From Peptococcaceae bacterium (GTDB taxonomy: Bacteria; Bacillota; Peptococcia; Peptococcales; Peptococcaceae): a stretch of DNA of 52,187 nucleotides. Each line of letters opens with the position of its first letter. Positions within the stretch are counted from its first letter, which is position 1. The notes beneath the pieces were generated by a model. That model saw only the letters and a list, made by a program, of their open reading frames with translations, did not search any database and was not told where the DNA came from. This document shows positions 1-52,187 of the stretch, in pieces. Where the stretch lies: NCBI GenBank assembly GCA_017399005.1, contig JAFQEO010000024.1, positions 1 through 52,187 on the forward strand, given 5' to 3'. The translations under genes and the position numbers were made by a program.

Positions 1-140
1 AAATCTTCCGCTTTAGCCAGACCTCTCTGTGCTAATACGTTTGTGATTGCTGCTGTTGTTGTGGTTTTACCATGGTCTACGTGACCGATGGTACCAATGT
101 TTACATGTGGTTTTGTACGTTCAAATTTAGCTTTTGCCAT
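1..140 (-). CDS. tuf: Elongation factor Tu, N-terminal part (cut by window edge)
   Basis: The first 46 codons of EF-Tu, the GTPase that delivers aminoacyl-tRNA to the ribosome, are present. The frame begins [20 protein letters not shown] and includes the P-loop GHVDHGKTT. The start ATG (138-140 on the complement) follows a GGAGGAAT ribosome binding site by about 7 bases. It lies 34 bases downstream of fusA with no terminator between, so it is the last visible gene of the rpsL-rpsG-fusA-tuf (str) operon. The rest of the gene lies to the left of the window. Confidence 0.97.
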
Positions 141-174
141 TGTAATATTCCTCCTATGGAAACTCGCAGAATTA

Positions 175-2244
175 TTAACCTCTGCGTTTTGCGATAATTT
201 CTTCGCTTACGGATTTTGGAACTTCTTCGAAGTGGTCAGACTGCATGGTGTACATACCACGGCCCTGTGTTTTGGAACGCAGGTCTGTAGCATAACCGAA
301 CATTTCAGACAGCGGTACGAAACCTCTGATAATCTGTGCGTTACCTTTTGCTTCCATGCCTTCGATTCTACCACGACGGGAGTTCATATCGCCCATTACA
401 TCGCCCATGTATTCGTCTGGGATTGTAACTTCGATTTTCATGATTGGTTCCAGCAGAACTGGCTGCGCTTTTGCAGCACCTTCTTTAAATGCCATGGAAC
501 CTGCAATTTTAAACGCCATTTCAGAGGAGTCAACTTCATGGTAAGAACCATCTACCAGAGTAGCTTTAACGTCTACCATTTCGTAGCCTGCTAAAATACC
601 GTTCTGCATTGCTTCACGGATACCGTTTTCAATTGGCCCGATGTATTCTTTTGGAACTACACCACCAACGATTTTGCTTTCGAAAATAAAGCCTGTACCT
701 GGTTCCAGTGGTTCTAATTCAACTACGGCATGACCGTACTGACCACGACCACCAGACTGACGTTTGAATAAACCAACGGATTTAACAGCTTTACGGATTG
801 TTTCTTTGTAAGCTACCTGTGGTTTACCAACCTGGCATTCTACTTTAAATTCACGTTTCAGACGGTCAGCGATGATATCCAGGTGTAATTCACCCATACC
901 AGCGATGATTGTCTGACCTGTTTCCTGATCGGTATATGCTTTGAAGGTTGGGTCTTCTTCAGCCAGTTTCGCCAGAGCAGTACCCATTTTTTCCTGGTCT
1001 GCTTTTGTGCTTGGTTCGATAGCGATATTGATAACTGGTTCTGGGAATTCCATGGATTCCAGAATGATTGGAGAATCTTCTGCACACAGAGTATCACCTG
1101 TACCAGTATCTTTTAAACCAACCGCAGCAGCGATATCGCCGGCATATACCATTTCGATTTCTTCTCTGTGGTTAGCATGCATCTGCAGAATACGACCTAC
1201 ACGTTCTCTTTTGCCTTTGGTAGCATTCAGAACATAGGTACCAGCAGCTAATGTACCGGAATATACACGGAAGAATGTCAGTTTACCAACATATGGGTCT
1301 GTCATGATTTTGAATGCCAGAGCGGAGAATGGCTCTTTATCGCTTGCATGACGTTCTGTTTCTGTACCGTCATCCAGAGTACCTTTGATAGCTGGGATAT
1401 CAGTTGGAGCTGGGCAGTATTCAACTACTGCATCCAGTAACATCTGAACACCTTTATTTTTGAAGGAGGAACCACAGAATACAGGAATCATTTTTACTGC
1501 ACAAACAGCGGTACGGATAGCACCTTTAATTTCTGCGATTGTCAGTTCTTCACCTTCCAGATATTTCATCATTAATTCTTCATCGGACTCAGCAGCAGCT
1601 TCTACTAATTTTTCTCTTAATTCAGCCGCCTGATCTGCATATTCAGCTGGAATTTCTTCTTCGTTGAATGTGCCTTTGTCATCGATGAACATATGAGCTT
1701 TCATGGTAATCAGGTCAATGATACCAGTAAAGTTATCTTCAGCGCCGATTGGCAGCTGCATTGCAATAGCATTGTGGCCTAAACGTTCTCTGATCTGTTC
1801 AACAACACTCAGGAAGTTAGCACCAGTTCTGTCCATTTTATTTACGTATGCCAGTCTTGGTACGCCGTATTTATCAGCCTGACGCCATACAGTTTCAGAC
1901 TGAGGCTGTACACCACCTACAGCACAGAACACACCAACAGAGCTGTCCAGTACGCGCAGGGAACGTTCTACTTCTACAGTGAAGTCTACGTGACCTGGGG
2001 TGTCGATGATGTTAATACGATGACCCAGCCATTCAGCTGTTGTAGCAGCGGAAGTGATTGTGATACCACGTTCCTGCTCCTGTACCATCCAGTCCATAGT
2101 AGCAGCGCCATCATGAACTTCACCGATTTTGTGTACGCGACCTGTGTAGAACAGGATACGTTCGGTTGTGGTGGTTTTACCAGCATCGATGTGTGCCATA
2201 ATACCAATATTTCTGGTTTTTTCTAAAGGAAAGGCTCTACCCAC
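175..2244 (-). CDS. fusA: Elongation factor G
   Basis: EF-G is the translocase GTPase of the ribosome. The 689-residue length is normal. The P-loop AHIDAGKTT lies near residue 17, the G3 motif DTPGH follows, and the G4 motif NKMD is present. The C-terminal domains IV and V run through to the end. The start is GTG, 7 bases after AGGAGG. This is the right start because [20 protein letters not shown] is the expected EF-G N-terminus and no better ATG exists upstream. It sits between rpsG and tuf, co-transcribed from the promoter at 3322-3350. Confidence 0.98.
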
Positions 2245-2278
2245 CGTTTTTCCTCCTTTTTAAGTTAACAGTGTTATC

Positions 2279-2767
<489 letters not shown>

Positions 2768-2788
2768 TTACTTCAAACAGCTTTTAAA

Positions 2789-3172
2789 TTATTTTTTGTT
2801 TGCTTTTGGACGTTTTGTACCGTATTTAGAACGAGCCTGATTACGGTTGTTAACACCAGCAGCATCCAGAGTACCACGAACCAGATGGTAACGTACCCCT
2901 GGTAAGTCTTTAACTCTACCACCTCTTACCAGAACAACGCTGTGTTCCTGTAAGTTGTGACCAATCCCTGGGATATAAGCTGTTACTTCGATCCCGTTTG
3001 TTAATTTAACACGGGCTACTTTACGTAACGCAGAGTTAGGTTTTTTTGGTGTGGTGGTATATACTCTAGTACATACCCCTCTTTTCTGTGGATTATTTTT
3101 TAATGCAGGAGCAGTAGATTTTTTTTCTGCTACATATCTGCCTTGTCTAACCAGTTGGTTAATTGTTGGCAT
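2789..3172 (-). CDS. rpsL: 30S ribosomal protein S12
   Basis: S12 lies at the decoding centre. The ATG at 3172 ([12 protein letters not shown]) was chosen over a GTG-type start 7 codons upstream, because it is the canonical N-terminus and follows AGGAGGT at good spacing. That gives 127 residues. The conserved [11 protein letters not shown] and [12 protein letters not shown] segments have the usual lysines at the streptomycin-contact positions, so no resistance substitution is seen. It is the first gene of the str operon. The L7Ae-like gene that often sits between rpoC and rpsL in Bacillota is absent. Confidence 0.98.
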
Positions 3173-3253
3173 GCTCTGCACCTCCTTCCTCAAGATTAAA
3201 AATGTAAGTAAATTTTAAACAACGCTTACGGGCGTATCGTGATTAAGCCCTAC

Positions 3254-3283
3254 AAAAGCTGTGCCCTTCAGAGCACAGCTTTT
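3254..3283 (-). terminator. Hairpin between rpoC and rpsL (terminator or str leader attenuator)
   Basis: An 11-bp perfect stem (AAAAGCTGTGC with GCACAGCTTTT) closes an 8-base loop. On the minus strand it ends in a short T run. It lies downstream of both the rpoC stop and the str promoter, inside the rpsL leader. It could end rpoBC transcripts, attenuate str transcription, or both. Confidence 0.6.
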
Positions 3284-3321
3284 GTTTATATGAATGTTAA
3301 AATTCTCACGCGAACTTCTGT

Positions 3322-3350
3322 AGTTTATCACACTTTATACAGCATGTCAA
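3322..3350 (-). promoter_or_regulatory. Predicted promoter of the str operon
   Basis: TTGACA, a 17-bp spacer and TAAACT read on the minus strand, immediately after the rpoC stop codon. This places the transcription start about 140 bases upstream of rpsL. It is a near-consensus vegetative promoter. Confidence 0.7.
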
Positions 3351-3356
3351 TACAAA

Positions 3357-6300
3357 TTACAGAACAAAATCATTATTTTCTTTTTCTTCTTCATTTGTAA
3401 TTTTGATTCCTCTATAACGGCTCATACCGGTACCGGCAGGAATCAGTTTACCCAGAATTACGTTTTCCTTCACGCCCAGCAGAGGGTCAACTTTGCCTTT
3501 AATTGCAGCGTCAGTTAACACACGAGTGGTTTCCTGGAAAGATGCTGCCGACATGAAGGAGTCGGTAGCCAGAGATGCTTTGGTAATACCCAGCAGAACA
3601 GTTTTGCCGATTGCTTCCTGACCGCCTTCTGCTCTTACGCGTTCATTTTCTTTCTCAAAATCAAATACGTCAACCTGACCGCCTGGCAGCAAGTTGGTGT
3701 CACCAGCATCTTCCACTTTCACTTTGCGCAGCATCTGACGAACCATTACCTCAATGTGTTTGTCATTGATATCTACCCCTTGCAGACGGTATACCTTCTG
3801 TACTTCACGAAGCAGATACATCTGAACACCCAGAGGCCCTTTCACACGCAGCAGGTCGTGAGGGTTAATGGAGCCTTCTGTCAGTTCCTGACCAGCTTCT
3901 ACAATGTCACCGCTGTTTACTTTCAGACGGGCACCATATGGAACCGCATAAACTCTTACTTCGCCATCGCCTTCCGTGATAGTGATTTCTTTTCTGTTTT
4001 TAATATCCTGAACCAGAACAACACCGCCAGCTTCTGCGATAATTGCCTGACCTTTTGGTTTTCTTGCTTCAAACAACTCTTCAACACGAGGAAGACCCTG
4101 TGTGATGTCGTCCCCTGCAACCCCACCAGTATGGAAAGTACGCATGGTTAACTGTGTACCAGGTTCCCCGATGGACTGTGCTGCAATAATACCAACCGCT
4201 TCACCGATATCAACATGACCACCTGTTGCCAGGTTGCGGCCATAGCATTTACGGCAAATGCCGTGGCGGCTCTTACATGTCAGAGCACTGCGGATTACAA
4301 CCTGTTCAATACCCGCTTTCTGAATTGCCGCAGCCAGATCATCTGTGATTTCTTCGTTGGCAGCTACCAGCACTTCGCCTGTTTCCGGATGAATAACAGG
4401 TTCCAGAGCATAACGACCGGCAATACGTTCCTCTAACGGTTCAATTACTTCATTGCCATTTTTGATTGCTTCTACCAGTAAACCTTTATCGGTACAACAA
4501 TCGTCCTCACGAACGATAACTTCCTGCGCAACATCAACCAGACGTCTTGTTAAGTAACCGGAGTCGGCTGTACGTAACGCGGTGTCAGTTAAACCTTTAC
4601 GAGCACCGTGAGAAGAAATGAAGTATTCCTGTACATTCAGACCTTCACGGAAGTTCGCCTTAATCGGCAGCTCAATGGTACGACCTGTGGAGTCAGCCAT
4701 CAGACCACGCATACCTGCCAGCTGACGAATCTGCTGGTTGTTACCGCGGGCACCGGAGGTAGCCATCATGTTAATGTTGTTGAATTTATCCAGATTCTGC
4801 AGTAATGCATCTGTAACATCTTTTGTTGCTTTATTCCATACTTTGATTACCAGGTTATAACGTTCTTCATCGGTAATTAAACCGCGTCTGTATTTCTGTT
4901 CAATTTTTTCAACTTCTTTATCAGAAGCCGCCAGAATGTCAGCTTTTTCATCTGGAACAATGATATCACTGAACGCTACAGTAAAGCCTGCCTGGGTGGA
5001 ATATTTATACCCCTGGGATTTGATACCGTCCAGCATATTTGCTGTTGCAGATGCACCGAGCAGTTTATAGCATTTTGCTACAATTTTGCTGAGGCCTTTT
5101 TTGCCAACTGTTTCATTTACATAGCCAACTTCTGCCGGAATTACATTGTTGAAAATAATACGACCAACAGTTGTTTCCAGACGTCCGCCATCCGGGATAC
5201 CGTAACGGCTTCCGTTTTCCTGACGAACCAGAATTTTAGCCTGCAGATGAACTTCACCTGCATCATAAGCCAGTAATGCTTCATTGTTATCTTTAAAGAT
5301 TTTACCTTCACCTTTCGCACCATCACGGTCGATTGTTAAGTAATAGGAACCTAAAATCATGTCCTGTGTTGGTGTGGTTACCGGTTTCCCGTCTTTCGGG
5401 TTCAGGATATTGTTTGCCGCCAGCATCAGCAGACGAGCTTCTGCCTGCGCTTCAGCAGACAGTGGAACGTGAATCGCCATCTGGTCACCGTCAAAGTCCG
5501 CGTTGTACGCAGTACATACCAGCGGATGCAGACGCAGTGCACGACCTTCTACCAGTACAGGTTCGAATGCCTGAATCCCCAGTCTGTGCAGAGTCGGTGC
5601 TCTATTCAGCAGTACCGGATGATCTTTGATAACATCTTCCAGCACATCCCATACTTCCGGTCTCAGACGTTCTACCATACGTTTTGCACTTTTAATGTTA
5701 TGTGCAAACCCTTCGTTTACTAATTTTTTCATAACGAAAGGTTTGAATAATTCGATTGCCATTTCTTTTGGCAGACCACACTGATGCATTTTCAGTTCCG
5801 GACCTACAACGATTACGGAACGGCCAGAGTAGTCTACACGTTTCCCTAACAGGTTCTGACGGAAACGGCCCTGTTTCCCTTTCAGCATATCGCTTAAGGA
5901 TTTCAGTGGACGGTTCCCAGGACCGGTAACAGGTCTGCCGCGACGACCGTTGTCAATCAACGCATCAACGGCTTCCTGCAGCATTCTTTTTTCATTGCGA
6001 ACAATGATATCCGGTGCACCTAAATCCAGCAGACGTTTCAGACGGTTGTTACGGTTGATAACTCTGCGATACAGGTCATTCAGGTCGGATGTGGCAAAAC
6101 GACCGCCATCCAGCTGAACCATTGGACGAATTTCCGGTGGAATTACAGGCAGCACATCTAAAATCATCCAGCTTGGTTTGTTGCTGGATTTCAGGAATGC
6201 TTCCACCACTTCCAGTCTTCTAACTGCTTTAATATTTCTCTGACCGGTAGTAGTACGAATTTCTTCTTTTAATTCTTCGTACAGAGCTTCCAGATCCAGA

Positions 6301-6842
6301 TCATCCAGCAGTTCTTTAATTGCTTCCGCACCAATTCCCGCACGGAAACCGCTGCCGTATTTTTCTTTGTTATCGCGATATTCACTTTCTGTCAGCAGAG
6401 ACATTTTTTCCAGTGGAGTATCGCCGCCATCTAATACGATGTAGGAAACAAAGTAGATTACTTTTTCCAGCTGACGAGGAGAAATATTTAACAGTAACCC
6501 CATTCTGCTTGGAATCCCTTTAAAATACCAGATGTGAGAGCATGGAGCAGCCAGTTCAATATGCCCCATACGTTCTCTTCTTACTTTGGAACGTGTAACT
6601 TCTACACCACATCTGTCACATACTACACCTTTATAGCGAATTCGTTTATATTTACCACAGTTACATTCCCAGTCTTTTGTAGGCCCGAAAATGCGCTCAC
6701 AGAATAAACCGTCGCGTTCAGGTTTTAAAGTACGATAGTTAATTGTTTCTGGTTTTTTTACTTCCCCGCTGGACCATTCTCTGATCTGTTCCGGAGAAGC
6801 CAGACCGATTCTGATTCGATCAAAGTTATTAACATCTAACAA
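3357..6842 (-). CDS. rpoC: DNA-directed RNA polymerase subunit beta'
   Basis: This is the largest catalytic subunit of RNA polymerase. At 1161 residues it is in the normal Bacillota range. The N-terminal zinc finger has CNCGKYKR followed by CDRCGVE. The invariant active-site motif NADFDGDQM (three Mg-binding Asp) is present. The C-terminal zinc-binding cysteines occur in CRKCYGR, and the trigger-loop region is intact. The start is TTG, preceded by AGGGAG. It was chosen because [17 protein letters not shown] is the family N-terminus. It lies 24 bases after rpoB in the same transcript. Confidence 0.98.
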
Positions 6843-6866
6843 AGGGCTCGCTCCCTTCCTAAACTA

Positions 6867-10316
<3,450 letters not shown>

Positions 10317-10603
10317 TGCTCCTCACCCCTTAAAGTTTTTTAATCAACGTTTCTATTCCAAAGAGTAAAACATTTTTCTGCTTAATCTCTGGACAAAGCA
10401 AGCAAAGCAAGGAGACCCCCTTGCCATTCGAAGCTATTTTAGACTAGTTTAACCAAGAATTTCTATGTTTATTCTTTCGCAAACTCCGTCCATTTTATTA
10501 GTCATATTCTCATATGTTATCACATTCTATGTACTTTGTAAACTATTTTTTTATTTAAAATCTTTTTCCCTCATCTGAAATTTTACTCTATACAGAAAAA
10601 CAA
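10317..10603. other. rpoB leader region without genes
   Basis: The stretch between rpoB and the rplL terminator holds no gene. It contains a predicted rpoBC promoter (10514-10542) and a small G:C-rich hairpin (GCAAGG with CCTTGC, 10407-10424) in the roughly 190-base rpoB leader. The rest is A+T-rich. Confidence 0.6.
10514..10542 (-). promoter_or_regulatory. Candidate rpoBC promoter
   Basis: TTTACA, a 17-bp spacer and TAACAT read on the minus strand. The match is moderate, but it is the only good candidate after the rplL terminator. Confidence 0.4.
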
Positions 10604-10643
10604 AGAGCATTTATTCTTTGTTTACACATTGAATAAATGCTCT
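10596..10643 (-). terminator. rplJL terminator
   Basis: A 13-bp stem (AGAGCATTTATTC with GAATAAATGCTCT) is followed on the minus strand by TTTGTTTTT. It lies 34 bases after the rplL stop. It separates rplJL from rpoBC, which therefore needs its own promoter or read-through. Confidence 0.8.
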
Positions 10644-10676
10644 GTTGGTTTACTAAAGTTTTACGTGAAAGTAAAA

Positions 10677-11048
10677 TTATTTTACTTCTACGCTAGCGCC
10701 AGCTTCTTCCAGTTTTTTCTTAATTTCTTCTGCTTCAGCTTTTTCAATTTTTTCTTTAACTGTTTTTGGAGCGCCGTCAACAACTTCTTTCGCTTCTTTC
10801 AGACCTAAACCGGTGATTTCACGAACTACTTTAATAACAGCGATTTTGTTAGCACCAGCGGAAGCCAGAACTACATCAAATTCGGTCTGTTCTTCAGCAG
10901 CAGCAGCTGGAGCAGCACCAGCAGCAGCTACAGCTACAGGAGCAGCTGCGCTTACGCCGAATTCTTCTTCGAAAGCTTTTACTAATTCGGATAATTCGAT
11001 AACAGATAATTCTTTTACTGTATCAATGATTGTTTGAATTTTAGACAT
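10677..11048 (-). CDS. rplL: 50S ribosomal protein L7/L12
   Basis: This is the stalk protein that recruits translation GTPases. Its 123 residues show a helical N-terminal dimerisation domain ([20 protein letters not shown]), an Ala/Pro-rich hinge and the conserved C-terminal domain with [16 protein letters not shown]. An AGGAGA ribosome binding site precedes the ATG. It is the second gene of the rplJ-rplL unit. Confidence 0.98.
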
Positions 11049-11105
11049 TGTAATCTCTCCTATTATTATTTATAGATTTTGATTTACGAAACTATGCGCA
11101 AAGGC

Positions 11106-11597
11106 TTACGCTGTTTCTTTGGATTTGCGTACTTCTTCCAGTACGTATGCCATTCTCTGGATTGGAGCCTGGAAACAAGATGCAACCTGAGCCAGTAATA
11201 CTTCTTTTGGTGGCAGTTCGCCCAGAGCGATAACACCAGCCTGATCCAGGAATTTGCCTTCTAACAGACCGCCTTTGATTTCCAGAATTTTGTTTTCTTT
11301 AGAGAATTTTGCGATGATCTGTGCAGGAGCAATCAGATCTTCACCGCCAAATGCGATAGCAGTAACGCCTTTGAAGGTTGGTACCAGATCTTCAGCGCCA
11401 GCTTCTTTCGCAGCGATTGTTAACAGTGTGTTTTTTACTACACGGTAATCAACACCTGCTTCTCTCAGCTGTTTTCTTAATTTTGTAGCCTGAGCTACAG
11501 TTAAACCACGATAGTCAACTACAACAACTGTTTTAGCAGAGTTAAATTTTTCTACTAATTCAGCTACAACAGCTTTTTTTCCTTCTAAACTACCCAT
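11106..11597 (-). CDS. rplJ: 50S ribosomal protein L10
   Basis: L10 anchors the L7/L12 stalk to 23S rRNA and is the autogenous repressor of its own transcript. The ATG at 11597 (MGSLEGKKAVVAELVEKF, 163 residues) was chosen because it follows AGGAGGT at good spacing and matches the family start. The frame stays open for another 48 codons upstream, but those bases are the L10 leader RNA, not coding sequence. Confidence 0.97.
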   Translation of the reverse strand: MGSLEGKKAVVAELVEKFNSAKTVVVVDYRGLTVAQATKLRKQLREAGVDYRVVKNTLLTIAAKEAGAEDLVPTFKGVTAIAFGGEDLIAPAQIIAKFSKENKILEIKGGLLEGKFLDQAGVIALGELPPKEVLLAQVASCFQAPIQRMAYVLEEVRKSKETA

Positions 11598-11660
11598 TTC
11601 AGCACCTCCTAACGAGTGTATTATGATTAATACAGAACTGAAATTACTGATTTGACCATA

Positions 11661-11757
11661 TAAAAAGCCTTTGCGTAGAAACACAAAGGCAGAAATTGCA
11701 TAGCAACAATGGCCTCGGTAGGGAATTAAGTCAAATGACACCTACTGTCTACAGCGA
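11661..11757 (-). ncRNA. L10 leader with attenuator hairpin
   Basis: On the minus strand the leader carries GTAGACAGTAGGTG, then TTAATTCCCTACCGAGG, the hallmark pairing elements of the L10 leader family. It ends in a terminator-like stem (GCCTTTGTG with CGCAAAGGC, 11661-11690) followed by TTTTTATA. L10, or L10 with L7/L12, is expected to bind here and promote termination, repressing rplJL. Confidence 0.8.
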
Positions 11758-11782
11758 AAATCTATTCAGTTAAGCATTTAAT

Positions 11783-11811
11783 ATTATATCTGTTTGATTC
11801 TTACTTGTCAA
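11783..11811 (-). promoter_or_regulatory. rplJL promoter, fully consensus
   Basis: TTGACA, exactly 17 bp, TATAAT on the minus strand. This is a perfect vegetative promoter just downstream of the rplA stop, driving the L10 leader and rplJL. Confidence 0.85.
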
Positions 11812-11816
11812 TAAAA

Positions 11817-12509
11817 CTATTGCACTTTTAATGGATTGATTTTTACACCAGGGCCCATTGTTGTAGAAACAGTTACGCTCTTAATGTACTGACCTTTGGA
11901 GCTAGCTGGTTTTGCTTTAATCAGAACGTCAACCAGAGTTTTGAAGTTTTCTTCCAGCTGAGTCTGTTCAAAGCTTGCTTTACCGATTGGAGCATGGATG
12001 ATACCGGTTTTGTCAACACGATATTCAATTTTACCAGCTTTTACTTCATTAACAGCTTTAGTAACATCCATTGTTACTGTACCTGTTTTTGGGTTTGGCA
12101 TTAAGCCTTTTGGCCCTAACAGACGACCGATTTTACCTACAACACCCATCATATCTGGAGTTGCTACAGCAACATCGAAACCGAACCAGCCACCCTGGAT
12201 TTTTGCAACCAGGTCTTCAGCACCAACGAAATCTGCACCAGCAGCTTCCGCTTCTTTCGCTTTTTCACCTTTAGCAAATACTAATACAGTCTGGCTTTTA
12301 CCTGTACCGTGTGGCAGTACAACAGCACCACGGATCATCTGGTCGGACTGTCTTGGGTCAACACCCAGTCTAAATGCAACTTCCACTGTTTCATCAAATT
12401 TCGCAGTAGCAGTTTTTTTAGCCAGTTCGATAGCTTCGCTTACTTCATACAGGTTTGCTCTGTCTACCAGTTTGCTGGCTTCAACATATTTTTTACCATG
12501 TTTTGGCAT
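11817..12509 (-). CDS. rplA: 50S ribosomal protein L1
   Basis: L1 forms the mobile stalk near the E site. At 230 residues it has the normal length. It begins [20 protein letters not shown] and contains the conserved [17 protein letters not shown] segment. An AGGAGG ribosome binding site precedes the ATG. It follows rplK in the rpmG-secE-nusG-rplK-rplA transcript. Confidence 0.98.
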
Positions 12510-12578
12510 AATGATTTTTCCTCCTAAGTGGTTCTACGGAATACTCCTCCCACATCATTAGCAAATAGAACGCTGTAA

Positions 12579-13007
12579 TTAGCCTTCTACGATTTCGATA
12601 CCCATGCTTCTAGCTGTACCTTCAATCATGCTGATTGCAGCTTCCAGGCTAGCAGCGTTTAAGTCTTCCATTTTTTCTTCAGCGATTGCTTTCACTTTAG
12701 AAGCTGGAACCTTAGCAACTTTTTTGCGGTTAGGTTCGCCGGAAGCTCTTTCGATACCAGCAGCTTTTTTCAGTAATACTGCAGCTGGTGGAGTTTTTGT
12801 AATGAAGCTGAAAGAACGGTCAGCGTAAACTGTAATTTCAACAGGAATGATTAAACCTGCCTGATTTTTTGTTCTTTCATTGAATTCTTTACAGAATCCC
12901 ATAATATTAACACCATGCTGACCTAATGCAGGACCAACTGGTGGTGCAGGATTCGCTTTCCCTGCAGGCACCTGCAGTTTTACAAAACCAACGACTTTTT
13001 TTGCCAT
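12579..13007 (-). CDS. rplK: 50S ribosomal protein L11
   Basis: L11 is part of the GTPase-associated centre. Its 142 residues begin [20 protein letters not shown] with the Pro-rich [15 protein letters not shown] segment. The C-terminal rRNA-binding domain ends with [13 protein letters not shown]. An AGGAGG ribosome binding site precedes the ATG. It lies 77 bases after nusG. Confidence 0.98.
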
Positions 13008-13084
13008 TATTGGTGCACCTCCTTAAACAGAATGTGGTATAACGGGGGTTTCCCTCCCACTAAAACTAGATATGAAACTCATAT

Positions 13085-13615
13085 CTAAACTTTGAAAACC
13101 TGGTCATAGTCCAGATCAATAGGGGTTTCGCGACCGCCGAACAGGCTCAGCATAACAGTAACTTTGCCTTTTTCCATATCCAGTTCGCTAACACGACCTA
13201 CCATCCCGCGGAACGACTGATCTAAAATTTCGACATTGTCGCCTACTTCATAGTCAGTTTCACGTCTCGCATCTTCCAGCCCCTGCTGACGCAGCAGTGT
13301 TTTTACTTCTGCTTCATGCAGCGGAACTGCTTTGTTTCCTGCGCCGACAAAACCCGTTACCCCTGTTGTGTTACGCACAACATACCAGGAATCATCAGTC
13401 ATAATCATTTCCACCAGAACATATCCCGGAAAAACTTTACGTTTGTTTACTTTAACTTTATCGTTTTTCTTTTCTTCAACATCTTCTGTTGGAACCATAA
13501 TGCGGAAGATATACTCTTCCATGTTCATGGATTCAATTCGTTTTTCCAAGTTGGCTTTTACTTTATTTTCGTAACCTGAATAGGTATGTACTGCATACCA
13601 TCTTTTTTCTTCCAT
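13085..13615 (-). CDS. nusG: Transcription antitermination protein NusG
   Basis: NusG binds RNA polymerase and links it to the ribosome or Rho. The 176 residues start MEEKRWYAVHTYSGYENKVK, the NGN domain signature. The motif FPGYVLVEM follows. The C-terminal KOW domain carries VGDNVEILDQSFRGMVGRV. A TAGGAG ribosome binding site lies upstream. It is 17 bases after secE, the conserved bacterial order. Confidence 0.98.
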   Translation of the reverse strand: MEEKRWYAVHTYSGYENKVKANLEKRIESMNMEEYIFRIMVPTEDVEEKKNDKVKVNKRKVFPGYVLVEMIMTDDSWYVVRNTTGVTGFVGAGNKAVPLHEAEVKTLLRQQGLEDARRETDYEVGDNVEILDQSFRGMVGRVSELDMEKGKVTVMLSLFGGRETPIDLDYDQVFKV

Positions 13616-13632
13616 GAAATCAGGCTCCTAAC

Positions 13633-13848
13633 TTAAATTAATAAACCAAAAACATTACCAATGATTGCATCCGCAACCCAGATCAGAACTGCCATAATTA
13701 CAACCGCACCCAGTACTACATTGGTGTAGGTAAACAGTTCTTTTTTGGTAGGCCAGTGCACCTTTTTCAATTCATTCAGAGAGGCTTTACTGGATTTTTT
13801 GGCTCTCGCAAAGAAACCAACTTTCTTTTCAGGCTGTTTTTCACTCAT
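13633..13848 (-). CDS. secE: Preprotein translocase subunit SecE
   Basis: This is the small clamp subunit of the SecYEG channel. The 71 residues have a basic cytoplasmic N-terminus, the conserved amphipathic segment LNELKKVHWPTKKEL and a single transmembrane helix near the C-terminus. It has the usual position between rpmG and nusG. Confidence 0.96.
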   Translation of the reverse strand: MSEKQPEKKVGFFARAKKSSKASLNELKKVHWPTKKELFTYTNVVLGAVVIMAVLIWVADAIIGNVFGLLI

Positions 13849-13865
13849 TCGGCATTCATCCTACC

Positions 13866-14015
13866 TTACTTAGTTTCTTTGTGCACAGTGTGAGTTTTAC
13901 AAAATGGGCAGTATTTTTTTAACTCAATTCTATCTGGATTATTCTTTTTATTTTTTACAGTGCTGTAGTTACGTCTTTTGCATTCTGTACAAGCCAGTGT
14001 AATTCCAACGCGCAT
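13866..14015 (-). CDS. rpmG: 50S ribosomal protein L33, zinc-binding type
   Basis: A 49-residue protein begins [17 protein letters not shown] and ends [10 protein letters not shown]. Both CxxC pairs are present (C9/C12 and C36/C39), so this is the zinc-binding paralogue class rather than the cysteine-free one. A GGGAGGTG ribosome binding site lies upstream of the ATG. It is the first gene of the secE-nusG transcript. Confidence 0.95.
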
Positions 14016-14082
14016 TTAAAACACCTCCCAAAAGAAATTCTATAAAAAAGGTCATATTTGTACCTATTTTTCACGCCTATCT

Positions 14083-14111
14083 AGTTTAGCATAACGCCAG
14101 AATCCTGTCAA
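14083..14111 (-). promoter_or_regulatory. Promoter of rpmG-secE-nusG-rplK-rplA
   Basis: TTGACA, 17-bp spacer, TAAACT on the minus strand, about 70 bases upstream of rpmG. The same hexamer pair and spacing are used at the str promoter. Confidence 0.75.
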
Positions 14112-14198
14112 CAGCAAAATCAAATTAACCACAAATAATATTTGTAGTCCTTTCATAAATGCCCTCAAATATTCTCTGTGGTTTTCTGCTATGAATTC

Positions 14199-14207
14199 TG
14201 GTATAAT
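14199..14207 (+). promoter_or_regulatory. Extended -10 promoter candidate for the LysR gene
   Basis: TGGTATAAT is an extended -10 element without a clear -35. It lies about 60 bases upstream of the regulator's ATG, in the divergent region shared with rpmG. A second A+T-rich TATAAT follows closer to the gene. Confidence 0.45.
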
Positions 14208-14266
14208 GATTAAAACTGTTCTATATTATAATATACCTTTTTATTTCATTTAGCAAGGAGAATTCT

Positions 14267-15172
14267 ATGCATCTGGACCAACTTCTTCTGGTATTAGACC
14301 TGGCACAGACACACTCCTTTAATCAGACTGCGGAACGGCACTACACCACGCAGCAAAGTGTGTCTTACAGTATTAAACAGCTGGAGAAAGAACTGAATGT
14401 GAAAATCTTTAACCGCTCCAAAACCGGTGTGTCCTTTACAAAAGAAGGACAGTATGTGCTGGATTGTGCCCGGCAGATGCAGACTTCCTGGCAGGAACTT
14501 CTGCATAATCTCGGGCAGGAACCTGCATTGGAGGCCCCTCCGGAAAAACTGACACTATACACATCCTCTGTACTGATAAACGACAGTATGCCGACTATCA
14601 TTAAAACATTCAGTCAGGCATGTCCGGGAACCCGTCTGTTTATCAAAGAGGTATCCGATGAAACCATCATTTCCTCACTGCTGCACGGTCAGTGTGATAT
14701 TGCCATGTGGACGGTGAACCACGGCTATCTTGAAAAAAACGTATCACCCGATGTAGCCAACCGGCTTTCACTGAATGTCATGATGCAGGACAATTCCGTG
14801 GCAGTGATTTCACACACTTCGCCGCTGGCTAAAAAAGAGCTGCTTTCTATTGATGATGTGTCCGCTTCAACGAAAACCATTTACGGTGTAGCACCAATTG
14901 ACTATTTTGGCAAAGACGCTTCGTCTTATGTGCTGTACAATGATAACAATCTGGCCATTCATCAACAGCTGGCATCGGAAGACAACACCATCTGTTTTAC
15001 CTCCGAGATTATGTATCAGAAATTCTTCCCGAAAGAGCAGTTCACAGCACGTCCGTTTGAATATCCAACGCTGCCGTATTATCACATGCTGCTTCGCCGG
15101 AAAGATTCTCAGCATGCAGTTTATCAGCTTCTGGAACGTATTATCACGAAAGAACTGACAAAACGGACATAA
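14267..15172 (+). CDS. LysR-family transcriptional regulator
   Basis: The 301 residues have the LysR N-terminal winged helix-turn-helix: LVLDLAQTHSFNQTAERHYT, then the recognition segment with QSVSYSIKQLEKELN. A periplasmic-binding-protein-like effector domain follows from about residue 90. An AAGGAG ribosome binding site precedes the ATG. The gene stands alone on the plus strand between two minus-strand operons and ends at a two-way terminator. Its target and effector cannot be read from sequence. LysR proteins often act on a divergent neighbour, but here that is the rpmG operon, so a distant target is more likely. Confidence 0.88.
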   Translation: MHLDQLLLVLDLAQTHSFNQTAERHYTTQQSVSYSIKQLEKELNVKIFNRSKTGVSFTKEGQYVLDCARQMQTSWQELLHNLGQEPALEAPPEKLTLYTSSVLINDSMPTIIKTFSQACPGTRLFIKEVSDETIISSLLHGQCDIAMWTVNHGYLEKNVSPDVANRLSLNVMMQDNSVAVISHTSPLAKKELLSIDDVSASTKTIYGVAPIDYFGKDASSYVLYNDNNLAIHQQLASEDNTICFTSEIMYQKFFPKEQFTARPFEYPTLPYYHMLLRRKDSQHAVYQLLERIITKELTKRT

Positions 15173-15198
15173 AATTCTATAAGCATCTATAAACAAAT

Positions 15199-15246
15199 AA
15201 AGGATTCTGATTACAGAGCTGTTTGCCCTATGTTCAGAATCCTTTT
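15199..15246. terminator. Bidirectional terminator between the LysR gene and the unknown operon
   Basis: A 12-bp stem (AAAGGATTCTGA with TCAGAATCCTTT) is flanked by T-rich sequence on the plus strand and A-rich on the other side. It serves two convergent genes. Confidence 0.75.
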
Positions 15247-15268
15247 ATTATTGCCTTATTCTATATGT

Positions 15269-16207
15269 TCATTCTGAAATAATATTCCAGCGGCGTCCCC
15301 AGTAGCGCAACCCTTCTGCGGCTGTCTCCTGTGATTCTATCTGTTCCATGCAGGTTGTCCACAGTTCCACCGGGATAGCACTCGGCAGACTCTGCAGCGT
15401 TATAATTCTGTCCAGATAGGTCTCGTCCATCAGTTCTTTCAAATCGGTTTCAAACTGTTTGCGCACCTTTGGCAGATCATTGCTTCGGTTATACCAGTAG
15501 GTTTTCTGATAAATCGGTGTGTGCAGCACACCTTCTTCATCCATTTCTTTTACTTTATTATACAGCGATTTCTCATTGGCATTACACATGAACGCATAGT
15601 TCCCTGTGGTTTTGCTCTGATACGCCACTCCATAAAAAGTTCTCTCAAAATTGTCATGCATCTGCATTTTCCGCATCATCTGTTTTTTTGTCAGCTTAAT
15701 CCATTTGCAGAGCTGCTTATAACGCCACTCCGGCAGATGTTTGGTTACATAGGCATAATCTACCGCACCGGCGAACAGATGCAGTTCCTCCTCGTCAAAA
15801 TAGCCGTCCAGTTCCTCCTGCCATTCCAAAAGCAGCGTTTCCGCCTGGTCATCGCCCGGGGCCTGCTGCAGTTGAAGCAATGCTGCAAAATATGCATCCG
15901 GGAACTGTTCCTTCAACTGTTTTGCCAGCTGCAATTTAAAATAAAGAAACAAATCTTCCTGTGTCTCCTCTTTTACAATGGCACGGGTCGTCCACTGCTG
16001 CATCGGCGTTAACGTGCAGCCTTCCAGCGCATGTTCCTCATAAGTTCTCTGTATCAGCAGTTCATCGTCACTCATACTGTACATGCGTTTTCCATTTTCC
16101 CGTTTCCAAGAATAGCCGTATACCGTGCAGTCCTGTTCAAAACAATTCATTTCAGCCAGTTTATTGACCATTTGCGCACTGCTGACATCGCGCAGTGATG
16201 TTGTCAT
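15269..16207 (-). CDS. Protein of unknown function, 312 residues
   Basis: I do not recognise the family. The protein is soluble-looking, without signal peptide or membrane helices. It is rich in Gln, Glu and Lys in the middle (long helical stretches such as LQLAKQLKEQFPDAYFAALL). Aromatic-rich segments (QKTYWYNRSND) lie toward the C-terminus. AGGAGG precedes the ATG at 16207. It is the last gene of a three-gene minus-strand unit after the ABC ATPase, 27 bases downstream, so it is probably co-expressed with it. Confidence 0.75.
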   Translation of the reverse strand: MTTSLRDVSSAQMVNKLAEMNCFEQDCTVYGYSWKRENGKRMYSMSDDELLIQRTYEEHALEGCTLTPMQQWTTRAIVKEETQEDLFLYFKLQLAKQLKEQFPDAYFAALLQLQQAPGDDQAETLLLEWQEELDGYFDEEELHLFAGAVDYAYVTKHLPEWRYKQLCKWIKLTKKQMMRKMQMHDNFERTFYGVAYQSKTTGNYAFMCNANEKSLYNKVKEMDEEGVLHTPIYQKTYWYNRSNDLPKVRKQFETDLKELMDETYLDRIITLQSLPSAIPVELWTTCMEQIESQETAAEGLRYWGRRWNIISE

Positions 16208-16234
16208 ACGATTTCCTCCTCCCCTGCCATCTCA

Positions 16235-17017
16235 TCAAAAGGATAAATGATAATAGCCATCCTTCATCCGGCTGATTTCCACCGGTTTCTGCAGAAAGCT
16301 GCTGATTACTTCTGAATTAATTACATCTTCAACCTTCCCGCTCTGGTAAATCTGGCCATTTCGCATCAGCATGCAGTTGTCAAACAAATCCGGCGAGATT
16401 TCCTCAAAGTGATGCGTTACATATAAAATGGTGTGCTGTCCTTCATCGGCAATTCCTTTTACAAAGCGCTTCATTTTATGTTTCATAACCACATCCAGCC
16501 CGGTCATTGGTTCATCTAACACCATAACTTCCGGTTGAGCCAGAAGCGCACGCAGAATCAGGATGTTCTGTCGTTCCCCTTTTGACAGCCAGCTGTAGGA
16601 TGCATCCAGACGATCCTGCAGACCAACACGCTCCAGAAGGCGTTTCAGTTTTCGCACATGGGAAGACGAAATACTGCCATCTTCCAGGCCCAGCGTGCCG
16701 CTCAAACCCGCCAGTGCCAGATCCATTACCGATTCATTCTGATAGATACGGTCAAAATAGGAGTTGCTGATGAAGCCCATTTTTTTGCGGATATCCAGAA
16801 TATTCTGCTCCCGGTAGTTCTCGCCGCGATAAAAAATATCGCCATGTGTGTAATCCTGATAACCGGAAAGCATACTCAGCAATGTTGTTTTGCCGCTGCC
16901 ATTCATGCCCAGAATAATCCAGCGGCTCTTTTCTTCAATTTCCCAGTTCACATTCTTTAATAAGAAGCGATTGCCCGACTGACAGCCTAGTCCTCTTGTT
17001 GTAATGATTGCACCCAT
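16235..17017 (-). CDS. ABC transporter-type ATP-binding protein
   Basis: The 260-residue nucleotide-binding domain has Walker A GMNGSGKTT (residues 37-45), ABC signature LSKGE (144-148), Walker B VMVLDEP (164-170) and the switch His in VTHH. All catalytic residues are present, so it should be active. No permease or binding-protein gene is adjacent. The start overlaps the upstream gene by 31 bases, and its GGAGG site lies inside that gene, suggesting translational coupling. The overall look resembles molybdate-type or YlmA-like orphan ATPases. The substrate, if any, is unknown. Confidence 0.85.
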   Translation of the reverse strand: MGAIITTRGLGCQSGNRFLLKNVNWEIEEKSRWIILGMNGSGKTTLLSMLSGYQDYTHGDIFYRGENYREQNILDIRKKMGFISNSYFDRIYQNESVMDLALAGLSGTLGLEDGSISSSHVRKLKRLLERVGLQDRLDASYSWLSKGERQNILILRALLAQPEVMVLDEPMTGLDVVMKHKMKRFVKGIADEGQHTILYVTHHFEEISPDLFDNCMLMRNGQIYQSGKVEDVINSEVISSFLQKPVEISRMKDGYYHLSF

Positions 17018-17448
17018 TGGTCCGCCTCCTCCAGCAGCTGTTCCAGACGGTCATCCTCGATGGTGGTACACTGCTCCATCGCGTATTCGTTCATATGTAC
17101 CGGAACCGTCAGCCCTGTCTCATTGGTGAGCCCCAGATAACGCAGCTGCCAGCTTGTAATGTTACACACTTTTGCCACATTCATCTGCAGACGCTGTTCG
17201 TTGTCTTCCATATCTGGAAAGTGGTTAAACTGTGTCGCTTCTACAAAGGCTTTTGCACTGGCATAGGCCTCTTTCTCCACACCATATTCGATTTTCTGAC
17301 ACTGGTCACAATATAATTCAATACGCGCCATCGCCTGAGTATGAAACACAATCTGCCGCACATGCAGTTCACTTCCGCAATAACGGCAGCAGCAGTATTT
17401 TGCACGCTGTTTCAGGCGGTCAACACGCAGTGATTTTTCTTTTGCCAC
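16987..17448 (-). CDS. Putative zinc-ribbon protein of unknown function
   Basis: The 153-residue protein has a Cys-rich N-terminal region: KYCCCRYCGSEL, followed by CDQC about 25 residues later, which looks like a zinc ribbon. The remainder is acidic and has no membrane segment. I do not recognise the family. It heads the unit with the ABC ATPase and the 312-residue protein and overlaps the ATPase start by 31 bases. AAAGGAG precedes the ATG. Confidence 0.75.
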   Translation of the reverse strand: MAKEKSLRVDRLKQRAKYCCCRYCGSELHVRQIVFHTQAMARIELYCDQCQKIEYGVEKEAYASAKAFVEATQFNHFPDMEDNEQRLQMNVAKVCNITSWQLRYLGLTNETGLTVPVHMNEYAMEQCTTIEDDRLEQLLEEADQWVQSLQQED

Positions 17449-17537
17449 GATGCAACACTCCTTTTGCTATCTTTATTTCTGTTGTTTATCATCCGTTTAC
17501 TTTGCGATATCTGTTTCATTTATCGCTCTGCTCCATA

Positions 17538-17586
17538 AAAAACAGGGGAGCACGGATTATCTTCTACAATAATCACATGCTCCCCT
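17538..17586 (-). terminator. Terminator of the SLC13-type transporter gene
   Basis: A two-tier hairpin has an outer AGGGGAGCA/TGCTCCCCT stem and an inner GATTAT/ATAATC stem. On the minus strand it is followed by TGTTTTTT. It lies about 90 bases after the transporter stop and isolates it from the operon to the left. Confidence 0.75.
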
Positions 17587-17675
17587 TCTCTCTTGCTTAT
17601 CAAAATACTCAATACGTTACGAAATAAAAATTATTTTACGGTTCTAATGCTTTGTTCGAAACCCGATTCAACTTA

Positions 17676-19091
17676 TTAGTTGAAAATGAAGTTAGCGATA
17701 GGCCAACCGATAATCAGGAATACAACGAACAGGATTGCTACCATCAGAATACCGTATTTGGACATCTGACCGGAGGATACCCAGTTGGTGTAGGAGAATG
17801 CTACCCCTGTTACTGGAGAAGCCGCTGGTGTTGCCAGAGCAAATTCGGTGATGATGAACATTAAGCATACCATACCGATAGGGTTCATACCCAGCATGGA
17901 ACCGAAGTTTACCAGGAACGGCATGCACAGGATAGCTGCCAGCATGTTGTTTGCCACGTTGGTCAGTAACAGACAGAACAGCATTACGAACACGATGAAT
18001 ACCATTGGAGGCAGTTTCATGAACGGCATAATCAGAACGGACATAAAGGTTGTGATACCGGTAGCAGGGTTCATCATCTGAGTGGATACTACCATAATGT
18101 AACCTACCATCATAATCTGACCCCAGTTTACCAGATGCAGCAGTTCTTCCAGGTTGCCCAGAGGTTTGCCGTTTTCATCTTTCAGCAGAGGTACAACAGC
18201 ACCCATCAGCATAGCGATACCAACGATACCGAACTGTTCCAGGAAGTGTTTGATTGCGCCAGGTGCAAAAATCATAACAACGTTCGCCAGCATAAATACT
18301 ACGAACAGGATCAGAGCTGTTTTCTGACCTTTTGTAGCAGCTGGAACGCCGCCTTCAGGGCTATAGTTGGACAGTGGAGAAACGTCTACACGGAATACAA
18401 ATTTCATCAGAGCCAGCAGTACAACCAGCATAATCAGACCCATAGATACCATCATGGTCAGGTACTGATCCATTGGGATTGGCAGATCTGGGAACATGTT
18501 GTTGTAAGCCATCAGATAGGTTAAACCGGTACCCATGAATGGGAACAGAATCTGACCACGCATTAACTGATAGGATACAGCCAGGAACATGATAACAACC
18601 AGTTTGTCGTCTTTTTTAACGCCAACCTGTTCAAACATGGAAATCATGAAGGATGCGAAAATCATCATCATGATGATTGGGTTGAAGGAACCAACAGCCC
18701 AAGCCAGCAGCAGAATAACAGCCAGAATCAGCCAGCCTTTACCTGCCATTGCTTTGTTGGTTAACAGTTTCATAGCCAGCCATGTAAACGCACCGTTTTT
18801 CATAGCTACACCGATTGCCATCATACATACGATCATAGCAACGATTGTTAAGCTACCAAAGCTTGCTGTCATCATGTTGGTCATACCGATACTTAAACCG
18901 ATACCAACCAGAGCCAGGATAGATGGCCACAGCATATCAATTAAAATCCAGCCGTATACAGCGCCGATAAAGGTACCCATGATACCCATACCTACTTCAG
19001 TCAGGCCTAACACTGGTGGCACAAAACGGAAACATAAGCAGAATAATGCTACTACTAAATAGTGAATAATATTAACTTTTTTCTGTTCCAT
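17676..19091 (-). CDS. SLC13/ion-transporter superfamily permease
   Basis: This is a polytopic inner-membrane protein of 471 residues with about 11-12 hydrophobic helices. Two loop-like segments characteristic of the superfamily appear: LTNVANNMLAAI and FALATPAASPVTGVAFSYTN. Family members carry out sodium- or proton-coupled uptake of dicarboxylates, sulfate or other anions. The ATG at 19091 was chosen because GGGGGAAA lies 6 bases upstream. The frame is open for 56 more codons. It is read in the same direction as the two phosphodiesterase-like genes and shares their ribosomal-like codon use (CGT, GGT, AAC), suggesting high expression. The substrate is unknown. Confidence 0.82.
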   Translation of the reverse strand: MEQKKVNIIHYLVVALFCLCFRFVPPVLGLTEVGMGIMGTFIGAVYGWILIDMLWPSILALVGIGLSIGMTNMMTASFGSLTIVAMIVCMMAIGVAMKNGAFTWLAMKLLTNKAMAGKGWLILAVILLLAWAVGSFNPIIMMMIFASFMISMFEQVGVKKDDKLVVIMFLAVSYQLMRGQILFPFMGTGLTYLMAYNNMFPDLPIPMDQYLTMMVSMGLIMLVVLLALMKFVFRVDVSPLSNYSPEGGVPAATKGQKTALILFVVFMLANVVMIFAPGAIKHFLEQFGIVGIAMLMGAVVPLLKDENGKPLGNLEELLHLVNWGQIMMVGYIMVVSTQMMNPATGITTFMSVLIMPFMKLPPMVFIVFVMLFCLLLTNVANNMLAAILCMPFLVNFGSMLGMNPIGMVCLMFIITEFALATPAASPVTGVAFSYTNWVSSGQMSKYGILMVAILFVVFLIIGWPIANFIFN

Positions 19092-19413
19092 AGTAATTTC
19101 CCCCATTTCATTATTAAATGTAAACAGAAAGTTGTGTTTGTGTGCAGCTTCTGTCTCATCATCGCTTTCAACATCTGCCACGGTCTGAACCGGAGCGTCA
19201 ATCATAAATGTTATAAGTTCCAGGAACTCCGGACAGGCTGTAACATATCCGTTAAGCAATTTCAGAAACAGATGCCGTACTTATTTTTGAAACCTTTTCT
19301 TTTTTTCGTATTTTCTCGTACGCATTGAATGAAAATGATCTGCAATAATAAAGATTCTACCCGGCCGGCCGAAACCGGCCGGACAGAATGATTACCCGTA
19401 ATGAAACTGTCTA
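19092..19413. other. Transporter leader region with an open in-frame extension
   Basis: No separate gene is called here. On the minus strand the permease frame remains open for 56 codons upstream of the chosen ATG and reads like real coding sequence (for example IDAPVQTVADVESDDETEAA). It could be a genuine N-terminal extension or a remnant. No convincing promoter was seen. The left part of the next transcript's terminator lies at 19361-19382. Confidence 0.5.
19361..19382 (-). terminator. Terminator-like all-G:C hairpin after the second phosphodiesterase-like gene
   Basis: CCGGCCGG pairs with CCGGCCGG across a 6-base loop, a stem made only of G:C pairs in a moderate-G+C genome. The T tract that follows on the minus strand is weak (ATCTTTATT), so termination may be partial. 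Confidence 0.5.
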
Positions 19414-21537
19414 TTACAGTTCTTCTGTTAAGATGCTGTAAACAGGAGCACCTTCACACTGTGCAGGCATTCTTACGCCTAACAGAGCAGCTGCAGTAGG
19501 AGCTACGTCAACTTCGCGTGGGAACTGGCTCATTTCGAAGCCTTCTTTAATACCAGCACCAGCTGCTACGAAGATTGGCCCTACGGAAGTATCTGCGTAA
19601 CCTTCAGCGGTGGATAAGGATTCACCGTGGTCACGAACGAAGTCTTCGTGAACGAAGAAGATGATATCAGCAGATGTGTGTTCGCCGCCTAAGCCCAGCA
19701 GATTTGCATCTTTTCTGTGCAGAGCCAGAGCGATTACACGACGGCCTGTTTTTGGATCTCTTACGCCGTACAGGTCGGTGATGATTTTTTCTTCCAGTTC
19801 ATATTTTTCAGCCGGGTCAACGATACCGAAACGGTCGCGGCCTTTCAGGTTGATATAGATAGAGTTGGAACGCTGCTGAATAGCACGTGTTTTATCCCAG
19901 TCGATTGCTGCGATTTCGTTGCCGTTTTCATCTTTCTGCAGAACGGTGTAGCCCAGATCTCTCATTAAACCGATGTTGATACCGTAGTTGTCACCGATTT
20001 CAGGCATATAGTCTTCTTTTGGAGAAATCAGAGAGTGGTCAGAGAATACCAGAATGGTCCAGCCTTTGTCTAACAGATGCATGAATTCGCCGATGTATTC
20101 GTCAGCCATTTCATGAGTACCGATTGCATAGTTGTAATAGGTTTCTTCGCCTTTTCTGGATTCGCCTTCACGTTCTTTCAGTGTACGCATGTAGGTGTGA
20201 CCAGCCATGTCAGGACCATGGAAGTGGGAGAAGATTACTTCTACGCCTTCTTCTTCGATCATGTAGTTCAGGGAATCAGCCTGCCATTTTGCAGCCTGTC
20301 TCCACTGTTCCAGGTTGCAGTCCATAACGATAGCGTCGTCGCCATCGCCTAACTGGCCTGTTGCACATGGAGGACCGAATTTTGCTTTGATTTTGTCAAA
20401 GATCCATGTTGGGTACCAAACGCTGTTGTCGTCAGCAGAGAAACCGTTGGAGTACCACATACGCAGGAAGGAACCGTCTTCAGCCAGATCCAGAATGCGT
20501 ACGTTACGTACAATGTTTTCCATGCCGCCTGTACGACGGTTTGGCATAAAGTCAGGCACATTTTTGGTGTAAACATTTTTTTCAATGATTGCAACAGGCT
20601 GTGGCTGATCTTTTTTCAGATATACAGCGATTCTGTCGTATACACCCTGTTCATTTTTCAGGATTAAGCAAGGGTGTGGGAATCTGCCGTATACCAGCAT
20701 CCATGTGAATTCTTTTGCGCCTTCTGGGATTTCAACTTCCCAGCCGGTTGGTTCGGTGATTGGGCTCAGTGCCAGGTTGCCAGGGAAGTGATGCAGGTTG
20801 TACATCTGCTGGTCGCCAGGCATTAAGATGTTTGTACGGATATCCATCATTTTCAGTGGGTGGAAACCGTTGAAACCATCGATACCTTCTTTGAATTCGT
20901 TATATAAGTCGTCTACATAAGACAGGTCGTTTTCGCATTTTGTGTAGCTGTTGTGTTTTGGAGCCAGGCCCAGCAGTTCAGCAGGGTCACCGGAGAAACC
21001 TTCAGTGTGGCAGAATGCGTTGCCTTTAAATTCTGGTGCTTCGATTTTTTCGCTTGCTACTGCGATACCTTCCCAGTCACGCATTGCGTATGTGAAGCCC
21101 AGAGCACCTGGAGAAGTACCATCTACTACGTACAGGTTTTCGCTGTCGGAGGATGGTGGCCAGGAACCGCCCGGCCAGTGCCATACTAATGTTTTTTTGC
21201 CGGCTTCTGCGGTTACATTCCATAACTGTTCTGCTTTGCAGTATTTGGAGTAGATACCGGAGAAGTTAACAGCCAGATCACCTTCCAGGTTGATATTGAA
21301 GTCTTCAATACCGTGAGTCATTGGGTATGCACCGGTAGCCAGTGTTGCCCATGTTGGAGGTGTAATAGTAGGTACAGCACCTAACAGACGCAGGTCGTGA
21401 CGAGCAGAACCGCGTTCGATTAATTTTTTCAGGTTTGGCATATGCCCTTCATCAACCATTTTACGGGAGAATTTTGGGTCTAAGCCGTCTAAGCCTAACA
21501 GAATTACTTTTTCAGATAAACCTTTGTTTCTTAACAT
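19414..21537 (-). CDS. Alkaline-phosphatase-superfamily phosphodiesterase-like protein (paralogue 2)
   Basis: The 707-residue protein has the metal and nucleophile set of type I phosphodiesterases/nucleotide pyrophosphatases. D17 lies in LLGLDGLD and the probable nucleophile T59 in TPPTWATLATG, followed by YPMTHGI. D443 and H447 (FHGPDMAGH), D500 and H501 (FSDH) and H637 (RDHGES) complete two zinc sites. There is no signal peptide, so it acts in the cytoplasm. The large insert between residues 80 and 430 is unusual. A Thr nucleophile argues against a formylglycine sulfatase. The ATG at 21537 was chosen because AAGGGG precedes it. It has its own promoter at 21596-21624. It is a close paralogue of the next gene upstream. 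Confidence 0.82.
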   Translation of the reverse strand: MLRNKGLSEKVILLGLDGLDPKFSRKMVDEGHMPNLKKLIERGSARHDLRLLGAVPTITPPTWATLATGAYPMTHGIEDFNINLEGDLAVNFSGIYSKYCKAEQLWNVTAEAGKKTLVWHWPGGSWPPSSDSENLYVVDGTSPGALGFTYAMRDWEGIAVASEKIEAPEFKGNAFCHTEGFSGDPAELLGLAPKHNSYTKCENDLSYVDDLYNEFKEGIDGFNGFHPLKMMDIRTNILMPGDQQMYNLHHFPGNLALSPITEPTGWEVEIPEGAKEFTWMLVYGRFPHPCLILKNEQGVYDRIAVYLKKDQPQPVAIIEKNVYTKNVPDFMPNRRTGGMENIVRNVRILDLAEDGSFLRMWYSNGFSADDNSVWYPTWIFDKIKAKFGPPCATGQLGDGDDAIVMDCNLEQWRQAAKWQADSLNYMIEEEGVEVIFSHFHGPDMAGHTYMRTLKEREGESRKGEETYYNYAIGTHEMADEYIGEFMHLLDKGWTILVFSDHSLISPKEDYMPEIGDNYGINIGLMRDLGYTVLQKDENGNEIAAIDWDKTRAIQQRSNSIYINLKGRDRFGIVDPAEKYELEEKIITDLYGVRDPKTGRRVIALALHRKDANLLGLGGEHTSADIIFFVHEDFVRDHGESLSTAEGYADTSVGPIFVAAGAGIKEGFEMSQFPREVDVAPTAAALLGVRMPAQCEGAPVYSILTEEL

Positions 21538-21595
21538 AGATACATTTACCCCTTTCAGTTCGTTATGCAGCAATACGAATATGTATTACCGTTCT

Positions 21596-21624
21596 ATTAT
21601 ATTCCCCATTTCTAAAATTCACAA
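21596..21624 (-). promoter_or_regulatory. Promoter of phosphodiesterase-like paralogue 2
   Basis: TTGTGA, 17-bp spacer, TATAAT on the minus strand, about 60 bases upstream of the ATG. Confidence 0.7.
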
Positions 21625-21689
21625 TACTTTTACAAAAAAATCTTTTCTAAAAAATTAATTTATGTGTAATTGTGAAAAAATACAGGCTT

Positions 21690-21719
21690 CTGTACAGCCC
21701 CGGAATCGGAGCTGTACAG
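21690..21719 (-). terminator. Terminator-like hairpin after phosphodiesterase-like paralogue 1
   Basis: CTGTACAGC pairs with GCTGTACAG, with further pairing inside. The T run on the minus strand starts about 10 bases after the stem, so it may work only partly. Confidence 0.55.
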
Positions 21720-21767
21720 AGCCGGTAATATTCAAATCAGAATCGGTTCAGGGTTCTCCTGCCAGAA

Positions 21768-23825
21768 TTAGTCTTCGATAATCTGGTAGATTGGAGCGCC
21801 TTCACACTGTGCAGGCATTCTCAGACCCATAATAGAAGCGATTGTTGGAGCAACGTCAACCTGGCGAATCATACGGTCAGTGTAAATACCTTTTTTGATA
21901 CCAGGGCCTGCAGCCATGAAGATTGGACCAGCGGAGGTATCGCATTCACCCAGAGCGGTAGCCATGCTGTCATCGTGGTCATGTTCATAACCTTCTGCCA
22001 TGCAGTAGATGATGTCACCACTGTCAGGGCCGCCTAAACCTAAAGCGATAGCGTCTCTGTTACGCAGTGCCCATGCAATGATACGTTTGCCGGTTTCTTT
22101 ATCTTTAATGTTGTACAGGTCAGTAATGATTTTTTCTTCCCATTCATACTGATCAGCTGGATCAATCAGACCATCGATAACTACATCGTTACCTTCAGCA
22201 TCTTTTACAACGTGCTGGTTTCTGCCTTTGATGTTCAGGTAGATGTGCATTTCACGGTTCGCAACAGCTGTTGTTTTGGTCCAGTCCATACGACGTTTTT
22301 TCTTACCGGTTTCAGGGTTTACTTCACGAACGGTGTAGCCCAGTTCTTCCATAATCTGAATGTTGCAGCCGGTATCGCCTAAGCCGCGCAGACCATATTT
22401 AGGGCAAACCTGTGCGTGGTCGGATACTACCATCAGTGTCCAGCCTTTATCCAGGAAGTGCATAAATTTACCCAGGTAACGGTCAGTCTGTCTGTAGATT
22501 TCCTGCATGATGAATTCATACTGTTCAGCAGTTGTGTTTTCGGTACCTTTTGCCAGGTCACGGATAAACATATGTTTCTGTAAGTCTGGTGCATGGAAGT
22601 GGGAGAATACTACTTCGTAGTCGTTGTTTTCCATCAGGTAGTTCAGAGAATCTGCCTGGAAGTCAGCAACGTGTTCCCAGCACTGATGCATGCAGTCGTA
22701 AATCAGTTCGAAGTCACCGAAGCCCAGAGTGGAGCATGGGGATGGATAACCAACGTTGTCTACGATTTCTTTGTACAGAGCTCTTGGATGCCACATCATG
22801 TCTGCTTCGATGTTCATGGAAGCGGATACCCACATTTTAACTTTGGAACCGTCTTCAGCGATTTCCAGTACACGCATGTCGCGGGTAGCTTTGATCATGT
22901 CATCGCCTTTCATGCAATCGTCAACGATGTCACGAACATATTCACGGTTTTTAATGGTAACCATTGGTTCCAGCTGTTTTTTGTTTTTGTAGATAGCGAT
23001 GTGGTCGTATTTACCGTCTTCGCCTTTCAGAACCAGAGCTGGACGACGAATCAGACCGCCGGATAACAGAACTACGAATTCTTTTGCATCTGCAGGAATT
23101 TCAGCAGCCCATTTTTCAGCTGGTTTAATGGAAGAGAATGCGATGTCGGCTGGAATAGCGTTGGAACCACCCTGACCATCTTTGTTAGGGTTTACAATGT
23201 ACAGACGGAAACCGTCTTCCATTTTACGCTGCATTAAGCTAGCCATACCGCCGGATTTCTGTTTTGGTTTGTCATCGCCTAAACCGGTAACTACGCAAGG
23301 AACTTTTGCGTCTGTCATAGCGCCGGAGCGATATTCGATAGTGTCGTTTTTGTCACTTGCCATAACGATGAATTCACCGTCTACCTGAGCGGAACTCATG
23401 TTAACGCCACCTGGGGAGGTACCGTCTACTACATGCAGGTTTTCGCTGTCAGAGGATGGTGGCCATGCGGAACCTGGCCAGTGCCATACTAATGTTTTTT
23501 TGCCAGCTTCAGCTGTTACATTCCACATCTGTTCTGCATGACATTTTGTGGAGTCGAAGTTCAGGTTTACCATATCCAGGTCGCCGCCCTGTCTGTAGAA
23601 AGCGGTGATACCGTGTGTGGATGGGTAAGCACCTGTTGCCAGTGTAGTCCACTGTGGTGGAGTTACAGTTGGCAGAGCGCCTAATAATACTAAGTCTTCT
23701 CTGGCAGCGCCAGCTTCCAGAAGTTTTTTGGTGTTTGGCATGATGCCCATGTCAATGTATTTTCTTGTCAGACGTGGGTCCATTGCGTCAACACCCAGCA
23801 CAGCTACTTTACTTGCTTTTGCCAT
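21768..23825 (-). CDS. Alkaline-phosphatase-superfamily phosphodiesterase-like protein (paralogue 1)
   Basis: The 685-residue protein is cytoplasmic by absence of a signal peptide. The superfamily ligands are all present: D13, the probable nucleophile T55 in TVTPPQWTTLATG, D414 and H418 (HAPDLQKH), D469 and H470 (VSDH) and H617 (EHDHDDS). It shares with paralogue 2 a distinctive block (WNVTAEAGKKTLVWHWPG, then WPPSSDSENL and VVDGTSPG) not typical of generic family members. AGGAGG precedes the ATG. The substrate cannot be read from sequence. Phosphodiesters and phosphonates are both chemically plausible. The codon use suggests strong expression. Confidence 0.82.
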   Translation of the reverse strand: MAKASKVAVLGVDAMDPRLTRKYIDMGIMPNTKKLLEAGAAREDLVLLGALPTVTPPQWTTLATGAYPSTHGITAFYRQGGDLDMVNLNFDSTKCHAEQMWNVTAEAGKKTLVWHWPGSAWPPSSDSENLHVVDGTSPGGVNMSSAQVDGEFIVMASDKNDTIEYRSGAMTDAKVPCVVTGLGDDKPKQKSGGMASLMQRKMEDGFRLYIVNPNKDGQGGSNAIPADIAFSSIKPAEKWAAEIPADAKEFVVLLSGGLIRRPALVLKGEDGKYDHIAIYKNKKQLEPMVTIKNREYVRDIVDDCMKGDDMIKATRDMRVLEIAEDGSKVKMWVSASMNIEADMMWHPRALYKEIVDNVGYPSPCSTLGFGDFELIYDCMHQCWEHVADFQADSLNYLMENNDYEVVFSHFHAPDLQKHMFIRDLAKGTENTTAEQYEFIMQEIYRQTDRYLGKFMHFLDKGWTLMVVSDHAQVCPKYGLRGLGDTGCNIQIMEELGYTVREVNPETGKKKRRMDWTKTTAVANREMHIYLNIKGRNQHVVKDAEGNDVVIDGLIDPADQYEWEEKIITDLYNIKDKETGKRIIAWALRNRDAIALGLGGPDSGDIIYCMAEGYEHDHDDSMATALGECDTSAGPIFMAAGPGIKKGIYTDRMIRQVDVAPTIASIMGLRMPAQCEGAPIYQIIED

Positions 23826-24067
23826 AGTTAATCTTCCTCCTAAAATAAATGTACAATTATGTTTGTGACAGCTGCCGATAATTCAAAACAGCTGCATATC
23901 TTCTATGAGTACATTGTACCCGCATTATCGTTCCTTGAGAATCAGTTTTATTTTGTCTATCATTTTGACCGATACAAGTTTTTTTTGTAAGATGCACAAA
24001 ATCATTTTTCACAACTTATTCATATGTGTTAAATGATAGACACAGAACAATTATTTCAAAAAACTTC
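23826..24067. other. Intergenic region upstream of the paralogue 1 gene
   Basis: No gene is seen. It contains the candidate promoter at 23913-23941, a leader of about 80 bases, and A+T-rich sequence up to the argH terminator. Confidence 0.6.
23913..23941 (-). promoter_or_regulatory. Candidate promoter of phosphodiesterase-like paralogue 1
   Basis: TTCTCA, 17-bp spacer, TACAAT on the minus strand. The -10 is good and the -35 is weak. Confidence 0.45.
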
Positions 24068-24109
24068 ATAAAAAAACCGGCATAATCGCAATGATTTGAT
24101 TATACCGGT
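24068..24109 (-). terminator. argH terminator
   Basis: ACCGGTATAATC pairs with GATTATGCCGGT. The stem is followed on the minus strand by TTTTTTTAT. It lies about 45 bases after the argH stop. Confidence 0.85.
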
Positions 24110-24152
24110 CATATTTTTTGTTACATCCTGTTAAGCTGTTATAATTTTTTTG

Positions 24153-25535
24153 TTATACACGTTCTGCCAGGAAAGCACGTTCCGCAGCAATGGTGGCTGT
24201 GGTCTGTTCCACGCTAGGGCCGCCAACGGTATTGCGGGTTGCCATGCAGGTATAAACGGCAATGGCTTCGTAGATATCCTCTTCGATTAATTCGTTATGC
24301 GCTTTGTATTCGTCAATGGTCACTTCATCCAGGCTGATGCCGCGGTCCAAACATTCGGCTACCAGTTTGCCAACGATAGCATGGGCATCGCGGAACGGAA
24401 TGCCTTTGCGTACCAGATAATCGGCCAGGTCGGTAGCATTGGTGAAGCCGCCTTTTGCCGCCTGCAGCATATTTTCTTTGCGAACCGTCATAGTGCGCAG
24501 CATTGGAGTTAACACCAGCAGGCATTTCTGCCAGGTTTCCACGGTATCGAATAATGGTTCTTTGTCTTCCTGCATATCTTTGTTGTAAGCCAGAGGCAGA
24601 CCTTTCATGGTGGTTAAGAGGCTCATCAGATGGCCATATACACGACCGGTTTTGCCGCGCATCAATTCGGCAACGTCCGGATTTTTTTTCTGCGGCATAA
24701 TGCTGCTGCCAGTGCTGTACGCATCGTCCAAATCAATGAAGTGGAATTCCTGGCTGGACCAGATGATGATTTCTTCGCACATACGGCTTAAATGCATAGA
24801 GCAAATCGACGCTGCTGCCATATATTCCAGAATAAAGTCACGGTCGCTTACACCGTCCATGGAGTTCAGGCAAACCGAGTCAAACCCTAGTTCTTCTGCC
24901 ACCTGATGCCGGTTTAGCGGGAATGTGGTGCCCGCCAGAGCGCCGGAGCCCAGAGGCATTACATTCATGCGTTCCCGGCAGTCTTCCAGACGGGTGATAT
25001 CCCGTTTGAACATTTCGGCATAAGCCAGCATGTGATGTGCAAAACTAACCGGCTGTGCACGCTGTAAATGTGTGTAGCCAGGCAGAATGGTTTCTTTGTG
25101 TTCTTCCGCAATGTCTACCACCGTTTTCATCAGCTCTACCAGTAAATGATGGGTGTTTTCAATTTCATGGCGCAGGTACATACGCACATCCACTGCCACC
25201 TGGTCGTTACGGCTGCGACCTGTGTGCAGTTTTTTGCCAACCGCACCGATTTTGTTTGTCAGCAGCACTTCCACATTCATGTGAATATCTTCTGCCGCCG
25301 GGTCAAAAGTAACCTGGCCAGCTTCGATTTCCGCCATGATTTCATCCAGCCCATTGATAATCATCTGCGCCTCTTCTTTTGTCAGCACACCGATATCGCC
25401 CAGCATACGCGCATGCGCCTTGCTGCCGGTGATATCCCATTTGTATAATTTCTGGTCAAACGAAATAGAAGAATGAAAATCCTCTACTAATTTGTCGGTG
25501 TCTTTGCTGAACCGACCACCCCATAATTTTGCCAT
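24153..25535 (-). CDS. argH: Argininosuccinate lyase
   Basis: This enzyme cleaves argininosuccinate to arginine and fumarate, the last step of arginine synthesis. The 460 residues match the family length. The N-terminus MAKLWGGRFSKDTDKLVEDF and the fumarase/aspartase signature GSSIMPQKKNPDVAE are clear. The HTGRSRNDQ substrate loop is present. An AGGAGG site precedes the ATG. argG, its usual partner, is not in the window. The upstream region carries phased TACAT repeats (see 25592-25755). Confidence 0.97.
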   Translation of the reverse strand: MAKLWGGRFSKDTDKLVEDFHSSISFDQKLYKWDITGSKAHARMLGDIGVLTKEEAQMIINGLDEIMAEIEAGQVTFDPAAEDIHMNVEVLLTNKIGAVGKKLHTGRSRNDQVAVDVRMYLRHEIENTHHLLVELMKTVVDIAEEHKETILPGYTHLQRAQPVSFAHHMLAYAEMFKRDITRLEDCRERMNVMPLGSGALAGTTFPLNRHQVAEELGFDSVCLNSMDGVSDRDFILEYMAAASICSMHLSRMCEEIIIWSSQEFHFIDLDDAYSTGSSIMPQKKNPDVAELMRGKTGRVYGHLMSLLTTMKGLPLAYNKDMQEDKEPLFDTVETWQKCLLVLTPMLRTMTVRKENMLQAAKGGFTNATDLADYLVRKGIPFRDAHAIVGKLVAECLDRGISLDEVTIDEYKAHNELIEEDIYEAIAVYTCMATRNTVGGPSVEQTTATIAAERAFLAERV

Positions 25536-25591
25536 TGTTCTTCCTCCTCATAATATATCCATTCTCTGATTATTTTCACGCAATGACACTC

Positions 25592-25755
25592 ATGTAGCCC
25601 ATGTAAGCTATGCAGGCTGCTTTACAAACTTTTTCTATGATTCATTCCATTTTTCAAAAGTTTCCCCCAAAGGCTTACATTGCTTACATAACCCTATTGG
25701 TTAAGCCAAAAGTGCCTGCATCACGACTACATTGTGACTACATACGCCTACATTG
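25592..25755. repeat. Cluster of phased ATGTA(G/A) repeats upstream of argH
   Basis: On the minus strand four copies of ATG(T/C)AG occur 10-11 bases apart just after the lipoprotein gene. Two ATGTAA copies 9 bases apart follow. An inverted pair (TTACAT and CTACAT) lies nearer argH. Near-helical spacing suggests a multi-site operator. The first copy contains the lipoprotein's stop codon. Confidence 0.5.
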
Positions 25756-26368
25756 ACTCTTCCATACTATCTGCTGCAGCTAAAGCCTCTTCCTCGGTGG
25801 CGAAGGTGTCCATTAAGAGAAGAATGCTGTAATCACTATCTCCATGCACACCATCCCGTCCTACACTTACATCAAAGGTTTGCTCTGCCAGTGTATAGGT
25901 TTCACCCGGAACCAGTTCTACCGGCTGATTATACCGGCCACCCAGGAATGACCAGCTGCATCCCCAGCCATTTTCTTCATCCAGTGGAATCGTCTGTTCA
26001 AAAGTCCGCAATTTTGCCGTTGCATTTTCATTAGCTTTCCGCATATGCCACTGACAAAGGCCAGAATCTGCATCTATTTCCATTAGTAAATACAGTGCCT
26101 TTTCTCCCGAAGCGCCTCCATATATAATACGTTCCCGTTTCAGACAATCTTCCTTTTCACGAACTTCAATATAATACAGAGCTCCACGCACCTCGCCTGT
26201 ATAATCAAATTCCAGCACACCAGCCACGCCGTCAGACGATAACGCTGCAATCTGTTTTTCCCGTTCTGTTAATTCCACCGCAGTCACCGTGGATTTCGGT
26301 GCAGAGCAGCCGGCCAGTATTGATACAAGAAAAAATGCCATTACCAGTTTTGCAATCTGTCGTTTCAT
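25748..26368 (-). CDS. Predicted lipoprotein of unknown function
   Basis: The 206-residue protein has a signal peptide (MKRQIAKLVMAFFLVSILAG) ending in a lipobox with Cys at residue 21, so it should be anchored outside the membrane. The mature part is a mixed alpha/beta-looking domain with LYYIEVREKEDCLKRERI and GWGCSWSFLGGRYN. I do not recognise it. The ATG at 26368 follows AGGAGGT. It lies between the phosphohexomutase and argH and reads the same way. Confidence 0.8.
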   Translation of the reverse strand: MKRQIAKLVMAFFLVSILAGCSAPKSTVTAVELTEREKQIAALSSDGVAGVLEFDYTGEVRGALYYIEVREKEDCLKRERIIYGGASGEKALYLLMEIDADSGLCQWHMRKANENATAKLRTFEQTIPLDEENGWGCSWSFLGGRYNQPVELVPGETYTLAEQTFDVSVGRDGVHGDSDYSILLLMDTFATEEEALAAADSMEESM

Positions 26369-26431
26369 AAAAGCACCTCCTGATAAAAACAATCCTTTAA
26401 CGGGGCGTCGAGGGTGCCACCCCCTACGTTC

Positions 26432-28120
26432 TTACGCCATTAATTCTTTCACAGCGTTTCTCAAAGATTCTACCTTATCCTCTGCCGCTTTCATGCTTTC
26501 GCCTTTTACCGAGTAGTAGAATTTGATTTTTGGTTCGGTACCGGAAGGACGCACTGCCATCCATCCGCCATCGGCAAAGAAATATTTTAATACGTTGGCT
26601 TTTGGCAGTTCATCAATGCCTTCGGCATAGTCCTTGCGTTCTGCCACAGCCAGCCCGCCAAACTGACCGGCATCTGCCGCACGCAGTCTGTCCATAATAT
26701 CGGCAATCCGTTCCTGCCCGTCAACACCCGGCAGTGTAAAGGAATCCACCACATCTTTGTAATAGCCGTGTTCCTGATACAGCTCCTCTAAACGATCCAG
26801 CAGAGTTCTGCCCTGTGCTTTCTGATATGCCGCCATTTCACAGATTAACATGGAGGCAACTACCGCATCCTTATCTTTTGCATGGCTGCCAACCAGATAG
26901 CCGTAGCTTTCCTCATAGCCCATTACAAAGTTATGGTCGCGTGTCTCCTCAAAGCCAATCATTTTTTCACCGATGTATTTGAAGCCAGTCAGTACGTTCA
27001 TCACTTCCGCGCCGCGTGCTTTGGCAATATCGGCACCTAGTTCAGAAGTCACGATGGTTTTAATAACAACCGATTTATCGTCCATCTGTTTCCGGCTCAG
27101 CACATAATCCACCAGCAGTGCCCCGGTCTGGTTACCGGTCAGAAGGGTGTAATCATCCCCGTTTTTTACAGCAATGCCTACACGGTCACAATCCGGGTCG
27201 GTGCCTAAAACGATATCGGCATCCAGTTCTTTGGCATAGGCAATCGCCAGCTGCAGTGCATCTTTGTCCTCCGGATTTGGAGAATGTACAGTGCTGAACT
27301 GTGTATCCGGTTCCTTCTGGCTTTCCAGTACATGAACCGCAGAAAAGCCGTCTTTATCTAATACTGCAGTCACAGGGCCAAGGCCGGTACCATGCAGAGG
27401 TGTATAAACAATGTTCAGATTTTCCTTGGCTGCCGAATCATGCAGCAGAGCCTGTTCCAACACAGCTTTCTGGAATACCTGATGATACGCATTGCCGATT
27501 TCGTGATATAAGTCCATGGCTTTTGCGTTTTCGTACGACATCTGCACCGGCAGAGCCGCCAGTTCCTGATAGATATCGATTTTTTCCAGAATCGCCTCTG
27601 CCATTTCGCCGGTAATCTGGCAGCCGTGTTCGTTGTACACTTTATAGCCGTTATATTCTTTCGGGTTATGGCTGGCAGTAATCACAATCCCGGCAATGGA
27701 CTGCCGGTATTTTACTGCAAAGGACAGTTCCGGTGTTGGAGCCAGGCGGTCAAACACATAGGTGCGAATCCCGAACCCGTTCAGTGTCAGAGCAGCCTCT
27801 TTTGCGAACAGTTCCGAATTTTCACGGTTATCGTATGCAATCACTACGCCGCGCTGCATCGCATCACGCCCGTAAGTAGAAAGCAGATACAGTGCCAGCC
27901 CCGATGTGGCACGCTGTACGGTATACACATTCATACGATTGCTGCCCACACCCATTTTTCCGCGCAGCCCCGCAGTGCCAAAGGTCAGTTCCTGACAGAA
28001 CCGGTCACGGATTTCTTCTTCATTGTCTTTGATTGCTTCCAGTTCTGCCCGCATATCCGGTTCCAGCGCTTCATAATCCAGCCACTGACGATAGCGAACA
28101 CGATATTCCATATTACTCAT
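26432..28120 (-). CDS. Phosphoglucomutase/phosphomannomutase
   Basis: This alpha-D-phosphohexomutase interconverts hexose 1- and 6-phosphates. The 562 residues carry the phosphoserine loop [13 protein letters not shown] (S150), the Mg loop [10 protein letters not shown], the sugar-binding loop [12 protein letters not shown] and the phosphate-binding [12 protein letters not shown] near the end. The architecture and length match the PgcA-like class, so glucose 1-phosphate is a likely product. GAGGAG precedes the ATG. It lies 17 bases after the sugar-phosphate transferase gene, which suggests supply of nucleotide sugars for glycan synthesis. Confidence 0.93.
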
Positions 28121-28137
28121 AGTATAACACTCCTCAT

Positions 28138-29532
28138 CTAGTAAGCATTTTTATTAACAAATCCCTTGAATACAGTTAGAAATACAATTCTTAAATCAAA
28201 AGCAAAGGTCCAGTTTTCGATATAGTACAAATCATGCTCGATGCGCTTTTCAATAGAAGTATCGCCGCGCAGTCCATTCACCTGCGCCCAGCCGGTAATC
28301 CCCGGACGCACCTGATGCTTAATCATATAGCGCGGAACCTCTTCCCGGAACTTCTCCACAAAAAACGGACGTTCCGGCCGCGGCCCCACCACAGACATAT
28401 CGCCCTTCAGTACATTGAAAAACTGCGGCAATTCATCGATGCTGGTTTTTCGCATAAATGCACCCCATTTTGTTTTCCGGGGGTCATTCTTTGTCGTCCA
28501 TTGTTCCCGTTCCTCCTCGTCGGTCTGCACATGCATAGAGCGGAACTTGTACATCATAAAGTTTCTGCGGTCCAGCCCTACCCGCTCCTGATGGAAAATC
28601 ACAGGCCCAGGAGAGGTCAGTTTAATCATCAGAACGGAGAACAGCATCACCGGTGAAGTAATCAGAATGGCAAGCAATGCAAACGCAATATCAAAGGCAC
28701 GTTTCATGCCGCTTTTAAACCAGTTGTCCAGTGGTACCCGGCGGGTATCGATTACCGAAAGCCCGTCCAGGTCATCCATATACGGCTGCGTTGGCACATA
28801 CTTATAATAGTAGGGAATAATATTGGTTTTGATGCCGGCTTTCTCACACTGCGCCAGAATATAACCCAGGTCTTCTGCGTCCTCAGAAGTGAGGGCAATA
28901 ACCACCAGATCAAAGTGCTGAGAAAGCAGTGTCTCTACCAGTTTGCTGATACCGCCCAGCACAGGATATCCCCGATATTCTTTTGCAGGAGTAACCCAGT
29001 TGTCCAGAATCCCGTCAATCTGATAACCCCAGTGCCGGTTTTTCTCTACACGGTTAATAAAATCATCGCTGATTTCATTAGCACCGATTACCAGACAGTG
29101 CCGCAGGTTAAAACCCTGGCTGCGGAAATGGCGCAGCACAAGCCGCACGGCCAGACGTTCCAGAAGCATCAGAACCATATTGGTGATAAAAAACAGCAGC
29201 AGCTGACCACGGGAGAAATCTTCCAGTTTGAAATAGTACAAACCCACCATTAACAGAATAATCCCGATACCGTTGGCACGGAAAATCTCCATTATCTCTT
29301 TGAACAGAGAATCTTTTCGTTTTGGCCGATACAGCCCCATTCGGGAATATATAAATCCGTAGAGCGCCATCGTCACTGCCGTAATCTCCACCATCTGTAT
29401 CTGCGTCAGCGATCTGGCACCATCCAGCAGCACAAATCTGCCCCAGTAGGAAACGGCCATCGATACAGCCACCAGGCTCAAATCCAGCGCAATCTGAACC
29501 CGATTCAGATATTTCTGGTTTTCCTTTATCAT
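28138..29532 (-). CDS. Undecaprenyl-phosphate sugar-phosphate transferase (initiating glycosyltransferase)
   Basis: This membrane enzyme transfers a sugar phosphate to undecaprenyl phosphate to start exopolysaccharide or capsule units. Several N-terminal membrane helices (about residues 15-130) and a central nucleotide-fold domain ([15 protein letters not shown]) precede the C-terminal catalytic domain. That domain has [52 protein letters not shown] and [12 protein letters not shown]. The ATG at 29532 (464 residues) follows GGAGTTG. An upstream in-frame ATG would add 20 residues with no good ribosome binding site. No further polysaccharide genes are adjacent. Confidence 0.9.
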
Positions 29533-29556
29533 AATAGAAACACAACTCCAATATAA

Positions 29557-29570
29557 ACAATATATATTGT
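29557..29570. promoter_or_regulatory. Perfect palindrome in the sugar-phosphate transferase leader
   Basis: ACAATATATATTGT is a perfect 14-bp palindrome between a TATAAT element and the ribosome binding site, placed like an operator. Confidence 0.4.
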
Positions 29571-29674
29571 GTTTTCGCAAACACATTAATATCATATTAT
29601 AACAAAAATTCCGTCATAAGAAAACGGCTTTTGAGCAGTTTACAAAAAATACTGCTTTTCAGCAGGCACGAACA

Positions 29675-29724
29675 TAAAAACAGACCCGCAAAGGCAATTC
29701 CATATCGCCATGCGAGTCTGTTTT
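29675..29724 (-). terminator. clpC terminator
   Basis: AACAGACTCGCA pairs with TGCGGGTCTGTT (one G:U-type mismatch). The stem is followed on the minus strand by TTTTTATG, about 50 bases after the clpC stop. Confidence 0.8.
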
Positions 29725-29770
29725 CTTTTTAATATACCTTTAATTATCAATGAAATAAGGGGGAGCTGAT

Positions 29771-32254
29771 TTATTCGCCGGCAGGTTCCGCTTCAACCAG
29801 TTCTGCCTCACCGTCTTTCAACAGAGCAATCCCGTCTTTTGTTACATCTACTTTTACAACATCGCCGGCTTTGTAGCGGCCCATCAGCAGGTCTTCGGCC
29901 AGAGGATCTTCCACCATGCGCTGAATTGCTCTGCGCAGAGGTCTTGCACCATAGGCCGGGTCGTAACCCTCGGCAACCAGTTTTTCTTTTGCTTCTGCCG
30001 AAACATCCATGCTGATTTCCTGTTCCTGCAGACGTTTGTGCAGGTCTTTCATCATCAAATCAACGATAGACAGGATGTGTTCTTTCTCCAGAGCATGGAA
30101 CACGATGGTTTCATCCACACGGTTTAAGAACTCCGGACGGAATGTCGCTTTCAGTGCATCCATTACACGGGCTTTCATTTTATCATAGGCTGCCTGTTCT
30201 TCTGCTTTGGACGCATCGGCATTGAAGCCCATCGTACCTGTTGTTCTGATGTTGCTTGCACCCACATTGGATGTCATGATAATCACAGTATTTTTGAAAT
30301 CCACAGTACGTCCCTGGCTATCGGTCAGGCGACCATCATCCAGAACCTGCAACAGAATATTGAACACATCCGGATGTGCCTTTTCAATTTCATCCAGCAG
30401 CACGATGGAATACGGTTTGCGGCGTACAGCCTCTGTCAGCTGACCACCTTCATCGTGACCAACATATCCCGGAGGTGCACCTACCAGACGGGATACCGAA
30501 TGTTTCTCCATATATTCGGACATATCAATACGCACGATGGCATCTTCGTTATCAAACAGCACTTCCGCCAGCGCACGGGCCAGTTCCGTTTTCCCGACAC
30601 CGGTCGGCCCCAGGAACAGGAACGAACCGATTGGACGTTTTGGATTTTTTAGTCCGGACTGCGCTCTGCGCACTGCACGGGATACCGCTTTTACCGCTTC
30701 ATCCTGTCCGATTACACGCTGATGCAGAATTTCTTCCATGCGCAACAGACGCTGGGTATCTTCTTCACGCAGCTTGGTTACCGGAACACCGGTCCAGTTG
30801 GAAACAATGCCGGCAATTTCCTCTTCGGTTACCACATTGGTTTTTGTGCTGGTCTGGTTTTTCCATTCATCGGTCAGTTTCTGAAGTTCTTCCCTTTTTT
30901 CTTTTTCCTGATCGCGATATTGCGCCGCTTTTTCATATTCCTGCGCCATAACAGCCGCTTCTTTTTCTTTGCCCAGTCGCTCAATTTCTTCTTCAAGCGC
31001 TTTCACATCCGGCGGCGCTGTATAGGTCTGCAGACGAACACGGGATGCTGCTTCATCAATCAGGTCGAAAGCTTTGTCCGGCAGGAACCGGTCAGTAATA
31101 TAACGGCTGGACAGTTTCACTGCCGCCTCGATAGCCTCATCAGAAATCTCTACATTGTGATGGGCTTCGTATTTATCGCGAATCCCTTTCAGAATTTCAA
31201 TGGCATCCTCCTGCGTCGGCTCATTCACGGTAATCGGCTGGAATCTGCGTTCCAGAGCCGCATCTTTTTCAATATGTTTGCGATATTCATCCAGTGTGGT
31301 TGCACCGATGCACTGGATATCACCGCGGGCCAGTTCCGGTTTTAAAATGTTGGCTGCATCCAGAGAACCTTCTGCCGAGCCGGCACCAATCAGCGTATGC
31401 ATTTCATCGATGAACAGAATAATGTTTTTATCCGCTTTCACTTCATCCATGATTTTTTTCAGGCGTTCTTCAAAATCGCCTCTGTACTTGGCTCCGGCCA
31501 CTAAAGAACCCATGTCCAGTGTAAAGACTTCTTTTTCTTTCAGCAGTTCCGGTACATTGCCGCTGATAATACGCTGCGCCAGACCTTCTGCGATGGCAGT
31601 TTTCCCAACGCCCGGTTCCCCAAGCAGAGCCGGATTATTTTTGGTACGACGGCATAACACCTGAATCACGCGTTCAATTTCGGTTGCACGGCCAATAACC
31701 GGGTCAATTTTTCCCTGACGCACCAGCTCATTCAGATTGCGGCCAAACTCTTCCAGAGTCGGACGATTTTTTGCAGAGGTGTAATTTCCGCCACCGGTCA
31801 CATTGCTTTCCATGCTGCCGGAGCCGCCCAGCAGTGCAATCACCTGTTTGCGAATGGCTCCCGGATCCGCACCCAGTTCTTCTAAAACCTGCGATGCAAC
31901 CCCTTCGCCCTCACGCAGAATGCCTAACAGCAGATGCTCGGTTCCGATATAGTTAACGCCCCAGCGAACCGCCTCATCCTGTGCCAGAGCCAGTACTTTT
32001 TTCACGCGCGGTGTAATAGTAATTTCACTGCCCACTGGTTCCTGACCCGGCATCAGTGTTTTTAGCACAAGCTCTCTCACCTGATTTAAATCCACACCAA
32101 TATCACTTAGTGCACGTGCCGCCACGCTCTCACCTTCACGCAGAATGCCAAGAAGCAGATGTTCCGTGCCGACAGCCGGATAATTCATCGCGCGGGCTTC
32201 CTCCTGTGCATAGTAGATGACATGCTGTGCTTTCTCTGTAAAACGACCAAACAT
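29771..32254 (-). CDS. clpC: ATP-dependent Clp protease ATP-binding subunit ClpC
   Basis: This AAA+ unfoldase feeds ClpP with damaged or phosphoarginine-tagged proteins. The 827 residues include two N-terminal Clp repeats, the first AAA domain with GEPGVGKTA, a UVR/coiled-coil middle domain ([20 protein letters not shown]) and the second AAA domain with [12 protein letters not shown] 32254 ([20 protein letters not shown]) is the family start and follows AGGAAGGTGAG. An in-frame start 6 codons upstream is less likely. It is the last gene of ctsR-mcsA-mcsB-clpC. Confidence 0.97.
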
Positions 32255-32306
32255 ATCTCTCACCTTCCTCAAATATCTCTCATTTCCTCATTATTATTTC
32301 CATTTG

Positions 32307-33344
32307 TTATGCTAATATTTCGCGAATTTTTTCTGCCCTGTAGCAGTCTCGAGCCGTATCATCCAGTTTGCTTCCATGAAGCACCTGCAGATAGCCCGGC
32401 TGTGCTGTCAGAAACATCTGGTCAATCTGTGTCAGTGTCAGCTGGTTAAAATAGCCAAGCCCGTGACCAAGCCGAACCAGAGAAATCAGTTCCAGGGCCT
32501 CGCGGGAACTCATATATCTTGCGTTCGCCAGAGTGCCGTAGGCTCTCCATACACGGTCAGAGAGAATCAGGCTGTTGTGTTCTTTCAGGAAATTACGGGC
32601 AGCCCGTTCCTCTTTGATAATCTGCTGTGCCACCGACTGCAGATTCGTCAGGATATCCTGTTCACTCTGCCCGATTGCGCTCTGGTTAGAAATCTGATAA
32701 ACATCCCCCAGTGACTGGCTGCCTTCCCCGAAAATGCCGCGCACAGTCATGCCGAAATTGCCAAGCTGGTCCAGAATCGATATTCGTTTTGTCAGAACCA
32801 GCCCCGGCAGATGCAGCATGATGGAAGCTCGCATCCCATTACCCAGGTTGGTAGGGCAGCAGGTCAGATAACCCAGTTTTTCATCAAATGCATAATCAAA
32901 ATAGCTTTCAATACGATCATCCAGCACATTGGCTTTCTGCCATAAGTCCTGCAGATTCAGGCCTGGTGCAAAGCACTGCACCCGCAGATGATCTTCCTCA
33001 TTAATCATGATGCTGATGCTGCCGTCTTCATTTACAGCAAGACCGCGGCACTGATGGTCATCTTTGCTGTGTTCCGGACTGATTAAATGTTTTTCTACCA
33101 GTGCCTGTTTTTCCAGTGTGGAGATATTCTGCAAATCATAAAATTTCAGGTTGCTGTGATCTTTGCAGAATGCTGCCATATCCGCCAGCACTGCCTGACC
33201 GGTTTCCTCAGTCTGTTTCAGCGGAAACGGATATTTTGAAAAGTTGCGTGCCAGACGGATTCGGGTGCAGAGCACAACATCTTTGTCATCCCCGTTGCCA
33301 ATTGTCCATGGACTGTTATTGCTTTTTACCAGTTCTTTAAGCAT
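32307..33344 (-). CDS. mcsB: Protein-arginine kinase McsB
   Basis: This enzyme phosphorylates arginines and marks proteins for ClpCP. Its 345 residues have the phosphagen-kinase fold, with RIRLARNFSKYPFPL, the nucleotide-binding stretch CCPTNLGNGMRASIMLHLPG and VRGIFGEGSQS. The ATG at 33344 lies inside the end of mcsA (8-base overlap, ATGCTTAA), with GGAGGG upstream. Longer in-frame starts within mcsA lack a ribosome binding site. Confidence 0.95.
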   Translation of the reverse strand: MLKELVKSNNSPWTIGNGDDKDVVLCTRIRLARNFSKYPFPLKQTEETGQAVLADMAAFCKDHSNLKFYDLQNISTLEKQALVEKHLISPEHSKDDHQCRGLAVNEDGSISIMINEEDHLRVQCFAPGLNLQDLWQKANVLDDRIESYFDYAFDEKLGYLTCCPTNLGNGMRASIMLHLPGLVLTKRISILDQLGNFGMTVRGIFGEGSQSLGDVYQISNQSAIGQSEQDILTNLQSVAQQIIKEERAARNFLKEHNSLILSDRVWRAYGTLANARYMSSREALELISLVRLGHGLGYFNQLTLTQIDQMFLTAQPGYLQVLHGSKLDDTARDCYRAEKIREILA

Positions 33345-33876
33345 TCTGACCACCCTCCTGTTCCAGTGTCCGGATTTCATCGCGCAGCTGTGCTGCCCGT
33401 TCAAAGTTTTCCTCCTGAATTGCCTGCTTCAGTTCCTCCCGCAGCAGAACAACTTTCTGTTTTTCCGCCAGTTTTGCCTCGCCTCTCACCGGAACTTTCC
33501 CGGTATGGCAGCTGTTGCCATGAATTCGTTTAATCAGCCCCGGCATATAATCCGAAAAATATTCGTAGCAGTTACTGCAGCCAACACGACCAAGTTTCCG
33601 GAATTCTCCGGCTGTCATACCGCATACAGGGCAGGAATCGTGAGCCGACATGTTTTTCTGCACAAACGGCTGAGACTGACTTTCCGGATTAAAAAATCCG
33701 CCGATAAAGTCTGCCATGGAGAAATCTGGCATCAGACCCAGTGTCGGGAAGGCACCCATCGGTTCTTTCATATGGCTGGCACATTCTTCACACACATGCC
33801 GTTCTTCTTTATGACCATTGACTATTTTAGTATAGTGAATGGTTGCAGGATTCTTTTTACATAATTCGCAATACAT
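33337..33876 (-). CDS. mcsA: McsB activator protein McsA
   Basis: This zinc-binding activator of McsB and modulator of CtsR has 179 residues. It starts MYCELCKKNPATIHYTKIVN with two CxxC pairs (CELC and CEEC). A second zinc set follows (CPVCG and CSNCYEYF). The C-terminal UVR motif is NFERAAQLRDEI. It sits 28 bases after ctsR and overlaps mcsB, the standard arrangement. Confidence 0.95.
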   Translation of the reverse strand: MYCELCKKNPATIHYTKIVNGHKEERHVCEECASHMKEPMGAFPTLGLMPDFSMADFIGGFFNPESQSQPFVQKNMSAHDSCPVCGMTAGEFRKLGRVGCSNCYEYFSDYMPGLIKRIHGNSCHTGKVPVRGEAKLAEKQKVVLLREELKQAIQEENFERAAQLRDEIRTLEQEGGQNA

Positions 33877-33904
33877 AAACCATCACCTCATTAATTTTTT
33901 AAAA

Positions 33905-34378
33905 TTACGTATGCCGCATCATATTCAGCATTGCCAGCACCTGCTGCATCATGGATGCCCGCACGGCATCTCGCTGGCTTTTTTCGATTCCGTTCATCAC
34001 CCGGTCTTTCAGCATACTGTTAAACAACAGCATTTCCCGCTGTGTGATAACCCCCTGCTGATACAGATAGGCTGTCAGCCCTTCCGAATCGCTCTGCGTC
34101 AGCTGGCTGCCCACCGCATCGGTCAGCGCATCCTGCAGGTCATCATCCTCATCCAGCTGCAGACTCACAATCCGCACATAGCCGCCACCGCCTCGCCGTG
34201 TTTCCACCATATAGCCCTGTACCGGCGTGAACCGGGTACTCAGTACATAGTTAATCTGCGACGGCACACAATGAAAATATTCCGACAACAGGTTTCGCTG
34301 AATCTCAACAACGCCCTCAGCCTCTTCCTGCAGCAGAGCTTTTATATATTCCTCAATTTGTTTGGATAAACTGCTCAT
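33905..34378 (-). CDS. ctsR: Transcriptional repressor CtsR
   Basis: CtsR is the class III heat-shock repressor. The 157 residues have the N-terminal DNA-binding domain with QIEEYIKALL, the FHCVPSQINYVLSTRF helix-turn-helix and the wing Gly-rich loop VETRRGGGGYVRI, which senses temperature in the family. The ATG at 34378 follows GAGGTGAG. A GTG three codons upstream overlaps that site and is rejected. A CtsR-type box overlaps its own promoter region, consistent with autoregulation. Confidence 0.95.
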   Translation of the reverse strand: MSSLSKQIEEYIKALLQEEAEGVVEIQRNLLSEYFHCVPSQINYVLSTRFTPVQGYMVETRRGGGGYVRIVSLQLDEDDDLQDALTDAVGSQLTQSDSEGLTAYLYQQGVITQREMLLFNSMLKDRVMNGIEKSQRDAVRASMMQQVLAMLNMMRHT

Positions 34379-34441
34379 CGTTCTCACCTCGATTGCACTA
34401 TGGTTTCATTAATTCGTTTCACATATATTATCATATTATTT

Positions 34442-34458
34442 TTTGACTTTTCCTGACC
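34442..34458 (-). promoter_or_regulatory. CtsR operator
   Basis: The minus strand reads GGTCAGG-AAA-AGTCAAA, the tandem heptamer with three-base spacer of CtsR sites. The second heptamer matches the consensus fully and the first at 5 of 7. It lies just downstream of the ctsR -10 element. Confidence 0.7.
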
Positions 34459-34466
34459 TTGAATAT

Positions 34467-34496
34467 ATTATATCCGCACGTTCGGTTTTTATGCAA
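34467..34496 (-). promoter_or_regulatory. ctsR operon promoter
   Basis: TTGCAT, 18-bp spacer, TATAAT on the minus strand, with the CtsR box immediately downstream. Confidence 0.65.
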
Positions 34497-34753
34497 AGGT
34501 CAGAATAGATTCAAATTATTTAAAAATCAAAGAAAACATTAGAATAATAAAGTTAATTATAAATAATCGTATATAATCATATATATTTTATTTTCTTCAC
34601 TGAATCCAATTATTTCTCTCAACCATGCACTTTTTCCATGTCTTCTTTTTCACATGGGTAATAAAGGTCAAATTTATCTTCTATATTGCAAAGAATCCCT
34701 AATCACAGAAAACTGCCGATAATCAGATTTCCCGCACCGCATCCGGATTTTGA

Positions 34754-34782
34754 TTGCACCGTTTCAGGAAAAAGACTATAAT
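34754..34782 (+). promoter_or_regulatory. Promoter of the DUF4430-ECF S gene pair
   Basis: TTGCAC, 17-bp spacer, TATAAT on the plus strand, about 60 bases before the DUF4430 gene's ATG. Confidence 0.7.
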
Positions 34783-34845
34783 AAGAAAAGCAGGGTTTCC
34801 CTGTTCCTGTTTGTCAATTATTTTCTTAAAAAGGATGCGAACTCA

Positions 34846-35268
34846 ATGTCTCAGAAAAAACAGAATAAAACACTGCTCATTATGTCTCTTGTCCTGTTTG
34901 TGGCTGTTATCAGCGCTGTAATGGTATATAATTTTGCCGGGCCGGACACTTCCGAAGGCTCCAAAACTGTCACAATCCAGGTTGTGGATGACCAGCAGAA
35001 CCTGACAAGCTACGAAACACACACCGATGCCGAATATCTGCGCCAGGCGATGGAATCCTGCAAAGGGCTGACCTTCATCGGCAGCGAAGGGCCTTACGGT
35101 TTAATGCTCCAGACAATCAACGGTGTTACTGCTGATTACGATAAAGACCAGGCATGGTGGAGTATTTATGTAAATGATGAACTGGCCAGCTACGGTGTCG
35201 ATCAGCAGCCAGTTACAGACGGCGATGTATTCCGCCTGGAATACACTACAGAATCCAATGCGTATTAA
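34846..35268 (+). CDS. Membrane-anchored DUF4430-domain protein
   Basis: The 140-residue protein has a basic N-terminus, one transmembrane helix (about residues 9-27) and an extracellular domain. That domain ends in the DUF4430 signature (AWWSIYVNDELASYGVDQQP, then DGDVFRLEYT). Family relatives resemble the small beta-domain of cobalamin-binding proteins. The ATG at 34846 with AAGGA upstream was preferred to a start 32 codons earlier that would cover the promoter. Its end overlaps the ECF S gene by 11 bases, so the two are translationally coupled and probably act together in vitamin capture. Confidence 0.82.
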   Translation: MSQKKQNKTLLIMSLVLFVAVISAVMVYNFAGPDTSEGSKTVTIQVVDDQQNLTSYETHTDAEYLRQAMESCKGLTFIGSEGPYGLMLQTINGVTADYDKDQAWWSIYVNDELASYGVDQQPVTDGDVFRLEYTTESNAY

Positions 35269-35761
35269 TGACCTGACCCGGCTCGGGCTTATGGTGGCTA
35301 TGCTGGAGGTCAGCAAACTGGCACTGGCCTCCGTCCCTAATATTGAATTAGTCAGCTTCTGGGTAATTCTCTTTACATTGCATATGGGCTGGCGAACTCT
35401 GTACGCTGTTTATGTGTTTGTTTTCATTGAGGGCATCCTGTTCGGCATCCACTTCTGGTGGATATCTTATCTATACGTCTGGACGATTCTGGTCATTCTC
35501 ACACAGATTTTCCGCAGCCAGACATCTCTGCTGTTCTGGAGTATTCTCTCTGCACTGTTTGGATTGATATTCGGTGCCTTATGTGCCATTCCATATGGCA
35601 TAACCGGTATGTTAAGCGGTGGTTTGTGGAACGGCATCCTTGCCGGTTTTTCCTGGTGGATTGCAGGTATCCCTTATGATTTACTGCACTGTGCCGGAAA
35701 CTTTGCCATTATGCTTGTACTGTATAAACCCGTACAGGCAGCAGCAAAACGGATATTCTAA
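35258..35761 (+). CDS. ECF transporter S component (substrate-binding membrane subunit)
   Basis: The 167-residue hydrophobic protein has about five to six membrane helices, starting MRINDLTRLGLMVAMLEVSK. It has a late small-residue helix region (FGLIFGALCAIPYGITGMLS) typical of S components. No ATPase or EcfT gene is adjacent, so it would share a housekeeping ECF module (group II type). Pairing with a DUF4430 protein suggests cobalamin or a related cofactor, but the substrate is not proven. The start ATG overlaps the upstream stop. Confidence 0.75.
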   Translation: MRINDLTRLGLMVAMLEVSKLALASVPNIELVSFWVILFTLHMGWRTLYAVYVFVFIEGILFGIHFWWISYLYVWTILVILTQIFRSQTSLLFWSILSALFGLIFGALCAIPYGITGMLSGGLWNGILAGFSWWIAGIPYDLLHCAGNFAIMLVLYKPVQAAAKRIF

Positions 35762-35766
35762 AACAA

Positions 35767-35812
35767 AACCCCTGATTCAAAAGCAGTTTTGATATGCTTT
35801 GAATCAGGGGTT
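35767..35812. terminator. Bidirectional terminator between the ECF S gene and dctM
   Basis: An 18-bp stem with one bulge (AACCCCTGATTCAAA with TTTGAATCAGGGGTT) is followed by CTTTT on the plus strand and TTTTG on the minus strand. It serves two convergent genes. Confidence 0.85.
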
Positions 35813-35829
35813 CTTTTGTCTCTCTTATG

Positions 35830-37098
35830 TTAGATAATCAGCGCCGGGAAGAACAGCGGCAGATAAACAATCAGTATGAATACAAACAGTAAGCCAAGCA
35901 GATATGGAATTACCGCTTTTGCAATTAATTCAATCGGTTTCCCGGTAATACCAGATGCCACAAACAGGTTAATCGCTACCGGCGGTGTAATCATCCCGAT
36001 AGCAATCCCCACCACAAACATAATCCCGAAATGCACCAGATTTACGCCAAGGCCAGTTACCAGCGGTAAAAATACCGGTGTCAGAATAATAATCGCAGAC
36101 GAGGTTTCCATAAATACACCGGCAATAATAATTACCAGAGCAATCAGGAACATCAGAATATATTTATTGGTAGATACACCTAAAATCGCGCTGGCAATCG
36201 CATCCGGAATACCGTAGCTTGCCAGTACCCAGCCAAACGGACCGCTGCAGGCAATAATAATCATAATAACAGCAGAAGTTTTCGCACTGCCTTTCATAAT
36301 TTCAAACAGTTTTGCCGGTGTCATATCACGATATACAAAGAACGAAACCAGCATTGCATAGACTACTGCAACCGCAGCCGCTTCCGATGCTGTGAAAATC
36401 CCGGAGAAGATACCGCCTAAAATAATGGCCGGCATAATCAGACCTGGCACCGCTTTTAAAAATGTCTTCAGTACACGCATCAGTACAATGCGGTCGCCTT
36501 TTGGATAATTGCGTTTATATGCCTGCACCAGCGCAATGGCAATCAGGATTGCACCCATCAGCATACCAGGTCCAAACCCGTTAGTAAACAGTGCATTAAT
36601 GGTTACACCACGACCAGCCGCAACCGCATACAGAACCATTGGAACCGACGGCGGAATAACAACACCGATAGTCCCTGCCGCTGCAATTAATGCGGCCGAC
36701 TGATCTTCATCATAGCCGCGCGCTTTTAACTGTGGAATCAATGTAGAACCCACTGCAGCTGTGGTAGCCGCACCGGAGCCGGAAATTGCTGCAAAGAACA
36801 TCCCTACTACTACGGATACGATAGACAAGCCGCCTTTGATAACGCCTAAAAAGGATTCGGCAAATTCCACCAGATATCTGGAAATCGCACCGTGCGCCAG
36901 CAAATCACCGGCGAGAATAAAAAACGGTACTGCAATTAATGGAAAAGAGTTGGTGCTGGCAAACATACGCTGTGCCATCATACCCAGCCCTACATCACCG
37001 GCCAGCATAACCGACATGGCAGAAAGCATAATCGAAAAGGCAACCGGAACGCCAAGTAACAGCGCGATAATAAATACTGCAAACAGTAAGACTGTCAT
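35830..37098 (-). CDS. dctM: TRAP transporter large membrane subunit (DctM type)
   Basis: This 12-helix ion-coupled permease belongs to a tripartite ATP-independent periplasmic-type transporter. Its 422 residues include the family motifs AAISGSGAATTAAVGSTLIP, GTIGVVIPPSVPMVLYA and GMITPPVAINLFVASG. The ATG shares one base with the dctQ stop (TAATG), and GGAGG lies within dctQ. It is the last gene of dctPQM. The symbol is used in the generic sense and does not imply a C4-dicarboxylate substrate. Confidence 0.93.
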   Translation of the reverse strand: MTVLLFAVFIIALLLGVPVAFSIMLSAMSVMLAGDVGLGMMAQRMFASTNSFPLIAVPFFILAGDLLAHGAISRYLVEFAESFLGVIKGGLSIVSVVVGMFFAAISGSGAATTAAVGSTLIPQLKARGYDEDQSAALIAAAGTIGVVIPPSVPMVLYAVAAGRGVTINALFTNGFGPGMLMGAILIAIALVQAYKRNYPKGDRIVLMRVLKTFLKAVPGLIMPAIILGGIFSGIFTASEAAAVAVVYAMLVSFFVYRDMTPAKLFEIMKGSAKTSAVIMIIIACSGPFGWVLASYGIPDAIASAILGVSTNKYILMFLIALVIIIAGVFMETSSAIIILTPVFLPLVTGLGVNLVHFGIMFVVGIAIGMITPPVAINLFVASGITGKPIELIAKAVIPYLLGLLFVFILIVYLPLFFPALII

Positions 37099-37607
37099 TA
37101 TGCGTTTCCTCCTTTCGATTTAAACAATTCCTCAAAAACGGCATTCACCGCATGAATCAGCATTAAGCCAAAGCCAATCGGCACCGACATATACATATAT
37201 TTCATTGGAATACGAAGCGAAGGTGCCAGCTGCATCTGTTTCATTGCAAAATTAAAACCAAAATAAACAACCGCACAAAACGCTACGATACAGAGAACAT
37301 GAACCAGGATACGAATATAACGCTGTACTTTTGGAGGGAAGAACCCCTGTAAAAAGGTTATCGTAATATGTGACCCTTCTTTATAAGCACTGCTGGCACC
37401 CAGAAACGTTGCCCATACCAGCAGATACCGGCAGACTTCCTCGCTCCACTGCAGTGGCTTTACCCCATCCAGCATTGTGGATAATTCTCGGCAAACAATC
37501 TGGGCAATAGTAACACATACCATAGCTGCAATCATGGCAACCACAATTGCGATACACACCTTATCGATGCCGTCACTGAATTTTTTGAATCCTTTTGCGA
37601 AATTCAT
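37098..37607 (-). CDS. dctQ: TRAP transporter small membrane subunit (DctQ type)
   Basis: The 169 residues carry four transmembrane helices. The family motif appears as LQWSEEVCRYLLVWATFLGA followed by KEGSHI. It bridges the binding protein and DctM. GGGAGTTG precedes the ATG. It is separated from dctP by about 100 bases containing a stem-loop. Confidence 0.92.
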   Translation of the reverse strand: MNFAKGFKKFSDGIDKVCIAIVVAMIAAMVCVTIAQIVCRELSTMLDGVKPLQWSEEVCRYLLVWATFLGASSAYKEGSHITITFLQGFFPPKVQRYIRILVHVLCIVAFCAVVYFGFNFAMKQMQLAPSLRIPMKYMYMSVPIGFGLMLIHAVNAVFEELFKSKGGNA

Positions 37608-37642
37608 TTTCTCAACTCCCTATATAAATCTGATTATGTAAG

Positions 37643-37681
37643 AGAAAAGGCAAGGCCGACAGAATCTGCCCGCCTCGCCTT
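37643..37681 (-). terminator. Intra-operon stem-loop between dctP and dctQ
   Basis: AAGGCGAGGC pairs with GCCTTGCCTT (one mismatch). The stem is followed on the minus strand by TTTCTCTTA. It is likely a partial terminator or 3'-end stabiliser that leaves dctP mRNA in excess. Confidence 0.55.
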
Positions 37682-37713
37682 ATTATGTTTCAAATATGAA
37701 CTGCACCTGCAAA

Positions 37714-38736
37714 TTACATTGCGTCGGTTACAGCCTGGATTTTTGCCAGAGTGTCAGCATACTGAGGATATGCATCATATACTGGCTGTACAGCTGCTTT
37801 GAAGCTGTCTAAATCTGGATTTTCCACAACCTGCATACCGTTATCTTTCATAGCCTGCAGCTGTTCTGCTTCGTTATCTGCACACCATGCACGTTCAAAT
37901 TCAGCTGCTTCCTGAGCTGCATCTTTGAAGATTACCTGTACATCTTCAGGCAGAGCATTGAAATCTTCCAGGCTCATAGTAATGATAGCAGTTGCATAGG
38001 AGTGACGAGTCAGAGTTGCATGACTCTGGTTGGATTCCCACAGAGAGTAGGAGTAAATTACATTGATTGGGTTTTCCTGACCTTCAATGGTACCGTTCTG
38101 CAGAGCAGTCAGAGTTTCCTGCCATGCCATTGGTGTTGCGTTGGTGCCCAGCGCATCAAATGTTTTTGCATATACTTCGTTTTCCATTACACGCAGTTTT
38201 AAATCTGCCATGTCAGCTGCGGTTGTTACAGGACGAACACTGTTGGTTACATTACGGAAACCGCGTTCTGCGTAAGCCAGACCTTTCAGGTTTGCTGCTT
38301 CCAGAGAGCCCAGCAGTTCCTGACCAACTTCACCGTCTAATACAGCATATGCTTCTTCACTGCTGCCAAACAGGAATGGCAAGTCCAGAACACCCATGTC
38401 TGGTGCGTAGTTTACAAATGGACCACTTGTTACGATACCCATTTCCAGTTCACCTGCTGCCATAGAGGACAGTAAGTCACTTTCATCACCCAGCTCACCG
38501 TTTGGATGAATTTCGATGGTGTAAGCACCTTCTGTTTTTTCTTCAACGATTTCTTTAAATTTTTCTGCAGCAACCTGGAAGCTGTCCTGTTCGTTTACTG
38601 TGGTAGCCAGTTTGATTACAACTGGTTCATCCCCTGCAGCATTCTGCCCTTCATCAGAGCCGCCGCCACACGCTGTCATTGTAAATGCCATAGCACACAT
38701 GGTTAATGCAGCAACTAATTTACGTGCTTTTTTCAT
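37714..38736 (-). CDS. dctP: TRAP transporter solute-binding lipoprotein (DctP type)
   Basis: The 340-residue binding protein has a lipobox (signal MKKARKLVAALTMCAMAFTM, Cys at 23), so it is anchored on the cell surface. The fold markers are GELEMGIVTSGPF, GFRNVTNSVRPV and R182 in LKLRVMENEVY. That Arg normally clamps the substrate's carboxylate or other acid group. The ATG at 38736 follows GGGGGAG. The substrate is an organic acid of unknown identity. Isethionate is one possibility, because some isethionate-lyase bacteria import it by TRAP systems. Confidence 0.92.
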   Translation of the reverse strand: MKKARKLVAALTMCAMAFTMTACGGGSDEGQNAAGDEPVVIKLATTVNEQDSFQVAAEKFKEIVEEKTEGAYTIEIHPNGELGDESDLLSSMAAGELEMGIVTSGPFVNYAPDMGVLDLPFLFGSSEEAYAVLDGEVGQELLGSLEAANLKGLAYAERGFRNVTNSVRPVTTAADMADLKLRVMENEVYAKTFDALGTNATPMAWQETLTALQNGTIEGQENPINVIYSYSLWESNQSHATLTRHSYATAIITMSLEDFNALPEDVQVIFKDAAQEAAEFERAWCADNEAEQLQAMKDNGMQVVENPDLDSFKAAVQPVYDAYPQYADTLAKIQAVTDAM

Positions 38737-38792
38737 TGGTAATCTCCCCCATAATACATTTTTGGGACCGTTCATTTTTTGTCCTTGCACAG

Positions 38793-38821
38793 AGTATAGC
38801 ACCACAAAATGCGAAAGTCAA
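38793..38821 (-). promoter_or_regulatory. dctPQM promoter
   Basis: TTGACT, 17-bp spacer, TATACT on the minus strand, about 55 bases before dctP. Confidence 0.75.
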
Positions 38822-38904
38822 TCATCTGTTTAATAAAAGATTTAAAAAACTAAAATAGTTATAGTACAGTTTGTATACAGTATTCGTTATCCGATACACA
38901 GCAA

Positions 38905-38949
38905 TGCAAAAAGAAAGGCTGTTATACCCTTTTTCCGGTATAACAGCCT
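38905..38949 (-). terminator. Terminator of the Sel1-repeat gene
   Basis: AGGCTGTTATACC pairs perfectly with GGTATAACAGCCT, followed on the minus strand by TTCTTTTT. It lies just after the stop codon. Confidence 0.85.
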
Positions 38950-38961
38950 CTATCTGTTTCA

Positions 38962-39714
38962 TTACTGTAATGCTTCCAGCGCTTCGCCGGCTTCTACGAT
39001 GCCGCCTTCTGCTGCCTGCTGATACAGTTCTTTTGCTTTTACAATATCTTTTTCTGTACCTTCTCCGTTTTCATAGCACTGCGCCAGCAGGAACTGGGCA
39101 TCTGCCATATATGGAGCCGCTTCTTCCATCAGCTGTACTGCTTTTGCCTTATCCTGTTCTACGCCTTCGCCTTCAAAATAAGAAATTGCCAGATTCATTT
39201 TACCAGCCGGATGCCCTGCTTCAGCTGCACCGCTAAACCACTTGATTGCTTCCGCATAATCCTGTTCCACACCAAGCCCCTGGCTGTAGCAAATCCCCAG
39301 GTTCACCTGCGCTTCCAGAGAACCGCGCATAGCTGCTTTCAAATACCATTCTGCGGCTTCTTCCAGATTCTGTTCTGTGCCCTGGCCAAAGGTGTAGCAT
39401 TCGCCTAAAAACTGCTGCGCAATAATATGACCTTTCTGTGCAGCCACTTTGAAGTTTTCAAACGCTTTTTCAAAATCCTGTTCTACACCATCGCCATTGT
39501 AATAACGGCTGCCCAGCAGATAGCAGGCATTCAGATTGCCCTGCTCTGCCGATTTTTTGTACCACTCGATGGCTTTTTCCATGTCCTGTTCTACCCATTT
39601 GCCCTGCTCATAGCAAACTGCCAGATTAAACTGGGCACGAGCAAACCCGTCATTCGCTGCGCTTTCTAATTCTTTCAGTTTTTCAGCGCTGTCAATTAAT
39701 TCTGCCTGCTGCAT
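38962..39714 (-). CDS. Sel1-repeat (TPR-like) protein
   Basis: The 250 residues are made almost entirely of about six Sel1-like repeats of roughly 36 residues. Examples are AQFNLAVCYEQGKWVEQDME, ACYLLGSRYYNGDGVEQDFE and AQVNLGICYSQGLGVEQDYA. Such solenoids are protein-interaction scaffolds. There is no signal peptide, so it is cytoplasmic. AAGGAGG precedes the ATG. It starts 14 bases after the parvulin lipoprotein gene and is likely co-transcribed with it and mfd. Confidence 0.9.
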   Translation of the reverse strand: MQQAELIDSAEKLKELESAANDGFARAQFNLAVCYEQGKWVEQDMEKAIEWYKKSAEQGNLNACYLLGSRYYNGDGVEQDFEKAFENFKVAAQKGHIIAQQFLGECYTFGQGTEQNLEEAAEWYLKAAMRGSLEAQVNLGICYSQGLGVEQDYAEAIKWFSGAAEAGHPAGKMNLAISYFEGEGVEQDKAKAVQLMEEAAPYMADAQFLLAQCYENGEGTEKDIVKAKELYQQAAEGGIVEAGEALEALQ

Positions 39715-39728
39715 ATCCGTTATCCTCC

Positions 39729-40679
39729 TTATTCTGCATCATTTTCTTCTACCTGTGTATCATTTGCCGGACTTTCCGGTACAACTGCAGTATCAATCAG
39801 AATTTCAATTTCAGCGGTTTTCTGTAAACTTGCAGCCAGATTGTTCAGACCATAACGATAAATACCTTCTAAAACGCTGCTGTATTTTTCTGCATCTTCC
39901 AGCAGGTTCACTTCTGCCTGTTTATCTTCCACCAGAATGATATGATAGCCAAACTGACTTTCCACCGGTGTACTGGAATATTCCCCAATTTCCAGAGCTA
40001 CCGCAGCCGCCGTGAATTCATCTACCATTTTGGATGTAGTAACACCATTGGTTGCAAAGTAACCCAGGTCACCGCCATCCGCTGCGGAACCGTCTAAAGA
40101 ATATTCCTGTGCCAGTGCAGCAAAATCTTCACCAGCATCCAGTCTTGCAATGATGCTAACTGCCTCATCCTCGGTTTCCACCAGAATATGACGAGCTTTC
40201 AGCACATCAACAGTTTCCGGATGGTTTACCAGGTCAGTACGCAGTTTATTCAAAGCCAGTTCCTCTTTCTGTGCTTCTTTGTAGTATTCCATCGTCATGC
40301 CAGCCTGTTCCACAGCAGCTTCTAAATCCGCCATACTGCCGCCGTACTGACTTGCCACCATATCATTGAGATAGGTGTTAACTTCTTCATCGGTCACTGC
40401 AATGCCGCGTTTTTCTGCTTCCTGCATCAGTAGCTCCTGTGTAATCATGCTGTCCAGCATGCTGTTTCTCGCTTCCAGTTTCACATCGTCAGCGCTTGTA
40501 TCAATTCCGTAAAATTCATACAGCTGCAGGAACTGATTATAGTTCATATCCAGTTCTTCCTGAGAAATCGGTGCTCCGTTTACGGTTGCCACTGTGCCAG
40601 CCGGAACTTTATCGCCGCAGCCAAACAGGCCAGTCATCAGAAATGCACCTAATGCCAATACTGCTACTTTTTTCTTCAT
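39729..40679 (-). CDS. Peptidyl-prolyl isomerase lipoprotein (PrsA/SurA-like)
   Basis: The 316 residues have a signal peptide with lipobox (Cys at 21, LFGC), a SurA-type N-terminal chaperone helix domain and a central parvulin domain. The parvulin domain runs from VLKARHILVETEDEA through GGDLGYFATNGV to FGYHIILVEDK. It should fold secreted proteins outside the membrane. The acidic C-terminal tail is low-complexity. It follows mfd by about 70 bases, a common Bacillota order, and precedes the Sel1 gene. Confidence 0.92.
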   Translation of the reverse strand: MKKKVAVLALGAFLMTGLFGCGDKVPAGTVATVNGAPISQEELDMNYNQFLQLYEFYGIDTSADDVKLEARNSMLDSMITQELLMQEAEKRGIAVTDEEVNTYLNDMVASQYGGSMADLEAAVEQAGMTMEYYKEAQKEELALNKLRTDLVNHPETVDVLKARHILVETEDEAVSIIARLDAGEDFAALAQEYSLDGSAADGGDLGYFATNGVTTSKMVDEFTAAAVALEIGEYSSTPVESQFGYHIILVEDKQAEVNLLEDAEKYSSVLEGIYRYGLNNLAASLQKTAEIEILIDTAVVPESPANDTQVEENDAE

Positions 40680-40748
40680 CGTATCTTCTCTCCTTCAATT
40701 CTGTGCTGCCGTTCCCGACATTTGCTTTTTATTATAACAGAACAGCCT

Positions 40749-43700
40749 TTATTGCACAATGGAAACCATATCTAACAGAATCGCTTTTAATAAATCTAAA
40801 CATTTTTCCGCATCGGCGCTTCCCACCGTCATGCGCACCACAAGTTCTCCGCCGTCACTTCCGTATGTGAGTTGACGTTTATATTTTTTCATCAGCTCCA
40901 TCAGTTTCGGCATATCCATACCGGTATCCGGTTCAAAGCGGGCATGAACAACGCCGCCTTTCTGTTTCAGGCTTCGGATGCCGATATCCATACAGTAGAT
41001 TTTCAGCTCTGCCACACGCAGTAAATTCCATGTTTCTGCAGGTACATCGCCAAAACGATCTATCATTTCATCTTCCAGCAGATGCAGACGACTGATTGCT
41101 CGTGCCTGCTGAATACGCTGATAAAAGCCCAGTTTTACAGAACTGTCTCGAATATAATATTCAGGAATAAAGGCACTGACCTGTAAATCAATTTCCACTT
41201 CACGGCGCTTTCCGGTTTTTTCGCCTTTCAGTTCCCGGATAGCCTCATCCAGCATACTGCAATACAGATCAAACCCGACCGCAGCCACATGGCCATGCTG
41301 TTCTGCACCGAGTAGATTGCCCGCACCGCGAATTTCCAAATCACGCATGGCAATTTTAAAGCCGGAACCCAGTTCGGTATATTCGCGAATTGCCGCCAGA
41401 CGTTTTTCCGCCAGCTGGCTCAGTGTTTTATCTTTTTTATAAGTCAGATACGCATACGCCACCCGATTGCTTCGTCCAACGCGGCCTCGCAGCTGGTAAA
41501 GCTGCGCCAGACCCATTTTATCCGCCTCATCCACAATCATTGTATTGGCATTGGCAATATCCAGCCCTGTTTCAATAATGGTTGTGCATACCAGAACATC
41601 CGCTTCGTGATTGATAAAATCCATCATAATCTGTTCCAGCTGATGTTCTTTCATCTGCCCGTGGCCCACCAGAATTCGCGCTTCCGGCACCATCAGGCTG
41701 ATTTCTTCCGCAAGTCGTTCAATATCTTCAATGCGGTTATGCACTACATAGACCTGACCGCCCCGGCCCAGTTCACGGCGAATGGCGTCTTTCATCAGTT
41801 CCGGTGTCCGTTCAACGATATATGTCTGAATCGGATAACGGTCCTGCGGAGGTGTTTCAATCACACTCATATCACGGATACCTACCAGCGACATATGCAG
41901 CGTGCGGGGAATCGGCGTCGCCGACAAGGTTAATACATCCACCTGCGAACGCAGCCCTTTGATTTTTTCTTTATGGGTAACACCAAACCGCTGCTCCTCA
42001 TCCACAATCAATAGCCCAAGGTCGTGAAAACTGATGCTTTTACTCAGCAGTTTATGGGTCCCTACCACAATATCCACCGACCCGGCTTTTAATCCATCGA
42101 CGGTTTCCTTCTGCTGTTTTGGTGTACTGAACCGGCTCAGCATTTCCACACGCACACCGTATGCGTGAAACCGGCTTAAAAATGTATTGTAATGCTGCTG
42201 AGCCAGTACCGTTGTTGGCACCAGAACCGCTACCTGTTTGCCATCGTTCACAGCTTTGAATGCTGCACGGATTGCAACCTCGGTTTTCCCGTAGCCAACG
42301 TCACCGCAAATCAGACGGTCCATTACGGTTGACGACATCATGTCCCGTTTTACATCTTCGATGGCACGGAGCTGGTCTTCCGTTTCTACATAAGGGAAGG
42401 CATCTTCAAATTCCTTCTGCCACTGGTCATCCGGCGAAAAGGCATAGCCTTCCTGGCTTTTGCGCCGCGCATAAATCTGCAGCAAACCTTCCGCCAGTTT
42501 TTCCACCGATGCCTTTACTTTATTTTTTGTTCGCTGCCATTCACTGCCACCCAGTTTGTTTACCTTAGGGACAGCACCCTCATTGACGGTATATTTCTGC
42601 AGCAGATCAAACTGCTCCACCGGAATATAAAGCTTCCCGTCATCCGAATACTTGATAATCAGATAATCGCGCTCCACATCCTGCACTTTCAGACGCTCAA
42701 TGCCCATATAGCGGCCAATCCCGTGATTCATATGCACCACATAATCGCCTACTTTTAAATCATCCAGCTGCGTGATTTTCTGACCATCTTCCTGAAAAAA
42801 TTTCTTGTTTACTCGTTTTCGCTGCTGCTGGAATACTTCGGTTTCACTGATAAACACCAGACGACTCTGCGGGAATCGCGCACCATGGCTAATGTTGCCG
42901 TATGCCAGATAAATCTGCCCCGGATCCATTTGATACCGTTCCGCAATCCAGCTACACAGGATATCATTGTCGCTCAGCATCTGCTGCAGACGAAGCGCTT
43001 TCGCCTCCGATGTCAGCAGAATCAGAACGCTGTACTTCTGCTTCTGCCAGGTTTGCAGTTCTTCCACCAGAAGCTGAGGATTTCCAAAAAACGAAGAGAT
43101 ATTCTGGCAGTCTATTGCCATACGGCTGTCATGCTGCTGAAAAACCGATGCTTTCGGCAGAAGAGAAAAACATACGTGCCGTACCGGCTCAAACAGCTGA
43201 ACGAGTTCTCCCAGATCAAAGAAATATCCGGCCTGACCAGGCAGGGCACCTCCTTTTAAAAGCAGTTCACCGAAAGACTGCCTCCGCTCCTTTTCCAGAT
43301 ATTCCTGCGCCTCCTGAATGCGGTTTGCCTCATCCAGCACCACAAACAGCTCCCTGCCCATATAATCCAGAAGGCTGGCCTTTTCCGGATAAAAGAATGT
43401 CTGATACTGCTCCAGGCCGGTAAAATACATATCCTGCTGCAGCTTCTCCAGAAGTTCGCCAACTTTACCCTGCAGTCGTTCTAAAGGCTCTCTGTCTTTT
43501 CGTTTGGTAAGCTGTTCTATCTGATGACTGAACTGTTCTCTGATTTCCCGCACACCGGCTTCTTTGCACTGAGGCATCAGGAAAAATTCGCGACCCGGAA
43601 CCAGCCAGACCTGTTTCACTTTCTCAACCGAACACTGGCTGGATGTTTCAAAAAACCGGATAGAATCCACTTCATCATCGAAAAACTCCAGACGCAGCGG

Positions 43701-44285
43701 ATTTTTATAATTGGCTGAATAGATATCAAAGATTCCGCCGCGCACAGAAAACTGCCCGGCTCGTTCTACCTGTTCGGCATATTCGTATCCAAACGCTACA
43801 AGATGGGCTTTTAACGCCTGCTGTTCCATCTGCTGTCCTACTTCCAGCGACAGAATCCCTTCCTGAAAATCACCAACCGGAAGCAGCTTTTTACTCAGCC
43901 CTTCCATAGTCGTAACTACCGCAAACCGTTTACTACGCTCCAATACCAGATGCGAAAGTACTTCCAGACGTTTCTGTTCCAGTTCCCCGCTCTGCGCAAT
44001 CACTTCATAAGGAATCATCTCCAGCGCCGGGAAATACAGTGCTTCATAGCCCGGCAGCAGATTCACCAGGTCTTCCCACAATTCCTTTGCCCGTTTTTCC
44101 GTATCACAAACAACCAGCAGATTTCCCGCCTGCTGATTTGCCAGGGCTGCTGTAATCAATGTACGCTGCCCCTCATATACGCCGTACACTACCGCTTCAT
44201 TATTAAAATCCAGATACTGCTTTACCTTTTCAATCTCCGGATCTTTCTGTAAAAAATCCAGAAGCCCCGGTTTTCCGGTTTCCAT
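40749..44285 (-). CDS. mfd: Transcription-repair coupling factor
   Basis: Mfd removes RNA polymerase stalled at DNA lesions and recruits UvrA. The 1178 residues match the family. The UvrB-like N-terminal part ([24 protein letters not shown]) is followed by the polymerase-interaction domain ([19 protein letters not shown]). The RecG-like translocase has [14 protein letters not shown] and [12 protein letters not shown], followed by the TRG and C-terminal regulatory domains. GAGGTGAG precedes the ATG. It lies between pth and the parvulin gene. Confidence 0.97.
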
Positions 44286-44327
44286 ACAATCTCACCTCAT
44301 CTATCGGCAGTTCTATACTTTTCAAAA

Positions 44328-44343
44328 TGTTTCACGTGAAACA
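44328..44343. promoter_or_regulatory. parS: parS centromere site (ParB/Spo0J binding)
   Basis: TGTTTCACGTGAAACA is the 16-bp perfect palindrome that matches the ParB/Spo0J consensus at every position. It lies between mfd and pth, outside coding sequence. Such sites cluster near the replication origin. Confidence 0.9.
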
Positions 44344-44379
44344 TTTATATTTCATCATATCAAATCAAAATCTTTCGAG

Positions 44380-44508
44380 TATAAGGCGACGATAAATTTG
44401 CATATAGCAAGGCGGCTTTCAAATTTGTGAAGCGACGCGTACTAGAGGTACGCGAATAAGCGAATTTGAAAACAACACAGCTATATGTAAATTTATCTAG
44501 CCTTTGTA
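44380..44508. repeat. Long imperfect palindromic element overlapping the 3' end of pth
   Basis: The arms GATAAATTTGCATATAGC and GCTATATGTAAATTTATC bracket a second inverted pair (TTTCAAATTTG with CAAATTTGA-like sequence) and a central GCGTAC-TAGAG-GTACGC stem. The structure is about 125 bases long, like a dispersed palindromic repeat. It supplies the pth stop codon and its last codons. Confidence 0.75.
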
Positions 44509-45056
44509 TTATACCGGTTCATCGCCGGCGCAATCCCCTCACTCAACCACGCCTTTACTGCACCAACCGATGTTTCCACCGCCTCGTCAATAGCTTTTTT
44601 GTCTGCACCTGTAAACGGAGTCAGCACATAATCTTTGGTATCATATTTCGCTTTGCCGATACCAATTTTCAGACGGTCAAAATCATTGGAATTCAGATGC
44701 GCAATGATATTTTTAATCCCGTTGTGCCCACCTGCTCCGCCTCCCTGTTTAAAGCGCAGCTGCCCCGGAGGCAGATCCAGATCATCATGAATCACCAGCA
44801 GGTCATCAATCCGGTCATTGTAATAATTCAACAGTTCCATAACTGACTGACCACTCAGATTCATGTATGTCTGCGGTTTTACCAGCAGAATTTTTTCGCC
44901 GTCCCAGTGTACAATCTGTGTCAGTGCCTGACACTGCTTTTTCTCAACAGTTTCATTCAGTTCTTTCGCAATAGCGTCGATTACCATGAAACCCACATTA
45001 TGTTTTGTGTTGGCATATTCTTTTCCAGGATTACCGAGACCGATAATCATTTTCAT
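44493..45056 (-). CDS. pth: Peptidyl-tRNA hydrolase
   Basis: Pth releases peptides from peptidyl-tRNA that has fallen off the ribosome. The 187 residues show IIGLGNPGKEYANTKHNVGF with the catalytic His, KPQTYMNLSG and HDDLDLPPGQLRFKQGGG followed by GHNGIKNI. GGAGGAG precedes the ATG. Its final residues (about TKAR) are encoded by the palindromic element, so the original C-terminus may have been replaced. Confidence 0.95.
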   Translation of the reverse strand: MKMIIGLGNPGKEYANTKHNVGFMVIDAIAKELNETVEKKQCQALTQIVHWDGEKILLVKPQTYMNLSGQSVMELLNYYNDRIDDLLVIHDDLDLPPGQLRFKQGGGAGGHNGIKNIIAHLNSNDFDRLKIGIGKAKYDTKDYVLTPFTGADKKAIDEAVETSVGAVKAWLSEGIAPAMNRYNTKAR

Positions 45057-45084
45057 AAGATATCTCCTCCTCTAGTTTAACGGA

Positions 45085-45113
45085 ATGCTATTCAAATATA
45101 TTCCTGTATACAA
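45085..45113 (-). promoter_or_regulatory. Candidate pth-mfd promoter
   Basis: TTGTAT, 17-bp spacer, TAGCAT on the minus strand, close to pth. Confidence 0.4.
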
Positions 45114-45314
45114 AAATATGAAAGAAATCAAACAAACACAGCAAAGCCGAGGAATCGCCAGTAGATTCATCGACTTGTTTCGTTTTCTTATATGGTATCA
45201 GTTATTTACACAACCGATTCTCTTTTAATTGTTTCGCCGTCTTTATGCAATTTCCTTTTTGCTGCAGCGTTTTCGCATCTGGTCATCGATAGAAAAATCA
45301 AATAAAACCTAAAA
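45114..45314. other. Intergenic region between prs and pth without a gene
   Basis: No coding sequence is seen. A weak hairpin (CGATGAATC with GATTCCTCG on the minus strand, near 45153-45177) is followed by T-rich sequence and may be a secondary terminator. Confidence 0.5.
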
Positions 45315-45348
45315 TCAAAAAAAGAGCTGCCGCAATATACGACAGCTC
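45315..45348 (-). terminator. prs terminator
   Basis: GAGCTGTCG pairs with CGGCAGCTC (one mismatch), followed on the minus strand by TTTTTTT. It starts 13 bases after the prs stop. Confidence 0.85.
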
Positions 45349-45360
45349 AAAAAGTTTAAA

Positions 45361-46311
45361 TTAACGGAACAGATCGCTAACAGAACGATCGTTGTGAATG
45401 CGCAGAATTGCTTCCCCGATAATTGGAGCAACAGACAGAACTTTGATTTTGTCACATTTTTTATCGCCCAAAGGAATGGTGTTGGTTGTAACCAGTTCCT
45501 GAATTGGGGATTTTTCGATACGTTCAATCGCAGGACCAGACAGAACAGCATGTGTGCAACATGCATCAACGCATTTTGCACCTCTGTCCATCAGAGCCTG
45601 TGCACCGTTTGTGATAGTACCGGCTGTATCAATCATATCGTCAACCAGAATTACTTCTTTGCCTTCGATATCACCGATGATATTCATAACTTCAGATACG
45701 TTTGGTCTTGGTCTTCTCTTATCGATAATTGCCAGAGGAACACCAATCTGTTCAGCCAGGTTTCTTGCTCTTGCAACACCGCCCATGTCTGGAGAAACTA
45801 CTACCAGATTTTCGGTGTCTTTGTGTTTATAGTAATCAGCCAGAATTGGCAGACCCATCAGGTTGTCCAGTGGAATATCAAAGAAGCCCTGAATCTGCTG
45901 TGCGTGTAAATCCATTGCTAATACACGACGAGCGCCGGCTTTGTCAATCAGGTTTGCTACCAGTTTTGCAGTGATTGGTTCACGACCGCGGGATTTACGA
46001 TCCTGACGTGCATAACCATAGTATGGCAGTACTGCTGTAATGCGTTTTGCAGATGCGCGACGCATTGCATCAATCATGATTAACAGTTCCATCATATTAT
46101 CGTTTACTGGTGTGCAGGTTGGCTGAATGATATATACATCATCACCGCGAACACTCTCATCAATCATAATGCTGATTTCGCCATCGCTAAAGTGTTTTAC
46201 CTGTGCATCACCCACTTTGGTGCCGATGTATTCTGCAATTTCCTGTGCCAGTTCAGGATTCGCATTCCCAGTAAATAATTTTAAGTTACCGATTTTTTTT
46301 TCTGTAGTCAT
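45361..46311 (-). CDS. prs: Ribose-phosphate pyrophosphokinase
   Basis: This enzyme makes PRPP from ribose 5-phosphate and ATP for nucleotide, His and Trp synthesis. The 316 residues include [16 protein letters not shown], the flexible-loop [17 protein letters not shown] and the PRPP-binding motif [17 protein letters not shown] precedes the ATG. It lies downstream of glmU, the usual Bacillota order, but has its own promoter. Confidence 0.98.
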
Positions 46312-46353
46312 TTGGTTTTCTCCCCCTAACCAGTTCTAAACTGTGCTATATCT

Positions 46354-46382
46354 ATAATACTCAATCTATCCGGCAAACTCAA
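46354..46382 (-). promoter_or_regulatory. prs promoter
   Basis: TTGAGT, 17-bp spacer, TATTAT on the minus strand, between glmU and prs. Confidence 0.6.
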
Positions 46383-46432
46383 CCTTTATTTGTCGATATT
46401 TCTAGAAAAGATAAGAAATTTTTTCGTTTTTC

Positions 46433-47785
46433 TTATTTTTTTCTCCAGTTTTCTTTTACACGTAAATCTGCGCGTGTTACTGCCAGTGCACTGTCCGGAA
46501 CATCCTTTGTAATGGTGGAACCCGCACCGATAAATGCGTTTTCCTCCACTGTAACCGGAGCTACCAGATTGGTATTGCTTCCAATAAATGCACCGTCTTT
46601 GATAACAGTCTGATATTTATGAACACCATCATAGTTGCAGGTAATGGTACCGCAACCAATGTTAACTTTACTTCCTACAATTGAATCGCCAACATAGGAC
46701 AGGTGCGGAATTTTGCTGCCTTCACCCACCTGCGATTTTTTCACTTCAACGAAGTCGCCGATTTTTACATTGTCTGCCAGTGCAGTTCCCGGACGCAGGT
46801 ATGCCATTGGCCCGATTTTACATCCGTTTCCTACTTTGCTTTCTGTAATAACCGTGCTCTGGATATCATTGCCGTTTCCAATCTGGCTGTCTACAAACCG
46901 GCAGTTCATCCCGATAACATTATCGCTGCCGATAACAGTTTTTCCTTCCAGAACAACATTTGGATAAATAATCGTATCGTTTCCGATTACAACATCCGCT
47001 CCAATATAAGTTGCCGACGGGTCAATCAGAGTCACTCCGGCCAGCATAATTTCTTCACATTTGCGCTGACGCAGAATCGCTTCTGCCTGAGACAGCTGAA
47101 TCCGGTTGTTTACCCCCAGACTTTCATTAAAATCTGCCAGTACAAAACCGCCCACAGGCAGATTATGCAGATTTGCAATTTTAATTAAATCCGTCAGATA
47201 ATATTCTTTCTGTGCATTGTTTGTATCCAGAGCAGATAAATACTGCAGCAGGAATTTCTGATCAAAACAATAGGTCCCGGTATTGATTTCTTTAATCAGC
47301 TTCTGCTGTTCATCTGCATCCTTCTGCTCCACGATAGCTGTAATCTGCTGTTCCTGACGCACAATACGACCATACCCTGTTGGATTTTCCGCATATGCTG
47401 TCAGCAAGGTTACCGCATTGCCTTCCGCCTGATGTTTTTCAATCAGTGCCTGAATCGTCTGTGCACGCAAAAGCGGAGTGTCACCGCAGATTACCAGCAC
47501 GCAGTCGTTATCCGCCGGCAGAGCAGGTGCAGCCTGCATTACCGCGTGCCCGGTGCCCAGCTGTTCTGTCTGATATACAATATCGGCCTGACCTTCTACC
47601 ACAGAAGCCACCTGGTCACCGCCGTGCCCCAGTACTGCAATTTTATCTTCTACACCGGCCTGGCTTAAGCAGTCGATAACCCACTGCACCATCGGTTTCC
47701 CCAATGCCTTATGCAATACTTTCGGTAATTTGGATTTCATTCTGGTTCCCTGACCGGCAGCCAGAATGACAGCTGTTGTTTTCAT
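46433..47785 (-). CDS. glmU: Bifunctional UDP-GlcNAc pyrophosphorylase / GlcN-1-P acetyltransferase
   Basis: GlmU makes UDP-N-acetylglucosamine for peptidoglycan and glycans. The 450 residues have the N-terminal uridylyltransferase motif LAAGQGTRMKSKLPKVLH and CGDTPLL. The C-terminal half is a left-handed beta-helix with hexapeptide repeats (VVIGNDTIIYPNVVLEGKTV, KIGDFVEVKKS) and the acetyltransferase segment NIGCGTITCNYDGVHK. AAGGAGA precedes the ATG. It is divergent from islA. Confidence 0.97.
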   Translation of the reverse strand: MKTTAVILAAGQGTRMKSKLPKVLHKALGKPMVQWVIDCLSQAGVEDKIAVLGHGGDQVASVVEGQADIVYQTEQLGTGHAVMQAAPALPADNDCVLVICGDTPLLRAQTIQALIEKHQAEGNAVTLLTAYAENPTGYGRIVRQEQQITAIVEQKDADEQQKLIKEINTGTYCFDQKFLLQYLSALDTNNAQKEYYLTDLIKIANLHNLPVGGFVLADFNESLGVNNRIQLSQAEAILRQRKCEEIMLAGVTLIDPSATYIGADVVIGNDTIIYPNVVLEGKTVIGSDNVIGMNCRFVDSQIGNGNDIQSTVITESKVGNGCKIGPMAYLRPGTALADNVKIGDFVEVKKSQVGEGSKIPHLSYVGDSIVGSKVNIGCGTITCNYDGVHKYQTVIKDGAFIGSNTNLVAPVTVEENAFIGAGSTITKDVPDSALAVTRADLRVKENWRKK

Positions 47786-47907
47786 AGAAATGTCTCCTTT
47801 TCTTTGCGTTTTATCCGTTCTAAAGCAGTCTCTGCTACTTACATTTTTTTGATTTTAAACAGGTTTGTTTCACCTTTTAACTGCAATACAGGAAAGGTAT
47901 TGTCAAT

Positions 47908-47936
47908 AGTTTACCATATTTTCAGTTCAGAAACAA
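47908..47936 (-). promoter_or_regulatory. Candidate glmU promoter
   Basis: TTGTTT, 17-bp spacer, TAAACT on the minus strand, about 120 bases upstream of glmU. Confidence 0.45.
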
Positions 47937-48038
47937 TATCGCTCTCCCTCTTGCACAGAATTTCTTTTTTTCCTTATTTACAGCCAATAAACCGGCGCCT
48001 TTGCAATACGCATTCTTTTTTGAATCGTCCCAATCTTA

Positions 48039-48060
48039 TTGCAACTTATAGTTACAATAG
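48039..48060. promoter_or_regulatory. Possible operator upstream of islA
   Basis: ATTGCAAC-ttata-GTTACAAT is an inverted repeat with one mismatch, located just upstream of the islA -35. Its right half (GTTACAATAG) recurs exactly over the islB -10 at 50820-50829, suggesting a shared regulator or chance. Confidence 0.35.
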
Positions 48061-48095
48061 AGCGGTCCATGGAAGGAATAAGAGATACTAATGTG

Positions 48096-48124
48096 TTGTA
48101 TAAAGTTGTCCCCGTGGGTATAAT
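48096..48124 (+). promoter_or_regulatory. islA promoter
   Basis: TTGTAT, 17-bp spacer, TATAAT on the plus strand, about 80 bases before the ATG. The -35 hexamer is identical to that of the islB promoter. Confidence 0.75.
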
Positions 48125-48203
48125 TAAAACAGGTAAAGGTTGGGGCAAAACGCCTCAATAGAAAATAAACTATTTTTAATTAGAAGAAAGGATGATTACC
48201 ACC

Positions 48204-50708
48204 ATGACACAGCCAATTCAATGCTGCTACTCTCCACACGAAGAGCACATCATGCGTGCTAACGAAGGGAGTAACGACTACAAAAAAGGCAGAGAAAGAA
48301 TCTACAAAATCTTAGACCGTAACCAGAACCTGAAACCAGTGATTGATGCTGAACGTGCTAAATACTTCACAGAATCCATGGCTCAGACCGAAGGTGAACA
48401 CCTGACACTGAGATGGGCAAAAGCTCTGATGCACATCGCTAAAAACATCACTGTATATGTTGAAGAAGACAGCTTACTGGCTGGTCGTATCGGTTGCCAG
48501 GGTCGCTATGGTATCCTGTACCCTGAACTGGACGGCGATATCTTCGAAGAAGCTATCAAATTACTGCCAACACGTGTAACTTCTCCATTCAACATGACAC
48601 AGGAAACCGTTGATACCATCCTGAACGACATCGCTCCATACTGGGATGTTAACACAGGTAGAGGTAAAACATTCTTCAACGACCTGTACGATGCACTGCC
48701 AGCTGATACATTAGCTGTAACATACGAACCAGAATTCAAATCTACTTCCAGATTTATCGTAAACGAAACAGCTTCCTTCCGCTCCTCCAACCAGTGGGTT
48801 CCAGACTTTGAAAAAGTTCTGAAACGCGGTTTCAAAGGTCTGAAAGAAGAAGCTCTGGAAAAATTAGCTGCTCTGGATAACTACGATCCACTGGACAACG
48901 TAAACAAAAAACCATTCTACGAAGCAATCGTAATCGTTTGCGACGCTATCGTTCTGTGGGCTAACCGTTACGCTGACCTGTACGAAGTAGAAGCAGAAAA
49001 AGAAACCGATCCAGTTCGCAAACAGGAAATGGTTGACATCGCTGCTCGTTGCCGTTGGGTACCAGAAAACCCAGCTCGTGACTTCCGTGAAGCTATCCAG
49101 TCTCAGTGGTTCACCCAGATGTTCTCCCGTCTGGAACAGAAAACCGGTACAATCGTATCCAACGGTCGTATGGACCAGTACCTGTACCCATACTACAAAG
49201 CTGATAAAGAAGCTGGTAAACTGACAGACGAACAGGCTATGGAACTGCTGGAATGCATGTGGGTTGGTATGGCTCAGTTCATCGACCTGTACATGTCCGT
49301 AACTGGTGGTGCGTTCAACGAAGGTTACGCTCACTGGGAAGCTGTTACAATCGGTGGCCAGACACCAGATGGTCAGGATGCTACTAACGAACTGACCTAC
49401 CTGTTCCTGAAATCCAAACAGGAATTCCCTCTGCACTACCCAGACTTAGCAGCTCGTGTACATGCTCGTTCTCCACAGCGTTACATCGAAGAATGTGCTA
49501 AAACAATTAAAGAAGGTTCCGGTTTCCCTAAACTGTTAAACGACGAAGAAATCGTTCTGCAGTTAGTTTCCAACGGCGCTAAAATCCATGAAGCATTTGA
49601 CTATGCTGTATCCGGTTGTGCTGAAGCGAGAATGCCTAACCGTGACACCTTTACTTCCGGTGGTGTATACATCAACTTTGCATCCGCAATCGAAATGATG
49701 ATGTACAACGGTCGTACATTCAAAACTGGCGATGAATTACTGGGTATCGAAACAGGCGATGTTGAAACATTCGAAACTTGGGATGATGTATGGAATGCAT
49801 ACGTAATCCAGGCTAAAAACCTGTTAAGACACGCTTTCATCCAGCAGAAAAACATCAACAGACTGCGTGAAAAACACTTCGCTGCTCCAATGCTGTCCGC
49901 TATGCATGACCTGTGCATGGAAAACGCATTAGACCTGCACACTGAATTCATCCCAGGTGGCGTTGATATCGGTTACTTCGAATCCATGGGCTTCGGTACC
50001 GTAGTTGACTCCCTGGCTGCTATCAAAAAATTAGTATTTGATGAAAAAGTAACTACTCTGGTAGAAATCAGAGAAGCTATGAAAGCTAACTTCGAAGGTT
50101 ACGAAGTATTAAAACAGCGTTTACTGAACGCTCCAAAATACGGTAACAACGATCCATACGCTGACGAAATCGGTAAAGCTTGCGACTTAGTATGCTCCGA
50201 ATTCACAGACAAATACTCCAAATCTCTGGGTATTGAATACTGCCTGCGTTATGTACCATTTACATCTCACGTACCATTCGGTAAAGTTGTAGGTGCTACA
50301 CCTAACGGTCGTGTTGCTTACTTCCCACTGTCTGACGGTTCCTCCGCTTCCCATGGTTGCGATACCAACGGTCCAACAGCAGTTATGTTAAGTAACTACT
50401 TCACCAAAAACCCAGGCTTCCATGACAGAGCAGCTCGTCTGCTGAACATCAAATTCGACCCAAGTACTGTTGCTGGCGAAGACGGTACCAAAAAACTGGC
50501 TTCCTTCATCAGAACATGGTGCGACCTGAAACTGTGGCATGTACAGTTCAACGTAATCAACAAAGAAACTCTGATCGCTGCGAAAGAAAATCCAGATCGT
50601 TACAGAGGCTTAATCGTTCGTATCGCTGGTTACTCCGCATACTTCTGCGACCTGTCCCCAGCTCTGCAGGACGACCTGATTGCTCGTACACAGCAGACAA
50701 CAATCTAA
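48204..50708 (+). CDS. islA: Glycyl radical enzyme, isethionate sulfite-lyase
   Basis: This enzyme is predicted to cleave the C-S bond of isethionate to acetaldehyde and sulfite by glycyl-radical chemistry in the cytoplasm under anoxia. The 834 residues have a PFL-like barrel and a C-terminal Gly-radical domain ([10 protein letters not shown]809). The thiyl Cys and base are C472 and E474 in [11 protein letters not shown]193, Q197, W378, R682 and F686 fall where Bilophila IslA has, as I recall, R189, Q193, W374, R678 and F682. All of these, and C468/E470/G805, are shifted by exactly +4. GCAE excludes choline lyase and glycerol/propanediol dehydratases (GCVEP). Dihydroxypropanesulfonate lyase (HpsG) is the main alternative. 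ATG 48204 was preferred because an ATG four codons upstream abuts the AAAGG site. Confidence 0.8.
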
Positions 50709-50740
50709 TTGCTGCATAAATAAAACTTTATAAGCAATCA

Positions 50741-50771
50741 AAAATGGGCGGGTTTTATACCCGCCCATTTT
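50741..50771 (+). terminator. Terminator between islA and islB
   Basis: AAAATGGGCGGG pairs perfectly with CCCGCCCATTTT, followed by TTTAAT on the plus strand. It ends islA transcripts and separates the enzyme from its activase. Confidence 0.85.
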
Positions 50772-50798
50772 AATAATATCGTTGTTGTAATATCAGTG

Positions 50799-50827
50799 TT
50801 GTATTTCGTCTGATTATTCGTTACAAT
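50799..50827 (+). promoter_or_regulatory. islB promoter
   Basis: TTGTAT, 17-bp spacer, TACAAT on the plus strand, about 33 bases before the islB ATG. Confidence 0.7.
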
Positions 50828-50859
50828 AGTTACATCAACAGTTCTAAGGAGGTGCAGCC

Positions 50860-51747
50860 ATGGAAGGTTGCGTATTTAACGTACAGAAATACTCTGTACA
50901 CGACGGCCCAGGGATTCGTACCATCGTCTTCTTAAAAGGCTGTCCATTGCACTGTAAATGGTGCTGTAACCCGGAATCTCAGCTGGTTCAGCCACAGATT
51001 GCATACAACCCTGAAAAATGTATTGGTACTGTATGTAAATTATGTGCAGAAGCTTGTCCGGAAAATATTATTACCATGTCTGAAGAGACTGGTAAAGCTG
51101 AAATCGATTTCAAAAAATGTATTCACTGTCTGGCATGTGCAAAAGCATGTCCTGCAAAATCCATCAGCTTATACGGTGAATATCAGAAACCGGAATATTT
51201 CATCAATAAAGTTGAAGAAGATGCTATCTTCTATTCCCGTTCTGAAGGCGGTTTAACTTTGAGTGGCGGCGAACCTACCATGCAGACCGAATTCGCAGTC
51301 GAATTATTACGCGATGCGAAAAGCCGCGGCATTACCACTGCAATCGAAACATGCGGTGCTATTCCATGGGAACAGTGCCATGAAGTATACGATTACTTAG
51401 ATTATATCCACTTCGATATCAAACATCTGAACTCTGAAAAACACAAAGAATGGACTGGTCAGGGCAACGAAACCATTCTGGACACCTTCCGCAAAATGCG
51501 TGAAGCTCATCCAGATGTTCACTGCGTTGCAAGAACTCCAATCATTCCAGGGTTCAACGATACCGAAGAAGATATTATCGCAATTCGTGATTTCGTAAAA
51601 CAGTTCCCTAATACCGAATATGAAGTACTGAAATATCATCGTTACGGTACAACCAAATATGATTTCATCGGCCGCGAATATCCAATGGGTACCGAAGAGC
51701 TGGACGGCGAATGGTTTAAACACCTGAAAGAAATCAGCTTACAGTAG
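50860..51747 (+). CDS. islB: Glycyl radical enzyme activase (radical SAM)
   Basis: This activase installs the glycyl radical on the upstream lyase, using S-adenosylmethionine and an iron-sulfur cluster. The 295 residues have the radical-SAM triad C28, C32, C35 (GCPLHCKWC), two ferredoxin-type clusters (C54/59/62/66 and C87/90/93/97) and the SAM-binding LSGGEPTMQ. The N-terminus YSVHDGPGIRTIVFLKGC is typical of the family. AAGGAGG precedes the ATG. It has its own promoter and terminator, so it is probably made in smaller amounts than islA. Assignment to isethionate lyase rests on its partner. Confidence 0.9.
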   Translation: MEGCVFNVQKYSVHDGPGIRTIVFLKGCPLHCKWCCNPESQLVQPQIAYNPEKCIGTVCKLCAEACPENIITMSEETGKAEIDFKKCIHCLACAKACPAKSISLYGEYQKPEYFINKVEEDAIFYSRSEGGLTLSGGEPTMQTEFAVELLRDAKSRGITTAIETCGAIPWEQCHEVYDYLDYIHFDIKHLNSEKHKEWTGQGNETILDTFRKMREAHPDVHCVARTPIIPGFNDTEEDIIAIRDFVKQFPNTEYEVLKYHRYGTTKYDFIGREYPMGTEELDGEWFKHLKEISLQ

Positions 51748-51767
51748 TTTAGGTTCCGACAGCAATT

Positions 51768-51802
51768 AAGGACTATCTCAAATTAGTGAGATAGTCCTTT
51801 TA
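51768..51802 (+). terminator. islB terminator
   Basis: A perfect 13-bp stem (AAGGACTATCTCA with TGAGATAGTCCTT) with a 6-base loop is followed by TTTAATTTT on the plus strand. Confidence 0.9.
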
Positions 51803-51929
51803 ATTTTAGATTAATATCTAAAGATCTGCTTACTCTGTAGAAATGCTATGTAATTCTTACTAAAATCCGAAATTAAAGTTTCCCTTACTCTTACTATTAT
51901 TATCTAGTGGTATGAAAAAATTTTTTTCA

Positions 51930-51966
51930 TATAAAAGAAAAAGCAGATGATACTTTATCATCTGCT
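51930..51966 (-). terminator. Terminator of the rRNA/tRNA operon
   Basis: A perfect 11-bp stem (AGCAGATGATA with TATCATCTGCT) has a 3-base loop and is followed on the minus strand by TTTTTCTTTT. It lies immediately after tRNA-Trp and faces the islB terminator. Confidence 0.9.
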
Positions 51967-51967
51967 G

Positions 51968-52043
51968 TGGCAGGGGCACTAGGACTCGAACCCAGAACAC
52001 GCGGTTTTGGAGACCGCTGCTCTACCATTGGAGCTATACCCCT
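51968..52043 (-). tRNA. tRNA-Trp (CCA anticodon)
   Basis: A 76-base cloverleaf has acceptor AGGGGTA paired with TGCCCCT and 3' GCCA encoded. The anticodon stem GCGGT/ACCGC has loop CTCCAAA, giving anticodon CCA. The T arm GGTTCGAGTCC is present. It is the last tRNA of the rRNA operon tail. Confidence 0.97.
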
Positions 52044-52051
52044 ACGAAAAA

Positions 52052-52127
52052 TGGCTCCCCAAACTGGACTCGAACCAGTGACATCATGATTAACAGTCAT
52101 GCGCTCTACCGACTGAGCTATTGAGGA
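52052..52127 (-). tRNA. tRNA-Asn (GTT anticodon)
   Basis: A 76-base cloverleaf has acceptor TCCTCAA paired with TTGGGGA and encoded GCCA. The anticodon stem-loop CATGA-CTGTTAA-TCATG gives anticodon GTT. It lies 8 bases upstream of tRNA-Trp and directly downstream of 5S rRNA. Confidence 0.97.
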
Positions 52128-52133
52128 GCATAT

Positions 52134-52187
52134 CCTGGCAATGACCTACTCTCCCACGAAAAGAATACGCAGTACCATCGGCGCTGG
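52134..52187 (-). rRNA. rrf: 5S ribosomal RNA, 3' part (cut by window edge)
   Basis: The complement reads CGTGGGAGAGTAGGTCATTG and ends in CCAGG, the conserved 3' part of bacterial 5S rRNA. The rest of the operon lies to the right of the window. Confidence 0.93.

Follow-up and report, generated by a model that had tools for sequence, protein, structure and literature searches.

The reverse strand of the window, the whole 52,187-nucleotide stretch of DNA analysed here, carries at 17676-23825 the three ORFs of the original prediction, which are confirmed as two alkaline phosphatase (AP) superfamily enzymes and a permease. AP1 (21768-23825, 685 residues) has a strong RBS and AP2 (19414-21573, 719 residues) more probably starts at the ATG at 21537; both match PF01663. 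The permease, of the ion-transporter superfamily (DASS/CitMHS-like; 17676-19259, 527 residues, start more probably the ATG at 19091), is parted from AP2 by a strong terminator-like hairpin on the same strand (19389-19354), with a 16-bp stem and a T-rich tail. The unit extends further downstream, a feature overlooked previously: a Cys-rich protein (16987-17448, 153 residues, two Cys-pair motifs, zinc-ribbon-like) overlaps the gene of a stand-alone, ModF-like ABC ATPase (16235-17017), and these are followed by a 312-residue protein (15269-16207), all on the reverse strand, and by a LysR-type regulator (14267-15172, forward strand; PF00126/PF03466) convergent with the cassette.

The downstream cassette and the LysR recur with the AP family at other loci of our neighbourhood set. 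The Cys-pair protein, for which a Pfam search returned no family, has 21 members in that set and recurs 3' of gut AP genes. The ATPase, also recurrent with the AP family, scores 93.3 bits against PF00005 and 120 bits, under the cut-off, against PRK10938. The recurring 312-residue protein, the two halves of which are alike in secondary structure, likewise has 21 members; its AF2 model has a pLDDT of 87.7, and a fold search of the PDB gave no match exceeding Z 5.5.

AP1 and AP2 share 45% sequence identity, score 81.5 and 96 bits, respectively, against PF01663 (cut-off 23) and are members of a large, so far nameless branch of the AP superfamily with the NPP fold. The AF2 model of AP1 (pLDDT 92.9) is disordered only at residues 173-201 and yields VIA Z values of 28-31 to NPPs, including about 30 to ENPP7 and Xac NPP, and 29 to PafA. 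The complete metal ligands and Thr nucleophile originally noted are borne out: D13, T55, D414, H418, D469, H470 and H617 (AP1 numbering) are identical in all 88 homologues, Thr55 lying in a PTxTPPxW region. Similarly, no signal peptide is visible at either N-terminus, as was predicted. The block NVTAEAGKKTLVWHWPG, on the other hand, had been considered lineage-specific and is in fact the ordinary NPP 'GxK...WPG' motif, aligning with ...GLKAATYFWPGS of venom PDE; across the family, K110 is conserved in 84, W116 in 86 and P117 in 87 of the 88 homologues. Cys177, present in 78 of the 88, sits in the sole disordered loop of the AP1 model, and is lacking in AP2 and most of its clade.

Although they share the core fold, D/H metal ligands, Thr nucleophile and GxK...WPG motif with NPP/ENPP enzymes, members of the new branch differ in their length of about 690 residues, a large conserved insertion, a cytoplasmic appearance and a LysR/Trx/DsrAB context. 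Nor does the oxyanion Asn of NPPs lie at its usual offset: at the level of sequence, the position after HGIxD holds Phe or Tyr in 88 of 88, although several homologues including AP2 have an Asn one residue further on. The comparison with phosphonoacetate hydrolase and NPPs proposed originally arrived at the NPP fold but at no named family. Scores for AP1 and AP2 were 27.8 and 28.2 with the PhnA model TIGR02335 (cut-off 407.55) and 27.4 and 30.6 with the PafA model NF042991 (cut-off 650), and membership of the S1 formylglycine sulfatases was rejected on the absence of C/S-x-P-x-R, with Thr at the nucleophile position. PafA/SPAP and PhnA are nevertheless superfamily relatives with a Thr nucleophile, and PhnA operons likewise contain a LysR and a transporter; WPG occupies what we take to be the position of their K-x-K/R motif.

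The distribution of the family was assessed in 398 genomes of the host's phylum. It was found in 17, all matches being at 6e-113 or better and none falling between 6e-113 and 1e-40, and dsrA exceeded its cut-off in 55. All 17 owners have dsrA, compared with 38 of 381 non-owners, an overlap with a hypergeometric probability of 2e-16 by genome and about 6e-6 by six bacterial families. Within the survey, the family is confined to bacteria capable of sulfite respiration, a co-occurrence which could reflect shared ecology. In the 16 owner genomes checked, a few entries evidently being the same genome twice, dsrA was over cut-off in 14; dsrA-positive owners include Anaerospora, Pelotomaculum propionicicum, a termite Gracilibacteraceae and Desulfobulbus. 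One owner outside the phylum sample (L086) has sulfite reductases that are AsrC-like only, under the cut-off. The host, a gut Peptococcaceae-type bacterium, has a dsrA scoring 547.5 (cut-off 392.85) with dsrB adjoining, and the window encodes HpsG, a sulfite-releasing radical enzyme (1429, cut-off 1000). Among owners tested, aprA over cut-off and sat (PF01747) were present solely in four true sulfate reducers; neither was found in the host, its gut relatives, Pelotomaculum, Gracilibacteraceae or Anaerospora, PF01747 being blind to CysDN-type ATP sulfurylase. The gut owners would therefore depend on ready-made sulfite.

The host has ten copies of the family and one relative at least 29; a search of a plasmid collection found no full-length homologue. 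Of 64 AP genes, 47 have a LysR gene no more than 3 kb away and 41 have a transporter beside them, the types seen being ion-transporter, DASS, BCCT, MFS and ABC; these enrichments are poorly quantified because the background control had only 14 genes. The original prediction was said to be vulnerable to orthologues lying away from transporters or belonging to a known hydrolase family: six of the ten host copies indeed have no adjoining permease, but every host locus has a LysR nearby and no copy is assignable to such a family.

The window's permease had been described as SLC13/IT-type. Since it matches no Pfam or NCBIfam model, that label holds solely through its paralogues, which match CitMHS (49.9, cut-off 31.9) and Na_sulph_symp, with the DASS model under its cut-off. 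The permease family occupies seven places in the host, this copy included, and arylsulfotransferase genes, scoring as much as 334 bits against PF05935, come after one paralogue (at locus C9); the family adjoins non-sulfur genes too, which we count against the interpretation favoured below.

Neighbours of AP genes at other loci suggest organosulfur substrates. That of L086 encodes a TauC-like permease, an SsuA-family binding protein (168.9, cut-off 163.5) and an ABC ATPase along with AP, Trx, TrxR and SMR, while a second (L093) combines AP with MFS, DctP, an alkyl sulfatase (PF14863, 124.8, cut-off 26), Trx and TrxR. In sulfate-reducer loci Trx, usually also TrxR, is immediately beside the AP gene; the pair does not adjoin most gut copies. 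Glycine/betaine reductase was considered as an explanation of the pair, but inspection of the neighbours revealed no Grd genes. One AP clade adjoins the choline TMA-lyase CutC, at host locus C3 and in L072 (1669 and 1570, cut-off 1050), as well as BCCT, TMA methyltransferase and choline-binding protein genes. The combination of CutC and DsrAB suggests choline-O-sulfate as a putative substrate of this clade.

Because of the dsrA co-occurrence, the lack of aprA and sat in gut owners, the SsuA/TauC-type, alkyl sulfatase, arylsulfotransferase, CutC and Trx/TrxR neighbours, the conserved Cys177, the HpsG of the window and a codon bias matching that of DsrAB, we propose, with confidence that is evenly balanced, that the AP1/AP2 branch serves organosulfur-fuelled sulfite respiration, through import, intracellular cleavage and passage of sulfite to DsrAB. 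Beyond the fold and residues the argument is one of context, and organosulfur cleavage is a prediction. The context speaks strongly for an organosulfur substrate and moderately for a sulfate ester over a sulfonate, while reductive release of sulfite through Cys177 is speculative. Intact import of an anionic ester followed by intracellular cleavage, as first suggested, is still the best frame, given the transporters beside many copies, but the phosphodiester or phosphonate then envisaged is probably the wrong substrate class. An intracellular phosphodiesterase or phosphonate/phosphate-ester hydrolase, acting in the choline clade on glycerophosphocholine or phosphocholine, for example, would suit the fold, the bimetal/Thr set and the WPG motif, and phosphocholine is compatible with the CutC neighbours. 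However, the invariable Phe or Tyr at the offset of the NPP Asn counts against such an activity, which would also leave both the dsrA co-occurrence and the Trx/TrxR, alkyl sulfatase, SsuA-type and arylsulfotransferase neighbours unexplained; we judge it unlikely, and less likely than the organosulfur reading.

Cleavage of C-S bonds in sulfonates, whether taurine-like or not, would be the counterpart of what PhnA does to C-P bonds and would accord with the TauC/SsuA-type transporter of L086, the dsrA co-occurrence and HpsG. A choline product, as suggested by the CutC neighbours, is impossible from a sulfonate, however, and both the PhnA scores and the alignment of WPG in place of the PhnA lysine pair tell against this analogy, making sulfonate cleavage quite improbable.

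Under organosulfur-fed sulfite respiration, the neighbouring permease would import an organosulfur compound that is anionic or zwitterionic. This would most likely be a sulfate ester, the sulfuryl group of which would be attacked inside the cell by the bimetal/Thr centre, freeing the alcohol. The sulfuryl group may then leave as sulfite with thioredoxin electrons, possibly via Cys177 of the mobile loop, a step likened to the S-sulfocysteine intermediate of APS/PAPS reductases, and the sulfite would be received by DsrAB. LysR regulators would turn on units substrate by substrate, and expansion of the family would mirror many different R groups. 'Organosulfate reductases' of the AP superfamily, which would need no ATP activation to split a sulfate ester and deliver its sulfuryl group as sulfite to thioredoxin, would represent a new reaction, and we advance them only tentatively. 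By our own rough estimate, using thioredoxin to reduce an ordinary sulfate ester as far as sulfite is thermodynamically unfavourable under standard conditions and requires very low sulfite. Also counting against our proposal are the scarcity of Cys177 in the AP2 clade, the host copies with no permease beside them, the many gut copies with no neighbouring Trx/TrxR and the AsrC-like sulfite reductases of L086. The likeness to the APS/PAPS reductase CysH lies in the proposed action only (Trx-dependent sulfite release from a sulfuryl donor, with a mobile Cys); the fold is unrelated, CysH uses an activated nucleotide and the AP family is not a member.

Plain hydrolysis of sulfate esters to sulfate and a nutrient alcohol, with sulfite for DsrAB coming from elsewhere, would have the identical organosulfur context; the HpsG of the window could supply the sulfite and the four sulfate-reducing owners could consume the sulfate. 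Formylglycine sulfatases, including the choline sulfatase BetC, belong to the same superfamily and share sulfate esters such as choline-O-sulfate with the substrates proposed here, but the new family has neither their C/S-x-P-x-R motif nor, with its Thr nucleophile and Trx/TrxR neighbours, their setting. To our knowledge, AP-superfamily sulfatases known so far use formylglycine, a point that also counts against our favoured reading. As most owners lack sat and aprA, sulfate would be waste, and there would be nothing for the adjoining Trx/TrxR pair to do; we regard a plain sulfatase as rather unlikely.

Sulfonates, among them taurine, isethionate and DHPS, are the sulfite sources known for gut hydrogen sulfide producers. 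Gut and soil are rich in sulfate esters (sulfated phenols, steroids, bile acids, choline sulfate), but these are thought to require hydrolysis to sulfate and then full sulfate reduction. In organosulfonate respiration, DsrAB is supplied by IslA, HpsG or Xsc, as in Bilophila and Taurinivorans (PMC10507020, PMC6386719). The proposed system resembles this in converting imported organosulfur to sulfite for DsrAB, in a host with HpsG and dsrAB and no sat or aprA found, but would employ an AP-superfamily enzyme rather than one of the glycyl radical, TPP or PLP type, and sulfate esters as substrates. We found no paper in the open-access literature on this AP family or on organosulfate-fed sulfite respiration, and a review of dsrAB diversity mentions neither sulfatases nor thioredoxin. 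If correct, our proposal would allow gut bacteria without sat and apr to form hydrogen sulfide from the sulfated metabolites of host, plants and microbes, a possible unrecognised source of this gas in the gut in which the sulfur group is freed from imported organic sulfur compounds. It would tie sulfate conjugates to TMA formation through CutC, provide a function for genes known today merely as AP superfamily members, and make them a single family diversified to at least 29 paralogues per genome and confined, in the survey, to sulfite respirers.

The earlier idea that each enzyme has its own promoter fared less well: 24 promoter-like sites were found, compared with 20.2 +/- 4.3 in shuffled sequences, and separate promoters therefore have no support beyond chance. 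The codon use said to suggest high expression is, by contrast, real. Ranked by effective codon number among 112 sampled host ORFs, AP1, AP2 and the permease are 4th, 5th and 7th, beside DsrA and DsrB (2nd and 3rd) and EF-G (6th), with HpsG also among the top ranks.

An ORF check of the window placed all three genes of the original prediction at its coordinates. AP1 (21768-23825, minus strand) and AP2 (19414-21573, minus) both match PF01663, neither reaching any curated equivalog model at cut-off; the adjoining permease (17676-19259, minus) has no profile match of its own, while its paralogues hit CitMHS and Na_sulph_symp, and DASS at a score under the cut-off. Immediately downstream, likewise on the minus strand, is a cassette (15269-17448) encoding a Cys-rich 153-aa protein, a stand-alone ABC ATPase with no membrane partner and a 312-aa protein, the predicted model of which found no clear match in a fold search of the PDB. 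A LysR gene lies beyond, and is convergent with, the gene for the 312-aa protein. The cassette recurs in gut lineages and Gracilibacteraceae. Since a strong hairpin terminator parts AP2 from the permease, the six genes from AP1 to the 312-aa protein are probably not a single transcript.

The AlphaFold2 model of AP1, built from 88 sequences, has a mean pLDDT of 92.9 with disorder confined to residues 173-201, and shows the NPP fold (Z scores of 30.9 to ENPP7, about 30 to Xac NPP and 29 to PafA). The metal ligands and Thr55, plus an extra His411, are invariant across the 88 sequences. The sequence block previously singled out as lineage-specific proves, on alignment, to be the GxK...WPG motif of NPPs. 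Directly after HGIxD, NPPs have Asn but all 88 sequences have Phe or Tyr, with AP2 and others carrying Asn one residue later; as a family difference, this substitution is only suggestive at the sequence level. Of the 88 sequences, 78 have Cys177, which lies in the disordered loop, and 84 have Cys674; Cys177 is lacking solely within one gut clade, to which AP2 belongs.

Within a superfamily already known, these enzymes form a new branch, whose proposed role is unexpected and open to testing. Ten full-length copies occur on six contigs of the host genome (42-84% identity among those compared), and the family is present in all same-family genomes examined, one of which (3 Mb) has at least 29 separate full-length places. 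Named owners are gut Peptococcaceae MAGs (ruminants, mouse), termite Gracilibacteraceae (termite origin being read from isolate names), Pelotomaculum propionicicum, Desulfosporosinus, Desulforamulus, Anaerospora and a Desulfobulbus MAG. Among the 64 copies flanked by 3 kb at either end, LysR lies within 3 kb in 47, a recognised transporter in 41, thioredoxin (Trx) in 18 and the 153-aa protein in 12, counts that are descriptive given the small background set. Free-living sulfate reducers typically show the order LysR, transporter (BCCT or MFS), AP, Trx, thioredoxin reductase (TrxR); gut lineages show LysR, AP, permease, often then the cassette.

Across 398 genomes of the phylum, dsrA occurs in 55 and the AP family in 17, all of them among the 55. 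The probability of this by chance is 2e-16 by genomes, a figure inflated by relatedness, and about 6e-6 when the six owning bacterial families are counted instead. The host itself has dsrA (547.5 bits against a profile cut-off of 392.85) and dsrB. On individual checking, dsrA exceeded cut-off in 14 of 16 owner genomes, the exceptions being an incomplete gut genome and a Lachnospiraceae MAG with AsrC-like proteins. Of the owners tested, solely the four sulfate reducers have aprA over cut-off and ATP sulfurylase; both are absent from the host, its gut relatives, Pelotomaculum, Gracilibacteraceae and Anaerospora. These owners must therefore draw their sulfite from another source, organic compounds being the simplest.

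Several neighbourhoods bear on the substrate. At locus L086, AP seems to share an operon with genes for a TauC-like permease and a binding protein that exceeds the SsuA-family cut-off, followed by Trx, TrxR and SMR; at L093, AP is separated from Trx-TrxR by genes for a DctP protein and an alkyl sulfatase (PF14863). One clade, with a member on host contig C3, adjoins the choline TMA-lyase CutC (over equivalog cut-off in two loci) and elsewhere stands beside BCCT transporters, TMA methyltransferases and a choline-binding protein. On host contig C9 (L107, 8098-14001), three arylsulfotransferase (PF05935) ORFs lie downstream of a gene paralogous to the window permease, and a LysR gene on the opposite strand stands between them. 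Because of these neighbours organic sulfate esters are the favoured substrate class, sulfonates being possible. The import and intracellular cleavage originally envisaged stand, and the phosphodiester or phosphonate substrate probably does not. For the CutC-adjacent clade choline-O-sulfate is the candidate, proposed since it would supply CutC with choline and DsrAB with sulfur. At the C3 locus (L010, 12377-15869), the genes adjoining the AP copy are those for CutC and the CutC activase, together with SMR genes and one for a BMC protein.

Fold, catalytic set, neighbours and co-occurrence are established. In the mechanism we propose, the substrate would be imported, its sulfuryl group attacked at the bimetal/Thr centre and the alcohol released; more speculatively, the sulfuryl group might pass to Cys177, whence thioredoxin would free sulfite. 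That the product is sulfite, not sulfate, is argued for by the Trx/TrxR genes adjoining AP and by most owners having no sat/apr. By a rough estimate, sulfite release is thermodynamically feasible only if sulfite is kept very low, as DsrAB could do. Organosulfur cleavage feeding DsrAB, so worded, we consider evenly balanced; the stronger proposal, thioredoxin-dependent organosulfate reduction without ATP activation, is rather doubtful. Most members of the AP2 clade lack Cys177, and most of its host copies other than AP2 lack a neighbouring permease; these enzymes may work together with those of the AP1 type, have different substrates or catalyse hydrolysis alone.

The window also encodes HpsG, a glycyl radical enzyme and sulfite source through DHPS degradation, with its activase (48192-51747, plus strand; NF048011 score 1428.7, cut-off 1000, and for the activase NF048010 423.8 against 430). 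In a 112-ORF host sample ranked by effective codon number, HpsG is the most codon-biased, followed by DsrA, DsrB, AP1, AP2, EF-G and the permease; by this ranking, the AP genes resemble genes of core energy metabolism. DctPQM TRAP transporter genes at 35830-38805 (minus) encode a possible sulfonate importer for HpsG. Other host paralogues of the permease (L105, L106 and L108, on contigs C34, C35 and C3) have flavoprotein reductase, amidohydrolase or TPP-enzyme genes as partners and LysR genes close by, which widens the range of organic-anion units in this genome. In Desulfosporosinus loci L077, L081, L088 and L090 the MttB reading frame is split in two (about 327 and 144 aa), as would fit a pyrrolysine UAG codon.
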